Source: Planctomycetota bacterium (GTDB lineage: Bacteria; Planctomycetota; B15-G4). From it: a DNA stretch of 64,000 nt. Positions within the stretch are counted from its first letter, which is position 1, and each line of letters begins with the position of its first letter. Under the pieces are notes generated by a model that worked only from the letters and a program-made list of their open reading frames with translations, had not been told where the DNA came from and made no database searches. The position numbers and the translations under genes were made by a program. This document shows, one piece after another, positions 1 through 64,000 of the stretch. The DNA lies in assembly GCA_029245865.1 (NCBI GenBank), contig JAQWOM010000056.1:1-64000 (forward strand), given 5' to 3'.

Positions 1-264
1 CTGGCTCTCGACGCCAATCAGCAACTCGCCATGCAAGACCTGCTGACGAATTCCTTGACGAAGCGCGACGCTCTTGAGAATGAGATGCTCCCGCGCAATG
101 AACGCCGAGATGCCCGTGATGCCCTGCGGCAAGAAACTGAGTCCATGGTTTCGAACCTCCTGAGCCCTTCACAACTTCAATTGCTCAAGGACAACGGCGG
201 CCTCGACAGCGGCCAAGGTGGTGGCGGTGGTGAAGGTGGACGCGGACGCGGGCGGGGCCGTTAA
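1..264 (+). CDS. C-terminal end of an unidentified protein with a Gly/Arg-rich tail (5' partial)
   Basis: The reading frame is open from base 1 and ends at a TAA at 262-264, so only the last 87 residues are present. The visible part is a charged, helical segment rich in Asp, Glu and Arg, a motif LSPSQLQLL resembling the LTxxQ helices of Spy/CpxP-type periplasmic proteins, and then a low-complexity tail of about 20 residues made of Gly, Arg and Gln. The Spy/CpxP comparison rests on one short motif and is weak. The next gene is convergent. An RGG-type tail can bind nucleic acid, but in an exported protein it may simply be a linker. Identity is unknown without the missing 5' part. Confidence 0.6.
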   Translation: MALDANQQLAMQDLLTNSLTKRDALENEMLPRNERRDARDALRQETESMVSNLLSPSQLQLLKDNGGLDSGQGGGGGEGGRGRGRGR

Positions 265-330
265 AGGCATCAAGAGCCCGCAAAACACCAACAACCGGAA
301 AGGGGCCTTCATCTACTGAAGAGCACCCCG

Positions 331-342
331 GGAAAGCTTTCC
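331..342. repeat. Palindrome between convergent genes
   Basis: GGAAAGCTTTCC is a perfect 12-base palindrome in the gap between the end of the first gene and the end of the permease gene. Flanking CCG and GG extend the pairing with one bulge. It may act as a transcript-end hairpin; there is no T-run. Confidence 0.25.
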
Positions 343-345
343 GGC

Positions 346-1134
346 TCACGCAAGCCCCAACGCAATCCCGGCTCCCACCACCATGAGCAGCCAGCCAACC
401 ACCAGGTGCAGGCTGTCCAGTGTCATCTTCCCCAGCAATCTCTTGCCGATGTACGCCCCTGCAAAGGCGCTGAGGGTTGCCACCACAACAAGGTCCCAGG
501 GCAACGAGCGCGCGTCGCTTGAATCGTTCAGCAACATGAACGTCCAGCCATAGATCAGCAGCCGCGCCGCATCCACGCACAAGGCGATGAGTGCTTGGGT
601 GCCTGCGAACTCAGCCGGCTGCAACTGCAGTGGGCCCAAGAACGCTGCCCTTAACGCACCCTGGTGGCCAGACAGGCCACCAAAAAAGCCCGAGAGTGCG
701 CCTCCAAGGGGCAAGAAGCGTGGCGGTGCACGCAGAAGTCTCAGTTGCGGAATCAACTCGAAGAGCGCGAAAAAGAGAACGAGGCTTCCGAGCACGACTC
801 CTGTCGCAGTGACGCTTGCTGTCCTTTCGCCCAGCGTCCATTCAAACAGCGTTTCACTGGGGGCCAGTCGAACCAACACCCAGGCGCCCACGAACGAGGC
901 CCCGATCGCCGGCAAACCGAAACGCATGACGACATCGCGACGCACATGCCCCTTCAGCAACCCGACTTTGAAGAGGTTGTTGCAGAAATGCACCACGGCG
1001 GTACATGCCACGGCAAGATCAAGGGGCAAAAACAATGCAAATGCTGGCATCAGCAAGGTGCCCAGGCCAAAACCAGAAAACAACGTCAGCAGTGACACAG
1101 CGCACGCGAAGAGACCCAGCAAGAGGGCAGTCAT
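346..1134 (-). CDS. TauE/SafE family membrane permease
   Basis: This is an integral membrane protein of the TauE/SafE (former DUF81) family, whose characterised members export sulfite, sulfoacetate or other small organic anions. Starting at the ATG at 1134 (MTALLLGLF...) it has 262 residues, about the family norm, with roughly eight hydrophobic segments. The two half-repeats are recognisable: LFSGFGLGTLLMPAFALF near the N-terminus and GALSGFFGGLSGHQGALR in the middle. An in-frame start at 1191 would add 19 residues, but they are polar and Cys/Arg-rich, so 1134 is preferred. The substrate cannot be read from the sequence. It is followed after a short gap by the co-directional alkyltransferase pair upstream. 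Confidence 0.85.
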   Translation of the reverse strand: MTALLLGLFACAVSLLTLFSGFGLGTLLMPAFALFLPLDLAVACTAVVHFCNNLFKVGLLKGHVRRDVVMRFGLPAIGASFVGAWVLVRLAPSETLFEWTLGERTASVTATGVVLGSLVLFFALFELIPQLRLLRAPPRFLPLGGALSGFFGGLSGHQGALRAAFLGPLQLQPAEFAGTQALIALCVDAARLLIYGWTFMLLNDSSDARSLPWDLVVVATLSAFAGAYIGKRLLGKMTLDSLHLVVGWLLMVVGAGIALGLA

Positions 1135-1214
1135 CAGAACTCCGAAAAAATGTCTCGCTATCTGGAGAGAAGTGACACAACGACACAGCAATCAATTCTT
1201 TTCATGAACACGAC

Positions 1215-1904
1215 CTAAGAGCACCTTTCCCGATCGAGCAGCAAGCGCTTCCGCTCGAGTCCCCAGCGATAATGCCCTGGCGATTTATCAGCACGTACAA
1301 CCCGATGGCACGGCACGAGCACGGCAAGAAGATTGAGGCCGCAAACATTTCCCACTGCACGCACCGCTCTGGGAAATCCGATCGCTGCAGCCACCTCGGA
1401 ATAGGATCGCGAAGAACCCACAGGAATCTCACACAGGGCCTGCCAGACCCTAAGTTGGAAAGGCGTCCCCTCAAGGCAAAGTGAAAGGTCTGACACCGCG
1501 CGCTCTGCATTGAGGTGGGAAAGAACCGCATCTCTCCACGGTTGTAAATTCTCTGGGCACTCCTTCAATTCAGCCAGCGGCCATTCGTGACGAAGCTCCT
1601 CAAGTAAAACCGTGTCTTGATCGCCGAGCAAAACAGCACGCACTCCAGCTTCCGTCCCTGCCATGAGCACACGTCCAAGCGAGCAGTCATCCACTGTGAA
1701 AGCAACGGTCGAATTGCGTGGCGAGCGAACCAAACCAAGAGATGGCATGGAACGCCCACGGCGCACGACCCCCGAAGGCTCAAGAACGAGATGGCAACCG
1801 CGCTTTTCCAGTGCGCGGGCCTCATCGCCAACCCTGCTCAGCAACGCGATTCTCCTCACAGCCGCAGGCAATGAAAGTGAAGGGCCGCGGCAGGCCACCC
1901 TCAC
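1215..1904 (-). CDS. ogt: Methylated-DNA--protein-cysteine S-methyltransferase
   Basis: It repairs O6-alkylguanine in DNA by irreversible transfer of the alkyl group to its own cysteine. The active site is VPCHRVVRAD with Cys199 of the 229-residue reading. RAVGNVCGLN (recognition helix, with the Arg finger) and GHYRWGLERKRLLL follow the usual order. The region from about residue 68 (FTVDDCSLGRVLMAGTEAG) matches the start of the Ada/Ogt C-terminal unit. The first 60 residues are not recognised and lack the Ada zinc-binding cysteines. The GTG start at 1904 overlaps the stop of the upstream gene by four bases (GTGA), implying translational coupling. The strand before the active Cys is unusual (LLAVLVPCHR rather than the common NPLAVxxPCHR). 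Confidence 0.88.
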   Translation of the reverse strand: MRVACRGPSLSLPAAVRRIALLSRVGDEARALEKRGCHLVLEPSGVVRRGRSMPSLGLVRSPRNSTVAFTVDDCSLGRVLMAGTEAGVRAVLLGDQDTVLLEELRHEWPLAELKECPENLQPWRDAVLSHLNAERAVSDLSLCLEGTPFQLRVWQALCEIPVGSSRSYSEVAAAIGFPRAVRAVGNVCGLNLLAVLVPCHRVVRADKSPGHYRWGLERKRLLLDRERCS

Positions 1905-2545
1905 TGCGGCCTTGTCGTCCCAGTTCGATACGGCTCGTGCACATAGTACTTCGGCCTCACGTCTAACCGAACGTGCAACCAGGCCACACCCAGTCCAGAA
2001 GTGCTGAGCCAGAGAGGCTGGGCGCCGACCTTAGACTGCACTGCCTCTCCTACGGCTGCCCAGAAAGCGTCACGCTGCTCGGCAGGAGCCTTTCTCAAAA
2101 AAACCACCAGGTGTGGATACGCCGCATCATCCGTGTACGCCGCTGGCACCACCAGCAATGCATCTCCGCCAAGATTAGGGAAAACCCCTACACCCGACGA
2201 GCCGACTTCCTCGAGCTTCGCAGAAAACACATGTGGATCAGGCATCGCCGCATTCAGAACAGGAGCATTCAACAACACGCAGCGAAACGGCTGCTCAAGC
2301 GTCAATCGAGTCACAGCGGGCATCTCCCAGAACATCGCGTCGAAGGGTGCCGATGAGAGTGCACGATCAAAAAAGACCCGAAAGCTGCGACACTCACACA
2401 ACAAGCTGATGAATTGCCCGAGGGAAAGCGGCACGCCATCTTGCTGAATGCGAAGCTCCAGCACGCCTTCCGAGAGTTCTGCCCGGTGAAGCGTCCATGA
2501 GCCCCCCGGGGAGTGGCAACTTTCTTTGTTCACAATGGGGAGCAC
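1901..2545 (-). CDS. DUF6940-like protein of unknown function
   Basis: The 214-residue soluble protein has the features I associate with the uncharacterised DUF6940 family: FFDRALSSAPFDAMFWEMPAVT, a central FPNLGGDALLVVP, and the C-terminal WLSTSGLGVAWLHVRLDVRPKYY. No signal peptide or membrane segment is visible. Two GTG starts are possible, at 2545 and at 2533; AAGGAG lies directly before the first and 13 bases before the second, so the exact start is open. It overlaps the alkyltransferase gene by four bases, so the two are almost certainly co-translated, yet no repair role is known for this family. The 132-base gap to the divergent Cys-rich gene must hold promoters for both directions. Confidence 0.65.
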   Translation of the reverse strand: MLPIVNKESCHSPGGSWTLHRAELSEGVLELRIQQDGVPLSLGQFISLLCECRSFRVFFDRALSSAPFDAMFWEMPAVTRLTLEQPFRCVLLNAPVLNAAMPDPHVFSAKLEEVGSSGVGVFPNLGGDALLVVPAAYTDDAAYPHLVVFLRKAPAEQRDAFWAAVGEAVQSKVGAQPLWLSTSGLGVAWLHVRLDVRPKYYVHEPYRTGTTRPQ

Positions 2546-2677
2546 ACTCCTTCGGCTGCAAGGGCAGGGCCGCTAGCATTTCATGCCATGGCTACGGCGA
2601 AACGACCCTCAGTAGAGATCTGAGAGCCGCTGCCGAAGTCATGGCCTACCCCCCATCCCACTGACTGGAGAGCCCCC

Positions 2678-3034
2678 ATGCGACATGACCTTCCGCGCCT
2701 GGCACTCGCCATACTGCTCCTTGGCCTCACAGCTTTGATTTCTCCCTCATGTGGCGCGGAGGCGCCCTCGGGAGAACCCGAGTGTTGCCAGAAAGCATCC
2801 GAGCTCATCCGCCAGATGGACAATTGCTGCGTGGAGAACCTGGGCAAACCAACTTCTGAAATGACCGGCTGTTGCACTCAGGGCATGCTGCCAGAAAACA
2901 CGGATCGCCCCGAATGCTGTGCCAAAGCCCTCAAACTTCGATCCGAAATGGCCGAGTGCTGTCAGAAAGGAATGAAAAGCGCAACCACCGTGTGCTGCAA
3001 AGAGGGCTCTGGGGAACAAACCGAGACGAAGTAA
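2678..3034 (+). CDS. Exported protein with six Cys-Cys pairs
   Basis: An N-terminal hydrophobic stretch (about residues 7-22) looks like a signal peptide; the Cys at residue 25 is not in a good lipobox. The mature part has six CC dipeptides at residues 36, 50, 65, 80, 94 and 106, so spaced 12-15 residues apart. Two units are nearly the same: PECCQKASELIRQMDNCC (34-51) and PECCAKALKLRSEMAECC (78-95), which indicates internal duplication. Vicinal cysteines at helical spacing suggest thiol-based metal binding or a disulfide-rich rod outside the cytoplasm. I recognise no family. It is a single gene, divergent from the DUF6940-like gene and convergent with the DinB-like gene. Confidence 0.75.
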   Translation: MRHDLPRLALAILLLGLTALISPSCGAEAPSGEPECCQKASELIRQMDNCCVENLGKPTSEMTGCCTQGMLPENTDRPECCAKALKLRSEMAECCQKGMKSATTVCCKEGSGEQTETK

Positions 3035-3101
3035 GAGTTGGATGGTCGGCGAACCAGCAGTTCGTAACCATCCATCACATTTGCACCGAGCCTCGGTGCG
3101 C

Positions 3102-3593
3102 TTAGTCCACTCCCGCAATGCCCCCAAGATGGTGTTGCACATGCAGCACATAGTCTTCTTGCAGCCAGTGAAGTGTCACGGGCGCACTCTTTTCTACAGG
3201 CCGAAACGCGATTTTGTGCAAGTTGTGACTGGTGTACACCACATGGACATCTTCTTCCGGCATCGTGCGAAAGATGTGGGCAAGGTGCCCATTCAACTGC
3301 CGCCATAGCTCAACCAGTTCTGCCCAGGGAGCCTCGTTGTAGCGCTGGACCACCACCCAGTCCTCATGCTCATAGCTCGGAAAGACGAGGTCATCCTGTA
3401 GTTGCGACTGAACGAATCGCTGGTGATGAGCCGTCGCCAGGTCGACCAAGTGCCCCAAAACCTGCTTGGGGCTCCACGCACCTTGCTCAGGAGCCTCACT
3501 TGCATCCCACTCCATGATGGCAAGTAGATCTGGAACGGCACCCTCCACACTGCGCATCAGGACGTCAGCAGGTCGGACAATCTTGGCTTGCAT
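3102..3593 (-). CDS. DinB-fold protein
   Basis: The 163-residue protein has the four-helix DinB/YfiT layout: an N-terminal helix, AWSPKQVLGHLVDLATAHHQRF with the first metal-type histidine, a long middle helix, and a final HWLQEDYVLHVQHHLGGI supplying two more histidines. Proteins of this fold bind a divalent metal with three His; many are thiol-S-transferases, others have no known activity. The ATG at 3593 is the first start. The gene stands alone between a convergent and a divergent neighbour. Substrate unknown. Confidence 0.8.
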   Translation of the reverse strand: MQAKIVRPADVLMRSVEGAVPDLLAIMEWDASEAPEQGAWSPKQVLGHLVDLATAHHQRFVQSQLQDDLVFPSYEHEDWVVVQRYNEAPWAELVELWRQLNGHLAHIFRTMPEEDVHVVYTSHNLHKIAFRPVEKSAPVTLHWLQEDYVLHVQHHLGGIAGVD

Positions 3594-3869
3594 GGGCGAG
3601 CTCCAGAAAAAGGTCTACGGGATGTGGGCGCTTGAGTGGGTGTACGGCTCTTGCCGTTCTGGTGCAAGAAAACGTGTTCATATTCGCCATCTAACGCTGT
3701 CCGAGAGACTGGCTGGCAAATTGCCCCACCCGACAATCTTTCACTACTGCGAATTCACACGCAAGGAAAGCATGCCGTCCACGTGACCAAAGCAAACGCA
3801 TTTTCATCTAGCGCGGATTGAAGAGCCGGCGCCCCACGGAGATCGCCAGGAGGGTGTACGATTAAGTGC

Positions 3870-5000
3870 ATGTATCTGACCCTCTTGGGCGCACTCATCC
3901 CGATATGCTCAGGCGCGCCGGAACCTCTTGCGATCTCGCCCCACGCAAGCTGTCCGCCCCCTCTTATAGAGCCGTTCCGGCTACCTTCCGAAACAGAGCC
4001 GGTCGCAAATTCGACCACAGATCCAAGCCACCAGTTCGACTTTTCGCTGGGTGAGTGGACAGTTCGCAATCGGCACCTGAATGAACAAGGCCGCTGGATC
4101 GACGGCGATCTCGCCCGCGCTCGCATCACCCCTCTCATGGGTGGCCGTGCCGTACTCGAAGAATGGGCCGGTTCGATTAACGGTTCGGTTCTGAACGGGT
4201 TCAATTTACTCACCTACGATCCATCCGCAGACCGCTGGTCGATGCTGCTCTACTGGACCACAGGTGGCGATGGAAGCTTCGGCCAGGTCCACGGAACCTT
4301 TCGCCATGGACGTGGAGAGTTTATTGCGCCCGAGAGTGGCCCACGTCAAACGCGATACACATTTTCTGATTGCCGCTCCGAAACGATGCGCTGGGACGCA
4401 GCGACAACACAGGACTTCGGCGTCACATGGAAAACCGACTGGATTATGGAGTTTTCGCGCACTCATATGCCGGATGAAGTGTCTCAGGAAAAACTCTTTC
4501 AGACCGATTGGTCCGAGGGGGGCCTTTCCCCCCATCCGGAATCACGAGGACTCGACTGGCTCCTCGGGACATGGGTTGGAACGCAAACCGATGAACTGGG
4601 AAAACAGCGAGCGGCACGCCTGCAAACCCGATTACTTAACAAAGACGCTCTTGTGCTCGACGTCCTCGAAACGCGAACTGGCAGCAAAGTCGATTGGGGC
4701 ACAGCAAGCGAAGAGGATGCGCAAAGTAGACTTTTTGTGCGTGGATGGATGAATGGCACAAAAACTTGGGAAGGCTGGCGGCTGCGCTCCCAGGACACGC
4801 ACATCTCGCACCACAAAGGCATGCTAGGCGAAGGAGGCGCGCTCTTCGAGCGATTCGCCGACACCGAAGAAAAAGCAGAGCATGAAACGCTTCGCCGACT
4901 CGACGCGAATCACCTTCGCATCGAAGAAACGGTGGGTACCGGCACTGATCGGCGTGTCCTGCGGACGACAGATCTCGAGCGCGTGGTCACCAGCAGCTAA
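3870..5000 (+). CDS. Tandem DUF1579/lipocalin-like protein, probably exported
   Basis: The 376-residue protein begins with a short hydrophobic segment (MYLTLLGALIPICSG) that may be a signal peptide. It then shows two units of the same kind: one from about residue 55 with FDFSLGEWTVRNRHL, the other from about residue 228 with LDWLLGTWVGTQTDELG. The FxxGxWxxxxxxL start is typical of DUF1579-like and related calycin/lipocalin beta barrels. It is therefore likely a two-barrel protein that could bind a small ligand, but no ligand or enzyme activity can be named. The gene is convergent with the amidase gene and has 276 bases of upstream non-coding sequence. Confidence 0.7.
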   Translation: MYLTLLGALIPICSGAPEPLAISPHASCPPPLIEPFRLPSETEPVANSTTDPSHQFDFSLGEWTVRNRHLNEQGRWIDGDLARARITPLMGGRAVLEEWAGSINGSVLNGFNLLTYDPSADRWSMLLYWTTGGDGSFGQVHGTFRHGRGEFIAPESGPRQTRYTFSDCRSETMRWDAATTQDFGVTWKTDWIMEFSRTHMPDEVSQEKLFQTDWSEGGLSPHPESRGLDWLLGTWVGTQTDELGKQRAARLQTRLLNKDALVLDVLETRTGSKVDWGTASEEDAQSRLFVRGWMNGTKTWEGWRLRSQDTHISHHKGMLGEGGALFERFADTEEKAEHETLRRLDANHLRIEETVGTGTDRRVLRTTDLERVVTSS

Positions 5001-5027
5001 GCGTCGATCCAAACGTCTACATCACGA

Positions 5028-6434
5028 TCACGCAAACGCTTCCGGATGCTTTCTCGACCACGGTGTCGCTGACTCGAATGCCTGGGCGTACTGGAGTGTG
5101 CGCGCATCTTCAAAGCAACGCCCCACAAGCATGAGTCCCACCGGTAACCCTGCCGAGCTGAAGCCACAAGGGACCGACACAGCCGGCTGCCCCGTGAAAT
5201 TGAATGGCCTCGTATTGCGCGAACGGTCAGCGGATCGGCGAGGCGACTGAACGGCAAACGATTCTGCAAGTAACCTGGACGTGGGCAACGCAAGCACGTC
5301 CACTTCCTTCATCACATCCCGGACCTGCATTCGAAAAACCGCTCGTATTCGTTGAGCTTCGGCATACTCAGCTGCGGTTTTGACCGAAATGGTTTTGATC
5401 TTCTGGTGAATCTCGTCGCTGAATTCATCCGGATGCGCTCTAAGCGTTTCTCCGTGAGTCGCCTCGACTTCTGAAAAAGTTGTCAGAACGGCTTCCGCCA
5501 CTTCCGGCATATCTTTCAGTTCAACTTCTACAACTCGCACGCCGAGTGAGCGAAAAACATCTAACGAAGCCTCTACGAGTGCAATCGCATCTGGATCCAC
5601 GTCGTCAAAAAACCAACTGCGCGGCACGCCAACCGTGCCACCAGCCACAGAATCGCCTAGCGCGTGCGTCACATCTGGCGGGTCGCGATCGAGACACCAA
5701 GGATCCAAAGCGTCTGGCCCCGTCAATGCCATCACGGTCCAAGCCGCATCAGCGACAGACCGAGCCAGAACACCCACGTGATCCAGTGAGCGAGCCAATG
5801 GAACAACTCCCGCCTTGCTCACCAATCCAAATGACGGTTTGTAACCCACGATTCCACAGCAGTGTGCGGGCTGGCGTACAGAACACCCGGTGTCGGTACC
5901 GAGTGCCGCAAAGGCGAGCCCTGCCGCAACTGCCGCTGCCGACCCTCCGCTCGAACCGCCCGGATGGTGGTCAATCTTCCACGGATTACGAATCGCCCCG
6001 TAGTGCGGATTCACGGAGGTCGACCCCCAGGCCAATTCGTGCATGCCTGTCTTTCCGAGCAAGACGGCGCCGGCTTTCTTCAGGCGCTTCACCGCAGTTG
6101 CGTCCATCTCGGGGACTCGGTGCTCCCAGAGCTTTGTGCCGGCTGTCGTGACAACGCCAGCGGTCTCGAAGAGGTCTTTCACTGCCACAGGAATCCCCTG
6201 CAGTGGCCCTCGATCCATGCCCTGAGACAACTCTTCGTCGGCGACATCGGCCGCTCTGAGGGCCTCCTCACTCGTCACAGTCATGAAGCTGTTCAGGGTG
6301 TCATCGTAGGCCTCGATGCGCGAAAGCATCCTTTCCGTCAACATTCGCGAAGAGCATTGGCCCGACCGCAAAGCGGCTGCTGCCTCCTCCATGGTGAACC
6401 AATCCACTGATTCCAAATCCACCTCCTCGCTCAT
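5028..6434 (-). CDS. Amidase-signature family amidase
   Basis: It is a 468-residue amidase-signature enzyme hydrolysing an unknown carboxamide. The Ser-cisSer-Lys triad is visible: Lys in IPVAVKDLF, cis-Ser in the Gly/Ser loop PGGSSGGSAAA and the nucleophile Ser in GTDTGCSVRQPA. The usual second Gly before the nucleophile is Cys here. The start (ATG at 6434) has AGGA eight bases upstream. GatA is an alternative reading, but there is no gatB or gatC nearby and the C-terminal half (SFAVQSPRRSADRSRNTRPFNFTGQPAVSVPCGF) fits stand-alone amidases better. The sulfatase gene is close upstream on the same strand. Confidence 0.85.
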   Translation of the reverse strand: MSEEVDLESVDWFTMEEAAAALRSGQCSSRMLTERMLSRIEAYDDTLNSFMTVTSEEALRAADVADEELSQGMDRGPLQGIPVAVKDLFETAGVVTTAGTKLWEHRVPEMDATAVKRLKKAGAVLLGKTGMHELAWGSTSVNPHYGAIRNPWKIDHHPGGSSGGSAAAVAAGLAFAALGTDTGCSVRQPAHCCGIVGYKPSFGLVSKAGVVPLARSLDHVGVLARSVADAAWTVMALTGPDALDPWCLDRDPPDVTHALGDSVAGGTVGVPRSWFFDDVDPDAIALVEASLDVFRSLGVRVVEVELKDMPEVAEAVLTTFSEVEATHGETLRAHPDEFSDEIHQKIKTISVKTAAEYAEAQRIRAVFRMQVRDVMKEVDVLALPTSRLLAESFAVQSPRRSADRSRNTRPFNFTGQPAVSVPCGFSSAGLPVGLMLVGRCFEDARTLQYAQAFESATPWSRKHPEAFA

Positions 6435-6484
6435 CCAATTTCCTGCCTTCCTGCAAACTCAGATGGGGACACGCGACCATCACG

Positions 6485-8032
6485 TTACCGTTCAGTTCGA
6501 TCCAACGCGGCCATGGGAAAAGCGTCGCTCGGTTGGTGCTGCTCAGTCATGACCTGAGCAAGCTCTGCCATGACTTCTGGAAATTCATCTGCAACATTTG
6601 TCGTTTCCCCTGGGTCAGTCGACAAGTCGTAAAGTTCCGCAGTCGGCGCAGTGCCCGGTTTCAGCTTGCGGAGATCTCGATAGATAAGCTTCCAATCTCC
6701 ACGCCGCACCGACTGCTGCCCGCCATAGCCCGAAAACTCACGATAGAGAAAGGGGCGTGATGCCTGGCTTTCACCCAGCAGAGTGGACGCGAAGCTGATG
6801 CCGTCCATTTCATGCTCACTCGAAACCGCCTCATTCCCGGAGAGTTCCAGCAACGTCGGCAGCCAATCTTCGAAACCAGTCAAGCGATCCGAATGCGTGC
6901 CCGGCTCGATCACACCTGGCCAGCGCACGATGCACGGCACACGCACACCTCCCTCGTAGAGCGATCCCTTGAGCCCACGCAAGCCCCCTGAGCTCTCAAA
7001 AAAATCACTGTCCGAGCCGCCGAGTCGATCGTAAGTCGGACCATTGTCGCTCGTGAAGACGAAGATCGTGTCGTCGTCGAGCCCCAGTTCCTGGATTCGC
7101 TTCATGAGGCGCCCCACGTCCCGGTCCATTCGAGTGATCATGGCAGCGTATGCAGCCCGTGGCGACACGTGCGGTAAGTACGCCTTGCCTCCCACATAGG
7201 GTGGATCGTTCCAGAGCCCCGCATATTCGGCGAGTGAGTCCTCCGGGACTTGCAATGCGAGGTGCGGCACAATCGTCGGCCAGTACAGCAAGAACGCCTC
7301 ATCGCGATGCGCATCGATAAAATCCAACGCCTCCTCGGTGATCAGGTCGGGTGCGTAATCATTCCCTGAAAAGCGGGCGTAAGAAGATGGGTCCTCCGGG
7401 TGTTCGGACTCCGTCAATCGGTCATGGGCCGGAAAGTCGAGGTTGTCCAACTCCACAACCGTTTCATCATCCCAGAGAGACGTCGGGTAATAGTTGTGTG
7501 CGACTCGTTGGCAGTTGTAGCCATAGAATCGGTCGAATCCCTGCTGGAGTGGTGCACCGTCTGATCCGGGTGCACCCAGCCCCCACTTCCCAAATGCCCC
7601 CGTTGCGTAGCCGTGCTCCCCGAACGCTGTCCCCATGGTAAGCGTGCCCTCTGCCAGTGCCATTTGCCCTTCAGGCTTCACTTCCTTGTTATTGCGCACC
7701 TGCGCATGTCCAGGGTGCAGACCAGTCAAAAGAACACACCTCGAGGGGGCGCACACGGCGTTACCCGCAATGTGCTGAGTCAAGCTCATACCTTCTGAAG
7801 CGAGTCGGTCGAGCACAGGCGTCCGAATCTTGCCTTGCCCGTACGAACCCAGTTCCCCATAACCGAGATCATCCGCCATCACGAACACAATGTTCGGAGG
7901 CCGAGTCCGGTCAGGCGAGTCCGTTTCATGGCCTTGCTGCGCAACCGCCTCCCCAAGAAAAAGTCCGGAGCAAGTGATGGCACAAAACAAACACGCCGAG
8001 CGCCAGAAGCCACTCTCTTCAACATCGCCCAT
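6485..8032 (-). CDS. Exported type I sulfatase
   Basis: A 515-residue sulfatase with a hydrophobic N-terminal segment ending near AVAQQ, so probably periplasmic. The formylglycine motif is Cys94-A-P-S-R in NAVCAPSRCVLLTGLHPGH, where Cys is oxidised by a sulfatase-maturing enzyme. Metal-ligand Asp pairs are in FVMADDLGYGELGSYG and in FTSDNGPT; the C-terminal region has GDWKLIYRD and ELYDLSTDPGETTN. Substrates of this group are sulfated glycans or small sulfate esters; planctomycetes encode many. It is 51 bases upstream of the amidase gene on the same strand and divergent from the next DinB-like gene. No maturase is in the window. Confidence 0.92.
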   Translation of the reverse strand: MGDVEESGFWRSACLFCAITCSGLFLGEAVAQQGHETDSPDRTRPPNIVFVMADDLGYGELGSYGQGKIRTPVLDRLASEGMSLTQHIAGNAVCAPSRCVLLTGLHPGHAQVRNNKEVKPEGQMALAEGTLTMGTAFGEHGYATGAFGKWGLGAPGSDGAPLQQGFDRFYGYNCQRVAHNYYPTSLWDDETVVELDNLDFPAHDRLTESEHPEDPSSYARFSGNDYAPDLITEEALDFIDAHRDEAFLLYWPTIVPHLALQVPEDSLAEYAGLWNDPPYVGGKAYLPHVSPRAAYAAMITRMDRDVGRLMKRIQELGLDDDTIFVFTSDNGPTYDRLGGSDSDFFESSGGLRGLKGSLYEGGVRVPCIVRWPGVIEPGTHSDRLTGFEDWLPTLLELSGNEAVSSEHEMDGISFASTLLGESQASRPFLYREFSGYGGQQSVRRGDWKLIYRDLRKLKPGTAPTAELYDLSTDPGETTNVADEFPEVMAELAQVMTEQHQPSDAFPMAALDRTER

Positions 8033-8104
8033 GTGCGCACACTCCCGTTATGGCTCGAAGATCAGTTCTCCAGGGTCTCATGATACGGTTCTCTAAACCT
8101 CGCG

Positions 8105-8683
8105 GTGCGTGAACAACATTCATCCCTTGTTGCCCACTTTGCTGCCCACTTCGGAGAGCCATTCGTGGAACTACCCCGCGCTATCATGCGCCTCCGCCGG
8201 AATGCCGTGACATTCCGAAGCCTCTTGCAAGACCTCGGAGACATGGGGAGGCTCGCGAGGTGGACACCAGCGCCCCACAAGTGGTCGTTACTGATCGTGG
8301 CGAACCACCTTGCTGATGAAGAACGCGACGACTTCAAGGTCCGTCTCGACCACACGCTTCACAAGAAGGGGACTGCCTGGCCAACGATTGACCCCGAAGG
8401 CTGGGTCACATCTCGTGACTATGCCGCGCAAAACTATGAAGACTCGGTTCGGCGCTTTCTTGCAGAGCGAGATCGATCGATCGCCTGGCTAGAAGACCTT
8501 CGTACACCCGATTGGGGCACGACACACGACCACCCAACACTCGGAACAGTGTCGGCTGGCGACCTCATGGCTGCGTGGATAGACCATGACCACCAGCACA
8601 TGCGGCAAATTCTGAACCTATTGCACGAGTCGCTCTGTGAGGAAACTGCGCCCTACAACACCAGCTATGCAGGCGAGTGGTAG
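8105..8683 (+). CDS. DinB-fold protein
   Basis: A 192-residue DinB-superfamily protein of a different subgroup from the one at 3102-3593. Key stretches are KWSLLIVANHLADEERDDFKVRL (first His), IDPEGWVTSRDYAAQN, and DLMAAWIDHDHQHMRQILNLL with the remaining His residues. A metal-dependent transferase or hydrolase role is possible by family but not shown. The GTG/ATG choice at the 5' end is uncertain because the first 27 residues before MRLRRN are not clearly conserved. The gene ends eight bases before the convergent TfoX-like gene. Confidence 0.8.
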   Translation: MREQHSSLVAHFAAHFGEPFVELPRAIMRLRRNAVTFRSLLQDLGDMGRLARWTPAPHKWSLLIVANHLADEERDDFKVRLDHTLHKKGTAWPTIDPEGWVTSRDYAAQNYEDSVRRFLAERDRSIAWLEDLRTPDWGTTHDHPTLGTVSAGDLMAAWIDHDHQHMRQILNLLHESLCEETAPYNTSYAGEW

Positions 8684-8690
8684 CAGGTCA

Positions 8691-9200
8691 CTAGCGGGCG
8701 ACCGCTTTGCGTCGCCGCGCCGTCTTTTTGACAGAGGACTTCTTGGTGCCCTTTTCTTTCTGAGCCGTTTTCTTACCCACAGCAGTAGATTTTTCAGCAT
8801 TCTTCCACTTGGGGTCATCGGCAGCCAACGGCTCTGCAAACTTGCTCTTCTTGCTGACTTTCGGCTTAAGCGAACCGACATAAGCCACGCTGGAGACAAA
8901 AGCTTTTCGCAAGACCTTCCGGTCTTTCCACAGACCCTCTGGCACAGCAACGAACTCTTTCATCACCCTGCCGTGGTGCTCACACAACTTCGCTCCATGA
9001 GCACGCATGAACTCATCGCGGCCCTCGGCATCGAGTCGCAAGGCCAAGCTCCCCGTGTCAGCCAAGAAACTGGACTTATTGCCATTCAGTGACGTGTAGG
9101 GAGCTTTGCTTCCTCGGCGCTCCAAACCCGGAATGCTGGCGACGAGCATCGCGTACTGAGCGAGTCGCCCGGCAGGTATTCCGGCGGCGTTCGATGACAT
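8691..9200 (-). CDS. TfoX/Sxy N-terminal-like protein with Lys-rich tail
   Basis: The start at 9200 is fixed by AAGGAG nine bases upstream; the longer open frame to 9425 has no such site and an Arg/Ser-rich, non-protein-like N-terminus. From there it is 169 residues. The globular part has PYTSLNGNKSSFLADTGSLALRL and VMKEFVAVPEGLW, which I link to small proteins annotated as TfoX/Sxy-like. The last 50 residues are Lys/Ala/Ser-rich (KKTAQKEKGTKKSSVKKTAR), like a histone H1 or HC1 tail. A DNA-associated role is plausible from the tail alone. Family call is moderate. Confidence 0.65.
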   Translation of the reverse strand: MSSNAAGIPAGRLAQYAMLVASIPGLERRGSKAPYTSLNGNKSSFLADTGSLALRLDAEGRDEFMRAHGAKLCEHHGRVMKEFVAVPEGLWKDRKVLRKAFVSSVAYVGSLKPKVSKKSKFAEPLAADDPKWKNAEKSTAVGKKTAQKEKGTKKSSVKKTARRRKAVAR

Positions 9201-9579
9201 GCACCTGCTCCTTGTGGCCTGGCCCGGGCTTGAGGTTCGACCCTGCCCAGAAGAAAACCTGAGGCGTAGATTTCTGCGAATCAGGGGGACGACACCCACG
9301 GCGCCACGACACGCCAGCCCTGAGCCCCCCACCATACGCAGAGATTTCCGATCCGTCGAACGCACAGGCCTTCCTCGCAACCCATGCCTTGAACTCGATA
9401 AGCGCCGATTCCACGGCAAGAGCAAAGTGAACGCGATCAGAGCGCGAATTCCTCAATCAATCGCAAACTCGTTGCCCTGGGGCCCACAACGCTGAGGTTC
9501 GACTGAGTTGGCACCTGGCCTCCCGCCGACCTCTCTGAGAGCAGCGGAGGGTTCAGCTGCCTCCGCCTGCTTCTCGCAA
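9201..9579. other. Intergenic stretch without a recognised gene
   Basis: About 380 bases separate the nitroreductase fusion gene from the TfoX-like gene. Open frames exist on both strands (for example minus strand to 9456 from a TTG), but they lack start signals and recognisable motifs. Apart from the Shine-Dalgarno site for the gene below, I see nothing I can name. It could be the remnant of a decayed gene. Confidence 0.5.
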
Positions 9580-11184
9580 TCAGCCCCTACGCAGCAAAAG
9601 CGTCCGACTTCGTGCGAAGAATCTCGCACCAGGAATTGCTCCAAGTAATCGTCCAAGCGAGACCCCACCCCGCACACACGCTCGCTTGAATGCACTCATG
9701 TTGCGCGTACGAAATTCGACCTCTCCTACCGTAGGCACAACATCTTCTGCAAACTCAGTGAAAACCTGCAGTCCTGCATCTTTTAGTAAACGTGACACTG
9801 CAGCCGGCATCATCGCTTCGAAGGGACCGAGGTTTGGGTCCGGCGCAAGGACGTATTCAACTCCTCCAGGTCCACCGCGTCGTGCATGCATCCAACTTGC
9901 AATGCCATGGAATGAACGCGCGCTAACAAATTTCAGTAACAGCACCCCTCTCGGCGCCAGCATATCTCGCAAGCACTTCAAGAGTTGCAACTGCGCTTCA
10001 ACGGGCAAGCTCTCAAGACGATGAACAACGCTAACTCGGTCAAAAGCCCCCGAAAAATCGGGAACGCTTTGTCCGGGCACCCAGACAAGAGCCTCGGCTT
10101 TGGCCGGCGGCAGGCAGCGCTTAGCTGCGAAGCGCGCCACATCCTCCGACAGCTCCAAAACGGACCAGCGATAGCGAGGGTGCTTGCGAGCCATGGCCGC
10201 GGTGAACAGACCGTGCACAGGCAGCACGTCGAGCCAGCGAGGCATGTTTGCCTCGGAAGAGGGAGCCTCTGCTGAGGAATCGAGTCGCTTGGCGGCCTCG
10301 AGCATGCCCTCCATTTCCCACGGGCGGCTCTTGTTGTAACGGTTCCCATTAAGCACGCGAGCCTGCTGGTAATCGCGGATGAGGTCCATGGTCCAGTCGA
10401 GTGGATAAGGACTGCTGGGGATGGGCTGGCCGCCAAAATGATTCCAGTGCACGACATGCTCAAACGGCCTTCGTCGCGGCACCTTTGTGGGGTATGTCTC
10501 CGGCCAACCCACAGCCAGCGCGCACACCACCTCACGATCTGCGGGGAGCCCCAGAATGTGGCCCACCTGCTCTCGGGGTCCAAGCTGATTGATCCAGAAT
10601 GTCCCCATTCCGAGAGCGTGTGCCGCCAGAGACATGTTTTGCATGGCAGCCGCCGCAGACTGCACGTTGGCATGCCCCTCTTCGCTGTATTCTTTGCCAT
10701 AGGCAACGAAGATGGAAACTGGAGTGCTCAGCACCTGAAGCGACAGCCGACCGAGTTGCTCGCGCTGGTCGGGATCATCAACCACCACAAAATCCCACAT
10801 CTGAAGATTGCAAGACGTGGGAGCGATCAACGCGGCATCGAGAAGTTCCAACACAAGCTCACGCGGAACAGGGCGAGTCGCATCGAACTTTCTTGTCGTC
10901 CGGCGCTCATAGAGCGTTTCCCAAAGGCCCATCGCTGGCCGATTCGCCATGCGTCCATGAGATGCACTGGCAGGGCTGGCATCTGTGGCGTCGCCGGCTT
11001 CGCTCACACGGTGCGTACCAGCAACTTCCGCAGCAGCGCGAATCTCTGAATCACTAGGACCGCCAGCTTGCGGTCCGACCTGATCGTGAGCACTCGACAT
11101 TGATTCGGACATGGGCCGCCCGACGGGGTGGAACGACTCGGTCAGGCCACCCGCCGCAGATCCGAGGGTCACTCGGCTCCGCAC
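9580..11184 (-). CDS. Nitroreductase-methyltransferase fusion
   Basis: Residues 1-80 are a low-complexity Ala/Ser/Gly-rich lead. Residues 88-250 form an FMN-dependent nitroreductase domain: LYERRTTRKFDATRPVP (FMN-binding Arg), LDAALIAPTSCNLQMWDFVVV, AAAAMQNMSLAAHALGMGTFWIN and the VCALAVGWP strand. From about residue 315 a second domain has the order of a Rossmann-type methyltransferase: RWLDVLPVHGLF (motif I position, but without GxGxG), WSVLELSEDVARFAAKR, DRVSVVHRLESLP and MLAPRGVLLLKF. The SAM-binding motif is degenerate, so activity is doubtful. Start uncertain (11184, 11112 or 11100). It lies six bases after the GreA-like gene and is probably in the same operon. The combination is unusual. 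Confidence 0.75.
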   Translation of the reverse strand: MRSRVTLGSAAGGLTESFHPVGRPMSESMSSAHDQVGPQAGGPSDSEIRAAAEVAGTHRVSEAGDATDASPASASHGRMANRPAMGLWETLYERRTTRKFDATRPVPRELVLELLDAALIAPTSCNLQMWDFVVVDDPDQREQLGRLSLQVLSTPVSIFVAYGKEYSEEGHANVQSAAAAMQNMSLAAHALGMGTFWINQLGPREQVGHILGLPADREVVCALAVGWPETYPTKVPRRRPFEHVVHWNHFGGQPIPSSPYPLDWTMDLIRDYQQARVLNGNRYNKSRPWEMEGMLEAAKRLDSSAEAPSSEANMPRWLDVLPVHGLFTAAMARKHPRYRWSVLELSEDVARFAAKRCLPPAKAEALVWVPGQSVPDFSGAFDRVSVVHRLESLPVEAQLQLLKCLRDMLAPRGVLLLKFVSARSFHGIASWMHARRGGPGGVEYVLAPDPNLGPFEAMMPAAVSRLLKDAGLQVFTEFAEDVVPTVGEVEFRTRNMSAFKRACVRGGVSLGRLLGAIPGARFFARSRTLLLRRG

Positions 11185-11190
11185 ACGGCC

Positions 11191-13392
11191 TTACAAGGCC
11201 TGGACCACGGACTGAATAGTGACCTCGACCTGCCCGCTAGGCAACTCCAGTGTGGCACGAGCACCTTCCTCAACACCCAGCATGCCCGCCGCAACGGGGG
11301 CCCGATAGCTGACCACGTCCTCTCCAGGATCCCAAGGCCCCAGGATCGCGATTTCTTTCACGTTTCCAGATTCCATGTAAGAAACACGCATACCAGGAGC
11401 AACGATCTTGGGGGGCAAGTCTTGATCTTCGATTGCCCGCGCCAGCTTCAGTTCGGCCTCCATAGCCGCAGCGCGCTCGGTGAGCTGACGTTGCTGCTCA
11501 ATAGCGGCTGTCCACTCAAAGTTTTCGGACAGGTCTCCATAGGAAGCCGCCTTGCCGATTGCTGCGCTGTTCTCGGGGATCTTTTCCTCAAGCAGCACGC
11601 GATACTCTTCCTGTCGGCGTGCGATTCCCTCCCGACTGCAGAAGATATTGTTGCTGTCCCAGAAAGGCGTGTCGTCGCGCGGCACGAGATCCGGGAAGCT
11701 CTCTTTGCATGCATTCGAAATCGCAGTGACGATGCTGTCTGGCATCGCACGGCAACGCGCGAGCACGCTCATGGCGCGCTCCATATCTGAACGCAAGGCC
11801 GCCTTGGCAAAGGTCTGCAGCAACGTTGCACGCTTGCCGAGCAACAAATCCGAAACACCTTCCATGGTGTCCTTGGCATCTTTCTTACCGCGAATCGCGG
11901 GGAAAGCTTGTGTCTCCGCCAGGTGGAGGATGCCCATGAAGACCTCGGAGATAGAGGGCGCTTCTTCAACTCCCTCGAAAAGTCCTGCTGCATAGCGCTT
12001 CGAAAGACGGAGAACAGTTGCTGGCTGCTTGCTCGGGCTGAGCAAGAAAATATGGAAGCGGTTTGCCAATGCACCGGCACGGCCTCCTGCAACGAGTCTC
12101 TCAGCCACGATTTCCAAAATGTGCGGAGGCAGGACAGCCAGGTTTGCAATGAGACCATCCGACCAGAGCTGTGGCTCAGCGATCATGAACGCTTCGAGAG
12201 CTTCCCTGCGCAAAGGCGCAGGATTCATGCGAGCCACAAGTCCGCCAAAACCGAGAGGGTCATTTTCGATGATGCTGTGGAGGCAGCGGCCGGCCTCCTC
12301 TTGCGTCCAGCGACCATGTCGCGCCAAAGCGACCGCAGCCTCGGCACGTGCCGTTGACTCGGCGCCGTCATCTGCCACGCCTTCTGCGAGTTTATCCAGC
12401 ATGGAGGCCATCAACTCCTCACGTGGCTCAAGCGACAACGGGCCGCGAACAACGCCGAGCAGACCCACGAGACCCTTGGCATCGGCCATGGCCTCACGCG
12501 TCTCATCATCTGGAGAAAGAGCGCGCTTGCGCAGGACGAAAACAGGCCGACTTGGCTTGTCCACAGCGAGATAGGGGTCTTGCGCTGCCGCGACCTTCGC
12601 TTTGCGCCACCAGCTAGCCCACTTACTCGCCGGGATCACAGACCCACAAAGCCACTGCTTGATCTCCTTGCTGCCCGCTCGCCCTTTGTGCAGTCGAGCC
12701 ACAGCTTTCAAGAGCGCTGCGGGATCGTCTTGAGCATCCTGCTTCAGCCCTTCCTCATCCACAAGCAGGCGCGCACGAAGGTCTTCCGGTGGCAGCACCG
12801 TGAGCACTTCGAGACCTGTCGTGAACGGCATCGAACGCTCAAAAGTTTCAGACCGGAACCTCACGCGAAAACTATCTTCAGCCAGTTCGATGGCCGTGAC
12901 AACACCGTCGCCCCAACCTGTCCGGTGATAGACAGGAGAACCCGGGAGTAGTGACAGCAGTTTCTGAAACCGTTCGATGCCTTCGGCAGGGTCGAGATCA
13001 TCGATCTTTGCCAGCCCGAGGAAGAGGTCGTACCAGTCTTCCTTGCCGTACAGCGCAGAAATGGCGTCGAGACCTATTTGCTGCAGGTCCATGCCTCGAC
13101 TCCCGGCATGCACATCGTGCATGGCTTTGATCACCTCAATGACATCTGCATGCGCGTCACGGGTTTGATAAGCCTCAAGCAACGGCAGAAGCAATGCTGG
13201 CGCGGCGCTTCTTTGCTGGGGATCAGGGAGAACGGCAAGTGCATCAAGGTAGGAACGCACTTCGCAGGGCTCATCCATCGTCGCAAGCCAAGCAGATTCG
13301 AGGGCTTCAACGCCCCCTTCGGTGGCCGCAGCCACCAGAGAATTGTTCGGGGTCATGGCGTCCGAATGCGGGGGGGGGGCTACATCAATCAA
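11191..13392 (-). CDS. Very long GreA/GreB-type transcription factor
   Basis: Only the last 150 of 733 residues are GreA-like: a coiled coil with SYGDLSENFEWTAA at its tip, keeping the Asp and Glu that in GreA coordinate the second Mg in RNA polymerase to stimulate transcript cleavage, followed by the FKBP-like C-terminal domain (MRVSYMESGNVKEIAILGPWD...LELPSGQVEVTIQSV). The first 580 residues are helical, repeat-like and of unknown function, apart from a small beta module at about 150-195 (GWGDGVVTAIELAEDSFRVRF) that resembles CarD/KOW-type barrels. The TTG start at 13392 overlaps the upstream gene; an ATG at 13356 is also possible. A run of ten C (coding strand) lies between the two. Confidence 0.8.
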   Translation of the reverse strand: MIDVAPPPHSDAMTPNNSLVAAATEGGVEALESAWLATMDEPCEVRSYLDALAVLPDPQQRSAAPALLLPLLEAYQTRDAHADVIEVIKAMHDVHAGSRGMDLQQIGLDAISALYGKEDWYDLFLGLAKIDDLDPAEGIERFQKLLSLLPGSPVYHRTGWGDGVVTAIELAEDSFRVRFRSETFERSMPFTTGLEVLTVLPPEDLRARLLVDEEGLKQDAQDDPAALLKAVARLHKGRAGSKEIKQWLCGSVIPASKWASWWRKAKVAAAQDPYLAVDKPSRPVFVLRKRALSPDDETREAMADAKGLVGLLGVVRGPLSLEPREELMASMLDKLAEGVADDGAESTARAEAAVALARHGRWTQEEAGRCLHSIIENDPLGFGGLVARMNPAPLRREALEAFMIAEPQLWSDGLIANLAVLPPHILEIVAERLVAGGRAGALANRFHIFLLSPSKQPATVLRLSKRYAAGLFEGVEEAPSISEVFMGILHLAETQAFPAIRGKKDAKDTMEGVSDLLLGKRATLLQTFAKAALRSDMERAMSVLARCRAMPDSIVTAISNACKESFPDLVPRDDTPFWDSNNIFCSREGIARRQEEYRVLLEEKIPENSAAIGKAASYGDLSENFEWTAAIEQQRQLTERAAAMEAELKLARAIEDQDLPPKIVAPGMRVSYMESGNVKEIAILGPWDPGEDVVSYRAPVAAGMLGVEEGARATLELPSGQVEVTIQSVVQAL
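13370..13379. repeat. Homopolymer run of ten G (plus strand)
   Basis: Ten consecutive G on the plus strand, ten C in the sense of the GreA-like gene, sit between its two possible starts (TTG at 13392, ATG at 13356). Runs of this length are prone to slippage and also to sequencing error. Confidence 0.8.
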
Positions 13393-14546
13393 TGAACAAG
13401 AATCTCACGGCTGATCACGATGCGCTGAATCTCGCTCGTGCCTTCGCCGATAGTACAAAGCTTGGCGTCTCGGTACATGCGCTCGACGTGATACTCGGTC
13501 GTAAAACCGTAACCGCCGTGCACCTGGATCGCATCATAAGTGACTTTCATGGCCATCTCCGAAGCAAACAGCTTCGCCATGGCGGCCTCCTTCCTGTAGG
13601 GCAGGCCAGCATCCTTCTTGACCGCAGCCGCCATGACCAGGGCCCGTGCGGCCTCGATCTGGGTGGCCATATCGGCCAGCATGAAAGCGACAGCCTGCTT
13701 CTTGGCAATGGGCTTGCCGAAAGCCTGGCGCTCGTGACTGTACTTGAGGGCGAGTTCGTAAGCTCCTTCGGCCAATCCCAGCGCGAGCGCGGCGATGCCC
13801 ACGCGGCCCCCGTCGAGGGTTTTCATGAAATTGACGAAGCCCTGCCCCTCGTCTCCCAGCCGCTGAGAGTCAGGAACACGGACGTCCGCGAAGGTCAGTT
13901 CACCCCAATCCGATCCGCGCATTCCAAGCTTTTCGTCACCCTTATGGATGCCGAAGCCATTCATTCCCTTCTCAAGGATAAATGACGAGATACCGCCCTT
14001 GGGGCCGGCATCGCGATCCGTCACCGCTGTCACCACAAAGGTTTCTGCGAAATTGGCGTTGGTGATGAAGCACTTCGAGCCATTCAGCACCCAATCGTCA
14101 CCGTCTCGAACGGCCACGGTCCTGGTCCCCCCCGCGTCTGATCCGGCGCCTGATTCGGTCAGCCCGAAAGCTCCCAGCTTTCGGCCGGATGCCAGGTCTG
14201 CCACATAACGCGCACGCTGGTCATCAGACCCGAATTCAAAGATCGGCCAAAGGCAAAGCGAATTGTGGGCCGCGATTCCCAGAGCGGTGGACCCGCAAGC
14301 CTTCGCCACCTCAGCGATGACGAGGCTGGTGGAGACGGAGTCGAGAGCGACGCCCTCGTATTCCTCGGGAACAGGCATTCCCAGAAGGCCCAGTTCAGCC
14401 AGCTTGGCAAATGTCTCCACCGGAAAGCGCGCTTCCCGATCGATCTCGATGGCCTGCGGCAAAAGCTCTTCGCGAGCCAGATCACGAACGGTATCCCGAA
14501 GCATTTGCTGCTCTTCGGACAGAGTCAGCGGCACAACGATGCCCAT
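13389..14546 (-). CDS. Acyl-CoA dehydrogenase (short-chain, butyryl-CoA type)
   Basis: A 385-residue FAD enzyme that introduces the 2,3-double bond in an acyl-CoA and passes electrons to ETF. Diagnostic parts are FGLTESGAGSDAGGTRTVA (FAD-binding), NGSKCFITNANFAETFVV, RQAFGKPIAKKQAVAFMLADM, QVHGGYGFTTEYHVERMYRDAK and IGEGTSEIQRIVIS with the catalytic Glu in the position used by short-chain and butyryl-CoA dehydrogenases. The ATG at 14546 shares one base with the stop of the HTH gene upstream; a GTG at 14549 would overlap by four. Being in the same operon as an isobutyryl-CoA mutase, it is the natural candidate to oxidise butyryl-CoA to crotonyl-CoA, though isobutyryl-CoA or another short acyl-CoA is possible. 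Confidence 0.92.
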   Translation of the reverse strand: MGIVVPLTLSEEQQMLRDTVRDLAREELLPQAIEIDREARFPVETFAKLAELGLLGMPVPEEYEGVALDSVSTSLVIAEVAKACGSTALGIAAHNSLCLWPIFEFGSDDQRARYVADLASGRKLGAFGLTESGAGSDAGGTRTVAVRDGDDWVLNGSKCFITNANFAETFVVTAVTDRDAGPKGGISSFILEKGMNGFGIHKGDEKLGMRGSDWGELTFADVRVPDSQRLGDEGQGFVNFMKTLDGGRVGIAALALGLAEGAYELALKYSHERQAFGKPIAKKQAVAFMLADMATQIEAARALVMAAAVKKDAGLPYRKEAAMAKLFASEMAMKVTYDAIQVHGGYGFTTEYHVERMYRDAKLCTIGEGTSEIQRIVISREILVH

Positions 14547-14863
14547 CACATGTTATCCACCGAGAAACCATCACCTTGGCGTCGCGAACTTCCTCCACTT
14601 CGTGCAGGCCGTTCAGGAGCGGGCATCACACCGCTTTCCGACTCCATGAAATGTCGTGATTTGGATTTACCGACCCAGTCGATTAGCGCCTGACGCGAGA
14701 ATTTCCACTCGCGGCCGACCTTGCGCCCCGGCACGTCACCCTGCCGGAGCACTTTACTGAATGTTTTGACACTGACACCCAAGAGAGCGGCAGCTCCGTC
14801 GATATTGAGGATCTCGCGATCTGGCATCGGTTGAGGAGTCGTCTTGCGAGAGTTTGCGGTCAT
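14546..14863 (-). CDS. Excisionase-type helix-turn-helix DNA-binding protein
   Basis: A 105-residue protein with one MerR/excisionase-type winged helix: ILNIDGAAALLGVSVKTFSKVL, then the wing GDVPGRKVGREWKFSRQALIDWV. The start at 14863 has GGAG nine bases upstream and lies one base after the stop of the mutase small subunit gene, so it belongs to the same transcript. The C-terminal 35 residues are polar and probably disordered. Such proteins can be phage excisionases, but here there is no integrase or other mobile gene, so a small dedicated regulator of the acyl-CoA cluster is more likely. Its operator is not identified. Confidence 0.8.
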   Translation of the reverse strand: MTANSRKTTPQPMPDREILNIDGAAALLGVSVKTFSKVLRQGDVPGRKVGREWKFSRQALIDWVGKSKSRHFMESESGVMPAPERPARSGGSSRRQGDGFSVDNM

Positions 14864-14864
14864 G

Positions 14865-15290
14865 TCATGCACTCCGCGTCGCTGTCCGGCGCCGAGCCAC
14901 TTCTTTCTCGATGTAATCGACCAGATCTGCGAGTCGCGACCCAGGGCCAAACAGCTGGCCGACGCCTAGCTTCTCGAGTTTGTCCATATCCCCGGCTGAA
15001 ATGATGCCGCCGCCGGTCAGCAAGATGGACTCTGCGCCAGCACGATTCAGATGCTCTTTAACCTTGGGAAAAAGCGTCATGTGCGCACCCGAGAGAATCG
15101 ACAGCCCGACGGCATCGACGTCCTCCTGCACGGCCATTTGCACGATCGCCTCCGGAGTCTGATGAAGGCCCCCGTAAATCACCTCCATGCCTGCATCACG
15201 CAAGGCAGCTGCAACCACCTTGGCTCCTCGGTCATGGCCGTCGAGGCCTGGCTTCGCAACGAGAACTCGTATCGGTTGTTCCATGTTCAT
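14865..15290 (-). CDS. icmB: Cobalamin-binding small subunit of an acyl-CoA mutase
   Basis: The 141-residue protein is a stand-alone B12-binding domain. It has the base-off/His-on signature: DGHDRG (DxHxxG, His is the lower Co ligand) near residue 18, then LSILSGAH (SxL) and LLTGGGI (GG). The start at 15290 ([11 protein letters not shown]) has AGGA about eight bases upstream; the longer open frame to 15404 would run into the large subunit gene and is not protein-like. It pairs with the large subunit encoded 64 bases upstream. The size split (561 + 141) matches the two-subunit isobutyryl-CoA mutases of actinobacteria (about 566 + 136) and also two-subunit methylmalonyl-CoA mutases. Assignment to Icm rests on the large subunit. 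Confidence 0.88.
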
Positions 15291-15354
15291 TGTTCCTGAA
15301 TGTTGTGGCGGGCGAGTTGTTCGCAAGCCATGAGAAAGGTGCTGCTTCGGGCAA

Positions 15355-17040
15355 TCAGAATGTGGGCGTTTCCCGGTAGGTTCCGAACTCTTCACGAAGC
15401 ACATCTGTCATCTCTCCAAGCGTGACATAGGCTTCTGCGGCCTGCATGAAGGCCGGCATCAGATTCACGCTTCCATTCGCATCCGTGCGGATACGAGCGA
15501 GAGACTCTTCAACCTTTGCGGCGCTTCGAGTGGACTTGACCTTGTGTAAGCGAGCGACCTGCTCCCGCTCTGAATCGAGACTGATCTCCAGCAAATCGAT
15601 CTTCTCTTCCTCTTGCTCGTCTTCCTTGTGGTGGTTGACGCCAATGATCACCTGATGCCCAGCCTCCACCTCACGCTGATACTGGTAAGCACTCCGTGCG
15701 ATCTCTCGCTGAAACCAACCTTTTTCGATGGCCGCAATCACGCCGCCCATCTCATCAATCTGCTCAAAAATCTCCTCGGCAGCTTGCTCCATTCGATTGG
15801 TGAGATCTTCGACAAACCAACTGCCCGCGAGAGGGTCAATGGTGTTCGCGACACCCGACTCGTAGGCGATCAGTTGCTGCGTACGAAGAGCGATCTTGAC
15901 GGCCTTCTCAGTGGGCAGGGCAAAGGTTTCATCCATGCTGTTGGTGTGAAGGCTTTGCGTACCGCCCAACACGCCAGCAAGCGCCTCCCAGGTCGTGCGT
16001 ACAATATTGTTGTATGGCTGCTGTGCCGTGAGACTGCAACCCGCCGTCTGCGTATGAAAACGAAGTGTTTGGCTGCGCTGTGACTTCGCTCCGTACTTGT
16101 CGCGCATTCGACGGGCATAGATGCGACGCGCCGCGCGGAACTTCGCAATCTCTTCGAAAAAGTCGACATGGCTATTGAAGAAGTGCGAAAGACGCGGAGC
16201 GAACGAATCGACGTCCATTCCGCGCTCCATGCAAGCCTCTACATAGGCGAAACCGTCAGCCAAAGTGAATGCCAGTTCTTGCACCGCCGTGCTCCCAGCT
16301 TCACGAATGTGATAGCCAGAAATTGAGACGGGGTGCCAGCGCGGCACATGCTTCGCTGCGAAGTCCATCGTGTCCACGACTAACCGCATGCTCGGCGCAG
16401 GTGGAAAGATGTACTCCTTCTGAGCGATGTATTCCTTGAGAATATCGTTCTGTGTCGTGCCGCCCAGTTGCTCCAGCTTGCAGCCTTGCTTCTGAGCTGT
16501 GACCAGATACATCGCCCAGACGATTGCTGCCGGCGAGTTAATAGTCATCGACGTGGTGACTTCGGCCATGGGGACCCCGTCAAACAACGTCTCCATGTCA
16601 GCCAGCGAACTCACGGCCACACCGCAACGCCCCACTTCGCCAACGCTGTGCTCATGGTCTGCGTCGTAACCCATGAGCGTCGGCAAGTCGAAGGCCACAG
16701 AGAGTCCGTCCTGCCCTCTCTCGAGCAAGTATTTAAACCGAGCGTTGGTATCGCTAGCCGAACCGAAGCCCGCAAACTGCCTCATGGTCCAGAGGCGTGT
16801 CCGATACATGCTCGCGTACGGACCTCGAGTGAACGGAAACTGCCCGGGCAGTCCGATATCCGTATCAGCGTCTAGTCCTGCGACATCATGCTCTGTAACG
16901 AGCGGCGGCACGGGTTCGCAGGACACCGTTTCAAAGGGAGCATTTCGCTGGGGCACAGCGCCAAAAGCCTCCTGCCAGGTCACAAACTTAGCAGGCCTTG
17001 ATTGCGTCTTGTCGCCAGATGCAGTGTCGACGGTTTTCAT
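15355..17040 (-). CDS. icmA: Isobutyryl-CoA mutase-type large subunit
   Basis: A 561-residue TIM-barrel acyl-CoA mutase large subunit that carries out the adenosylcobalamin radical carbon-skeleton rearrangement. His244 in [11 protein letters not shown] matches the catalytic His of methylmalonyl-CoA mutase (MCM), and by position the numbering is the same as in the Propionibacterium enzyme. At the two sites that decide the substrate it has Phe89 (TMRQFAGFG) and Gln207 ([13 protein letters not shown]). MCM has Tyr89 and Arg207, which hold the carboxylate; isobutyryl-CoA mutases have Phe and Gln. The expected reaction is therefore isobutyryl-CoA to n-butyryl-CoA and back. The ATG at 17040 overlaps the MeaB-type gene by four bases. 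Automatic pipelines would probably call it methylmalonyl-CoA mutase. Confidence 0.85.
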
Positions 17041-18062
17041 GGGCTGTCCTCGGGATCCGTCTGCGAAATATTGCCTAGTAAATTGGCGGGATGGCCGGCG
17101 GCCTGCTGGTACTGATCTAAGACCTCGTCAGCCAACTCGTAGGCGGATAGCTTACCGCCCTCGGCCAAGCGCTGGTGAAGCAGATCGCTAAGCCCACGAG
17201 CCTGCCAAACCTCATGCCGCAAGCGACCGTCCACGAGACGCCGAATCCGACGCTCCAAGTTGTCCTGCCGTCGCTCTGCTTGACGACCTGAATCACGCCG
17301 ATCTCGCACCATGCCGTCAATGGCCTCCGCGAGTTCGGGAACTCCTTGGCCGGTACTCGCCACAGCAGTCAGAATGGGCGGTTGCTGATCTTCAGGAATT
17401 TCGCGTAACTCGAGGACGTCGAACAGCTCTTGCACGAGGCGGTCGACCCCGGGCATATCGGCCTTGTTGACCACATAGATATCTGCGACTTCCATCAGAC
17501 CGGCTTTCATCGCCTGAATCGTATCTCCACCGCCAGGATGCAGCACCACAAGCGTGAGATCGCAACTACGAGCGATATCCACCTCGCTCTGCCCAACCCC
17601 GACTGTCTCAACCATGATCGAGTGACAACCAAAGAGATCGAGCACATCCGCCAGATCATCCGTCGCACGAGCCAGCCCGCCAAAAACTCCTCGCGTAGCC
17701 ATCGAGCGAATGAAAACCCCGGGGTCGAGCACGAGGCGCGACATACGCACTCGGTCACCGAGCAGCGCACCTCCGGTGAAGGGACTGGTTGGATCCACAG
17801 CCACCACGCCGATCTTTCGGTCGTCCGACTCGCGCCAGTGAGATGCGAGTCCTTCCACGAGAGTGCTCTTGCCAGCCCCCGGGGGCCCTGTAATACCGAT
17901 GCGCTGCGCAACTCCGAGTTCGTCACAAAAGGCACGGTGTTGCACAGCGAAGCGAGGGTCGTTGCGCTCCGCCCAGGTCATCAGTCGGGCACAGGCACGC
18001 TGGTCACCGCGCCGCAGCCGCACAACAAGTTCCTGTTCGTCCAAAGATGCCAACTCTGTCAT
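17037..18062 (-). CDS. meaB: MeaB/ArgK-type G-protein chaperone of the B12 mutase
   Basis: This 341-residue P-loop GTPase protects and reloads adenosylcobalamin mutases. Walker A is GITGPPGAGKSTLVEGL; the MeaB switch regions are visible in VAVDPTSPFTGGALLGDRVRM and VETVGVGQSEVDI; NKAD in YVVNKADMPG gives guanine specificity. Its stop overlaps the mutase large subunit start by four bases, and its own start overlaps the upstream dehydrogenase stop by four, so it is translationally coupled to its client. Given the mutase's Phe/Gln signature it would act as the Icm-specific chaperone (called MeaI in systems with separate IcmA/IcmB). Confidence 0.93.
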   Translation of the reverse strand: MTELASLDEQELVVRLRRGDQRACARLMTWAERNDPRFAVQHRAFCDELGVAQRIGITGPPGAGKSTLVEGLASHWRESDDRKIGVVAVDPTSPFTGGALLGDRVRMSRLVLDPGVFIRSMATRGVFGGLARATDDLADVLDLFGCHSIMVETVGVGQSEVDIARSCDLTLVVLHPGGGDTIQAMKAGLMEVADIYVVNKADMPGVDRLVQELFDVLELREIPEDQQPPILTAVASTGQGVPELAEAIDGMVRDRRDSGRQAERRQDNLERRIRRLVDGRLRHEVWQARGLSDLLHQRLAEGGKLSAYELADEVLDQYQQAAGHPANLLGNISQTDPEDSP

Positions 18063-19186
18063 CTCCCCATGAGCTCACGGGCAATGACGATGCGCTGCAC
18101 CTCGGTTGTCCCTTCGTAAATTTCCGTAATGCGCGCATCACGGAAGTAGCGTGCTACAGGGAATTCAGTTGTGTAGCCAGCGCCTCCGTGTATTTGCACG
18201 GCTTCGTCTGCCGCACGATTCGCAAGTTGCGAACAGATCAACTTTGCCTGCGCTGCTTCCCGTGTATGCGGATCGCCGCGATCGCGCAGCCACGCGGCCT
18301 TGCGCGCCATCAACCGTGCTGCATCAAGATTCGACGCAATCTCCGCAATCTTCCATTGCACAGCCTGGAAGGCTTTCAGTGGGCGCCCGAACTGCTCACG
18401 CTCATGGGCGTACTTGATCGAAGCATCAAGGCTGGCTTGCGCAATCCCAAGACTCTGAGCGCAAATGCCGATGCGCCCTCCATCCAAGGTGGAGAACGCG
18501 ATCTTCAAGCCCTCGCCCGGAGAGCCGAGCACACTTTCAGCGGGCACACGAACGTTGTCGAGAATGACCTCAACCGTGGAACTACTCCGAATGCCCAGCT
18601 TTTCCTCAACCTTGCCCACACCGAAGCCTGGGGACTTTGACTCCACGAGAAATGCTGTGATGCCTTCTTCTGCTCTGGCAAACACGATCATCAAGTCCGC
18701 GTGATCTCCGCTCGTGATCCACAGCTTCGTTCCATTGAGGAGCCATGCATCACCGTCGCGGGTCGCCTTGCAACTGAGCGCAGCGGCATCGGAACCCGCT
18801 TCCGCCTCCGACAAAGCGTAAGCCCCCAGGTATTCACCTGAAGCGAGTCGCGGCAACCACATCTTCTTCTGGGACTCGGTCCCGAACTTCACAATCGGAC
18901 CAGAGGCGAGGCTGTTATGCACACTCAGCGTGACGCCCGTCGAGGCGCAAGCCCGACTGACTTCTTCAATGACGAGAATCGTGCTCAGAATACCGAGCTC
19001 GCTTCCACCGTACTCCTCCGGCACCAACATCCCGGCAAACCCGAGTTCAGCCGCCTTCTTGAACTCCTCGAGGGGGAAACGGTGTTCGCGATCACGCGCA
19101 GCCGCCGTAGGAGCGACCACCTGATCCGCGAAATCGCGGGCCATTTGGCGAATGAGCTGCTGTTCCTCGGTGAGTTCGAAATCCAT
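18059..19186 (-). CDS. Acyl-CoA dehydrogenase
   Basis: A 375-residue acyl-CoA dehydrogenase related to, but distinct from, the one at 13389-14546. It shows ALSEAEAGSDAAALSCKA, LNGTKLWITSGDHADLMIV, REQFGRPLKAFQAVQWKIAE, IHGGAGYTTEFPVARYFRDAR and the catalytic motif IYEGTTEVQRIVIA. The start is MDFELTEEQQLIRQMARDFA. It is coupled to the MeaB-type gene by a four-base overlap. Two dehydrogenases in one operon suggest two chain-length or branching preferences, for example one for butyryl-CoA and the other for isobutyryl-CoA or 2-methylbutyryl-CoA from branched amino acids. Electrons would go to ETF. Confidence 0.92.
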   Translation of the reverse strand: MDFELTEEQQLIRQMARDFADQVVAPTAAARDREHRFPLEEFKKAAELGFAGMLVPEEYGGSELGILSTILVIEEVSRACASTGVTLSVHNSLASGPIVKFGTESQKKMWLPRLASGEYLGAYALSEAEAGSDAAALSCKATRDGDAWLLNGTKLWITSGDHADLMIVFARAEEGITAFLVESKSPGFGVGKVEEKLGIRSSSTVEVILDNVRVPAESVLGSPGEGLKIAFSTLDGGRIGICAQSLGIAQASLDASIKYAHEREQFGRPLKAFQAVQWKIAEIASNLDAARLMARKAAWLRDRGDPHTREAAQAKLICSQLANRAADEAVQIHGGAGYTTEFPVARYFRDARITEIYEGTTEVQRIVIARELMGR

Positions 19187-19290
19187 GACTTCTCGTCAGA
19201 CGTCTTGTCGTCGGGTGCTGCTTCTTAGATAGCGCGTCCTTCGGTCACTCGGCAGAGCAACATCCCTGAGCACGCGTTGAGTTCCAGTCA

Positions 19291-20142
19291 TCAGGAGTAT
19301 TCGTAGAAACCGCGGCCTGTTTTTCGGCCGAGGTGCCCGGCAACAACCATCTTCCGCAAGAGCGGACACGGCCGGTATTTGCTGTCGCCAAGATCGCGGT
19401 GCAGAACTTCCATGATACTCAAGCACACATCGAGGCCGATCAGGTCCGCCAGAGCCAGAGGCCCCATGGGGTGAGCCATTCCGAGCTTCATGATCTCGTC
19501 GATCGATTCGCGTGTCGCCACGCCCTCCATCAAGCAGGTCACGGCTTCGTTGATCATGGGCATTAAAATGCGGTTGCTCACAAACCCAGGAAAGTCGTTC
19601 GCAGGCACCGCGACTTTGCCAAGTTGCTCCGACAGTTCGTTGACCGCTGCCGTGGTCTCGTCGTCCGTGTCGAGTCCACGGACAACTTCCACCAACTTCA
19701 TGACCGGAACGGGGTTCATGAAATGCATGCCGATCACTTTCTGGGGGCGTTTCGTCGCCGCAGCCAGCAAGGTGATCGAGATCGACGACGTATTCGACGC
19801 CAGGATGGCGCTGTCGGGTGCGATGCGGTCGAGATCAGCGAAGATCTTGGTCTTCACCTGAACGTTCTCACTGACAGCCTCTACAGCCAGGTCGATATCC
19901 GAGCACTCTTCAAGCGAGGTACCGGTCTGAATCCGGCCAAGAATATCGGCTACGTCGGAAGCCGCGATTCTCTCTTTCTTCACCATTCGCGCCAGACTCT
20001 TCTCGATGCCCGCCATGGCCCGAACCAAGACGGCCTCGTCCAGGTCGAGAAGCCGGACGTTCTTACCCGAGGTCGCACAGACCTGAGCGATGCCATTCCC
20101 CATGGTCCCGCAGCCGATCACAGCAATGTTTTGGATTCCCAT
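19291..20142 (-). CDS. hbd: 3-hydroxybutyryl-CoA dehydrogenase
   Basis: The 283-residue NAD(P)-dependent enzyme converts 3-hydroxyacyl-CoA to 3-oxoacyl-CoA. The Rossmann loop is [18 protein letters not shown]; the catalytic region has [17 protein letters not shown] (active His) and [16 protein letters not shown]; the C-terminal domain contains [19 protein letters not shown]. The ATG at 20142 has GGAGG about ten bases upstream; the upstream in-frame GTG would overlap the thiolase gene and add a Trp/Arg-rich lead. Size and domain order fit bacterial short-chain Hbd (PaaH/FadB2). Only two bases separate it from the thiolase stop; 104 bases separate it from the dehydrogenase below. Confidence 0.93.
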
Positions 20143-20144
20143 GA

Positions 20145-21326
20145 TCAGAGGACCTCCACGCTCATGGCGACGGCACCGCCACCACCAAGGCACAGCGTCG
20201 CCATGCCTGTTTTTAGACCACGGTTCTTCAACGCCCAGATAAGCGTCGTGAGCACACGCGTGCCGGAGGCACCAATCGGATGGCCGAGAGCGACTCCCCC
20301 GCCATTCACATTGAAACGCTCGGAATCAACGCCCCAGAGCCCGCTCACAGCAACGCACTGACTGGAAAAGGCCTCGTTCAACTCGACCAGGTCGTAGCTT
20401 TGCACCTCTGTGCCCGTCTTGGCAGTGAGGTTCTTCACCGCCTCCATGGGTGCCATCATGACCCACTTGGGATCTGTCCCCCCCGAAGCGTATCCCGTGA
20501 TCTTGGCAAGAGGCTTGCACCCCAACTCTTCCGCCTTCTCGGCACTCATCACGATCGTGGCGGCGGCGCCATCATTGATGCTGCTGGCATTCCCGGCCGT
20601 CACGGACCCAGCCTTGTCAAAGGCAGGGCGCATCTTGCCCAGATCCGCGGCGGTGATGCCATCGCGAGGACCTTCGTCAGTCTCGAACTGCCACGGGTCA
20701 CCACGACGCGGCTTGATTTCAACAGGTGCAATCTCGTCCTTGAAGGCACCCGCCTGAGTGGCAGCCACCGCTCGCCGATGACTTTCAGCTGCGAACTCGT
20801 CCTGCTGCTCCCGCGTCACATTGTATTCTTGGCAAACAGCTTCGCCCGTCATACCCATGTGCATGTCGTAGTACGGGTCCCAGAGGCCGTCATGAATCAT
20901 GCTGTCGACAATCTGTGCATTGCCCAATCGCATACCATCCCGGGCTTTCGGAATGTAGTAAGGCGCCTTTGACATGCATTCCATTCCGCCTGCGAGGACG
21001 ACCTGTGCATCCCCGCACTTAATGGCCTGCGCGGCGAGCATCACGGCCTTGAGGCCCGAACCGCAGACCTTGTTCACGGTCAGCGCAGACGTGTGATCGG
21101 GCACACCGACGGCCCGCGAAACCTGACGCGCAGGGGCCTGCCCAAGGCCACATCCCAGCACATTGCCCATGATCGTCTCCTCCACCGCCTCGGGCGAGAT
21201 GCCCGCTCGTTCGATGGCGGCCTTGGCCGCCACAGCACCTAGTTCCGGTGCAGTGAAGCCTGAAAGAGTGCCTTGAAACTTGCCGATCGGGGTACGTACG
21301 GCGCTCACGAGGACAACATCGGTCAT
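20145..21326 (-). CDS. Acetyl-CoA acetyltransferase (thiolase)
   Basis: The 393-residue thiolase catalyses acetoacetyl-CoA plus CoA to two acetyl-CoA, or the reverse. The acyl-binding Cys is in [16 protein letters not shown], the first His is in [21 protein letters not shown] and the second Cys is in [14 protein letters not shown]. Length and motif spacing are those of biosynthetic-type thiolases (AtoB/PhaA), which also run in degradation. It is the first gene of the tight acyl-CoA cluster: 143 bases separate it from the metallophosphoesterase gene upstream, and this gap is the likely place for the cluster promoter. Confidence 0.94.
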
Positions 21327-21469
21327 GGGGACATCCGATCTTGGGGGACGTGGCAGCCAGAGAGCCCCTGGAGACGCTCAACGCGACTCCCGTAAAGGAC
21401 TCTTGGCAGCCCTGCAAAAGACGTGTGAGTGTATCGGAAACGCCCAACTCGGAGAAAGCCGGGAGCCGC

Positions 21470-22348
21470 CTACCTCGTGGGGCGCAAGGTCAGGCAACTC
21501 ACCTGGGGGCGGGCCCCGATCCTCACGGGCAGTACAAGGACTCCGAGACCTCGATTCACGTGCATCAGCCCCCGCCTCCCGGGCAACGGGCGAGTTCCGT
21601 CCAGGTGCTCGGGCAGCCAGCGACTCCAAACGCGCCAAGCCCCCGGCACCCGCACTTGGCCCCCATGGGTATGACCACTCAGCACGAGGTCAAAAACCCC
21701 CTTCGGCAAGCGCGACGAGACATCGGGGTGGTGACAGAGCAGCACGGTCGCCCCATCCTGATCCGCCCTGTCCTTGAGGGCGGCCTCCAGGTCCACCTTC
21801 CGGCCCTCCTCGATGTCCTCGAGCCCCACCAGTCGCAACACCGCACCGCGATGCGCCAGAGCCACCGAGGCATTGCGCAGAACAGTCACCCCCTGCCGCC
21901 GAAGTGCAGCAACAAGCTCGCCCTCGCGCCGCTCGTGATAGTCATGGTTTCCGAAGACCGCAAACTTCCCCAGTGCTGCCGGCATCTCCATGAAAACAGA
22001 ACCGAGTTCGTGCATGTCGTCGGCACTCTTGGTGATGAAGTCCCCCGTGATCACCAGCACATCTGGACGGCTTGCCCGCACCAGATCCAGAACACCGTCG
22101 AGGCTCTTTCGATCGAGGAAGGGACCTGCATGCAGGTCACTGATCTGAACCACGCGCAAGCCATCCAAGCCCGGAGGCAAGTTCGCCACCGGAACATCCT
22201 CCTCGGTCAACTCGAGACCGCCGTGAGACAAGTAATGGCGGTAGGCGCGCTTTCCTGGCCAGACCACAGACCCCAGCCAACGCAGGAGTCCAAACAATCG
22301 AATCGCAACGAGGGGAAACCGCCGTGGCGGTTTGCTGATGTGGCTCAC
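21470..22348 (-). CDS. YaeI-type metallophosphoesterase
   Basis: A calcineurin-like phosphoesterase of 292 residues. The five metal-site blocks are clear: VQISDLHAG, VITGDFIT, VFGNHDYHERR, VLLCHHPD and LVLSGHTHGGQVRVP. The N-terminal 30 residues are basic and hydrophobic (PLVAIRLFGLLRWLGSVVWPG), typical of YaeI-like enzymes that sit at the membrane and are thought to act on phosphodiesters such as lipid intermediates. It starts two bases after the sugar isomerase-like gene ends, so both are co-translated. Substrate not established. Confidence 0.87.
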   Translation of the reverse strand: MSHISKPPRRFPLVAIRLFGLLRWLGSVVWPGKRAYRHYLSHGGLELTEEDVPVANLPPGLDGLRVVQISDLHAGPFLDRKSLDGVLDLVRASRPDVLVITGDFITKSADDMHELGSVFMEMPAALGKFAVFGNHDYHERREGELVAALRRQGVTVLRNASVALAHRGAVLRLVGLEDIEEGRKVDLEAALKDRADQDGATVLLCHHPDVSSRLPKGVFDLVLSGHTHGGQVRVPGAWRVWSRWLPEHLDGTRPLPGRRGLMHVNRGLGVLVLPVRIGARPQVSCLTLRPTR

Positions 22349-22350
22349 GA

Positions 22351-22896
22351 CTATTCGAGATTCGTGTGGCGTGCACCTAGATCAGATTCGGTCGCACCGA
22401 GCGCCCCGAGAAGATCCACCACCACGAGATCCAGAAACGCCAGGGCCGTCACTTCGAAAAGAGTGCCGAGCGGGTAGGCGCTGGCTCCCTGCGGAGCACC
22501 CAGTTCGACGACCACATCTGACGCTTTCGGATCACGTGCGGGCTTGCGAGTCACAAGCAACACATCAGCGGCTCCACGCCTTGCCGTGTGCATGAGGCTC
22601 AGCACGGTGGGAGTTGTTCCACTTCCGGTCACGGCCACAAGCACATCACCCTTCCCCAGCCGTGGAACTGTTGTGTCACTGAGATCCCATGCAGCCAAGC
22701 CCATCTGGCCAAGGCGACGGGCAAAAGCTGCGGCCATCATGCCTGACCTGCCACGGCCTGCCGCCACGATGTGACGAGCGTCGAGCAGGCGCTGGACGAA
22801 GGCTGCCTGCACCTCGATGCCGACGGATTCCACCCCGATACGAATCGCATCTGTGTACTCCGTGACGCGAAGACTTCGACTCAGAATAGGTTCCAC
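22351..22896 (-). CDS. SIS-domain protein, 6-phospho-3-hexuloisomerase-like
   Basis: The 181-residue protein is a single SIS (sugar isomerase) domain. Typical elements are IVAAGRGRSGMMAAAFARRLGQMG (phosphosugar loop), DVLVAVTGSGTTPTVLSLM and FEVTALAFLDLVVVDL; the C-terminal ESDLGARHTNLE is very close to the end of 6-phospho-3-hexuloisomerases (PHI), which convert hexulose 6-phosphate to fructose 6-phosphate in the ribulose monophosphate route. The partner hexulose-phosphate synthase is not in the window, so either it lies elsewhere or the enzyme acts on another phosphosugar. The GTG start at 22896 overlaps the flavoprotein gene by 16 bases. Confidence 0.78.
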   Translation of the reverse strand: MEPILSRSLRVTEYTDAIRIGVESVGIEVQAAFVQRLLDARHIVAAGRGRSGMMAAAFARRLGQMGLAAWDLSDTTVPRLGKGDVLVAVTGSGTTPTVLSLMHTARRGAADVLLVTRKPARDPKASDVVVELGAPQGASAYPLGTLFEVTALAFLDLVVVDLLGALGATESDLGARHTNLE

Positions 22897-23771
22897 TGCA
22901 ACCGCGCCTCATCGAAAAGCGTGCCTTCACGACACGCAAGCTCATAGGTATAGCCTTCAGGGTCAGAAGGATCGCCGACACCCACCGCGCAACCGTTGCA
23001 CACCGCGTAACCGCAACCCATAACCGTCTCAAGAGATGCACGGCAAGGCACGCCCGCACGACTTGCGACACCACCAACCGCCTCCATCATTCCATCCGGC
23101 CCACAGGTCAACACGCTCGAAAACTCTCCACGAGCCAAGACGGCTTCCAGTCGAGTGTCGACTCGCCCTCGAGTTCCGCGACTTCCATCTTCGGTGCACA
23201 GGTCCACTGTACAGCCTGTCGCCTCTAACCGATCGGCGACACTCAATCGCTCGGCATCACGCGCACCGAAGATCACCGTAAGCGAGGCCAGGCGAGGATT
23301 GTCCGTCGCTTGCCAACGCTCGGCAGCAAACAAAAATGGCGCAATGCCATACCCCCCGGCCACGCAGGCGAGAGGGCCCTCCGGCAAGCCTTCTTCCAGT
23401 CCGTGCCCCATGGGACCAACCACCTGGCAAACGTCTCCCTCGGTCAACGCACACAGCGAGCCAGTCGCCCGCCCTACGGGCATGATCAGAAAAGAGAGCC
23501 GAGGACCCTCTGCCGTTTCTCGCGCTCCCAAGAGGCTGAAGGGCCGCGGAAGCAACGGAAACCCCGGATCGTCATGGCTCAGCATCACGAACTGGCCGGG
23601 AACAGGCAGGGTCGGGGCCGACTCCGGCTCCATCTCCAGCACGTGGCAACCACCCTGGACACGCACATTGGAGGTTATCCGGGCAGCACTGCTGAACATG
23701 CGTGGCACTGCCCGGCCAGGGCCCGTCTCTGTTTGTGTGGTAGTGGAAGGCATCGCAGCGGATCCTATCAT
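22881..23771 (-). CDS. PyrK-like FAD/[2Fe-2S] electron transfer protein
   Basis: A 296-residue ferredoxin-reductase-type protein. It shows a FAD-binding barrel (LLPRPFSLLGA), an NAD-binding half (ACVAGGYGIAPFLFAAERW, TVIFGARDAERL, LTCGPDGMMEAV) and a C-terminal cluster CGYAVCNGCAVG with a later Cys in LACREG, as in PyrK, the electron transfer subunit of class 1B dihydroorotate dehydrogenase. No pyrD is in the window and its downstream partners are a PHI-like isomerase and a phosphoesterase. It may therefore serve pyrimidine synthesis with a distant PyrD or another flavoenzyme. The ATG at 23771 is used here; a second in-frame ATG lies at 23753. Confidence 0.82.
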   Translation of the reverse strand: MIGSAAMPSTTTQTETGPGRAVPRMFSSAARITSNVRVQGGCHVLEMEPESAPTLPVPGQFVMLSHDDPGFPLLPRPFSLLGARETAEGPRLSFLIMPVGRATGSLCALTEGDVCQVVGPMGHGLEEGLPEGPLACVAGGYGIAPFLFAAERWQATDNPRLASLTVIFGARDAERLSVADRLEATGCTVDLCTEDGSRGTRGRVDTRLEAVLARGEFSSVLTCGPDGMMEAVGGVASRAGVPCRASLETVMGCGYAVCNGCAVGVGDPSDPEGYTYELACREGTLFDEARLQWNLF

Positions 23772-23832
23772 CTACTGAACGCCTCCTTTCTCGTGCTCTT
23801 CAGGCCCCATGAATGCGTGATCACAAGTTCGC

Positions 23833-24282
23833 ATGACTGTCCTCGCCAGCGGCATTCTGCTCTACCGCCCAGCCAGCGCGGCCGATGAGCCCAGCCTCCT
23901 CTTGTTGCGCAATCGCGACAACGGTCAATGGGGTTTTCCCAAGGGCCGCCGTGAATCCGAAGATATCCACGAAGTGGCGACGGCGCTGCGCGAAGTGCGG
24001 GAAGAAACGGGCTATCAGGGCCTTGCGCTTCACCCCACTTTTCGGTGCTGTCTCAAGTATCCAACTCAAGACGGCTCGACGGAGAACGGGTGGAAACGCT
24101 CGGTGTACTTCTTGGCCCAAGCGCCCGCGACGGACCCCGTACTCTCAACGGAACATTCCGAGTTTGTGTGGGCAAGTTGGCAGCTTCTTTCTGAGCGCCT
24201 CATCTACGGACAACTGCGCGACATGGCCCACCATGCGCTGCAGATCGTCGCGCAGACCTCCCCCACCCGCAACGCCACTTGA
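23833..24282 (+). CDS. Nudix hydrolase (Ap4A hydrolase type)
   Basis: The 149-residue protein has the Nudix core WGFPKGRRESEDIHEVATALREVREETGY. The REVREETG half is canonical; by my count the part between the first Gly and REV is one residue longer than the standard box. The N-terminal SGILLYRP...LLLLRNRDNGQWGFPKG is typical of bis(5'-nucleosyl)-tetraphosphatases and related housekeeping Nudix enzymes, which cleave Ap4A or other nucleoside diphosphate derivatives. It is divergent from the PyrK-like gene (61 bases) and is followed after 22 bases by the membrane protein gene. Confidence 0.85.
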   Translation: MTVLASGILLYRPASAADEPSLLLLRNRDNGQWGFPKGRRESEDIHEVATALREVREETGYQGLALHPTFRCCLKYPTQDGSTENGWKRSVYFLAQAPATDPVLSTEHSEFVWASWQLLSERLIYGQLRDMAHHALQIVAQTSPTRNAT

Positions 24283-24304
24283 TCTCTAGCGGCCACTCTT
24301 TCCG

Positions 24305-25783
24305 GTGATCAGCGCACACACGGTCTTCCTTGTTTATCTCGCTGTCGCCATGGCATGGAACCTCCATGCCAGCAGTCGAAAGGAAGGCGAGACCCAACGC
24401 CCTCTATCGCAACGAGTGCTTGTTCCGCTGCTCGCCTTACTCACGGCAGTTCTCATTCGCGACCGATGGATCCCCAATGGCGAGGCATGGCTCACAACCG
24501 ACACGGTGCGCCACCTCTTCCCTCTCGCCTTTCTGGCGACCCTCATCCAGAACACTCATGTGATCGTGCACCGAGGTGCACGGCTCAGCGACATCCCACT
24601 GGTCTTGTTCAATGTTGGTGTGGGTGGTGCGGTGACCGTGGCAGACCTGTCCCTCTCTGGAGTCCCGCTAGGGCAGACCGCAGAGACACTGCTCTACGAC
24701 CACTCGGTCCTCCAACTGCTCCTGGGTTCACCCTTCGCCCAGAGTTGGACCCTGTCCTGGCACCTCCCCTTTCTCCTTCGACGCAGCGAACCGCGCTCGG
24801 TGCTGGATTACCTGGGAGGACTGCTGCCGGCGACACTCGCAGCTTTCGGGGCCGTCATTCTGGTGTCCTTTCACAGCTCAGCAGAACAGGTGCTGGCGAC
24901 CTTCGCCGACGAACCTCGCCAGTCTGTCGGCATACCTGCCAAGCTCGCCCTCGGCGTGACCGCACGGCCCGAGGGGCCACAGCAGCCTGGCGCTCCGGGA
25001 ACGCTCCGTTCCTGGGTGCTGCCGGCCGATCACGACGGCCAAAACCTTCCTCCTGACGATGGACGCCCCTTGGTACTCGAGCTACGGGCTCCCGACGCCT
25101 GGTCGATTTCGATGCCCGGGGACACCACGAACGACGCAACGCCCCACGCACTCCGAGAACAAGTCTTTCTGGAAGGGGCCGAGCGCCTGGCTCGAAAACT
25201 CCATCCCGCGGTTCTGCTTCCCTTCCCGGAGCCAGACGGCGAGGCCACCCGGATCTTCGGTGCATCCCAGACGCCTCAGCAATGGGCTGCACGCATACAA
25301 GAGGTGGCCGAGCGCCTGGCCACCGCAAGCCCACAAACCGCAATGGCCGTACGTCTCCGCGGGCATGGAGAGCGAAGTCGCGCTCTCTTCGAAGCGCTGG
25401 CTCCCTACGTGGCGATCATGGGCCCTCGGCTTGAACCCGGCGGAGACAATCGCGAGCACGTCGAACAGCGCGGAGCAGACCTGGCCGACACCGTCCTGGA
25501 AAGCTGGCGTGTGTGGCGCTCCGCGCTGGATGCACCGCCCCGCTGGTGGATCCTCGCGGCTGGGTGCTCTCCTCTCGCAGTGGGAGAACGAGCGCAACAG
25601 CGCTTTCTCGAAGGCTGCCTCGCACGTGCGGTCTCCGAACCAGAAGTCGAGGCGCTGCTCATGGACGGCCTGAGGGACCGCGGGCATACCCTCGGGCTGA
25701 TCCGCCCGGACGGCCAGCCACGCGAGGCGGGGCGCTGGGCCCTGCGCTTGCTCGACTCGCAAGGGGCTGCGCTCGGTCGCTAA
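24305..25783 (+). CDS. Membrane protein with large C-terminal soluble domain, unknown
   Basis: A 492-residue protein not assigned to a family. The first 185 residues contain about six hydrophobic segments (for example MISAHTVFLVYLAVAMAW, VLVPLLALLTAVLI, LFPLAFLATLIQ, IPLVLFNVGVGGAVTVADLSL, LLPATLAAFGAVILVSF). The remaining 300 residues are soluble; the order of hydrophobic strands and polar helices and the ending HTLGLIRPDGQPREAGRWALRLL recall the last strand and helix of TIM-barrel glycosidases, but no catalytic acid pair can be pointed to. It follows the Nudix gene closely and precedes argS by 116 bases. Confidence 0.6.
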   Translation: MISAHTVFLVYLAVAMAWNLHASSRKEGETQRPLSQRVLVPLLALLTAVLIRDRWIPNGEAWLTTDTVRHLFPLAFLATLIQNTHVIVHRGARLSDIPLVLFNVGVGGAVTVADLSLSGVPLGQTAETLLYDHSVLQLLLGSPFAQSWTLSWHLPFLLRRSEPRSVLDYLGGLLPATLAAFGAVILVSFHSSAEQVLATFADEPRQSVGIPAKLALGVTARPEGPQQPGAPGTLRSWVLPADHDGQNLPPDDGRPLVLELRAPDAWSISMPGDTTNDATPHALREQVFLEGAERLARKLHPAVLLPFPEPDGEATRIFGASQTPQQWAARIQEVAERLATASPQTAMAVRLRGHGERSRALFEALAPYVAIMGPRLEPGGDNREHVEQRGADLADTVLESWRVWRSALDAPPRWWILAAGCSPLAVGERAQQRFLEGCLARAVSEPEVEALLMDGLRDRGHTLGLIRPDGQPREAGRWALRLLDSQGAALGR

Positions 25784-25899
25784 CATGCGCCCTCATTGAC
25801 ACAAACGGCCCCGGACAATGTTTTCCCAACAGGATGCGGGGCTCGGTCGGCAAGGTTCCCTATTGTTGGCTTTCCTGCTTCTCCATCACTGAACCAACC

Positions 25900-27618
25900 A
25901 TGAGCCGATTTGCACGCCCCTTCGCCGAAGCCCTCGCTCCTCTCGTGGAGCTTCCAGTGGCTGACGTCGAGAAGCAGTTGGAGACCCCCCCGAAGCCCGG
26001 CATGGGGCAACTCGCCTTTCCATGTTTCCAGCTGGCCAAAACACTGCGCAAGGCTCCCCCGGCCATTGCCGAAGACCTTGCGTCGAAGATTCAGCCGACC
26101 GGGCTAATCAAAAAAGTGATCGCGACAGGCCCCTACGTCAACGCCTACCTCGACGGCGAGGCCGTCGCGCGCGAGGTCCTCCCTGCGGCACTTGAGGCAG
26201 GTGAATGCTTCGGGAGCCTGAGCATCGGGGGCGGCCGTGCGGTCACCGTGGATTACTCATCCCCGAACATTGCCAAAAGCTTCGGCATCCATCACCTGCG
26301 TTCCACTGTCATAGGACACGCTTTGGTGAACATGCTGAAAGCTGCTGGGTTTCAGCCTGTTGGCATCAACCATCTCGGTGACTGGGGCACGCAGTTCGGC
26401 CAGCTCCTGGCGATCTGGGACGAGAAGGGTGACGAGGCCGAACTGAACGAACGCGGCATTGCTTATCTGCTCGAACTGTACGTGGAGTTCAATGCCGCCA
26501 AGGAGAAGAACCCCGAGCTGCAAGACGTGGCCCGCGCAAAGTTCAGATTGCTTGAAAACGGCGATGCTGAGGCGAGGCGTCTTTGGGCCCTGTTCAGAAA
26601 GGTGTCGCTCGACGAGTTTGAGCGCGTCTACGCCATGCTGGGCATTCAGTTCGATGACATGCGTGGCGAAAGTTTCTATGAGGGGCTGATGCCTGCTGTC
26701 CTCACAGAACTCAAAGAACGCAATCTCTTGACCGAGAGCAAGGGCGCCACCGTGGTGGACCTGGAGGCATTTGATCTGGGCACAGCTCTGGTACGCAAAG
26801 CCGACGGCTCCACCCTGTACCTGACGCGCGATCTGGCCTCTGCCGGCTATCGCAAGGAGAGCTACGATTTCGTGCGCTCGCTCTACGTCGTCGGGGGCTC
26901 TCAGGCGCTTCATTTCGCACAAATGACCAAAGTGCTCGAGCTGATGGAACGCCCCTGGTTCGACACCATAGAGCACGTCCCTTTCGGCCTGATGCGCTTC
27001 AAGGACCGCAAGATGAGCACCCGCAAGGGCGACATCGTGCCGCTCCGAGACGTACTCGAACAGGCAGCAGCGCTCGCGAAGCAGACCATCGTGAAGGGTG
27101 CAGAAGACAAAAGCCGCCCCATTCCAGACGATGTCGATGAGCTGGCACACCGCATCGGCGTGGGCGCCGTCGTTTTCAATGACCTGAAGAACCGCCGGGT
27201 TCGCGATGTCGTGTTCGATTGGGATGAAGTGCTCGCCTTTGACGGTGAAACAGGGCCGTACCTGCAGTACACCGCAGCGCGCATCGCCTCCATGGAAGCT
27301 CGCTACGGGAAGCCCCCTTCTGCTGATGTGGACTTCCACCTGCTCGACGGCCCCGGTGAACTTGCGCTCATCGTTGCGATCTCCGAAATGCCCGACTCGT
27401 TGCAACGCGGCCTGGAATCCTGCGAGCCGTCCTACGTGTCAGACAAACTGCTAGAGATCGCCTCTTTATTCAGCACGCTTTACAGCAACCGCTCGTGGAA
27501 GGTCCTGTCGGAAGATGTCGCTCTCACGGATGCCCGCATGCTGTTGGCGCACGGTGTCCGGCAGGCACTCTGCAATGGCCTCGGCTGGCTCGGGATTCCC
27601 GTGCCCGCACGCATGTAA
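25900..27618 (+). CDS. argS: Arginyl-tRNA synthetase
   Basis: A class I aminoacyl-tRNA synthetase of 572 residues charging tRNA-Arg. The start MSRFARPFAEALAPL is chosen because the longer frame reaches back into the membrane protein gene. The N-terminal Add-1 domain is followed by VDYSSPNIAKSFGIHHLRST, where the HIGH box reads Gly129-Ile-His-His instead of HxGH; KMSKS corresponds to KMSTRKGDIV. The anticodon-binding part contains GPYLQYTAARIASM and LLAHGVRQALCNGLGWLGIPVPARM. No Shine-Dalgarno site is visible. It is followed by apt after 43 bases. Confidence 0.95.
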   Translation: MSRFARPFAEALAPLVELPVADVEKQLETPPKPGMGQLAFPCFQLAKTLRKAPPAIAEDLASKIQPTGLIKKVIATGPYVNAYLDGEAVAREVLPAALEAGECFGSLSIGGGRAVTVDYSSPNIAKSFGIHHLRSTVIGHALVNMLKAAGFQPVGINHLGDWGTQFGQLLAIWDEKGDEAELNERGIAYLLELYVEFNAAKEKNPELQDVARAKFRLLENGDAEARRLWALFRKVSLDEFERVYAMLGIQFDDMRGESFYEGLMPAVLTELKERNLLTESKGATVVDLEAFDLGTALVRKADGSTLYLTRDLASAGYRKESYDFVRSLYVVGGSQALHFAQMTKVLELMERPWFDTIEHVPFGLMRFKDRKMSTRKGDIVPLRDVLEQAAALAKQTIVKGAEDKSRPIPDDVDELAHRIGVGAVVFNDLKNRRVRDVVFDWDEVLAFDGETGPYLQYTAARIASMEARYGKPPSADVDFHLLDGPGELALIVAISEMPDSLQRGLESCEPSYVSDKLLEIASLFSTLYSNRSWKVLSEDVALTDARMLLAHGVRQALCNGLGWLGIPVPARM

Positions 27619-27661
27619 CCGAGCAACGCCCCTACACTTTCTCTCTTGGAGCCCCTCGACG

Positions 27662-28180
27662 ATGACGAACATTGAGAACTTCATTCGCGACATCCCGGAT
27701 TTCCCGAAGCCCGGGATTACATTCAAGGACATCACGCCACTCCTGGGTGACGCCAAGGCCTTCCGCGCAAGCATCGATCAACTCGCCGAGTCGCTTGCCG
27801 GCCTTCCGTGCGATGCCATTGTCGGGATTGAATCCCGAGGATTTCTTTTTGGCGCCGCACTGGCACTTGTCATGGATGTCGGCTTCGTCCCGATCCGAAA
27901 GCCCGGCAAATTGCCCCATGACACCGTGTCCCGCGAATACTCACTCGAATACGGCACCGACACCGTGGAGATGCACCGAGACGGGGTTCAGAGCGGGCAA
28001 TCGCTGATCATCATCGATGACCTGATTGCCACCGGAGGCACCGCCACGGCGGCCTGTGAGCTGGTCGAAGACGTGGGAGCCAAGGTTTCGGCCCTCGGAT
28101 TCATCATCGCCCTCGATTTCATCCCCTGGAGAGATCGTCTGGGAGACCGAGAAGTCCGCGCCCTGCTGCGCTATTCCTGA
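27662..28180 (+). CDS. apt: Adenine phosphoribosyltransferase
   Basis: The 172-residue cytoplasmic enzyme salvages adenine by forming AMP from adenine and PRPP. The PRPP-binding motif is LIIIDDLIATGGTATAA; the adenine-side regions are IPDFPKPGITFKDITPLL and the dimer/flexible loop RKPGKLPHDTVSREYSLEYG. The start MTNIENFIRDIPDFP is preferred over the longer frame that overlaps argS. Length and order match E. coli Apt closely. It is co-directional with argS and the next unknown gene. Confidence 0.96.
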   Translation: MTNIENFIRDIPDFPKPGITFKDITPLLGDAKAFRASIDQLAESLAGLPCDAIVGIESRGFLFGAALALVMDVGFVPIRKPGKLPHDTVSREYSLEYGTDTVEMHRDGVQSGQSLIIIDDLIATGGTATAACELVEDVGAKVSALGFIIALDFIPWRDRLGDREVRALLRYS

Positions 28181-28303
28181 CCTGCTGGCCAGAGAACCCC
28201 CATCCAGGAGATAGATTTCCGGCTCTCCTTGCCTCTTCGATTCCCCGACGTATTCTTCTCTCACACACACGGCCCATCTGCCGATAGAGACATAGAGTTT
28301 CGC

Positions 28304-28852
28304 ATGCCCACCTCCAAGACGAGCCTCCCGATGTCGACTCGCTTCCAAGACAAGTTGAAGCAGATCCGCGATGCCAGCCAAAAACGCAGCGAGGCCTCCC
28401 ATAAGGTCCGCTCCGAGGCTGACATTCAGAAATCCCAACTCACTGTGGCTGCCTTTGAGTACCGCGAGCAGCTGGAAGTCGTGATCGACGACTTCGTGAA
28501 GAATTTCCTCACCGAGGCCCCTGGCTTCGCACTGACCCGGGGATTCTTCGAGGGCAAGTACATGCTGGCCCTCCGCCTCGACGAGCAGTTGATCGACAGC
28601 GACGGCCAGATTGGCAACTATTTCTCGCGTCTGATGTTCCTGCTCGACCCCCACAGCAACGAGAAGACCTTCGGCATTCAGTGCCGCAAGACCATCCGGA
28701 ACCGCGATTTCGAGACCCACAGCCACGCCACCACCATGGACGGGGTAGGCCGAGAGGAACTCGAGCAGTTCATCGAATCCCAGTTCCTTGGGTTTGCCGA
28801 GGGCTATTTCGGTGAGACGAATCTGACCAAGCCCTCCAGCCTTCCTATCTGA
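28304..28852 (+). CDS. Conserved-looking protein of unknown function
   Basis: A soluble protein of 182 residues from the ATG at 28304, or 173 from 28331. It begins with a charged helix (STRFQDKLKQIRDASQKRSEASHKVRSEAD), followed by a mixed alpha/beta part with GFALTRGFFEGKYMLALRLDEQLIDSDG and ending FLGFAEGYFGETNLTKPSSLPI. No signal peptide, membrane segment or metal motif. Composition and codon use look like the neighbouring genes, so it is probably real. No family recognised. It lies 123 bases after apt and before the long leader of the sigma gene. Confidence 0.65.
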   Translation: MPTSKTSLPMSTRFQDKLKQIRDASQKRSEASHKVRSEADIQKSQLTVAAFEYREQLEVVIDDFVKNFLTEAPGFALTRGFFEGKYMLALRLDEQLIDSDGQIGNYFSRLMFLLDPHSNEKTFGIQCRKTIRNRDFETHSHATTMDGVGREELEQFIESQFLGFAEGYFGETNLTKPSSLPI

Positions 28853-29171
28853 ATCGCTGGATTTTGAGGCCTTTTCGAGGCCTTGAACGTCGCACTTCAT
28901 GGCGAACAGCCAACTCCTGGCCCTCGCCCGCGGGATCTCCTGAGAAGGCCTTGGATTTTTTTGTTCCCAAAAGAAAACTAACGGTTAAGTTAGTATTCAG
29001 GAATGACGATCACTTGGAGTGACGTTGTTCTCGCAGCAGGATTGATTTTCATCGGTATCTGCCCCTCATGCTTCTCGCTCCACCAGAAGCTGTGGCTTGT
29101 ACAGTTTGTACACCTTGCACCGATAACATTCCTGCTGTCGCTACCTCTGAGCTCTCCAGGCCTAGAGGTGG
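28853..29171. other. Non-coding leader region upstream of the sigma gene
   Basis: This stretch holds a short inverted repeat AGGCC/GGCCT near 28868-28884, a run of seven T near 28955-28961 and the palindrome at 28977-28994. The start of the sigma gene transcript should lie here, since the aptamer downstream must be transcribed. A small open frame (29003-29191) ends inside the aptamer and is not accepted as a gene. Confidence 0.5.
28977..28994. promoter_or_regulatory. Possible operator: inverted repeat ACTAAC-N6-GTTAGT
   Basis: Perfect 6-base arms (ACTAAC and GTTAGT) flank GGTTAA, about 180 bases before the c-di-GMP aptamer and in the only AT-rich part of the leader. It could bind a dimeric regulator of the sigma gene or overlap its promoter. 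No factor can be named. Confidence 0.3.
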
Positions 29172-29258
29172 ACAGGGCAAACCGTCCGTAAGGGCGGGAC
29201 GCAAAACTAAAGGGCCCGGCCACCGCCATGCGGCTGACCGGGCAGCCAGTTGCCGACA
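29172..29258 (+). promoter_or_regulatory. Cyclic-di-GMP-I (GEMM-I) riboswitch aptamer
   Basis: The order of conserved parts matches the GEMM-I class. ACAGGGCAAACC opens the aptamer; P2 is CCGTCC (29182-29187) paired to GGGCGG (29192-29197) across a GTAA tetraloop of the GNRA type; GGACGCAAA follows (29197-29205). P3 is GCCCGG (29214-29219) paired with CCGGGC (29238-29243), with an inner CCGC/GCGG helix; then AGCCAGTTGCC closes, with GGCAA (29176-29180) complementary to TTGCC (29250-29254). The Shine-Dalgarno AGGAG (29263-29267) of the sigma gene starts eight bases after P1, so the platform probably controls translation start. No terminator hairpin with a T-run is visible. Whether ligand turns expression on or off cannot be told. 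Confidence 0.88.
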
Positions 29259-29276
29259 AAACAGGAGAAGTCGCCG

Positions 29277-30191
29277 ATGTCCGTTACGAAAGCTGCACCC
29301 AAAGCCAAGAAGTCGTCCACCAAGTCCCCCAAGGCCACCGCGAAGAAGGCCACGAAGCGCAAGACCACTGCGAAGGCCAAGTCAAAGGCCAAGTCGCCTG
29401 CCAAGCGCAAGAAGGTCTTCGGCGAAATCGGTGGGGAGAATGAGAAGCTCTGGCGCACCTACGCCAAGTCTCACGACCCTGCTCTGCGCAATCAGCTCAT
29501 GGAGATGTACCTGCCCGTTGTGCAGTTCATCGCCGAACGCTTGCAGTTGACCCTTCCCCGCAGCATCGAAGTCGATGACCTCAAGAGCGCCGGCGTGTTC
29601 GGGCTCATGGATGCCATTGATGGCTTCGACATCGATCGCGGTATCAAGTTCAAGACCTACTGCAGCACCCGCATTCGCGGAGCCATCCTCGATGAGCTTC
29701 GTAGCCAGGACTGGGTCCCCCGCCTTGTGCGACTCCGTGGACATCAGTTGGCTCGCACGCAGGCGGCACTTGAAGCGCGACACGGCCGACTGCCTACGGA
29801 CGCAGAGATGGCGGAAGAGATGAACCTGAGTGTTCACGCTTACATCGCCATCACTGAAGAAGCTCGTGCGCACACCGTGCGGTCGCTCTCAGAGTCCTGG
29901 GACGACGGGTCAGGTGACCAGCCGGTTGAAAAAATTGATTTCCTCCGGGATCCGAACTCGCCAAACCCGGCCGATGTGCTGAACCAAGAAGATGTCATGG
30001 TTGCCATCATCCGCTCCCTGAACCGCAGGGAGAAAGAGATCATCCTCATGTACTACCGCGACGGATTGACCATGAAGCAGATCGGAAGCCTCATGACACT
30101 CACCGAGTCGCGCGTCTGTCAGGTACACAGCAACGTGATGCGTAAGTTGAAGTTGCATCTCGAAGAGCGCCACCAGCAACTGGCGGTCTGA
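29277..30191 (+). CDS. FliA/WhiG-family RNA polymerase sigma factor with H1-like N-terminal tail
   Basis: The start at 29277 is fixed by AGGAG nine bases upstream. Residues 1-46 are almost only Lys, Ala, Ser, Thr and Pro, like a histone H1 tail. The sigma part then shows region 2 (YLPVVQFIAERL, VDDLKSAGVFGLMDAIDGFD, KFKTYCSTRIRGAILDELRSQDWVPR), region 3 (RHGRLPTDAEMAEEM) and region 4 (LNRREKEIILMYYRDGLTMKQIGSLMTLTESRVCQVHSNVMRKL). The GAILDELRxxDWVPR signature is that of the sigma-28 group (FliA, WhiG, SigD). It sits directly under a c-di-GMP riboswitch. No flagellar gene or anti-sigma factor (FlgM, RsiG) lies in the window, so the regulon is unknown. Confidence 0.93.
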   Translation: MSVTKAAPKAKKSSTKSPKATAKKATKRKTTAKAKSKAKSPAKRKKVFGEIGGENEKLWRTYAKSHDPALRNQLMEMYLPVVQFIAERLQLTLPRSIEVDDLKSAGVFGLMDAIDGFDIDRGIKFKTYCSTRIRGAILDELRSQDWVPRLVRLRGHQLARTQAALEARHGRLPTDAEMAEEMNLSVHAYIAITEEARAHTVRSLSESWDDGSGDQPVEKIDFLRDPNSPNPADVLNQEDVMVAIIRSLNRREKEIILMYYRDGLTMKQIGSLMTLTESRVCQVHSNVMRKLKLHLEERHQQLAV

Positions 30192-30197
30192 TCTTCG

Positions 30198-30240
30198 GCG
30201 TACACCGGGTCTGGCCGTGGGAGGCGGGCCCGGTGTATGC
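30198..30240. terminator. Strong hairpin between convergent genes
   Basis: GCGTACACCGGG pairs with CCCGGTGTATGC (12 pairs including one G-T) around a 19-base loop, seven bases after the sigma gene stop and before the end of the convergent DUF454 gene. No T-run follows on either strand, so it may be a bidirectional or processing hairpin rather than a classic terminator. Confidence 0.5.
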
Positions 30241-30279
30241 GCTGCAGCAACCGACTGACGAAGGGCAGCGAAAAGCGTC

Positions 30280-30762
30280 CTATTCTGGGCTGCCCTCGCC
30301 ATCTTTCCACACGGGTAAGCGCGCAAGGAAGGCAATCAGGCAGGCGCCGACAAGCACCAAGGCGATCCGGCCGAACAAGCTGTCGAGCACCCACGCCGAA
30401 ATGCCGAGGGTCACCACGACCAAAACAATGGCCTTGGACTTCACCCCCACGGGAAGTGCTCGGCGATCTCGCCAGGCTTTCAAAGTGGGGCCGAACACTC
30501 GGTGCCTGAGCAACCATTCCAGAAAGCGTGGATCACCTCGGGCAAAGCAGGCCGCAGCCAACAGAAGGAAGGGAGTGGTTGGCAACAACGGCAGAACAGC
30601 GCCCGCCCCACCAAGACCGACACAGGCGAAGCCCGCCACCAGCCACACCCGACGCGAGGCTCGACTTGATTGCACAGGCTCAGCGCTCAGTTTCTCAGCC
30701 GAAGTCTGTTCAGCTGCCGTTTCTGAGACGGCTCGCGGCGACGATCCAGGATTGATAGTCAT
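30280..30762 (-). CDS. YbaN/DUF454 small inner-membrane protein
   Basis: From the ATG at 30762 the protein has 160 residues. The diagnostic DUF454 stretch is GLGGAGAVLPLLPTTPFLLLAAACFARG with the following FLEWLLRHRVFGPTLKAWRDRRALP; two further hydrophobic segments are VKSKAIVLVVVTLGISAWV and IALVLVGACLIAFLARLPVW. The first 40 residues are polar and Ser/Ala/Glu-rich. Function of the family is unknown. The gene is divergent from birA (84 bases) and convergent with the sigma gene. Confidence 0.85.
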   Translation of the reverse strand: MTINPGSSPRAVSETAAEQTSAEKLSAEPVQSSRASRRVWLVAGFACVGLGGAGAVLPLLPTTPFLLLAAACFARGDPRFLEWLLRHRVFGPTLKAWRDRRALPVGVKSKAIVLVVVTLGISAWVLDSLFGRIALVLVGACLIAFLARLPVWKDGEGSPE

Positions 30763-30846
30763 GAGGCGCTTGAGAGGATAGCCGCAACAGCCTGCCGTCG
30801 TCAGCACCTCAACAGAGCTTCATGCCATTGTTGCTAACATCCAGGC

Positions 30847-31581
30847 ATGCGTTCTTACACGATTCAGCACTACGACACGCTTGACAGCACAAATACCCGC
30901 GCACGGCGCCTGGTCGAAAGCGGCGAAGCACCTGCGGGCTTGGTCGTGGTTGCAAACGAGCAGACCGCTGGCCGAGGGCAGCGAGGCGCTCCCTGGGTCA
31001 CGGTCCCAGGCGCTTCCCTTGCGGCCAGCCTCGTGATCGCGCGCCCCGACCTGCCCCGGCCGAGCCGGATCACTCTCCTGGCCGCTCTTGCCGCCGCACG
31101 ATCGCTCGAAGCACTCGGCAGTCAATCCATCTCTATTAAGTGGCCCAACGACCTCATGCGGCAAGAACGCAAGATCGGTGGGTTGCTCGTAGAAGGGGTC
31201 CACTCCCCCTCGGGCGAAGCCATGCTCGTGGTGGGCCTCGGAGTCAACCTGTCCCTCCAACCCGGCGACCTGCCCTCCTCACTCCGTTCATCAGCAGGTG
31301 ACGCAGGACTGCCTGCAGACACACTCACCAGGGATGCTCTGCTCATGCGCGTGCTTGAAGAACTCGATCGCCTGCTGGATGGCGTGGGGACAAAGGCCGA
31401 TCAAGCGGCCGGCGAGGAATACAGGCAGCGATCCTGGTTACGAGGCCGGCGAGTCTGCCTGGACTGGGCAGGAAAGGAGGAACATGTCGAGATCGCCGAT
31501 GTCACCGGCGAAGGCGACCTGATTCTTGCGGACGGCCGCACGGCACGCGGCGAAGAGGTCCGACTGATTCCTCAGCCCTGA
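30847..31581 (+). CDS. birA: Biotin--[biotin carboxyl-carrier protein] ligase
   Basis: A 244-residue class I biotin ligase that activates biotin with ATP and attaches it to the carrier protein of acetyl-CoA carboxylase and relatives. DSTNTRARRLV, the nucleotide loop QTAGRGQRGAPW, KWPNDLM and KIGGLLVEG appear in the usual order, followed by the C-terminal SH3-like cap. There is no N-terminal winged helix, so unlike E. coli BirA it should not be a repressor. The ATG at 30847 is immediately before the conserved start MRSYTIQHYDTLDSTN. Confidence 0.93.
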   Translation: MRSYTIQHYDTLDSTNTRARRLVESGEAPAGLVVVANEQTAGRGQRGAPWVTVPGASLAASLVIARPDLPRPSRITLLAALAAARSLEALGSQSISIKWPNDLMRQERKIGGLLVEGVHSPSGEAMLVVGLGVNLSLQPGDLPSSLRSSAGDAGLPADTLTRDALLMRVLEELDRLLDGVGTKADQAAGEEYRQRSWLRGRRVCLDWAGKEEHVEIADVTGEGDLILADGRTARGEEVRLIPQP

Positions 31582-31748
31582 TCGGCTCATCCCAGCTGTC
31601 TGAGGCCAGGGGAAGATCTGCACACCGGCGACCAGACACCGCATTGGCTCTCGAGTCTGGCCGCGTACGTTGATCGCCCCACGCAGACACTCCTATACTT
31701 ATTGACTAGGTTCAGCCCTCTCGATTTGCCCCCCATAGCCAGCCTGCC

Positions 31749-32471
31749 ATGACTTCCATCCGCCTTGACGGTCGCGCAGCCCATGAGCTCCGACCGATTC
31801 ACTTCACTCGCCAATGGCTGCCCTCTGTCCCAGGCTCGGTCCTTGTCGATGCAGGTCGAACCCGAGTGCTGTGCACGGCCATCATCACCGAAGGCGTTCC
31901 TGCCTTCTTGCGTAACAGTGACCAGGGCTGGCTCACGGCCGAGTATTCCATGCTTCCGGCCTCAACAGACACCCGCAAACACCGTGATCGCAATGGGCGC
32001 GTTGACGGTCGATCCGTCGAGATTCAGCGGCTCATCGGCAGGGCCTTGCGCGCTGTCGTCGACCGCAAAGCCATCAAAGGACGCACCATTTGGGTTGACT
32101 GCGATGTCCTCGCTGCGGATGGCGGTACCCGCACCACAAGCATCAACGGGGCCTACGTTGCAGTCCACGACGCACTCATGGACCTGAAGAATCAGGGCGA
32201 ACTCAAGCAGTGGCCACTCAAGGACTCTATCCAGGCCACCAGCATTGGCATCGTCGATGACGGACTTTGCGTCGATCTCAGCTACTACGAGGACAGTTCG
32301 GCCGATGTAGATCTCAACCTCATCATGACCGGCGAAGGACAACTTGTTGAACTCGGAGGAGGTGCCGAGCAAGGCACCTTTAGTGTCGAGCACATGCACG
32401 AAATGGTCTCGATGGGTCAGTCGGCTCTGCAGCGCATCAAGGCGCTCCAGGAAGAAGCCCTCACGAAGTGA
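31749..32471 (+). CDS. rph: Ribonuclease PH
   Basis: The 240-residue phosphorolytic 3'-5' exoribonuclease trims tRNA 3' ends, releasing nucleoside diphosphates. VDAGRTRVLCTAII, GWLTAEYSMLPAST, the GRVDGRSVEIQRLIGRALRAVVD signature with the phosphate-binding Arg, and VDCDVLAADGGTRTTSINGAYVA are all present. It overlaps rdgB by four bases (GTGA), the common rph-rdgB pairing. About 170 bases separate it from birA. Confidence 0.96.
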   Translation: MTSIRLDGRAAHELRPIHFTRQWLPSVPGSVLVDAGRTRVLCTAIITEGVPAFLRNSDQGWLTAEYSMLPASTDTRKHRDRNGRVDGRSVEIQRLIGRALRAVVDRKAIKGRTIWVDCDVLAADGGTRTTSINGAYVAVHDALMDLKNQGELKQWPLKDSIQATSIGIVDDGLCVDLSYYEDSSADVDLNLIMTGEGQLVELGGGAEQGTFSVEHMHEMVSMGQSALQRIKALQEEALTK

Positions 32472-33103
32472 ATCGCCTGGTCGTTGCTACGACGAACAAG
32501 GGCAAGCTTGCCGAACTCACCCCGATGCTCCGTTTGCTGGGCTATGAGGTCTGCGGCCTCGCTGACTTCCCAGACATTCCCGTAGCCGTGGAAGACGGAA
32601 AAACCTTTGCTGAGAATGCCCAGAAGAAGGCGGATCACTACGCCCGAGCCACCGGGATGGATGCCCTCGCGGATGACTCGGGGCTGTGTGTGGGGGCATT
32701 AGACGACGCCCCGGGTGTCCACTCGGCACGTTTCGCAGGCGACGGTGCGAACGACACCCAGAACAACGAAGCCCTTCTGCTTCAACTTCAGGGAACTGAG
32801 AATCGCTCAGCACACTTTGCATGCGTCCTCTGCCTCGTCCGACAAGACAAGCCCGTCGCCCTCATGGAGGGACGGTGTGAGGGGCACATCGCCGAGACCC
32901 CTCGTGGAACGAATGGTTTCGGGTACGACCCTTTGTTCATTCCGAATCACCCCTCAGCACAGGGCCGTACTTTCGCCGAGGCACCCAGCGACCTGAAACG
33001 CGAACTCTCTCACAGAGCAGCCGCACTGGCGGCCCTCCGCACCATGCTTGAGCACGAAGCCGTCGGCGCCTCGCCTGGCTCAGGGGCTGGAGCGTCATCA
33101 TGA
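32468..33103 (+). CDS. rdgB: dITP/XTP pyrophosphatase (RdgB/HAM1)
   Basis: A 211-residue house-cleaning enzyme hydrolysing dITP, ITP and XTP to the monophosphates. The N-terminal substrate loop VVATTNKGKLAEL, the catalytic ADDSGLCVGALDDAPGVHSARFAG and GFGYDPLFIP are clear. The last 15 residues are an extra Gly/Ser/Ala tail. The GTG start overlaps the rph stop and its own stop overlaps lepA by four bases, so rph, rdgB and lepA form one coupled operon. Confidence 0.95.
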   Translation: MNRLVVATTNKGKLAELTPMLRLLGYEVCGLADFPDIPVAVEDGKTFAENAQKKADHYARATGMDALADDSGLCVGALDDAPGVHSARFAGDGANDTQNNEALLLQLQGTENRSAHFACVLCLVRQDKPVALMEGRCEGHIAETPRGTNGFGYDPLFIPNHPSAQGRTFAEAPSDLKRELSHRAAALAALRTMLEHEAVGASPGSGAGASS

Positions 33104-34896
33104 ACCGCGATTGCATTCGCAACTTTTCCATCATCGCCCACATCGATCACGGCAAGAGCACGCTTGCGGACCGTTTCCTGGACATCACTCGAACGGTGGC
33201 CAAGCGCGACCAGAAAAAGCAGCAACTGGACGACATGGACCTTGAGCGTGAACGCGGCATCACCATCAAGGCCAAGGCCGCCTCAATGGACTACATAAAG
33301 GACGGCAAGAAATATCGGCTAAACCTGATCGACACTCCGGGGCATGTGGACTTCAACTACGAAGTTGAACGCGCGCTCGCTGCGTGCGAAGGAGCGCTCC
33401 TTCTCGTCGATGCCAGCCAAGGAGTTGAAGCGCAGACCGTGCACAACACCATGCTCGCCGAGCAGGCTGACTTGATGATTTTTCCAGTCATCAACAAAAT
33501 CGACCTTGCCACGGCACGATCCGACGAAGTCATTGAAGAAATTGAGAATGCATTAGCCATCGAGGGCGAACGCTCCATGAAGGTCAGTGCAAAGACGGGC
33601 GAAGGTGTGCGCGAATTGCTGGACGCCATCGTGGACCGCGTACCGCCACCAGAAGGACTGCAGGACGCACCGCTAAGGGCTCTCATCTACGACGCTGAGT
33701 TCAATGATTACCGAGGGGTCATCCTGCACATTCGAATTGTCGACGGAGCACTGACGGCAGGCGCTCGCATTCGACTTTTCGAAGGGAACACGCGTCATGA
33801 AGCTCTTGAGATCGGCATCTTCCGGCCCGCCTTAACCCCTGTAAAATCTCTGAGCACAGGCGAAGTCGGCTACCTCATTGCCAATATCAAGACGCTGTCG
33901 GACGTACGCATTGGCGACACAATCGTCCTCGATAAAGACAGCGCCAGTGAAGCTCTCCCGGGTTACCGCCCCGCGCGCAGCATGGTCTTCTGCGGAATCT
34001 ATCCGGTGCAGAACGGCGAATTCGACAACCTGCGCACGGCGTTGATTCGGCTGCAGTTGAACGACTCGGCATTCACTTTCACGCCAGAGAGCAGCGACGC
34101 ACTGGGTTTCGGCTTCCGCTGTGGCTTCCTGGGCTTGCTGCACATGGAGATCGTGCAAGAACGACTCGAACGTGAGAGCGGAGTCGACATCGTCCAGACG
34201 GCTCCAAACGTGACGTACGAGATCCTCACCATCGATGGCGAAGTTCTCCAGATTCACAGCCCGTCAGAAATCCCCGACCCGACAAAGATCGAAGAGTTTC
34301 GCGAGCCAGTGGTCAAACTGGACATCGTGACGCCAGACACACACGTCGGGGCCATCATGAAGCTAGGCATCGATCGACGCGGTCGATTTCTAAAACAAGA
34401 GTACATCGGCCCCGGGCGCGTTCTCATCGGCTTCCGCATCCCCCTGTCAGAAATCATTTTTGATTTCTTCGACAAGCTGAAGAGCGTTACGCGCGGCTAC
34501 GCCACCATGGATTACGAGTTGGAAAACTTCGTCGCCGACGATCTGGTGAAGATGCGCATCCTGGTAAATGGGGAAGAAGTTGACGCGCTCTCAACGATCG
34601 CTCACCAAAGCCACTGCGAGCCTCGAGGGCGCGCCATTCTCAAAGTCCTACGCAAAGAGATTCGCCGACACTTGTTCAAGGTTGCCTTGCAGGCAGCCGT
34701 CGGCGGAAAGATCGTTGCGCGCGAGGACATCGCACCTGTGCGTAAAGACGTGACAGCAAAGTGCTACGGCGGAGACATCAGCCGCAAACGCAAACTGCTT
34801 GAGAAGCAGAAAGCTGGTAAGAAACGCCTGAAGATGGTCGGCAACGTCGAGATACCGCAGAAGGCCTTCCTGGCGGTTCTGTCTGCGGACGACTAG
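33100..34896 (+). CDS. lepA: Elongation factor 4 (LepA)
   Basis: A 598-residue translational GTPase that acts on the ribosome during initiation or back-translocation. G1 is AHIDHGKSTLADRF, G3 is LIDTPGHVDF, G4 is VINKIDL; RERGITIKAKAA is the LepA switch I. Domains II, III and V follow, with FGFRCGFLGLLHMEIVQERLERE, and the LepA-specific C-terminal domain (GGKIVAREDIAPVRKDVTAKCYGGDISRKRKLLEKQKAGKKRLK). Length is the family norm. Third gene of the rph-rdgB-lepA operon. Confidence 0.97.
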   Translation: MNRDCIRNFSIIAHIDHGKSTLADRFLDITRTVAKRDQKKQQLDDMDLERERGITIKAKAASMDYIKDGKKYRLNLIDTPGHVDFNYEVERALAACEGALLLVDASQGVEAQTVHNTMLAEQADLMIFPVINKIDLATARSDEVIEEIENALAIEGERSMKVSAKTGEGVRELLDAIVDRVPPPEGLQDAPLRALIYDAEFNDYRGVILHIRIVDGALTAGARIRLFEGNTRHEALEIGIFRPALTPVKSLSTGEVGYLIANIKTLSDVRIGDTIVLDKDSASEALPGYRPARSMVFCGIYPVQNGEFDNLRTALIRLQLNDSAFTFTPESSDALGFGFRCGFLGLLHMEIVQERLERESGVDIVQTAPNVTYEILTIDGEVLQIHSPSEIPDPTKIEEFREPVVKLDIVTPDTHVGAIMKLGIDRRGRFLKQEYIGPGRVLIGFRIPLSEIIFDFFDKLKSVTRGYATMDYELENFVADDLVKMRILVNGEEVDALSTIAHQSHCEPRGRAILKVLRKEIRRHLFKVALQAAVGGKIVAREDIAPVRKDVTAKCYGGDISRKRKLLEKQKAGKKRLKMVGNVEIPQKAFLAVLSADD

Positions 34897-34945
34897 CTGA
34901 CCCTGCGGATCTTGTCGCAGCCAAGAGGGCCCCTCTGATCTCTCG

Positions 34946-35308
34946 CTAGGACGCCCACGGCGAAGCGAGTCCGAGCCCCGAGAGCCCCCCGAAGAGCCAC
35001 AGCAAGAGCAAGGCCAGTTCGAGGAACACCAAGAGCCAAAGCCGTGTTTGAAACGACCGACTCGCCGTCTTGTGGTGAGCCGCCGCCATGCCCAGCAGCG
35101 CGCCCGCGAGGCCGCCGGTGAGCGCCAAGGTCAAAAGAACTGCCTCTGGAACTCGCGCGCGCCCCCTCTTTGCCTGGAGCTTGTCCAAACAGAACACCAG
35201 GAATGTGACGACGTTGGACGGTATGAGCCAGGCGAAATCCCATCCCATTCCAGGCAACCGCCATATCAAGAACGCTGCCGCGGAAGCGATGGAGCCCAAA
35301 GTCCACAA
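34946..35308 (-). CDS. DUF1294 membrane protein
   Basis: A 120-residue protein with four hydrophobic segments and the DUF1294 centre: VVTFLVFCLDKLQAKRGRARVPEAVLLTLALTGGLAGALLGMAAAHHKTASRSFQ. Some family members are fused to cold-shock domains; this one is not. Function unknown. Its start lies only about 16 bases from the first ATG of the divergent signal peptidase gene, so either the promoters overlap heavily or the peptidase starts further downstream. Confidence 0.82.
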   Translation of the reverse strand: MWTLGSIASAAAFLIWRLPGMGWDFAWLIPSNVVTFLVFCLDKLQAKRGRARVPEAVLLTLALTGGLAGALLGMAAAHHKTASRSFQTRLWLLVFLELALLLLWLFGGLSGLGLASPWAS

Positions 35309-35324
35309 TCCATAGTTGCGTGTG

Positions 35325-36938
35325 ATGCGGTTCGTGACAGAACTCCGATTCGAAGAGAGCCCTCAGCGTATCCGCCAGTTACGACTCGGCACCACCCTCC
35401 ACGACTCGCAATCGCCACGGACGCGCCGTATCGTGGCTCCTTGGGGCGCTCTCCTACGAGGCGCGCTCCACCCCGCAGCCGCACGATCAAACGAACGAGC
35501 TCAGATCATTCCAAGCCACGGAACCAGCCACCGAGGGACCGCGCCCACCACTTCCCCGCGGCGCTCGCTCGACCTGCGAGTCTGCGACAACATCGAGGCC
35601 ATCGCGATCTCTATTGCCATGGCGCTCGTCCTCAAGTTCTTCATCATCGAGGCCTACCAGATCCCCACGGGCTCGATGCAGCCCACGATCCTCGGCGACC
35701 CTGCGACAGGTATCAAAGATCGCGTCTTGGCCGACAAGCTCATCACGATGCTGAGACCGCCCGAGCGCTGGGAAGTCATGATCTTTCGCTTTCCGCTGGA
35801 CGAGCGAAGGCTGTATGTCAAACGCATCGTCGGGCTCCCAGGCGAAACACTCCAGGTGCTCGGTGGTGACATCTGGATCGACAATGGCATCGCGCGCAAA
35901 CCAGACCACGTCAACGAGTCAGTCCTCAAGCACATTGCCCAAAGCGACGGCCCCATGGATGTCGGGCGATGGTTCTCGACGCAAGGAGCTGTGGAAGTCG
36001 AGGGCACTTCAGCGATCTTCCGGAATGCGGGAACTCCGCGCCTGAAACTTCGCCACCCAGTCGTTGATGATTTTTTGCACGGTTTCGATCCTGACTGGGG
36101 CATGGCGCCCATGAACAGTGGCGACCATGTGGTCCCAGACCTTGATGTCACCTTGGCGGCGCGGCTGAATGCAGAAAGCGAATCCTTGCGGATCATCTTT
36201 GAGGATGACGCCGGAAACACAGTCTTTGTGCTACCACGGACCGGATCGTCCGAGACTGCGCACGTCATGCTGCCCATCAACGGAACACTGCAGCGCATCC
36301 CCATAGAAACCGAGGACGGTGAGCCTCCCCGCGCACTGCCAATCGACACCGACGTAGAAATTCTTGCTCGAGTGGTGGACAGACGCCTTTTGCTGATCGT
36401 CGATGGCGAAGAGTGGCTTCGCTACGATGACGATGAGTCAGGGCCGCGCCCGCAAAACCCGCGACGCGCTGGGATTGCCTTCGAGATGCCCGGTGGCGGC
36501 CGTTTGTCAGAGATCACCGTTCAACGAGACATCTTCTACCTGTCCTCGACGCGTCCGTCTCTCGCCAGCCCGCCCAAGAAATGGGAGATACCAGACGATT
36601 CCTACTTTGGAATGGGTGACAACACCCAGTTCAGCCACGACAGTCGATCCTGGAGGACTGCGACCTATACGCTGCGAGATGGTCGCGTCATCACAGGCTT
36701 CGATTTCCCTGGCGGTGGATGGGGCCGCCAGCCCGCAGATGCCAATCCATTCGCCGAGCAGGACGGCAGCCTTCGATTCTCAGACGTCCACGGAGACTCG
36801 ATTGTGTTTCAAAGGGGCGACATTGTGAACGAGTCCAGGCACTATGAGCCCTTCATCAACCAGCGTTTTCTGCTCGGTAAAGCAGGCGTTGTCTTCTGGC
36901 CCGTCTTCGATCCCTTTCGTTGGAAACTGATCCGGTGA
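35325..36938 (+). CDS. lepB: Signal peptidase I with a large insertion
   Basis: A membrane serine protease of about 537 residues that removes signal peptides. A transmembrane helix (IEAIAISIAMALVLKFFIIEAY) leads into the catalytic Ser motif IPTGSMQPTIL; the general-base Lys is in LYVKRIVGLPGE; the GDN box is FGMGDNTQFSHDSR near the C-terminus. Between the Lys box and the GDN box about 230 residues are inserted; part of it (LRIIFEDDAGNTVFVLP...LLLIVDGEEWLRYDDD) looks like a beta-sandwich of the concanavalin type. Usual length is 180-320. The first 90 residues are Arg/Ser-rich and not conserved, so the true start may be downstream of 35325. LptB follows with a four-base overlap. Confidence 0.88.
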   Translation: MRFVTELRFEESPQRIRQLRLGTTLHDSQSPRTRRIVAPWGALLRGALHPAAARSNERAQIIPSHGTSHRGTAPTTSPRRSLDLRVCDNIEAIAISIAMALVLKFFIIEAYQIPTGSMQPTILGDPATGIKDRVLADKLITMLRPPERWEVMIFRFPLDERRLYVKRIVGLPGETLQVLGGDIWIDNGIARKPDHVNESVLKHIAQSDGPMDVGRWFSTQGAVEVEGTSAIFRNAGTPRLKLRHPVVDDFLHGFDPDWGMAPMNSGDHVVPDLDVTLAARLNAESESLRIIFEDDAGNTVFVLPRTGSSETAHVMLPINGTLQRIPIETEDGEPPRALPIDTDVEILARVVDRRLLLIVDGEEWLRYDDDESGPRPQNPRRAGIAFEMPGGGRLSEITVQRDIFYLSSTRPSLASPPKKWEIPDDSYFGMGDNTQFSHDSRSWRTATYTLRDGRVITGFDFPGGGWGRQPADANPFAEQDGSLRFSDVHGDSIVFQRGDIVNESRHYEPFINQRFLLGKAGVVFWPVFDPFRWKLIR

Positions 36939-38011
36939 CGCTGCTCGACGTAACAGGCTTGGTCAAGTCTTATGGCGACCGCACGGTGGTGCGGGACGTG
37001 AGCTATCACGTCAATGAAGGTGAAATCGTTGGCCTCTTGGGCCCCAACGGGGCTGGCAAGACCACCACTTTCCGCATGACCGTCGGAATGATACGCCCCG
37101 ACAAAGGGCGGGTGATTCTGGGCGGCAAAGACATCACGAATTTACCCATGTACAAACGAGCCCGACTCGGCATGGGCTACCTCAGCCAAGAGCCGTCAAT
37201 CTTCCGGCACATGTCCGTGAGAGACAATCTTCTCGCTGTGCTCGAAGCACGTGGTATCAATTCCAAGACTCGCCTGTCTCGAACCGATGAACTTATCGAA
37301 GGGTTCGGGCTCGGCCACGTGGCCCGAGCGGGAGCAACAACTCTTTCAGGAGGTGAGCGACGGCGACTCGAACTCGCACGCACCCTCGCACTCGAACCGC
37401 AACTGGTCTTGCTCGACGAGCCATTTTCCGGCGTAGACCCCATAGCTGTCGAAGAGATCCAGCAACACCTGCACACCTTGCGTGACGAAGGCATTGCCGT
37501 CCTCATCACGGACCACGCCGTGCGTGAGACTCTGGGAACGACGGACCGCGCCTACATCATTTACGAAGGCAGTATTTTTCAGCACGGCGATGCCAAGACG
37601 CTTGCCGACGACCCGCAGGTACGAAAGATTTACCTCGGCGAAACTTTCAGCATGAATTTCTCGACTCCCACGGAGAGTCTCGCTGAAAAAGAGACGCCAC
37701 CCCCCGAGGCAAGCACTCCCGCCCCCCTCCCCAGGCCTGAAGCCCCCACTCCAGCGCCTCCGACTCCGGTGGAGAGCCTCCTGCCTCCCGGCGAACTCCC
37801 CCCACTCGACGACGAAGCACCCCCTTCAAAAAGCAAAGCGCCCAAGAAGGCCGCGAGCGCCAAAAAAGCCTCCTCGGCCAAGGCCAAGACAAAGAAAGCC
37901 GCGGGCCGAAAAGCGAGTGCGCGCAAGGTGAGCCCCAAGAAGGCAGCCAAAGCGGCCCCCAAAAAGTCTAGCCGAAGCCGCAAGTCGCCCGAGGACAAGA
38001 CGGGATCCTGA
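36935..38011 (+). CDS. lptB: LPS export ATPase LptB with Pro-rich and H1-like tail
   Basis: The GTG at 36935 overlaps the lepB stop (GTGA). Residues 1-240 are a full LptB-type ABC ATPase: GLLGPNGAGKTTTF (Walker A), YLSQEPSIFRHMSV (Q-loop), TLSGGERRRLELARTLA (signature), LVLLDEPFSGVDPIAVEEI (Walker B with the LptB FSGVDP) and ITDHAVRETL. It would energise lipopolysaccharide transport to the outer membrane. Uniquely, about 115 residues follow: a Pro/Glu-rich linker (about 243-297) and a Lys/Ala/Ser-rich segment (about 298-352) like histone H1/HC1. No LptFG or LptC is next to it. The tail is in frame and keeps normal codon use, so it is not a frameshift artefact by eye. Confidence 0.92.
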   Translation: MTLLDVTGLVKSYGDRTVVRDVSYHVNEGEIVGLLGPNGAGKTTTFRMTVGMIRPDKGRVILGGKDITNLPMYKRARLGMGYLSQEPSIFRHMSVRDNLLAVLEARGINSKTRLSRTDELIEGFGLGHVARAGATTLSGGERRRLELARTLALEPQLVLLDEPFSGVDPIAVEEIQQHLHTLRDEGIAVLITDHAVRETLGTTDRAYIIYEGSIFQHGDAKTLADDPQVRKIYLGETFSMNFSTPTESLAEKETPPPEASTPAPLPRPEAPTPAPPTPVESLLPPGELPPLDDEAPPSKSKAPKKAASAKKASSAKAKTKKAAGRKASARKVSPKKAAKAAPKKSSRSRKSPEDKTGS

Positions 38012-38038
38012 CCCTCCGAGAGGGCACACTGTAGGCGC

Positions 38039-38053
38039 GGCCCGTGGCGGGCC
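38039..38053 (+). terminator. GC hairpin followed by T4
   Basis: GGCCCG and CGGGCC pair across TGG, followed by CGACTCTTTT. It lies 28 bases after the LptB stop and before the Shine-Dalgarno site of the next gene. The T-run is short and offset, so termination would be partial at best. Confidence 0.3.
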
Positions 38054-38079
38054 CGACTCTTTTGGAGGGGCGACCTAAC

Positions 38080-39156
38080 ATGGTGCGTCAAGCACAGGCA
38101 GGCATACGGGCACAGGAATCAAGCCGGCCCGATTGGCATCGGCTGGAACGGTCAGCGATTCTTGTCGTTGATGACGACCCGGGAGTGCGCGACACCGTTT
38201 CACGCTGTCTGCAAATCGACGGCTACGAAGTGTGCGGCGCGGCAAATCTCGGCGAGGCGCGACAGCATCTCGAATCGCGAGACATCTTCCTCGTGCTGAC
38301 AGACATCACACTTGAAGGTGGTGAAAGCGGCCTGGACCTGCTGGACGAACTCCAGGCACAACGGTCGAGCATGCCCATCATCATGATGACCGCAAACAGC
38401 GAGTTGACCTCTGCGGTCGAAGCACTCAAGAAGGGCGCGTACGACTATCTCTGCAAACCTTTTCCCTTTGAGGCTGTGCGCGCTGCTGTACGACGCGTGG
38501 TGGATCACTTGCGAGCTGTCGAGAGATCAACACTGATCGAAGAACTCGAGACGCGTAAGCAAGCGGAAGACGAAAGCCTTCAACAGTTTCTCGTTTCCAT
38601 GGCAACTGTCGTTGATGCAAAAAGTCGCTTCACGGCGCTGCACGGAGCACGCGTGTCAGAATTGTGCCGTTTGCTTGGAGAGGCGCTGGGCTACGACTCC
38701 GAACGCACGGAGCTTGTCGCGCTCGGAGGGCGCCTGCATGACATTGGAAAAATTGGCACGCCCGACGCGATTCTCGACAAGCCTGGCCCACTGACGCGCG
38801 AAGAGTACGCCGTGATTCAAGAGCACCCAGCGATCGGTGACGATCTCATTGCACCGATCAAGGTCCTGAGCCACCTTCGCCCCATGATTCGCTCTCACCA
38901 CGAGAGCTTGGACGGCAAAGGATATCCGGACGCGATGCCGGGCGATCAGGTCCCCGAGGAAGCCTGGGTGGTCAAAGTGGCGGACTACTGGGAGGCCATC
39001 ACGGCACGCCGCCCCTACCGCAATCCAATGCCGCTTGAAAAGGCCGTAGCCTGCCTCAGGGGGGAAGCGGGCATACGCATTCCCGAAGACTTCGTAGAGG
39101 TCTTTTTGGCCGCAATTCCCGGGGCGCCGATCGCACTACCCTCAGGCGCTGCCTGA
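38080..39156 (+). CDS. Response regulator with HD-GYP domain (c-di-GMP phosphodiesterase type)
   Basis: The ATG at 38080 has GGAGGGG about ten bases upstream; a GTG at 38044 is less likely. Residues about 25-145 are a receiver domain: acidic pocket AILVVDDDPGVRD, phosphoacceptor Asp in LVLTDITLEGG, IIMMTAN and the Lys in YLCKPFPFEA. A helical linker follows, then an HD-GYP domain: TALHGARVSELC, GRLHDIGKIGTPDAIL, QEHPAIGDDLI, RSHHESLDGKGYPDAMPG and VADYWEAITARRPYR. All HD-GYP metal and GYP residues are present, so hydrolysis of cyclic-di-GMP is likely. The partner kinase is not adjacent. It is on the same strand as the c-di-GMP-riboswitch-controlled sigma gene 8 kb upstream. Confidence 0.92.
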   Translation: MVRQAQAGIRAQESSRPDWHRLERSAILVVDDDPGVRDTVSRCLQIDGYEVCGAANLGEARQHLESRDIFLVLTDITLEGGESGLDLLDELQAQRSSMPIIMMTANSELTSAVEALKKGAYDYLCKPFPFEAVRAAVRRVVDHLRAVERSTLIEELETRKQAEDESLQQFLVSMATVVDAKSRFTALHGARVSELCRLLGEALGYDSERTELVALGGRLHDIGKIGTPDAILDKPGPLTREEYAVIQEHPAIGDDLIAPIKVLSHLRPMIRSHHESLDGKGYPDAMPGDQVPEEAWVVKVADYWEAITARRPYRNPMPLEKAVACLRGEAGIRIPEDFVEVFLAAIPGAPIALPSGAA

Positions 39157-39302
39157 AGCCTCGCCCGCCCCCACCCACGTTGACTCGCCACGCCTGATCA
39201 GCGAGAGTACCGGGCCGTTTCACGGCTCCGGAAACGTGTGCGCATGCAACCCACAAGCGCCGCCATTCCGCTCCAAACACACTTCGTTACGAGCTTTTCA
39301 CC

Positions 39303-40061
39303 ATGAACATCGTGGTCTGCATCAAGCGCGTCCCGGCCACCGATTCGCGCATCAAGGTCGGCGCCGACGGCACCTCGATCGACGACAGTCAGCTCGAATG
39401 GATCATCAGTCCTTACGACGAGTTCGCCGTCGAAGCGGCCTTGCAGATGAAAGAGGCTGCCGGAGAAGGCGAAGTCACTGTGATGACGATGGGCCCGGCC
39501 GAAAGCACCAAGGAACTCCGCACCTGCTTGGCAATGGGTTGCGACAAAGCGGTTCTGCTCACGGATCCCGACTCAGGAACACGCGACGCACACACCACGG
39601 CCCATGCACTTGCCAAAGCGATTCAAGGGCTAAGTCCAGACCTCGTACTGTGTGGCAAGGTGGCGGTGGACCGAGACCAGGGACAGGTGGGCTCATTGCT
39701 CGGCGGCATCCTGGACATGCCCTGCATCACCGAGATCAAAGCGCTGAGCATCACGGACGGCAAGGCGACCGTAGAGCGCGCGGGAGACAGTGGAACAACC
39801 GAAACCTGGACCGTCAGCCTGCCTGCCGTGTTGACCACGACCAAGGGCTTGAACGAGCCTCGGTATGCGGGCCTCAAAGGCATCATGGCTGCAAAAAAGA
39901 AACCTATTGATGAGCAGGAAGCTCAGCTGGGCGAAGCCGCCCTGACCATCAAGAGCCTCGAGCTTCCGCCCCCACGCCGCGAAGGACGCATCATCGGAGA
40001 GGGCCCTGAGGCTGTCACCGAACTCGTGCGACTGTTGCGCGAAGAAGCAAAAATTCTCTGA
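39303..40061 (+). CDS. etfB: Electron transfer flavoprotein beta subunit
   Basis: A 252-residue ETF small subunit; with EtfA it takes electrons from acyl-CoA dehydrogenases to ETF-quinone oxidoreductase. MNIVVCIKRVPATDSRIKV, DEFAVEAALQMKE, VMTMGPAESTKELRTCLAMGCDKAVLL, CGKVAVDRDQGQVGSLLGGIL and the signature LPAVLTTTKGLNEPRYAGLKGIMAAKKKP are clear. About 146 bases precede it; etfA follows after 90 bases. Confidence 0.96.
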   Translation: MNIVVCIKRVPATDSRIKVGADGTSIDDSQLEWIISPYDEFAVEAALQMKEAAGEGEVTVMTMGPAESTKELRTCLAMGCDKAVLLTDPDSGTRDAHTTAHALAKAIQGLSPDLVLCGKVAVDRDQGQVGSLLGGILDMPCITEIKALSITDGKATVERAGDSGTTETWTVSLPAVLTTTKGLNEPRYAGLKGIMAAKKKPIDEQEAQLGEAALTIKSLELPPPRREGRIIGEGPEAVTELVRLLREEAKIL

Positions 40062-40151
40062 TCCAACGCGCGCGTCGAATGCGCATTTCTATCAACGTCA
40101 CACATACCGGTTCGATGCATGGCACGACCCGGACACCAACAGGAGCACCCC

Positions 40152-41123
40152 GTGGCTGGTGACATTCTCGTCGTGGCCGAACACCAGGCTGGCACTGTAA
40201 AGCGCCCCTCGCTCGAAGCCCTCACATGTGCTGCCGGACTTGCCGGCTCTCTGGGCGGCAGCGTTGTCGCACTCCTCGCAGGCGATGGCGCCGACCAGGC
40301 CGCAAGCGCCTGCGGACAACATGGCGCAGCACGCGTCCTGACGCTCGATGTAGACATCTCAGACACCACGGCTTGGGCATCTGCCGTCGCCGGTGTTGCG
40401 AGTCACGAGTCACCCAGCCTTGTGCTCTTCTCGCAATCCAACCGTGGCAAGGACCTCGCGCCTCGTGTCGCTGCACTGCTCGGCCTTCCCTTGGCCTCTG
40501 ACTGCACGAACATCTCTGCAGATGGTGGCGCTCTTGTCGCACGCCGCCCCGTGTTCGCTGGCAAAGCACTCGTCAACGTCACGGCCACAGGCACGATGCT
40601 TGCGACGCTTCGTCCAAATGCTGTCTCGGCTTCAGTCAATCCTGCCGCTGGCGAAACCTCTGCGGCCGAGATCACAGCACCCACCAGAGGCCTCGGCGCC
40701 GTACTTGCAGAGATCGTTGCTGCGGCCAGTGAGAAAGTCGAACTCACCGAGGCTCCCATCGTGGTCTCCGGCGGCCGCGGTATGAAAGAGGCCGAGAACT
40801 TCCACCTGATCGAAGATCTCGCAACCGCCCTCGGGGGAGCTGTCGGCGCTTCCAGAGCCGTGGTAGATGCGGGCTGGCGCCCCCACGCTGAACAGGTTGG
40901 ACAGACAGGCAAAACCGTCTCTCCTCAGCTCTACATTGCTGTCGCCATCTCGGGTGCCATCCAGCACTTGGCGGGCATGCGTACGAGCAACTACATCGTG
41001 GCTATCAACAAGGATGCAGAGGCCCCTATTTTCAAAGTGGCCGACTACGGCATTGTTGGCGACGCCTTCGAAGTCGTTCCACGACTCATCGAGGCAGTCA
41101 AAGAACTCAAAGCACACGCATAG
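40152..41123 (+). CDS. etfA: Electron transfer flavoprotein alpha subunit
   Basis: A 323-residue ETF large subunit that holds the FAD. The GTG at 40152 (MAGDILVVAEHQ) has AGGAG six bases upstream and is preferred over the ATG at 40119. The FAD-binding C-terminal part has IVVSGGRGMKEAENFHLIEDLA, GGAVGASRAVVDAGW, QVGQTGKTVSPQLYIAVAISGAIQHLAGM and NYIVAINKDAEAPIFKVADYGIVGD. Together with etfB it is the probable acceptor for the two acyl-CoA dehydrogenases of the 13-21 kb cluster. ETF-QO is not in the window. Confidence 0.96.
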   Translation: MAGDILVVAEHQAGTVKRPSLEALTCAAGLAGSLGGSVVALLAGDGADQAASACGQHGAARVLTLDVDISDTTAWASAVAGVASHESPSLVLFSQSNRGKDLAPRVAALLGLPLASDCTNISADGGALVARRPVFAGKALVNVTATGTMLATLRPNAVSASVNPAAGETSAAEITAPTRGLGAVLAEIVAAASEKVELTEAPIVVSGGRGMKEAENFHLIEDLATALGGAVGASRAVVDAGWRPHAEQVGQTGKTVSPQLYIAVAISGAIQHLAGMRTSNYIVAINKDAEAPIFKVADYGIVGDAFEVVPRLIEAVKELKAHA

Positions 41124-41129
41124 TGAAGG

Positions 41130-41684
41130 TCACCTGGCAAAGGTGACTTCTTGAAGGTCGTCACCTTCCATCTTCACCACCACGGCTGAGTTGAGACGGC
41201 TCAGCCAGACGGCTCGAGCCGCCGGGTCCATGCGCTCGGTTTTTTCGGCATAACTCACACTGTGCAGGCCGTCATTGCCTCTCAACAAACGCACCAACTC
41301 GTGTTTGTCGGCGTGTCCACGACACCCCTCGACACGCCATTCATAAGAGAGGGCGTTTTCATCGTGGGAGAGAACGATCCAGGTGACATCGGGGCAGTCA
41401 CTCTCGATGGTGGCGCGACGCGCCGCCATCCACTGCTCGAGAGTGAGTGGCGTCTCTTCGACAAACTCAATCGTGATGCGGTGAGTCCAGTTTCCGAGTT
41501 CTTGCCCCACAGGAACAAGTTCGGTGATCGCGCCCCTTCCAGCACCGAAATCGACCATCCGGCCAGTTTGCCAGGCAGGACCTACACCCGGAAGTTTCAC
41601 TGTCTCCAGAGGCGTGGCGCAACCCACCAGAGCCAAGGTCAAGAGCAAGCTCGCACTCCATGAAAAGATCAAGTGCCGCTTCAT
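41130..41684 (-). CDS. Lipoprotein of unknown function
   Basis: Starting at 41684, with AGGAGGGG just upstream, the protein has 184 residues. MKRHLIFSWSASLLLTLALVGCATP is a typical lipoprotein signal with lipobox LVGC. The mature domain contains ITIEFVEETPLTLEQWMAAR and ESDCPDVTWIVLSHDENALSYEWRVEGCRGHADKHELVRLLRG, with two Cys that may form a disulfide; no family name can be given. The longer frame up to 42035 overlaps the flavoprotein gene and is not protein-like. It is convergent with etfA. Confidence 0.75.
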   Translation of the reverse strand: MKRHLIFSWSASLLLTLALVGCATPLETVKLPGVGPAWQTGRMVDFGAGRGAITELVPVGQELGNWTHRITIEFVEETPLTLEQWMAARRATIESDCPDVTWIVLSHDENALSYEWRVEGCRGHADKHELVRLLRGNDGLHSVSYAEKTERMDPAARAVWLSRLNSAVVVKMEGDDLQEVTFAR

Positions 41685-41727
41685 CTCAGCCCCTCCTCTT
41701 GAACGCCTTGTTGACATGTATCTCTTC

Positions 41728-43344
41728 CTAAACCAGTTCTGAAGGCACTGCTTCTGCCCGCCACCGGCGCACAAGAGCATCCGCGACTCGCAGTCCGTCG
41801 ACCGCAGCGGACATGATGCCACCCGCATGGCCAGCACCTTCCCCGACAGGGAACAGGCCCGGATGACTTGGGGACTCCAACGTCTCAGCGTCTCGCAACA
41901 AGCGTACAGGCGAACTGCTGCGACTCTCGGGGCCGACCAGCATGCCATGCTCCCCTGCAAACCCAGGCAGGCGTCGATCGATATCGAGCAATGCCGCTCG
42001 CAACGAATCTGCCGCGCCCACGGGAAGCACCTCATCCAGTGGTGCTGAAGTCAGCGGCAAGGGATAGGAGGTCTTTCCGAGTGACTCGGAAACGCGGCCT
42101 GCCAGGAAATCGGTCACTCGCTGAGCAGGCGCAGCGAAACCGCCCCCGCCCAGATCCCAGGCACGGGATTCAAGTTGACGCTGGAGACGCAATCCATCAC
42201 GCGGGTCCGTGCCGTAAACATCAGGGATCACTGTGACAACCAAACCACTGTTGGCGAACTGGCCGTCGCGCGCCTTGGGACTGGCGCCGTTGACGCACAT
42301 GAAGCCTTCCCGCTCCATCGCAGGAAGAATCTCTCCGCCAGGGCACATACAGAAACTGAACACGTCTGAACGCGCCCCCTTGCGATCTCGAGAGCGCAAC
42401 GCGTACTCCGCAACAGGCAATGCCGTATGTCCACAGGAGTCTCCGTACTGAAGTTTGTCGATCAGAGCCTGGGGATGCTCGATGCGCAACCCCGTCTGAA
42501 ACGGTTTCGCTTCCGCAGCCACCCCTTCGTCCAGCAGCATCTCCATCGTATCGCGCGCAGAGTGCCCGATGCCCAACACCACGGCTCCTGCTGGCACCTC
42601 TCTTTCGCCGCAACGCACACCCGCAAGACGCCCATTCTTGGCGGTCAACCCATCCACCTTGGTGTCGAAGCGCACGACAAGTCCACGTCGCTGAAGATCA
42701 GATCGCATACGCCGGATAATGGCTGGGAGTGCATTGCTACCTATGTGCGGCGCAGCCAGCCACTGACATGCCTCTGGCGCGCCATACGTGACCAGAACTT
42801 CCAGAACGTCAGCAACCCGTGGGTCTTTTATGCGTGTGGTGAGCTTCCCATCACTGAATGCTCCGGCACCTCCTTCGCCGAACAGCAAGTTGCACTCGGC
42901 ATCGAAGGCCCCGCCTTTCACAAAGTCAGCCCAGCGGCGACCGCGCTCTGTGATATCGGGACCGCGCTCAATCAAGATCGGAGCGAAACCCTCTCGTACA
43001 AGTCTCCATGCTGCAAAGAGACCTGCGGGCCCACCACCCACGATGACAGGTCGACCAGGCATCTCGGGCCGCTCATCAGAGAACACTTCAGGTATGCGGG
43101 CCGGCCCAGATCGGCGCAACTTCTGCTTATGCCGACCGTGCAGTGCAAGTTTCTCGTGTCGCGGTGAAAGTGTCAGCTCCAGGGCATAGACATACACGGG
43201 ATCGCGCCCGACACGCGCATCAAGCGACTTGCGCAAAATACGTGCATGCTCGACGGGCAGCCCGAGCCGTCGGCCCGCAAGGCGGGCTGGATCTGTCCCC
43301 TCGAGTTCAAGCGGTACGCGAAGATCTTGGAAGACGAGCGTCAT
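41728..43344 (-). CDS. COG2509-type FAD-dependent dehydrogenase, function unknown
   Basis: The 538-residue flavoprotein has an N-terminal cap of about 95 residues (RILRKSLDARVGRDPVYVYALEL), a Rossmann FAD motif PVIVGGGPAGLFAAWRLVREG with ILIERGPDITERG, the family block LLFGEGGAGAFSDGKLTTRI, AVVLGIGHSARDTMEMLL and a C-terminal VGEGAGHAGGIMSAAVDGLRVADALV. This is the widespread uncharacterised COG2509 group of predicted dehydrogenases. Its conserved Cys region SFCMCPGGEILPA is present. The small Cys-rich gene lies 117 bases upstream on the same strand. Confidence 0.88.
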   Translation of the reverse strand: MTLVFQDLRVPLELEGTDPARLAGRRLGLPVEHARILRKSLDARVGRDPVYVYALELTLSPRHEKLALHGRHKQKLRRSGPARIPEVFSDERPEMPGRPVIVGGGPAGLFAAWRLVREGFAPILIERGPDITERGRRWADFVKGGAFDAECNLLFGEGGAGAFSDGKLTTRIKDPRVADVLEVLVTYGAPEACQWLAAPHIGSNALPAIIRRMRSDLQRRGLVVRFDTKVDGLTAKNGRLAGVRCGEREVPAGAVVLGIGHSARDTMEMLLDEGVAAEAKPFQTGLRIEHPQALIDKLQYGDSCGHTALPVAEYALRSRDRKGARSDVFSFCMCPGGEILPAMEREGFMCVNGASPKARDGQFANSGLVVTVIPDVYGTDPRDGLRLQRQLESRAWDLGGGGFAAPAQRVTDFLAGRVSESLGKTSYPLPLTSAPLDEVLPVGAADSLRAALLDIDRRLPGFAGEHGMLVGPESRSSSPVRLLRDAETLESPSHPGLFPVGEGAGHAGGIMSAAVDGLRVADALVRRWRAEAVPSELV

Positions 43345-43461
43345 GGGGCGAGAGCGTACCCGTTGACCCCATTCTCAACATACTCACCTCTTTTACTCGG
43401 CCTCTCCAGAGCCCTCGAAAAGACCTCTCCGAGGGAGCGTCACCCCGGAGTGCCCATGGAT

Positions 43462-43704
43462 TTACGTCAGCCCCTCGTAGGCGGAGACAAAGCATGCCCG
43501 ACCGCTTCGGCAATCCTCAGGGTCTACAAAGCCTCGATCCGGACCGAGTTGATGCCCCGTCGTTCGACACCAACACCAGTTACTGGCATCGAGGACGTCT
43601 GCGTCGGTCATCGGCAACCCGGTGCTGGTCAACACCTTCTTGCTCGACAACTCTCGGCAAAATGGGCTGAACCGCAACGGCTTTCTCGAATGCGTCGTGG
43701 CCAT
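43462..43704 (-). CDS. Small Cys-containing protein of unknown function
   Basis: An 80-residue protein with a strong translation start: AGGAG eight bases before the ATG at 43704, and only 15 bases after the stop of the FAD subunit gene. It has five Cys (16, 44, 46, 65, 71) in FCRELSSKK, WCWCRTTGHQLGPD and DCRSGRACF, and no signal peptide. The pattern looks like a compact metal- or disulfide-stabilised protein. Its place right behind the oxidoreductase subunits makes it a candidate accessory factor, but that is only context. No family recognised. Confidence 0.65.
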   Translation of the reverse strand: MATTHSRKPLRFSPFCRELSSKKVLTSTGLPMTDADVLDASNWCWCRTTGHQLGPDRGFVDPEDCRSGRACFVSAYEGLT

Positions 43705-43719
43705 GATTATTTCTCCTGA

Positions 43720-44709
43720 TCAGGACGCGAGTGTCTGTAGAGCACGAGTCACAAGCCCTTTGGTCAGCGGCACTTTGTAGGCATTGTCGGACAAAGGCTC
43801 GGCCTGCCTGAGAGCCTCATCCACCACGCGACGGATCGTTTGCTCGTCTACGGCGTGGCCAACAAGTAAGAGCTCACTGCTTTCGCAACGCCATGGCGTC
43901 GGGGCAACGCCACCCAAGACGAGACGCGCACCAGTCGTCATGCCATCACTCATCCACAGACACAAGGCAACCGACGAAAGTGCCCAGTCATAGGAACCGC
44001 GTTCTCGAAACTTGATGTAGGTGCTGCGCATACCCTGCCTTTGAACAGGAACATGAACCGAGGCCAGCACTTCATCAGGTTCACGAATGGTTTCGCGAGT
44101 GATCCCGTCGTCAGCAGGGAGCAGGTAGTATTCGCTCAACAGCACGGTACGCCGACCGCGAGGACTCACCAGCACGGCACTTGCTCCGAGGGCAACAAGC
44201 GCGGGCGCTAAATCGCTGGGGTGCACGATATAAGTCGGACCGCCTCCGAGGATGGCGTTGTATTTATTCTCGCCAAGTTGCGCAAAGCAATGCGTGCCGC
44301 CCTTTTTGAGGCAGACGGAATCTGCGTTGCGGTAGTACCAACAACGCGGACGCTGGTTCAGGTTGCCACCCACCGTGCCAACGGAACGAATCTGAGGACT
44401 TCCAACCTGCTGCGCTGCCTCGGCCAGAACCGCCATCTCTTCAAGTACGCGTGGCTCTTCGGCAAGAGACTGCAGAGTGACCAACGCACCCAGTGTCAGA
44501 CTTCCATCAGCCTCCCAGTTCATGGCATCGAGGCCGGCAACACCCTTGAGGTTCACAACGCGTTCGGGCTCAACCAACCCGTCTTTCAATTCACCCAACA
44601 AGTCCTGCCCACCTGCCAGCAACACCGCCTGGCGGCTGTCAGACGAAGTCGGCAGAAGTGCGGCAGCACCTTCGATGCTGGTCGGCTTTTGCAGATCGAA
44701 CGTGTTCAT
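43720..44709 (-). CDS. FAD-binding subunit of a molybdenum hydroxylase (PaoB/YagS-like)
   Basis: The 329-residue medium subunit binds FAD: VLLAGGQDLLGELKDGL and GSPQIRSVGTVGGNLNQ are the two FAD loops. Directly after them comes an insertion NQRPRCWYYRNADSVCLKKGGTHCFAQ with three Cys, as in PaoB and 4-hydroxybenzoyl-CoA reductase, where it holds an extra [4Fe-4S] cluster. The C-terminal CO dehydrogenase-type domain follows (KFRERGSYDWALSSVALCL). Its start is one base after the molybdenum subunit stop. Electrons would flow from the Mo site over [2Fe-2S] clusters to FAD and this cluster. Confidence 0.9.
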   Translation of the reverse strand: MNTFDLQKPTSIEGAAALLPTSSDSRQAVLLAGGQDLLGELKDGLVEPERVVNLKGVAGLDAMNWEADGSLTLGALVTLQSLAEEPRVLEEMAVLAEAAQQVGSPQIRSVGTVGGNLNQRPRCWYYRNADSVCLKKGGTHCFAQLGENKYNAILGGGPTYIVHPSDLAPALVALGASAVLVSPRGRRTVLLSEYYLLPADDGITRETIREPDEVLASVHVPVQRQGMRSTYIKFRERGSYDWALSSVALCLWMSDGMTTGARLVLGGVAPTPWRCESSELLLVGHAVDEQTIRRVVDEALRQAEPLSDNAYKVPLTKGLVTRALQTLAS

Positions 44710-44710
44710 A

Positions 44711-46858
44711 TCAGCTCATCCCGCCTTTTGCCTGCAGCACACGTGCTGGCGTAAATGGCATTTCTCGCAACCGCAAGCCACATGCGTTGTAAATCGCATT
44801 GCCGATCGCGCTATGTCCGGGAATATTGGACGCCTCGGCCATACCCATCACAGCTTCTCGTGTGTCTTCATCATCGATGATGGCCACAAGCTCCGGCATT
44901 TCTCCGCAACCGGCAATCTTGTAGTTCTCCAGGTTGCCCGAAAGCATCAGGCCCGTTTTCTTATCCAGGACCCGCTCTTCGAAAAGCGCAAAGCTGAGCG
45001 CCTGGATCATGCCACCATTCATCTGACTTCGGATGGCCATGCGATTGAGCGGAAGCCCTTGATCCTGAATCGACACCATTTTCAAAACCGTCACGCGGCC
45101 GGTGAGTAAATCCACTTCCACCTTGGCGGCTTGTGCCCCATGGATGCCCTGATCACGCAAGTGAGGCTGGAAACGCCCCGACACTTGCAAGGGATCTTTC
45201 CCCAAGGACGCGCAAGCCTGCTTCCAACTCACCGATCGGCCAGAATCCCCTTCCACGAAAACGCGGTGATCTGCAAACCGAATCTCCTCCGGCTCCGCAT
45301 CTAGCATCGGCGCGATCCGTTTCGCGAGTTCGACACGCGCATTGAAGGCACCATCCTTGACCGACGGGCCAAGACTCCCTGTTGTCACACTGCCGCCGGA
45401 GGCAACCGAAGGCGGCAAGCGACTGTCACCTATGTCCGTGGAAACCTCATGTGCGGCCAAGCCCAGTTCCTCCGCGACGATGGCCGCAACGAGCGTCCGC
45501 GCGCCCTGCCCAATGTCCTGGACTCCCGTCGCCGCCAGTACCGACCCATCCGGCCCGATACGCACATCCACAACCGTGATGTCTCGGCTGCGACTCCCCC
45601 AGATGGCGACACCAAATCCAATGCCCACAGCCAGCGCGTTCTCGGGAACACCCGGCTGAGTGCGATGGGGATGCTCGAGCCAGCCGATCTCTTTCGCAAC
45701 TCGGTCTAACTGTCGGTGGTAAACCGGATCGGCGAGGTTCTTCTTACGAAACTCCACCGGATCCATGTTGATTCCATAAGCGAGTTCATCGAGGACCGAT
45801 TCCATGGCAAAGCTAGCCTGTGGATGTCCTGGAGCCCGCATGGCCCGGCTGCTGTCTGTCGCAGTATGTACGGAACGAATTTCCGAGTAAGTATTTCCCA
45901 CCGAATAGATGTATGGAGGAGTGGGTAGCGCGCCACGACCGACACCACCGTGCCGATCTGCTTCGACAGCAAGCGCTTTGAACACACCGTCCCGGGACGC
46001 GCCAGCAATCACGCGTTGCTCCGAGCCACTCCTGTTTCCGGCCATGAGGAACTCATCCTCGCGAGTCAGCATCAGATGAACAGGGCGCCGGAGTTCCAAC
46101 GCGAGTTCACAAGCGATGCGCCCTTCGATGCCACCCCCGAACTTCGCACCGAACCCACCGCCCACATTGTGCGCGACAACGCGCACGTTTTCCGAAGGCA
46201 AGTCTAGATGGCTGGCGAACTCTCGATTACTTCCCGTCACGCCTTGTGTGGAAAAATAAACCGTCGCTTCATTCCCCCCACGGTAGTCCACCACAACACC
46301 GTGCGTCTCAAGACTGACATGGTGCTGCACCGGGACGCGAAAAGTGCCGCGGACAACAGCTGCGCACTCACTTAACGCCGCTTCAACCTCTGCTCGGTCT
46401 CCGCTGCTACTCAGGCCTGTCACGTTGCCGCGTCGCCCCACGACCGGGGCTCCTGGAGCAAGTGCGTCCTCGGGTGTCACGACCGGCTCGAGAACTTCGT
46501 AGTCGATTTTGACCCCGCACAGCCCAGCAGCCGCAGCCTCAGGTGTCTCCGCCACAATCGCACCGACCACACCGTCCGCACCTTGGAAAGCGATCGAATC
46601 GCCGACCTCTTTGAATGGCGCGCCGTGCACCACGCCCGGCACCTTGCGGGCCTTGCGGTAACTCTGCGACTTGATCTTCGCGCGCGGGTAGGGACACACG
46701 ACAAGACGCGCATAGACCATCTGCGGAAGCCGAATGTCATGCGTATAAATCGCACGCCCCGTCACTTTTTCCGGGCCATCAACCCGTGGGATGTCAGAGT
46801 TGAGCAACGCGTGAGTGTCGTTGCTTCCCCACTCGGGTCGATTTCTGGCGCTTGTCAT
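44711..46858 (-). CDS. Molybdopterin-binding subunit of an aldehyde oxidoreductase (PaoC/YagR-like)
   Basis: A 715-residue large subunit of the xanthine oxidase family. The start at 46858 overlaps the [2Fe-2S] subunit stop by four bases. IPRVDGPEKVTGRAIYTHDI opens the a/b-hammerhead domain; Mo-cofactor segments are HNVGGGFGAKFGGGIEGRIA, RAMRAPGHPQASFAMES, GIGFGVAIWGSRSR and VASGGSVTTGSLGPSVKDGA. The candidate catalytic Glu is in GMAEASNIPGHSAIGNAIYNACG, in the position of the GxGE motif of this family. Shape and gene order (FeS, Mo, FAD) differ slightly from E. coli paoABC (FeS, FAD, Mo). It likely oxidises aldehydes to acids; the specific substrate is unknown. Confidence 0.9.
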   Translation of the reverse strand: MTSARNRPEWGSNDTHALLNSDIPRVDGPEKVTGRAIYTHDIRLPQMVYARLVVCPYPRAKIKSQSYRKARKVPGVVHGAPFKEVGDSIAFQGADGVVGAIVAETPEAAAAGLCGVKIDYEVLEPVVTPEDALAPGAPVVGRRGNVTGLSSSGDRAEVEAALSECAAVVRGTFRVPVQHHVSLETHGVVVDYRGGNEATVYFSTQGVTGSNREFASHLDLPSENVRVVAHNVGGGFGAKFGGGIEGRIACELALELRRPVHLMLTREDEFLMAGNRSGSEQRVIAGASRDGVFKALAVEADRHGGVGRGALPTPPYIYSVGNTYSEIRSVHTATDSSRAMRAPGHPQASFAMESVLDELAYGINMDPVEFRKKNLADPVYHRQLDRVAKEIGWLEHPHRTQPGVPENALAVGIGFGVAIWGSRSRDITVVDVRIGPDGSVLAATGVQDIGQGARTLVAAIVAEELGLAAHEVSTDIGDSRLPPSVASGGSVTTGSLGPSVKDGAFNARVELAKRIAPMLDAEPEEIRFADHRVFVEGDSGRSVSWKQACASLGKDPLQVSGRFQPHLRDQGIHGAQAAKVEVDLLTGRVTVLKMVSIQDQGLPLNRMAIRSQMNGGMIQALSFALFEERVLDKKTGLMLSGNLENYKIAGCGEMPELVAIIDDEDTREAVMGMAEASNIPGHSAIGNAIYNACGLRLREMPFTPARVLQAKGGMS

Positions 46859-47544
46859 CGTTCGCCTTTCAACACGCCAGATTCTCCGGCCGCTTGCACT
46901 GCTCGAATGATGTGCGTCTGAGTTCCACAACGACAGACATTGCCCGACAACTCGCGTTTAATCGTGTCGACATCTGGCGCGCCGTGCTTTTCAAGGCACG
47001 CTGTCGACGCCACGATGAAACCAGGAGTGCAGAACCCGCACATGAGCCCATCAAAACGACAGAACTCTTCTTGCACCGGCGAGAGATCGTCAGGGGTGCC
47101 TATTCCTTCAATCGTTCGAATCGCATGGCCGGGCATGTCGTCAGCAAGCTGCATGCAGGAGTACACAGGGCGTCCGTCCACAATCACGGTGCACGCGCCA
47201 CAGCTCCCTCGATCACAAACCTCTTTGGTGCCCGTCATCGGGGGCGAAACATGGTGCCGCAGAGCCCCAAGCAAGGTGGTCTGTGGTTCCACATCCACGA
47301 GCACCTGCTCACCATTTACCTGCAAGGCAATCTGATGCCTTCCGCTCAGAGAAACCGTCGAGGCCCCCGGAGCCGACGCCTCCTGCGGCACGACGCCCTC
47401 AGAAGTTGACGGCTGCGCCAGCCCACCAGCCAAGGCGCCAGCAACGACACCTCCACCGGCCCCCTTCAGGAACGAGCGGCGGGACAATCCCGACAGTTCA
47501 TCGAGTTCATCTTGTTCTGAGGGGCTTCGGTCATCTGGGGTCAT
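46855..47544 (-). CDS. Tat-exported [2Fe-2S] subunit of an aldehyde oxidoreductase (PaoA/YagT-like)
   Basis: The 229-residue small subunit carries a twin-arginine signal (SRRSFLKGAGGGVVAGALAGGLA), so the whole complex is probably moved folded to the periplasm. The plant-type cluster motif is EVCDRGSCGACTVIVDGRPVYSC; the second, helical cluster is GLMCGFCTPGFIVAS and GNVCRCGTQTHI. Order and spacing are those of xanthine oxidase family FeS subunits. It is the first gene of the operon; the 166-base gap up to the giant gene must contain the promoter. Confidence 0.93.
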   Translation of the reverse strand: MTPDDRSPSEQDELDELSGLSRRSFLKGAGGGVVAGALAGGLAQPSTSEGVVPQEASAPGASTVSLSGRHQIALQVNGEQVLVDVEPQTTLLGALRHHVSPPMTGTKEVCDRGSCGACTVIVDGRPVYSCMQLADDMPGHAIRTIEGIGTPDDLSPVQEEFCRFDGLMCGFCTPGFIVASTACLEKHGAPDVDTIKRELSGNVCRCGTQTHIIRAVQAAGESGVLKGER

Positions 47545-47710
47545 GAAGCAAGTGTCCGGGCAAATGAGCAGTCGCTACGAATGGTCCACGCAGATTGTAG
47601 GCAGGTCTGCCCCCGAACGGGCACCTGACTCAAGATTCACATGAACTGAGTTCGGGTGCGACCGTCCCGGCCACGGGCCCCATCCACAAACCGGACGCCA
47701 CCCAGCAGCC

Positions 47711-50700
47711 CTAGCGAACCGGCGGATCCACCTCGCGAATCGCCGCGCCATGCTCTTTGCTGGCTACGAGTACGCTGTATGCCTCTGCTGGAGCCAGCTC
47801 CTCTCCAGAGTGGGAAACATAGTCAAAACGCCCACGCAGGTCCGTGTAGCCGTCCTTGTGGAAACGCGTCCTCCCACTTCGCGTCCGGGCATAGACCTTG
47901 ATGTACACCTCAGGTAAAGGCTGGCCGTTCGTCACATCCGCCACCTTCAGTTGCCCGTAATTTTCCATCATCTGCACCAACATGCTGTTGGCAAAGACCT
48001 CCTCACGGCGGACCACTCCGCCGCCGCGCACCTCCACCAGCACATTCTTGTTGCGGAAAGACTCCGGAAGTTCGAGCGATGTCTCACGGCTTCCCGAATC
48101 GAACACCAGCGCATCACTCTGGTTCGGTTGAATGAACGCAAAGATGTCACCTTCTGCCTGGGAAAATGGCCTGGCTGAAAACAAGAACTCGATGTCCATC
48201 AAGTAGTAGCCAATCTCGCACTCACCAAGATTGTCGTGCCAGATCGTGACGCGTCCGTCCGCCACCTCAAGCTCCAACAACGGCTCTTGAGCAGCAAGCT
48301 CTGCATCCGACTGCATGCGGCTCTCCGGGTCCACGACGACCACTGCGGCTCCTTCCGCCTCATCCAGCTGATTCAGGACATCCAGAAAACGGTCGCGCCA
48401 GCGTGGCACAGGGTAATCGCGATAGGGCTCCGCAAGGCGCCGGGCCAGAGCGTGGTCCGGAGTAAAGAAGTCCAGATAAGCCGCTGCGTAGTCGTGCTGC
48501 ATCCGTGCTTCTATCGCATCTCGTGGCACCCGACCAAAAGCAGCCAAAGCTTCTTCGACACGATCCTGCAGCAATAAGTAGTAAGTCACCTCCAGCCAAT
48601 CGTTGGCATTCAACTGTGGACGCCTGGCGGTGATCTCTAGAAAAGATTGGTATTGAGCAGCAAAGGCCTCATTGAGAATGCGGCGCTCGCCCCCGAAGCT
48701 GTGAACGCGCTCGTTCACGAGTGGAGCAAACTCTACGTGTTCATAGAGCCGCCGCTGCACCGGGTTGATGGTCACCAGAGGCGACTCGAGTACAGGGCCG
48801 CACTGCGCCAGAAATGCACTGTCCATCTGGAGAAGTTCTCCGGTCGCCTGCGCGTCGGCGTGCATCAGCGCATAGGCCCAGAGCGAGCGGTCAAAAACAT
48901 GCCTCTCTCGGAGAGCCTGGAGAACCTGCTGGAAGGCTGTTTTATCAGCCATTCGCCACGCGATGCGCTCCAGATCAAGCCGTCCGGGATTGCTCTTGGC
49001 GATGTATGCCAGGACCCCTTCCAAGGTGCCTCTCTGCGACACATAACCCCAGGAGCTCTCGTCGACCGAACTCGGCTCGGAAACCACGTGGAACGTCTGA
49101 GATTTGCCGGCTACAAGAAACCGCCCCTCACTCGACACATGCGCCGGATACATCGGGAAGTCACCGATTCTCGGAAAGTAGAAGAAGACCTCGCGCATCA
49201 CACTTCCCAGGGCGGGCAGAGAAATATCGAGGCCTGCTGTCTTGAGTCCGTTGGCCACTGGAATGGCTCCTTCCGGAATCTGCAACAGGAGTTCCAGAGA
49301 ACGTGGCTGCGACGTCGGGTTGGAGATCACCACCTGGCTGCCATAGACGACATGCGTGAGTAGTTCACCATCAACGTATGACTCGTAACGCCGATTCCCT
49401 TCGTACCGATAGCGTTCATCAGCACGGAAAACTTTTTGCTCGACGAGTAACGGCCCCCCTGCCTCATCACGCTCCGCAACACGCAACTCCCTGCAAACAA
49501 GCAAGGCGTGTGATGCTGTGGTGATCGTCAGGCGCCCTGGAAATGCCCAGGTGCCGTTGGTCGTGTGATCACTGGCCTCAAAAGGCAGATCTAGCAAAGC
49601 AAGCGCCAACAACATCTCGTTGACATGCCGCGTGGCAAGCGCGAAGTGCTTCGAGAGGAATGCCTTGTCATCTCCAGCCCGTGCAAAGTCGAGCCAGAAG
49701 GCCGTGGGCGTGATCAACGCGGCGCCCTGCTCCCAGATGCGAAGGTGCCAGTAGTTGTCCTCGACGTAGGATTTCGTCGCCCCCGTTCCACGATAAAGCG
49801 ACTTGCCAAGAACACGCATGGCGGCGTCAGAGGCGAGACCAGCGTCGTAACCCAGTGACCGCAGCTGAGCTGCCGTCTCTTCATCAACGGCAAATTCAGC
49901 CTCGAACGCATCATCAACCATAGACTCGGCGCCCGGCCCCCGAGGGCCACGGCTCTTTGGACCCGGCAGAGACTCCTGTGCAACATCCATCGCCGATCCC
50001 AGCAAGGCAGCCTCGAACAACTGGCGCTGCAAGGCGATGTCGGGCGTCATCAGATCCAACTCTTCGACGATCTGACGCATGACAGCCTGACTTTGGCCCG
50101 GCATGCGCTTCCCGAGCAGGATGCGTTCCATCACGTTCAACTGGGAGTACGCAAAAGGCTCGAGATACGCGGTCAAATCTCGCTCCAGCAACCATTCGTC
50201 GAGGAAAGTCTTCGAGGACTTGTTCTCAAGGTAGGGCAGAACGATTTCTTTGAAGAAATCCGGATCTTTCTGATGCAAAAACACGTGCATTTCGTGAGAC
50301 CCGAAATCGTTGTAGAACTCGAGCTTTTCGGAACGCGACCAGCGAGGCCAATCCAGAAGAAAGCGCCAGGCATCGAGTTCATCCGTCTCGTCAAGCGTCG
50401 CATAGAGACGGAACACGGACGCCAGCGAGTCGTACAACTCAAACTTTGCCGTGCTCACGTCATCGATCACCACCGACGAGCCCTCGGGCACAACCTGCAG
50501 GGTCCTCTGAACAGCAACGTGATCCGCAGACGGCAAAGCATGCTCAAGACGCACGTCACGCGGAACAAGTTCGCTTTGCTCCAGAGCCAACGACTGGTAA
50601 ATCGTTGACTCCGCGTCCAGAGCCAGAACGTGCAGCAGGCGACCGGCTCCGAGGTCTGCCAGCGGCACACGCACCACACCAGATGCGTCTGGCCGCAAGT

Positions 50701-53700
50701 TCGCCAGCAAAATGGAAGGCCGCGGCAAGTAGGCCAGGTTCGGAAACTCACCGGGGTTCGGAGCGATCTGGGTGCGGTCCCACGTGAGGAGGCCTCCCTT
50801 AGAAGCCCGAATCCCACGACCGGTCCCTTTTCCATAGCTGGCTGCTGCCCCCCCGCTCATCCCCACGAGGGTCTCGGATTCCCGGACCTCCCACGGGTTC
50901 AACAGCAAGCTCGGGCGTCTGAGCATGTTGCCGGGGAAGGTCGTGGCGTAACGCCGCTCGAGGATGTACCGGGCTTCGTCGGAGATCTCCAGACCTGCGT
51001 GGTAATCAGAATCTGGCGCAGTCGACCAGACGATGGCCTCCTCCCGACTCGCCGGGGTGTGCATCCAACCGAACGGGTTGTAAACGGGCAAAGACCGGGT
51101 GCCGACGACGTGCACCCGCGCGTCGGAGCGAGCGTTGTCCAGACGGACAAGCAAGACGTCATCTTCCACACTCAGCCCAGCCACCTGCAACGAAGACACC
51201 TGATTCAGAGGAGCGATCTGGTCGCGACTGACGGCCCATCCGTCGTGCGCAACACCAGGCGCCACGTGAATCGCTATGGGAACCGTGACCGGGGTGTGGC
51301 TGTCTTCAACCCGTAAGTCGTAATCGCCCACAGGGAGACCTTCGATCTCAAGGAACCGGCCCTTGAGAGAGACATGGCTGGAGCGATCGTAGGCGTAGTC
51401 ATCGCTGCGATAAGAGTAATCATTGCCACGAAGCTCTAACAAAGACACGACGGATCGCGTGATCTCGCTGGCCTCCCCGTCGTAAGGAACCCGAATGGTT
51501 GTGCCTTCCAGCGCGCGCAATTCCGAAGGCCGCGACCGCCGCTCCGGCACCAGTTCCCACGTATGGTGAGCGCCGGGTGCGTTCACAAGCGTGACGGCAA
51601 GGATGTCATCCAGGGGGCCAAGATCGATTGAACCCTGCTCATCCGTCTTGAGTTGCACGTCAACGGGATCGACAAAGTCCTCGTGCTTGAGCCTCAGTCG
51701 TACAACCTGATCCGCAAGCCCTTCACCACTGCGACCACGCGCTTCCAGCACATATCCGCCAGGCACCCGTGACAACATGAAGGCAGAGATCTCCTCCGTC
51801 CTCAGAATGCCGTTCAACTGAAAGGCCGAGTCCGAGGCATTCAGTTCCACATCCTCGCCAAGGCTCAAACTCTGCACCGATCCATTCATGCTTACTGTCA
51901 GGGAGACGAGCCGATCGGGTACGCGAAAGGCGTGAATCAGTTCCGCATTTTCGGTCAGTTCAAGATCGACGACTTCAGAAGTCGTGATGACACCGTCACT
52001 CTCTGTCGCCATGAGCTTCAAAACCGGACTCTCGAGCAACGACAAGCTCACGGGACGTTCATTCAGACTCAAATGCACACGCACCATCAGATGCGCCGTG
52101 TCTCCCGGGAGAAGGCTTTCCCGGTCAAGCCATGCCTGCAGTTCTAGCGCGTAGCTCTCTTCGGCGTGATCGAGCTCATCGAGGCTGGCGCGCTCACCAT
52201 GTCGCAAGATGATCTGCTTCTCACCGGGTTCGGTGGAGTAGGGCAGCACGATTTCGCCGTTCGCATGCGCAACATAATCACGTCCCCCAAACCATATCGA
52301 TGCTCCTGGCAAGGGTGTGCCTTCTTCGTCATACACCCGGAAGACATGGCCGGCTGCACTCTCTCGTTGCGAAGCTCGTAATTTCCCTTTCCGAATCACG
52401 GCACGGCTCGAGATGCCATTGCCGACGAGTTCCACGACCCATATGCCTGCACTCGTCAACGAAGGGAAGTCGAAACGTCGACGAACGCGCTGCAGTGGCG
52501 ATTCGTCGAGCGACACAGAAAACTCCTCATGTGCCACAACGCCGTCAAGATCCAGCGAGACATCGATCTCTTTCCCGGTCTCGACATAAACGTTGAAAGG
52601 GTCAATCTCGAAGACCTTGACCAACAAGGTCCCCACGTTTTTCAGATCGACATCCAGGGAGACGGCCGCGTCTACCGGAAACAGTGCGGGCTGGGTCGGC
52701 GCGAATTCGATTTCGACGCGATTCTTGAGCGCCTCGTATCCCGCTGGATCATTCAGCATGGCGTACCACTGCTGCATGTCGCCGAGACCGTAGAGAATCT
52801 TGGTTTCGGCAAAGATGCGCTGCAGAACCTCGGTGCGCAGATAGGGTTCGAAACGTTCGAACCCCTTGGCTGTGCGGAAATCCTGCTCCAGATACGCGCG
52901 GATCAGAGGCTGATCATCAGCCACAGGGGGCAAGCCAGGGACAGAGATGCCGTCTGAACTCCGCGCCCTGTTCGCTCTCGCTGGAAGACGCCAGTCACTC
53001 TGGCGAGGAATGGCGAGATAGTCGAGGAAGCGCTTGCTGTCGTGAAGACCCAGTGCGTGATCGTGAACGAGACGGTGATACAGGACGTTTGCGAGCAGAG
53101 CGCTCTGCGACTCCGGCAGCCGACGCGCAAAATCTTCGAGTCGGTCAAAATAGGCTTCGCGCTGCGCCGCATCGTGCCGCCAGTCAACACCCGACGCGGG
53201 CTGCAATCGAGACACATACTCGTCAACAAACTTTTTTAGACCCAGTAAGTTTGGCTGTTTCTGAGCGCAGGCATCGAGTTGTTCGAGCATCAAAAAATTG
53301 TGGATCGCGAGACTTCCGAAGCCACTGCTGTTTTTCGTCTTCAGGTTTTCCGAGATCAACTGAACAAGGCCTTCGTGGTCGGGCGTTTCAATCCGCTTCA
53401 GAAGATCCATGACTTGATCATTGTTCAGCTTGCGGTCGATAAGCCTTGGGAGAGCGCGGCGTTCAAAGCCACGAAGACTGCTCGAATCTTGCTGCAAGGC
53501 TTGCTGCGCCAGGACATCCCAATCGATCAATCGGGAATCGAAAGCAGTCGGCAAGTCTGGCACCACGCCGGGAAGCTGCGGTTGATGATTGAGACGGACC
53601 AGGAGTGCTTCGCGTAAATAGCGATAGGTCTCGGAAGGGTCGAGATCGAAGGCCAGCAGTTTTTGCCTGTGTTCGATCTCGAGAAGCTCAGGCGTTCGAC

Positions 53701-53947
53701 CATGACGCTGAGCCCATTGCGCAAGCACCGCCGGCACCTGGTCGTAGCTCTCCTCGTGCTGCAATAGAAGGCATCTATAGAGATAGAAGGCGGGCGTTCC
53801 TGGGATCAACTGGTCGAGAGTCGCCGCACGATCGGTGGAAAGTGCAAATGTCTCCTCAAAGCCCAGTCGTTCGCCCTGGGCCAAGGGCATCGGAGAACTC
53901 ATCAAGACGCACACAAGCAGCGTGCCGGGCAAGCATCGAGCAAACAT
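47711..53947 (-). CDS. Giant exported macroglobulin-like protein
   Basis: At 2078 residues this is the largest gene of the window. MFARCLPGTLLVCVLMSSPMPLAQG is a signal peptide. The first 480 residues are helical and unknown. From about residue 480 there are repeated beta domains with macroglobulin/MG2-like phrases (VYDEEGTPLPGASIWFGGRDYVAHANGEI, SLLPGDTAHLMVRVHLSLNERPVSL), then a long region with helical stretches and a closing beta domain (VKVYARTRSGRTRFHKDGYTDLRGRFDYVSH). No thioester motif (CxEQ) is visible, so if it is an alpha-2-macroglobulin relative it does not trap proteases covalently. Divergent from icd; probably periplasmic or at the cell surface. No partner PBP1C-like gene is next to it. 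Confidence 0.7.
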   Translation of the reverse strand: MFARCLPGTLLVCVLMSSPMPLAQGERLGFEETFALSTDRAATLDQLIPGTPAFYLYRCLLLQHEESYDQVPAVLAQWAQRHGRTPELLEIEHRQKLLAFDLDPSETYRYLREALLVRLNHQPQLPGVVPDLPTAFDSRLIDWDVLAQQALQQDSSSLRGFERRALPRLIDRKLNNDQVMDLLKRIETPDHEGLVQLISENLKTKNSSGFGSLAIHNFLMLEQLDACAQKQPNLLGLKKFVDEYVSRLQPASGVDWRHDAAQREAYFDRLEDFARRLPESQSALLANVLYHRLVHDHALGLHDSKRFLDYLAIPRQSDWRLPARANRARSSDGISVPGLPPVADDQPLIRAYLEQDFRTAKGFERFEPYLRTEVLQRIFAETKILYGLGDMQQWYAMLNDPAGYEALKNRVEIEFAPTQPALFPVDAAVSLDVDLKNVGTLLVKVFEIDPFNVYVETGKEIDVSLDLDGVVAHEEFSVSLDESPLQRVRRRFDFPSLTSAGIWVVELVGNGISSRAVIRKGKLRASQRESAAGHVFRVYDEEGTPLPGASIWFGGRDYVAHANGEIVLPYSTEPGEKQIILRHGERASLDELDHAEESYALELQAWLDRESLLPGDTAHLMVRVHLSLNERPVSLSLLESPVLKLMATESDGVITTSEVVDLELTENAELIHAFRVPDRLVSLTVSMNGSVQSLSLGEDVELNASDSAFQLNGILRTEEISAFMLSRVPGGYVLEARGRSGEGLADQVVRLRLKHEDFVDPVDVQLKTDEQGSIDLGPLDDILAVTLVNAPGAHHTWELVPERRSRPSELRALEGTTIRVPYDGEASEITRSVVSLLELRGNDYSYRSDDYAYDRSSHVSLKGRFLEIEGLPVGDYDLRVEDSHTPVTVPIAIHVAPGVAHDGWAVSRDQIAPLNQVSSLQVAGLSVEDDVLLVRLDNARSDARVHVVGTRSLPVYNPFGWMHTPASREEAIVWSTAPDSDYHAGLEISDEARYILERRYATTFPGNMLRRPSLLLNPWEVRESETLVGMSGGAAASYGKGTGRGIRASKGGLLTWDRTQIAPNPGEFPNLAYLPRPSILLANLRPDASGVVRVPLADLGAGRLLHVLALDAESTIYQSLALEQSELVPRDVRLEHALPSADHVAVQRTLQVVPEGSSVVIDDVSTAKFELYDSLASVFRLYATLDETDELDAWRFLLDWPRWSRSEKLEFYNDFGSHEMHVFLHQKDPDFFKEIVLPYLENKSSKTFLDEWLLERDLTAYLEPFAYSQLNVMERILLGKRMPGQSQAVMRQIVEELDLMTPDIALQRQLFEAALLGSAMDVAQESLPGPKSRGPRGPGAESMVDDAFEAEFAVDEETAAQLRSLGYDAGLASDAAMRVLGKSLYRGTGATKSYVEDNYWHLRIWEQGAALITPTAFWLDFARAGDDKAFLSKHFALATRHVNEMLLALALLDLPFEASDHTTNGTWAFPGRLTITTASHALLVCRELRVAERDEAGGPLLVEQKVFRADERYRYEGNRRYESYVDGELLTHVVYGSQVVISNPTSQPRSLELLLQIPEGAIPVANGLKTAGLDISLPALGSVMREVFFYFPRIGDFPMYPAHVSSEGRFLVAGKSQTFHVVSEPSSVDESSWGYVSQRGTLEGVLAYIAKSNPGRLDLERIAWRMADKTAFQQVLQALRERHVFDRSLWAYALMHADAQATGELLQMDSAFLAQCGPVLESPLVTINPVQRRLYEHVEFAPLVNERVHSFGGERRILNEAFAAQYQSFLEITARRPQLNANDWLEVTYYLLLQDRVEEALAAFGRVPRDAIEARMQHDYAAAYLDFFTPDHALARRLAEPYRDYPVPRWRDRFLDVLNQLDEAEGAAVVVVDPESRMQSDAELAAQEPLLELEVADGRVTIWHDNLGECEIGYYLMDIEFLFSARPFSQAEGDIFAFIQPNQSDALVFDSGSRETSLELPESFRNKNVLVEVRGGGVVRREEVFANSMLVQMMENYGQLKVADVTNGQPLPEVYIKVYARTRSGRTRFHKDGYTDLRGRFDYVSHSGEELAPAEAYSVLVASKEHGAAIREVDPPVR

Positions 53948-54314
53948 GGGATCTTTCCAGGGAGTCAGCGAACAAGCGGGCCTGTCATCCAGCTGCGACC
54001 GAAGATCATCACCGGTCTATCGGCCTACTGTCGAGGTAGACGGTGGAGCCCGAGTTTTCTTAGTCCAATTTCGAGATCTGGGGAACCCGTCACGGCCGAC
54101 ACCGAAGGCCAGGACCCCCACTAAACTCAACGGGAAACACACCGATGTCGGATGCTTTACCCAGGAAAAGGCCTCTTCTGAAAGGCTGGGAGAAAACCAG
54201 GACTCACAATGTGCCGCTCAAGATCGAGCTTCTCGCGCTACTGCTCCACACCCCACAACCTAGTACAATGCAGGGCTTCGAAGCCTCACGACGAACCCCT
54301 TCGAGTTTTATTTT
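53948..54314. other. Divergent intergenic region between the giant gene and icd
   Basis: About 367 bases without an accepted gene. It must hold promoters for both directions. Near icd a good -10 element TACAAT (54264-54269, within TAGTACAATG) is visible, but no convincing -35. Directly after it is the perfect palindrome GGCTTCGAAGCC (54274-54285). The last bases before the icd ATG are T-rich and there is no Shine-Dalgarno site. Confidence 0.5.
54264..54285 (+). promoter_or_regulatory. Probable icd promoter -10 element and adjacent palindrome
   Basis: TACAAT matches the sigma-70 -10 consensus in five of six positions and would start the transcript near 54276, about 39 bases before the icd ATG. 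The 12-base palindrome GGCTTCGAAGCC covers the predicted start and could be an operator or a 5' hairpin. Confidence 0.35.
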
Positions 54315-55658
54315 ATGCCGACGTTCGAACATGTGGTGATCCCTGAGGGAGACCTCATCCGCACAGAGGGAGGGCAGCCTGTTGTCGGGTCACAACCGAT
54401 CATAGGACTCCTCAACGGTGACGGAGTCGGCGTCGACATCAGCCCGGTCATGACGACAGTCGTGAACGTCGCCGTGAAGAAGGCCTACGGCGGCGAACGC
54501 TCAATCGCATGGTGCCCTCTGTATGCGGGTCTGGAAGCGCTGCAACGCTACGGGACCGAACTGCCCGACGAAACGATGGAAGCGATCCGCCACCTGGGCA
54601 TCGCCATCAAGGGTCCTTTCACGACCCCCATCGGTGACGAGCCCTTCGTCTGCCTTTACTGCGCACATCAGCAAGACACAGAGGATCGCTGTGAAAAGTG
54701 TGGCAAAGAAGATGGGCTCACAGGCCGCTATCGCAGCATCAATGTGCGGATGCGACAGCATCTAGATCTCTATGCCTGCGTACGCCCCGTCCGATACTTC
54801 GAAGGCGTCCCTGCACCAAACAAGTACGCAAGCGACGTAGACTTTGTGATCTTTCGAGAGAACACTGAAGACGTCTACGCAGGCTTTGACTTTGAACGAG
54901 GCAGTGAAACGGCCCAGGCTGTCATCGCTCTCATGAAAAAGGAAACCGGACGCGACATCCGACCGGACAGCGGCATAGGCATCAAGCCCATCAGTGAAAC
55001 AGGTAGCAAACGACTCATACGCATGGCGATTCAATGGGCCAAAGCACGCGGACTGCCCTCTGTGACACTGGTGCACAAGGGCAACATCATGAAGTTCACC
55101 GAGGGGGCCTTTGCTGCATGGGGCTATGAGGTCGCAGCAGATGAATTCGGGGACTGCACACTCAGCGAGAAGCAACTCCAAGGCGCGCCCGAGGGCAAGA
55201 TGCCACCCGGCAAGATCCTCATTAAGGACCGAATCGCGGACTCCATCTTTCAGCAGATTCAGACGCGCCCCGGCGAATACAGCGTGCTCGCGACTCCCAA
55301 TCTGAACGGCGATTACATTTCCGATGCAGCGATTGCCTTGGTCGGCGGCCTGGGTCTAGGCCCAGGCGCAAATATCGGCAAGGAAGCGGCTGTCTTCGAA
55401 GCAACGCACGGAACAGCCCCAAAATACACCGGCATGGATAAGGTGAACCCTGGGTCGTTGATCCTTTCCGCAGTCATGATGCTTGAGCATATGGGCTGGC
55501 AAGAAGCCGCCGATCTCATCGTGAATGGCATGCGCAGCGCCATTCGCTCCGGTACGGTGACCTACGACCTCGCACGCCTGATGCGTGCCGAAAACCGCAA
55601 AGACGTCACCGAGTTGACCTGCTCGGGCTTTGGGCAAGCCATCATCGAACACATGTGA
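54315..55658 (+). CDS. icd: NADP-dependent isocitrate dehydrogenase with CxxC/CxxC insertion
   Basis: A 447-residue homologue of E. coli Icd, converting isocitrate to 2-oxoglutarate and CO2. Substrate residues are in RSINVRMRQHLDLYACVRPVRYF (Ser141 at the site of the E. coli phosphorylated Ser) and FRENTEDVYAGFD; the cofactor loop HGTAPKYTGMDKVNPGSLILS keeps the Lys-Tyr pair for NADP. Between KGPFTTPIG and YRSINV, which are almost adjacent in E. coli (TTPVGGGIRSLNV), there are about 30 extra residues with Cys113-x2-Cys116 and Cys126-x2-Cys129, a probable zinc knuckle at the mouth of the substrate site. Followed by the ParA-CYTH gene. Confidence 0.94.
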   Translation: MPTFEHVVIPEGDLIRTEGGQPVVGSQPIIGLLNGDGVGVDISPVMTTVVNVAVKKAYGGERSIAWCPLYAGLEALQRYGTELPDETMEAIRHLGIAIKGPFTTPIGDEPFVCLYCAHQQDTEDRCEKCGKEDGLTGRYRSINVRMRQHLDLYACVRPVRYFEGVPAPNKYASDVDFVIFRENTEDVYAGFDFERGSETAQAVIALMKKETGRDIRPDSGIGIKPISETGSKRLIRMAIQWAKARGLPSVTLVHKGNIMKFTEGAFAAWGYEVAADEFGDCTLSEKQLQGAPEGKMPPGKILIKDRIADSIFQQIQTRPGEYSVLATPNLNGDYISDAAIALVGGLGLGPGANIGKEAAVFEATHGTAPKYTGMDKVNPGSLILSAVMMLEHMGWQEAADLIVNGMRSAIRSGTVTYDLARLMRAENRKDVTELTCSGFGQAIIEHM

Positions 55659-55752
55659 AGGACTCCAAGACGCTGTTCACCATGAGCCAACTGATGAAAC
55701 TTTCACGCACCAACGATCACATCTCTCGGCACATGCGGAGAGGGAACAAAGC

Positions 55753-57378
55753 GTGAGGGTCATCGCCGTCTACAACATCAAGGGTGGGGTCGGGAAAACA
55801 GCAGGTGCTGTAAACTTTGCGTGGCTCTCAGCAAAACAAGGCGCTCGAACGCTTCTCTGGGACCTCGACCCTCAGGGCGCCGCAAGCTTCACCTACCGCG
55901 TCAAGTCAGGCGTCTCTGGCGGTGGCGAGAACATCGTCAAAGACAATCATGCCGTCCTCTTGTCAATCAAAGGCACGGACTTTGACGGACTGGATGTGTT
56001 GCCGGCCGATTTCAGCTATCGAAATCTCGACATCGTGCTCGATCAGGGCAAGAAGCGCATCAGTCAGTTAGATCTCATGCTGAGGCCTCTTGAGAACGAA
56101 TACGACACCATCATTCTGGACTGCGCCCCGGGCATCTCGCTGGTTTCCGAAAACATCTTTGCGGCTGCCGATGCGCTGCTGGTGCCCACCATCCCCACGG
56201 TGCTTTCGCTACGCACTCTGGGAAGGCTTCTCAGACACCTCGAACAAAGCAAACGCCGGCCCACGCATGTCTTGCCCTACTTCGGTCTTGTCGATCGCCG
56301 CAAAGGACTGCACAAAAAAGTATGCGACAGAGCTCTCCAAAAAGGACGCGGCTTCCTTGAATGCTCAATTCCTTACGCGAGCCTCGTCGAGCAAATGGGC
56401 GTGCGCCGCAAGCCACTGATGGACTTTTCTCCGCGAAGCCCTGCCGCCAAGGCCTACGCCGCACTCTGGAAAGAGATCTGCACGCGACTTGATCAAGCCG
56501 ATGGGGTCTCAGAGATTCCCTCTCGACGTCGGGTGCGCACGATGATCAATGACCTGCTTCCCGAAGAAGCAACCCGCGACTCTGCTTCCGCCGTCGCAGA
56601 CTCGGACATCTCTGGGCTAGACATCGCCCCTGAGAGCCTTGACCCACCGCCCACCCCTCCAAAAACTTCTGCGCCTCCGCAGGCGAAACCCACGATTGCC
56701 CGTGAACTGGAGTTCAAGATGCGGGTGACCGACATGAATGACTTCACGGCACTGGCACGCGCACTTCCCGAGCTTGGCGACGTGGTGAAGATCAAGCCTG
56801 CCAACCAGGTGAACCACTTCTTTGACACCAATGACTGGGCACTTCAACGCCACGGATGCGTCGTACGTCTACGGGAGGAAGACGGGTCGTATACAATCAC
56901 CGCCAAGGGCCCCCCTCGCCAAACCATTGATCGAACCCTGAGCAACCGTGTTGAAGAAGAAGTTGCTGTAGACGCCGCCCGCGCGCGTCAAATCTTGACG
57001 GGCAAGCTCTCACCCTTGGGCGCACTCAAGATGAGGCACAGCGGGCAACACGCCACGCTCACATCAGAGCTCATACGTACTCTTGGCCACAGAGAGTTGC
57101 TCCACGTGGGCAGCTTCCAGAATGAGCGGCGTCGAGTTGGGCCTGTGGTCGTCCCCACGGAAAGCGGCCCACCACTCCATGTGCTCTTTGAAATGGACCG
57201 AACACAATTCCCTGACGGCCGCATCGACCATGAAGTCGAGATCGAGATTCATCACGAGGATCCCAGTCGGTGCCGTGACGCGCTGAAGGCGCTCTTTACA
57301 GAAGCAGGGATTCCTTGGCGATCGGCCCCCAGTAAATCAGCCCGCTTCTTTGGCAGTTTGGCGCGCACGACGGTCTGA
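55753..57378 (+). CDS. ParA-type ATPase fused to a CYTH domain
   Basis: The GTG at 55753 follows a GGAGAGGGA stretch and directly precedes VRVIAVYNIKGGVGKTAGAVNF, so 541 residues. Residues 1-270 are a ParA/Soj-like ATPase: deviant Walker A KGGVGKTAG, LLWDLDPQGAASFTY, IILDCAPGISLVSENIFAAADALLVP. A disordered Pro/Ala/Ser linker (about 275-315) joins it to a CYTH domain starting ELEFKMRV (the ExExK signature), with VNHFFDTNDWALQRHGCVVRLREEDGSYTITAKGP and the late acidic strand IDHEVEIEIHH. CYTH enzymes hydrolyse triphosphates (thiamine triphosphate, polyphosphate) or make cAMP. There is no parB or parS nearby, so this is probably not chromosome partitioning. Confidence 0.88.
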   Translation: MRVIAVYNIKGGVGKTAGAVNFAWLSAKQGARTLLWDLDPQGAASFTYRVKSGVSGGGENIVKDNHAVLLSIKGTDFDGLDVLPADFSYRNLDIVLDQGKKRISQLDLMLRPLENEYDTIILDCAPGISLVSENIFAAADALLVPTIPTVLSLRTLGRLLRHLEQSKRRPTHVLPYFGLVDRRKGLHKKVCDRALQKGRGFLECSIPYASLVEQMGVRRKPLMDFSPRSPAAKAYAALWKEICTRLDQADGVSEIPSRRRVRTMINDLLPEEATRDSASAVADSDISGLDIAPESLDPPPTPPKTSAPPQAKPTIARELEFKMRVTDMNDFTALARALPELGDVVKIKPANQVNHFFDTNDWALQRHGCVVRLREEDGSYTITAKGPPRQTIDRTLSNRVEEEVAVDAARARQILTGKLSPLGALKMRHSGQHATLTSELIRTLGHRELLHVGSFQNERRRVGPVVVPTESGPPLHVLFEMDRTQFPDGRIDHEVEIEIHHEDPSRCRDALKALFTEAGIPWRSAPSKSARFFGSLARTTV

Positions 57379-57545
57379 CGCCACGATCAACGAGTGCGAG
57401 GGTTCGCACGAGAGACTGCTTAGCTGCCTCCACTGCTCCAATCCGGGCAGGTTTCGCAAAGGTCGAGTATGCTTCTTTGCGTCGTTATCGGGACGGCACG
57501 AGGCCCATTTTCAGGCCCACCACTCATCAGAGAGCTCCGCGCACC

Positions 57546-58184
57546 ATGACCAGAACCTGCTCTGAAAATAAGGGCCAAAGCTCTGCACTCACGCTGATCT
57601 TCACCTGTGGACTGCTCGGGCTTTGCTTGCTCACGCCAAGTGCAGAAGCACAACTCACAAGCGCAACGGCTCGCCCCGCCAAAAGCACGACAGCTGCCCC
57701 CTCCATACCCACAACCGAAACCTGGGAATTCGATGAAACCACCACCGGTGGCAACATCGTGTGGGCCTCACCAACAGGCGTTCACTCCACCTCACCGTTC
57801 TACACGGTGCAGTTTTCCATCGACGCCGTGGAAGTCAGTGCATCCTGGATCGGTATCGACCTCGGTTTCTTCAACGTGATCGATCAGGTACCACCTGAGT
57901 TCCTCGTGAACTCGCTCACCATTTCTGGGCCAGCGCCTCTTTCCTTGCTGAACATTCCGGTCGAAGCCCCCCCTCCACCAGATCCGATTGCAATCGGCGC
58001 CACGATCAGCGTCGAACTCGATGCCACCGGTCATGCGAATCTGCTCGCAAGCAACATCGTCCTCGGAACATTCGACTTCGACACAGGCTTTCCCTTCGGA
58101 GTCCAGACCGTGGACATCACGGGGTTCCGTATTGCAGGCACAGTCATGATCACCCCGGTGCCCTGGAGGCTTCTGCCTCTCTGA
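57546..58184 (+). CDS. Secreted protein of unknown function
   Basis: From the ATG at 57546, 212 residues. MTRTCSENKGQSSALTLIFTCGLLGLCLLTPSAEAQ is a signal peptide with a likely cut after AEA. The mature part is beta-rich, with few Lys, many Thr, Ser, Pro and Ile (WEFDETTTGGNIVWASPTGVHSTSPFYTVQFSIDAVEVSASWIGIDL), and includes an EAPPPPDPIAIG turn. Only one or no Cys remains after processing. It resembles planctomycete exported proteins of unknown role. The ATL gene starts 16 bases after it. Confidence 0.7.
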   Translation: MTRTCSENKGQSSALTLIFTCGLLGLCLLTPSAEAQLTSATARPAKSTTAAPSIPTTETWEFDETTTGGNIVWASPTGVHSTSPFYTVQFSIDAVEVSASWIGIDLGFFNVIDQVPPEFLVNSLTISGPAPLSLLNIPVEAPPPPDPIAIGATISVELDATGHANLLASNIVLGTFDFDTGFPFGVQTVDITGFRIAGTVMITPVPWRLLPL

Positions 58185-58200
58185 CTTCAGCGAGCATCGC

Positions 58201-58632
58201 ATGGCCTCTGCTAAATATGATGCCTCCGAGGCGGGCGCGAACCGCAGCGCATACAACGCTGAACATCACGGACCGCGACGTGTTGTAGGGCCGGGATTTC
58301 ACGAAAAGGTGTGGGACGTGGTGCGACGCGTTCCCACCAGGCGCGTGACAACATTTGGCGATATCGCCAACGAGCTCGGCCTGCGCTCGGTCGCCCGTCA
58401 GGTGGGATGGGCTCTTGCAGCCCTGCCGCCTGATCGGGATGACGTCCCCTGGCACCGCGTGGTCAATGCGAAAGGCGAGGTGAGCAAGCGCAAAGGCGGA
58501 ATTCCCTGCGACCAACAGGTCCAGCGCCTTCGCGCCGAAGGCCTCGTGGTAACCCAAAACGGCCGAATTGCTGACTTTCGGGCATGCCGCCATGATTTCC
58601 TGGCACAAGGCATCCCCAGAAACTCTGGCTGA
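58201..58632 (+). CDS. Alkyltransferase-like protein (ATL)
   Basis: A 143-residue MGMT-family DNA-binding protein in which the active-site Cys is replaced: VPWHRVVNAKGEVS has Trp where alkyltransferases have Cys in PCHRV. Such ATLs bind O6-alkylguanine without repairing it and mark the lesion for nucleotide excision repair. The upstream part FHEKVWDVVRRVPTRRVTTFGDIANELGLRSVARQVGWAL has the helix-turn-helix and the Arg finger. The true alkyltransferase of the window is at 1215-1904, so both routes exist. Confidence 0.92.
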   Translation: MASAKYDASEAGANRSAYNAEHHGPRRVVGPGFHEKVWDVVRRVPTRRVTTFGDIANELGLRSVARQVGWALAALPPDRDDVPWHRVVNAKGEVSKRKGGIPCDQQVQRLRAEGLVVTQNGRIADFRACRHDFLAQGIPRNSG

Positions 58633-58828
58633 TTGGTGCCGCTCTTAGCAGAGCGAAGGCAACTTCAAAAGATGGCGATCAGATCCAAAACAACCCAACT
58701 CCTCAAGCATGCCGTATGATCGAAAATCTCATGCTGCCTTCCCGGTGCCCACCCGAACCTTGGACACCTTGATCGTGATGTGCAACCTCCCGCAACTCTC
58801 CCCGTTAAACCACAGGAGTGGACGCTCC

Positions 58829-61330
58829 ATGCGCTTTTTCATTGCCCGATCTGCAGTTGCAGCCGTCTTTCTTGCTGCCACCCTTCCCGCACAGTCCTTC
58901 ATGACGTCACCTGTCAGTACTGAAGGCACTTTCTCGGGAACGAGTCTTCCCGTCGTCAGCATGGATGGCTCTGCAGTCTCAGATCTCTACGCATCGCCCG
59001 AGTCTGAACTGCGCATGTCGAACTTCGAACTCATGGACGGTCGCACTGTCGACCTCGAACTGCGCCGCCTCGACTTGAACCGGATGAAGTTTGGATTCCA
59101 GGTCAACGGAACTCCCACCCCGGGCTTGCTCGAAAGCATCGAGATTTCAGTCTGGGCCGGAACCGTCGCCGGAGAGAACGGGTCTGACGTCCTGCTGTCT
59201 TTCAGCAACGTCGGAACCCGTGGATGGATTGATGACGGCCGAGACGTCGTGCACATCATGCCCCAGCCCGACACCATCAACGGTTGGGACAGGAGCTACT
59301 CCATCCTGGCCCGTGACGAAGATCTTTCGCAACTTGGCGTGGAGATGCGCAACACATGTGAGGCCACCCAGTTGCCCACGAATCCTTCGTCTGCCATCCG
59401 CACTCCCCAGCCCCCACTCAACGGGCAGGGAGGACAAAGTGAAAACGCTTTCTTGGGTGGTTGCAGCAACTGGGAAGCTCGGCTCGCCATCGAGACGGAC
59501 TTTCAACTGTTTCAGGTCTTTGGCAGCTTGGCCGCCGAGACGAGCTACATCACAACTCTTCTCGCTGCAGCAAGTGATCGCTACGAGACGCAGATCAACA
59601 CGGTCCTCAGCTACCCCTACGTGCAGTTCTACACGACCTCGGCTGACCCGTGGAGCACGCCAGACAATGGCGGCGGCTCGAGCAGCATGCTCAACGAGTT
59701 CGAATCCGCCTGGAGCGGCAACATTCCGGCTGATGCAGACATCGGGCACTTTGTGTCAGGTGCAGGCCTGGGTGGCGGCATTGCCTACCTGAGTGTGCTC
59801 TGCGACACGAGCCACACTTTCAGTTTCGCCGTGAGCGGCAACATCGACGGCAGTGTTCCCTTTCCAGTCGCCGTTGGACCGGCGAACTGGGACTTCATGG
59901 TCTTCACCCATGAAACCGGGCACAACTTTGGCTCACCACACACGCATGATTATTCACCGACGATCGACGAGTGCGCTTTGGGCACCTGCACCACCACCGG
60001 CACCATCATGAGCTACTGCCATCAGTGCCCGGGCGGCATGACCAACATCACAACCTTCTTCCATCCGACAGTCGTCAATGTGATGCAGTCGCATGCCAAC
60101 TCATGCCTCCCGTTCTTCGCACCACTGATTGAACAGGACGGGCCGAGCATCATCGCTGCGGGCGTTACGACACCGCTCACTGTCGAGTTGCAGGGGACTC
60201 CTGTTTCTGGAGTGGACCTTGAGTATCGCTTCAGCCCCAGCGATCCATACTCGAGCACACCTGCCAGTGACCAGGGAGGTGGTATCTGGGAGGCCGACCT
60301 TCCAGCAGCGTCCTGCGGCCAAACACCCGAGTGGTTCTTCAGCACAGTCGATGCCAGTTGCGGATCGTTCCAGACAAGCTTGGCCACAGCTGACGTCGGG
60401 ACACAAAGCCTCCTGGCGGAAGACGATCTTGAACTCTCCTCCGGCTGGAGCGTTGGCGCTGCGAGCGACACCGCAACGACCGGCGTCTGGGAACTCGGCA
60501 ATCCGAACGGCACGGCTGCGCAACCCGAAGATGACCACACCCCGAGTGGTTCAGATTGCTGGTTCACCGGCCAGGGATCGCCTGGTGGAGGCCTCGGAGA
60601 CAACGACGTAGACGGCGGAGCCACAACGCTCACCTCGCCGACCTACGATCTCTCCGGCAGTGTTGAGCCTGTTGTCAGCTACTGGCGCTGGTACAACAAC
60701 AATGCGGGTTCATCTCCCAACGCCGACGTCTTCGTTGTCGACATTTCGAACAACGGTGGCGCCAGCTGGACCAACGTCGAAACGGTCGGCCCCACGGGAG
60801 ACGGCACAGGCGGCGGATGGATTCTTCACTCGTTCAGCGTGACTGACTTCGTCACTCCAACGAGTGATGTGGTGCTGCGCTTCATCGCGGAAGATGCAGG
60901 TTCCGGATCGATTGTTGAGGCTGCGGTGGATGATCTCTCGATCTACTCCGTGGACTGTGGCAACCCGTGGACGAACCTGGGCGGCGGCGCTCCCGGCATC
61001 AATGGGACACCTTCGCTGGCCATGACGGGCCCACTCACGCCGGGATCCTCATTGAGCCTGGACCTGACACAAGCAGCGCCTTCGGCACTGTCCTTTGTCT
61101 GGTTCACGTTCGCCTCAACTCCAGCACCGTTCCTGGGTGGCACGCTGTTCGCCTTCCCCATCAACATCCAGATCCTTGTCTTCACCTCCGGCAGCGGAAC
61201 CCTCAGCGGTTCTGCAACATTCCCCGGCGGAGTCTCAGGGCAGCAGATCTGGGCCCAGGTTGGCGTGAGCGATGCCAGCACTGTCGAAGGTGGCTCGCTC
61301 TCCAACGCCACGGTGGGTCTGATTCCCTGA
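58829..61330 (+). CDS. Secreted reprolysin-like zinc metalloprotease with planctomycete C-terminal domain
   Basis: Starting at 58829 (AGGAG upstream), 834 residues with signal peptide MRFFIARSAVAAVFLAATLPAQS. A pro-domain-like region (to about 200) is followed by a metzincin catalytic domain: zinc motif HETGHNFGSPHTH and Met-turn TIMSYCHQC. Then come a fibronectin-like segment, a MAM/jelly-roll-like part (DDLELSSGWSVGAASDTATTGVWELG ... VDDLSIYSVDCG) and a last domain WTNLGGGAPGINGTPSLAMTGPLTPGSSLSLDL ... APFLGGTLFAFP, which I associate with planctomycete secreted proteins. It probably degrades proteins outside the cell. The longer frame to 58709 has no signal and is rejected. Confidence 0.88.
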   Translation: MRFFIARSAVAAVFLAATLPAQSFMTSPVSTEGTFSGTSLPVVSMDGSAVSDLYASPESELRMSNFELMDGRTVDLELRRLDLNRMKFGFQVNGTPTPGLLESIEISVWAGTVAGENGSDVLLSFSNVGTRGWIDDGRDVVHIMPQPDTINGWDRSYSILARDEDLSQLGVEMRNTCEATQLPTNPSSAIRTPQPPLNGQGGQSENAFLGGCSNWEARLAIETDFQLFQVFGSLAAETSYITTLLAAASDRYETQINTVLSYPYVQFYTTSADPWSTPDNGGGSSSMLNEFESAWSGNIPADADIGHFVSGAGLGGGIAYLSVLCDTSHTFSFAVSGNIDGSVPFPVAVGPANWDFMVFTHETGHNFGSPHTHDYSPTIDECALGTCTTTGTIMSYCHQCPGGMTNITTFFHPTVVNVMQSHANSCLPFFAPLIEQDGPSIIAAGVTTPLTVELQGTPVSGVDLEYRFSPSDPYSSTPASDQGGGIWEADLPAASCGQTPEWFFSTVDASCGSFQTSLATADVGTQSLLAEDDLELSSGWSVGAASDTATTGVWELGNPNGTAAQPEDDHTPSGSDCWFTGQGSPGGGLGDNDVDGGATTLTSPTYDLSGSVEPVVSYWRWYNNNAGSSPNADVFVVDISNNGGASWTNVETVGPTGDGTGGGWILHSFSVTDFVTPTSDVVLRFIAEDAGSGSIVEAAVDDLSIYSVDCGNPWTNLGGGAPGINGTPSLAMTGPLTPGSSLSLDLTQAAPSALSFVWFTFASTPAPFLGGTLFAFPINIQILVFTSGSGTLSGSATFPGGVSGQQIWAQVGVSDASTVEGGSLSNATVGLIP

Positions 61331-61355
61331 TCGGAGTCTGAGCAGGCACACCAAG

Positions 61356-61374
61356 GGAGGGCCAAGCGCCCTCC
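61356..61374. terminator. Hairpin after the metalloprotease gene
   Basis: GGAGGGC and GCCCTCC (7 pairs) with loop CAAGC, 25 bases after the stop. No T-run. Located between convergent genes. Confidence 0.4.
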
Positions 61375-61386
61375 TCGCCACAAGCG

Positions 61387-61418
61387 GGGGCGAGTCGCGA
61401 TTCACTGCGGCTCGCCCC
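61387..61418. terminator. Second long hairpin between convergent genes
   Basis: GGGGCGAG pairs with CTCGCCCC; the inner CGC/GCG extends it to 11 pairs with one mismatch. On the minus strand six T (61451-61456 read as A on plus) lie before it rather than behind it. Together with the hairpin at 61356-61374 it may block read-through in both directions. Confidence 0.4.
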
Positions 61419-61486
61419 TGCTGCGTTGAAAGGTGCCTCTGTCTCAGCTCAAAAAACCGTCAGGCTCGGCCTCGGCCCTGCCTCTG

Positions 61487-64000
61487 TCAGCGGCCCAGCA
61501 TGCGTAACACAGAGCCAAGCAAAGCACGTGCTCTGGGATGCAACATGCTCGTGAAACGCGTGGCTTTGTAGCGACCGGCCTTGTCCAAGGCCCACTCGAC
61601 CAGCATGTCGTCCAATCCATGCCAGAGGTCATAAGCCCCGCGACCGTCCGCCACATTGCCGAGCAAACGTCGCAAGCCCACCCGCTTGAGGTCTTCCATC
61701 CGCGTGGTCACCGTGTCTCCCTGCTGGACATCACCCAGCAGCGCACTCTCCTCCGGCGTGAGCGCCGTCTGAATCTCACCGATACGAAAACCGGTGCATC
61801 GGTTCCCATCGATCACAAGTTCCAGGCGTTCTTCGTCAGGAGATGGGTCATGTGCGTCGGTCAGTCCGCCCCCGCGCCCGGTCATCCGCCAGCAACCATG
61901 CGCATAGTCGCGTGGCTCAAGAAGAACTCCCTGAGCACCATTTTTGAAATGCAGTGTGAACTGCGTGCCCCCCTCCACGCGGGATTTGCGCGCCGACTTC
62001 AAAGCCTGTCCGTCAAAGAGAGTCTTCAGCATCGCGAAGCCGTGGTAACGATAGGCCGAGCGGTCGAATGTCACCGAAGACAGCGGGCCCAACCAGCTGT
62101 CGCGAGCCTCAGAAACCGTGTCGAGCCACGGCAACGTGCTGCAATCTTCAGCAACCCAGGCATTTCGAAAGCCTTCCAGGAGCCGCGCGTGCCCCAGGTG
62201 CTTGAACATGAGCACAGGAGTGTCAATCAGCACATCGAGGTGCCCTGAGGAATGCTCCGCGAGCCTCTTCAGCACTTCAGGAACAGCGCCCTTTGACACG
62301 GCGATGTACGCGAGATCTGCCGCCAAAACATCCTCGTCCGTCAGTGAACGGAAGTCGCGGGTGTGCGTCACTCCATCTGCAAGCGGACGGCGACTGCGCG
62401 CGAAGATATCGAGAACCTCATAGCGATCTGGCAAAGACCTCAATGCCGGCAAGACATCTGTGTTGACGCGCTCGCCCGCCCCGATCACCAGCACTCGTCG
62501 TCGAGTACCTTGCCCAGCAGTCAAAGAATCACCGGCGTCCGTCTCGAGGTCGTGAGCCGGACGACGGCCGTCTTCCAGCAGAAGTTCTTTCAGCTTGTCC
62601 GCCTGACGAATCGCCAACGCCACGATCGTGAGGGTCGGATTTGCGCACCCGCTCGTCGGGAATAAAGATCCACCGGCGAGGTAGACGTTACTCACGGTGT
62701 GCAGCCGCCCACAGGCATCGGTCACAGAAGACCGCGGGTCGGTTCCCATACGCGTCGTGCCCAGGTGATGCGACGCGTCCAGGTCAATGGGCCAAGGCTC
62801 CGCAGTTTCCAGGTCACTTTCCAGGCTGCCGAACCCGTTATGCGCCAACTCGTCAGCAAGCACCTGGTGCACGGCTCGCAGCGAATCCTTGTCGTGCTTC
62901 GTTGGCCCGTGACTCACCACAGTCTTCCGCTGACCCAGCACATCAAGCTTGTCACCCAATGTCACACGGTTGTCTGGATGCGGCTCCATCTCGAGAAAGT
63001 TCCGCACCCGCACTCGCCGCACCAGGGGCGCCTTGCTCGAGAATCGCGAAATCACATAACGCGTAACGCTCGGAGCATGAACGACGATGGTCCCGAGAAG
63101 CCGCAGCCAATCGAGAAGACCTTTGCGTGCATTCTGAAGATCGCTGTCGTCTCCGGTCTCCGAATAATCGCGCAGCGTCACCAGCTTGTCGTGACTACGT
63201 TTCTTCCAGGCACCGAACAATCGCGTGCTGCGCTTCACCAGCAGCACCAAAGCCTCAACCCCTTGCTTGTCAGACCATGGAAAAAGCGGCTCGAAGCGTA
63301 CGTAGGCGTTCAAAAGGCCCCGCCGTTGTTGCTCAGCATCGCTCAACCGCAGCCCCGCATACCCGGCATAGCCCTTGTGTAAGCACCCGAAAAGATACGG
63401 CAGCTCTCGAACCGGACGGGTGAGGCGAATGATCCCGCAATAGTTCTTTGGGTGATTCATCAGACAGCGACCGACCTGGTCATGCTCGTTACCCAGGCCG
63501 GCCGCACAGAGGTCCTGTGACGCCAGAAGAATACGTGCGTTCTCCAGGCCTCCTGTGGCCAGAACGAACACCCTTGCATTCAGTTTTCGCTCACTGCCGT
63601 CGGCAGAGCGCACAAACCCCGTCGAGACCTGGTGCAGGGCATCCGAGTCGGCCGATTCTTCGTCAGCCCCTTCTAACCGCACCAACGTGGCATCCAGGTA
63701 CAAGTCTGTACCTGGTCTCTCGAAAATGTGTTTGTGCTCTTTGCCAAAGTGCTGCGGCTCAGAGGCCGCGAGAAAAACTTTCTCCTGCAGCAGCTTCCAG
63801 GAAAGTTTCTGTTCGCCTGCCTCGCGCAGCGCCTCGAACCCACCGGGTTCGTACAACTTCATGGGAGCAAAGCGGTAGTCAGAAGCCGCCCGCTTCCAGT
63901 AGGTCTCCAGTTCGTCACGCTTCAGCGGCCAACCCGGGATTCCCATCTCCGGTCTCGGATTCAAGACCAGCGAATCCAAGGGGGCCGAGAGTCCGGCCCA
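61487..64000 (-). CDS. GMC oxidoreductase fused to a Gfo/Idh-type domain (5' end outside the window)
   Basis: The frame is open to base 64000, so the N-terminus with the FAD GxGxxG motif is missing. The visible start WAGLSAPLDSLVLNPRP and GIPGWPLKRDELETYW match the early part of GMC oxidoreductases; VFVLATGGLENARILLAS, DASHHLGTTRMGTDPRSSVTDACGRLHTVSNVYLAGGSLFPTSGCANPTLTIVALAIRQAD is the C-terminal GMC block. At about residue 485 a second enzyme begins: RRVLVIGAGERVNTDVLPAL, a Rossmann motif with Gfo/Idh/MocA character (YIAVSKGAVPEVLKRLAEH, LIDTPVLMF). The fusion suggests sugar or polyol oxidation in polysaccharide metabolism. No polysaccharide genes are visible within the window. Confidence 0.85.
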   Translation of the reverse strand, partial: WAGLSAPLDSLVLNPRPEMGIPGWPLKRDELETYWKRAASDYRFAPMKLYEPGGFEALREAGEQKLSWKLLQEKVFLAASEPQHFGKEHKHIFERPGTDLYLDATLVRLEGADEESADSDALHQVSTGFVRSADGSERKLNARVFVLATGGLENARILLASQDLCAAGLGNEHDQVGRCLMNHPKNYCGIIRLTRPVRELPYLFGCLHKGYAGYAGLRLSDAEQQRRGLLNAYVRFEPLFPWSDKQGVEALVLLVKRSTRLFGAWKKRSHDKLVTLRDYSETGDDSDLQNARKGLLDWLRLLGTIVVHAPSVTRYVISRFSSKAPLVRRVRVRNFLEMEPHPDNRVTLGDKLDVLGQRKTVVSHGPTKHDKDSLRAVHQVLADELAHNGFGSLESDLETAEPWPIDLDASHHLGTTRMGTDPRSSVTDACGRLHTVSNVYLAGGSLFPTSGCANPTLTIVALAIRQADKLKELLLEDGRRPAHDLETDAGDSLTAGQGTRRRVLVIGAGERVNTDVLPALRSLPDRYEVLDIFARSRRPLADGVTHTRDFRSLTDEDVLAADLAYIAVSKGAVPEVLKRLAEHSSGHLDVLIDTPVLMFKHLGHARLLEGFRNAWVAEDCSTLPWLDTVSEARDSWLGPLSSVTFDRSAYRYHGFAMLKTLFDGQALKSARKSRVEGGTQFTLHFKNGAQGVLLEPRDYAHGCWRMTGRGGGLTDAHDPSPDEERLELVIDGNRCTGFRIGEIQTALTPEESALLGDVQQGDTVTTRMEDLKRVGLRRLLGNVADGRGAYDLWHGLDDMLVEWALDKAGRYKATRFTSMLHPRARALLGSVLRMLGR

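Follow-up and report, generated by a model that had tools for sequence, protein, structure and literature searches.

The FliA/WhiG-family sigma factor gene at 29277-30191 is preceded directly by a c-di-GMP-I (GEMM-I) riboswitch aptamer, and we think it reasonably probable that this leader is a working riboswitch that sets the amount of the sigma factor in the OFF sense. The window, by which we mean the whole 64,000-nucleotide stretch that was analysed, belongs to a Planctomycetota MAG of 3.33 Mb in 57 contigs (90.7% complete), and every one of its nearest named relatives is likewise a Planctomycetota MAG; DHS20C15 is the closest of them, its sigma factor being 84% identical. An earlier note, made from the sequence alone, had placed such a riboswitch in front of this gene and proposed that it would turn a c-di-GMP level into a whole regulon. 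The observation was confirmed, and the interpretation was partly supported. The features of the leader and the gene are as follows.

29166-29257, + strand: c-di-GMP-I (GEMM-I) riboswitch aptamer, from the RF01051 score, clade-wide covariation and the family footprint
29176-29180, + strand: 5' strand of P1, GGCAA
29182-29197, + strand: P2 hairpin with the GNRA loop GTAA at 29188-29191; all six pairs vary on both sides across relatives
29198-29205, + strand: conserved GACGCAAA
29250-29254, + strand: 3' strand of P1, TTGCC, read from the sequence and aligned with relatives
29263-29267, + strand: Shine-Dalgarno AGGAG, separated by 8 nt from the end of P1 and by 9 nt from the ATG, read from the sequence
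29277-30191, + strand: FliA/WhiG-family sigma factor gene, 304 aa (ATG at 29277, stop at 30191), from TIGR02479 and Sigma70 r2, r3 and r4
29277-29420, + strand: 48-residue Lys/Ala/Ser/Thr-rich N-terminal tail of the sigma factor (85% K/R/A/S/T)

An Rfam cmscan of the whole window placed RF01051 at 29166-29257 on the + strand. The score was 58.4 bits (E = 7.8e-9), where the cut-off is 35; the match covered the full model, positions 1-87, and c-di-GMP-I was the only Rfam family above its gathering score. It was also the single c-di-GMP-I match above the cut-off in the whole genome, the runners-up scoring 14.4 and 13.8 bits. The covariance-model check that the earlier note had called for thus upheld the element itself, and its start at 29172 turned out to sit a few bases inside the Rfam match. 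All the GEMM-I elements that had been listed, GGCAAACC, a GTAA-capped P2, GACGCAAA, P3 and AGCC...GTTGCC, were present when the sequence was read, and the claimed distance of eight bases between P1 and the Shine-Dalgarno site is exact, P1 ending at 29254 and AGGAG beginning at 29263. In the Rfam alignment P3 appears as a plain helix, whereas the usual GEMM-I P3 carries a UAAG/UAU bulge.

The c-di-GMP-selective contacts in Vc2, the RF01051 riboswitch of V. cholerae, are G20, A47 and C92. Position 29176 is what we take to be the equivalent of G20, a ligand contact, and GACGCAAA presumably holds the equivalents of C44 and A47. In Vc2 numbering, the presumed equivalents of G20, G21, C44 and A47 were invariant in all 62 aptamers compared, and that of C92 was kept in 59 of the 62. 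Because four of these residues are invariant and C92 is nearly so, the predicted ligand is c-di-GMP, not cGAMP. A GEMM-I aptamer with the G20A change binds 3',3'-cGAMP (PMC6274999), but with a G at this place in 62/62 aptamers we consider it very improbable that the aptamer is a cGAMP sensor (GEMM-Ib). The genome carries four GGDEF genes, which makes synthesis of c-di-GMP plausible. A candidate for a c-di-GMP phosphodiesterase is encoded at 38044-39156, about 8 kb downstream of the riboswitch: this product is a response regulator whose HD-GYP-like domain scored 101.8 bits (HD_5) and has the motif HHESLDGKGYP.

Covariation was measured over 65 distinct aptamers. In an alignment that was fitted to the tested structure and so somewhat favours it, although that structure is essentially the one in Rfam, the named helices were paired in 93.4% of cells compared with 77.5% in shuffles, and double-sided changes occurred in 11 of the 15 helix pairs, a level reached by 0/500 shuffles. 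Every sliding control gave far lower values, with pairing collapsing.

The product of the downstream gene matched NCBIfam TIGR02479 (FliA_WhiG) with 230 bits over a cut-off of 189.6, as expected from the FliA/WhiG type assigned to it in the earlier note, and the Pfam Sigma70 regions r2, r3 and r4 were all matched. The cut-offs of the WhiG equivalog NF004935 (253.5 vs 343 bits) and of the FliA subfamily NF005413 (198.3 vs 201 bits) were not reached; the protein is related to WhiG and not filed as WhiG. By sequence, its best solved relative is 6pfv (E = 1.3e-56), which we take to be Streptomyces WhiG from the RsiG-c-di-GMP-WhiG complex. The N-terminal tail is histone-H1-like; similar tails of 68-105 aa are found at loci L044, L046-L048, L056 and L061, and the tail is short or absent in other clade members, e.g. 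L114 and L118. The genome also has a second FliA/WhiG paralogue without a riboswitch (G000:C28:49120-49770; L035, L128), located among valS-, kdsA- and uvrD-like genes (names read from translations).

We surveyed genomes of Planctomycetota only, nearly all of them MAGs. A regex motif scan found the aptamer motif upstream in most of 80 sigma loci. In a maximum-likelihood tree of 115 proteins, all 62 aptamer-bearing sigma factors fell within one clade of 75 (support 98/92), and an aptamer was present for none of the 40 sigma factors outside it. Our own covariance model, R1, matched 66 of 90 sources, adding an aptamer at L069 (70.5 bits) and weak copies at L092, L106 and L107, which are probably decayed. 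Seven clade members lack the aptamer (L047, L050, L051, L055, L104, L109 and L158), and for L094 and L101 the upstream sequence is incomplete. Aptamer and sigma gene were adjacent in 26 of 98 related genomes, representing 11 families, and GEMM-I scored above the cut-off in 42 of the 98. The simplest reading is one ancient gain followed by several losses. Within the window's own family the riboswitch is retained in 5 of 6 genomes; at L047 in genome G005 the aptamer is gone and the sigma gene is kept. The orthologous sigma genes with decayed or lost aptamers (L092, L106, L107, L047, L109) constitute natural knock-outs.

The linkage across 26 genomes and 11 families, together with the single-clade association, rules out a chance or one-off pairing. 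It also bears on the proposal that the aptamer is a trans-acting or sponge c-di-GMP RNA that lies beside the sigma gene by chance, for which the merRNA of Bdellovibrio is the precedent (PMC3627812). Bdellovibrio resembles the present case in that one organism has both a GEMM-type RNA and a FliA-family sigma factor whose regulon has broadened and is partly non-flagellar. The merRNA, however, has no conserved downstream gene and is not a fliA leader (PMC3627812), whereas the leader in the window is linked to one sigma orthologue and runs directly into the Shine-Dalgarno site, so that a sponge is barely conceivable here.

Other planctomycete GEMM-I aptamers precede secreted or surface genes (L006, L008, L009, L031, L032), namely those for a subtilase with an Ig domain, a PcRGLX-like protein, a DUF1559 pseudopilin-like protein, a Tad/Flp pilus-like protein and a Big_7 protein. 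An unusually large riboswitch regulon is seen in family f43, where c-di-GMP-I matched 35 times in genome G060 and 21 times in G080; a third member, G097, had 6 matches.

Two genes upstream of the pair serve as syntenic markers.

25513-27618, + strand: argS, by tblastn synteny in relatives; ORF as listed, with the true start inside
27515-28180, + strand: apt, with a Pribosyltran domain; ORF as listed, with the true start inside

In 37 aptamer-bearing loci, the window included, apt, often together with argS, lies upstream of the sigma gene on the same strand, and the ancestral order seems to have been argS, apt, riboswitch, sigma. At 16 loci fliP and fliQ come after the sigma gene in the same orientation, as do fliR, flhB and flhA where the contig reaches that far, often with an HDOD gene between the sigma gene and the flagellar export genes. 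The idea that this sigma factor was never flagellar was dropped, since it heads flagellar export genes at these 16 loci. A conserved gene without a Pfam match (cluster c5: L070:2647-3774, L059:7948-8907 and orthologues) is located between the riboswitch sigma gene (and HDOD gene) and fliO/fliP; its product may be a switch or motor protein of the planctomycete flagellum.

Neither flhA nor fliP was found in the window genome at its 90.7% completeness, and both were absent from all 6 genomes of its family (84-92% complete). Flagellar genes are present in the sister families, f2 and f3, with a separate FliA paralogue beside flhA where both share one contig; in several flagellated relatives a different sigma paralogue adjoins flhA. 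That the riboswitch sigma is the ordinary flagellar FliA was rejected for the window, as flhA and fliP are missing. The riboswitch-sigma pair is also kept in genomes of f16, f29 and f59 in which no flhA was found. What the window shows is most likely the beginning of a former flagellar cluster that has lost its flagellar portion, and its family apparently lost its flagella and retained the c-di-GMP/sigma switch.

Given this history, aptamer and sigma gene could be relics of the lost operon that regulate nothing now. The loss of flagellar genes from 6/6 family genomes, the loss of the aptamer at L047 and the failure to find regulon promoters in the genome would all fit such a relic. Conservation speaks otherwise. 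Among five family members, mean pairwise identity was 74% in the 5' half of the aptamer and 96% at its 3' end, while in the same five the leader flanks reached 28% and the start of the coding sequence 33%; this strong footprint extends over the promoter, and the flanks are unalignable. Compensatory changes in P2 are seen inside the family as well, the sigma ORFs are intact and 73-84% identical between genera, and the aptamer persists in f16, f29 and f59. The footprint would thus reflect purifying selection after flagellar loss, and we regard a relic as quite improbable.

As to how the riboswitch might act, the start codon in the window's family lies 12-21 nt after the aptamer and no terminator was found in the leaders of the window or its family. 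Because of this spacing and the lack of a terminator, control in the family is probably translational. As in Vc2, P1 in the window is close to the ribosome-binding site, resembling a translational switch. In other families the gap between aptamer and start is 35-320 nt or more, and strong terminators were found in f16 (about -30 kcal/mol with a T run) and also at L056 and L103. Aptamer and target are conserved, and the expression platform turns over by lineage. The sign of the switch could not be read from the terminator-bearing relatives. Folding had pointed to a P0 helix that would enclose the aptamer and act as an anti-Shine-Dalgarno element, but this helix failed shuffle and cross-pair controls; it was significant in L044 only (Fisher p 0.14 across the family). 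Predicted accessibility of the Shine-Dalgarno site in the window changed little, from 0.20 in the free fold to 0.13 when the aptamer was constrained.

Vc2 has been described as an OFF switch that acts on translation and is keyed by P1 (PMC9262584), and the functional class I switches of C. difficile are OFF (PMC6366702). These precedents and the flagellar and motility ancestry of the locus are the reasons why, by analogy, the switch is probably OFF and Vc2-like. The opposite sign, with c-di-GMP turning the sigma factor ON for a sessile, surface or matrix programme, seems to us rather unlikely. GEMM-I aptamers, even highly similar ones, can be ON or OFF (PMC9262584), and the two in V. cholerae have opposite responses (PMC6366702). 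In one predicted fold of the window the leader's 5' flank GGACA and the P1 GGC pair with the start-codon region, but this pairing is absent from the folds of the other family members. In a lineage without flagella the motility argument for OFF is merely historical, and the Tad-like, pseudopilin-like and surface proteins behind other planctomycete GEMM-I aptamers would suit the ON sense; against this, in 16 relatives the switch heads flagellar export genes, where repression at high c-di-GMP is the general rule.

Two features upstream of the aptamer concern transcription of the gene.

29100-29126, + strand: FliA/WhiG-type promoter-like TACAGTTT-N11-ACCGATAA
29097-29113, no strand assigned: near-perfect dyad TTGTACA-N3-TGTACAc over the promoter, recurring at the same promoter in relatives

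The FliA consensus is TAAAGTTT-N11-GCCGATAA, and the element in the window matches it at 14 of 16 positions with exact spacing, a score reached by 0/2000 dinucleotide shuffles. FliA/WhiG-type promoters have been described with TAAA at -35 and GCCGATAA at -10 (PMC8325347). Family members share the promoter, with 13/16 matches in L044 and L047 and 12/16 in L046 and L048, and no sigma-70-like promoter was found in 28800-30300; by sequence reading, f2 and f3 relatives have sigma-70-like promoters at the corresponding place. Because a FliA-like promoter precedes the aptamer and is common to four family members, it is plausible that the sigma factor transcribes its own gene. In the genome the canonical TAAA-N14-16-GCCGATA gave 0 matches, and looser FliA-type patterns gave fewer matches than the reversed control. 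As no other good FliA-type match was found in the genome, the regulon must be small or else be served by weaker promoters. The dyad, allowing one mismatch, occurs once each in the window genome (G000), G002 and G007, always at the sigma promoter, with 0 control matches; it may be the operator of a dedicated regulator.

In the mechanism that we propose, c-di-GMP at high level would stabilise P1. The end of this helix is 8 nt away from the Shine-Dalgarno site, and once stabilised it would reduce translation of the sigma factor, in the manner of Vc2. A fall in c-di-GMP would allow the sigma factor to be made; it would probably transcribe its own gene, using the FliA-like promoter that precedes the aptamer. 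It would then switch on a regulon, which would now have to be non-flagellar. A wider reading, which we hold only tentatively, is that the pair is an RNA-level counterpart of RsiG-WhiG, ancient in Planctomycetota, that arose in a flagellar operon and was kept and rewired after flagellar loss; in the window's family the sigma factor would transcribe its own riboswitch-controlled gene, which would make the pair a commitment switch that amplifies itself and is gated by c-di-GMP.

Several parts of this arrangement are already known: the riboswitch class, the sigma family, the sigD precedent of C. difficile (PMC6366702) and the control of WhiG by RsiG (PMC8325347). The aptamer is like Vc2 in architecture, ligand-contact residues and covariation, but its target, compared with c-di-GMP-I riboswitches such as Vc2, is a sigma factor gene. 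In C. difficile the Cd1 riboswitch controls the flgB operon, which contains sigD (PMC6366702). Both systems place a class I c-di-GMP riboswitch over a sigma-28-family gene; in C. difficile flagellar genes follow, as they do in the 16 planctomycete relatives. Cd1, however, stands at the head of a flagellar operon of 23 kb with sigD inside it, whereas the sigma gene in the window lies directly behind the aptamer, in a family without flagella. The RsiG-(c-di-GMP)-WhiG system of Streptomyces and Rubrobacter likewise puts a FliA/WhiG-family sigma factor with a non-flagellar output under c-di-GMP; there an anti-sigma protein is used, and here an mRNA leader. RsiG has been reported only in Actinobacteria (PMC8325347), and with 6pfv as the closest solved structure the comparison with WhiG and RsiG drawn in the earlier note was apt. 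That note knew of no described case in this lineage, and our literature search likewise found none in Planctomycetota. Nor did the search, which covered few subscription papers and is weak evidence in this respect, find a riboswitch-sigma pair that stands alone, is phylum-wide and persists where flagella are missing. To the initial observation the present analysis adds the phylum-wide conservation, the likely flagellar-operon origin, the lineage without flagella and, in Cd1, a precedent for riboswitch control of a sigma-28-type gene.

Cell types alternate in planctomycetes, and to our knowledge little is understood of how the choice between them is made. In the riboswitch-sigma pair, which is conserved in at least 11 families, they have a candidate master regulator whose input, c-di-GMP, is known and whose RNA element can be tested. 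The pair would give c-di-GMP a second route to a FliA/WhiG-type sigma factor, independent of the first in mechanism, and it would be a flagellar regulator that has outlived the flagellum.
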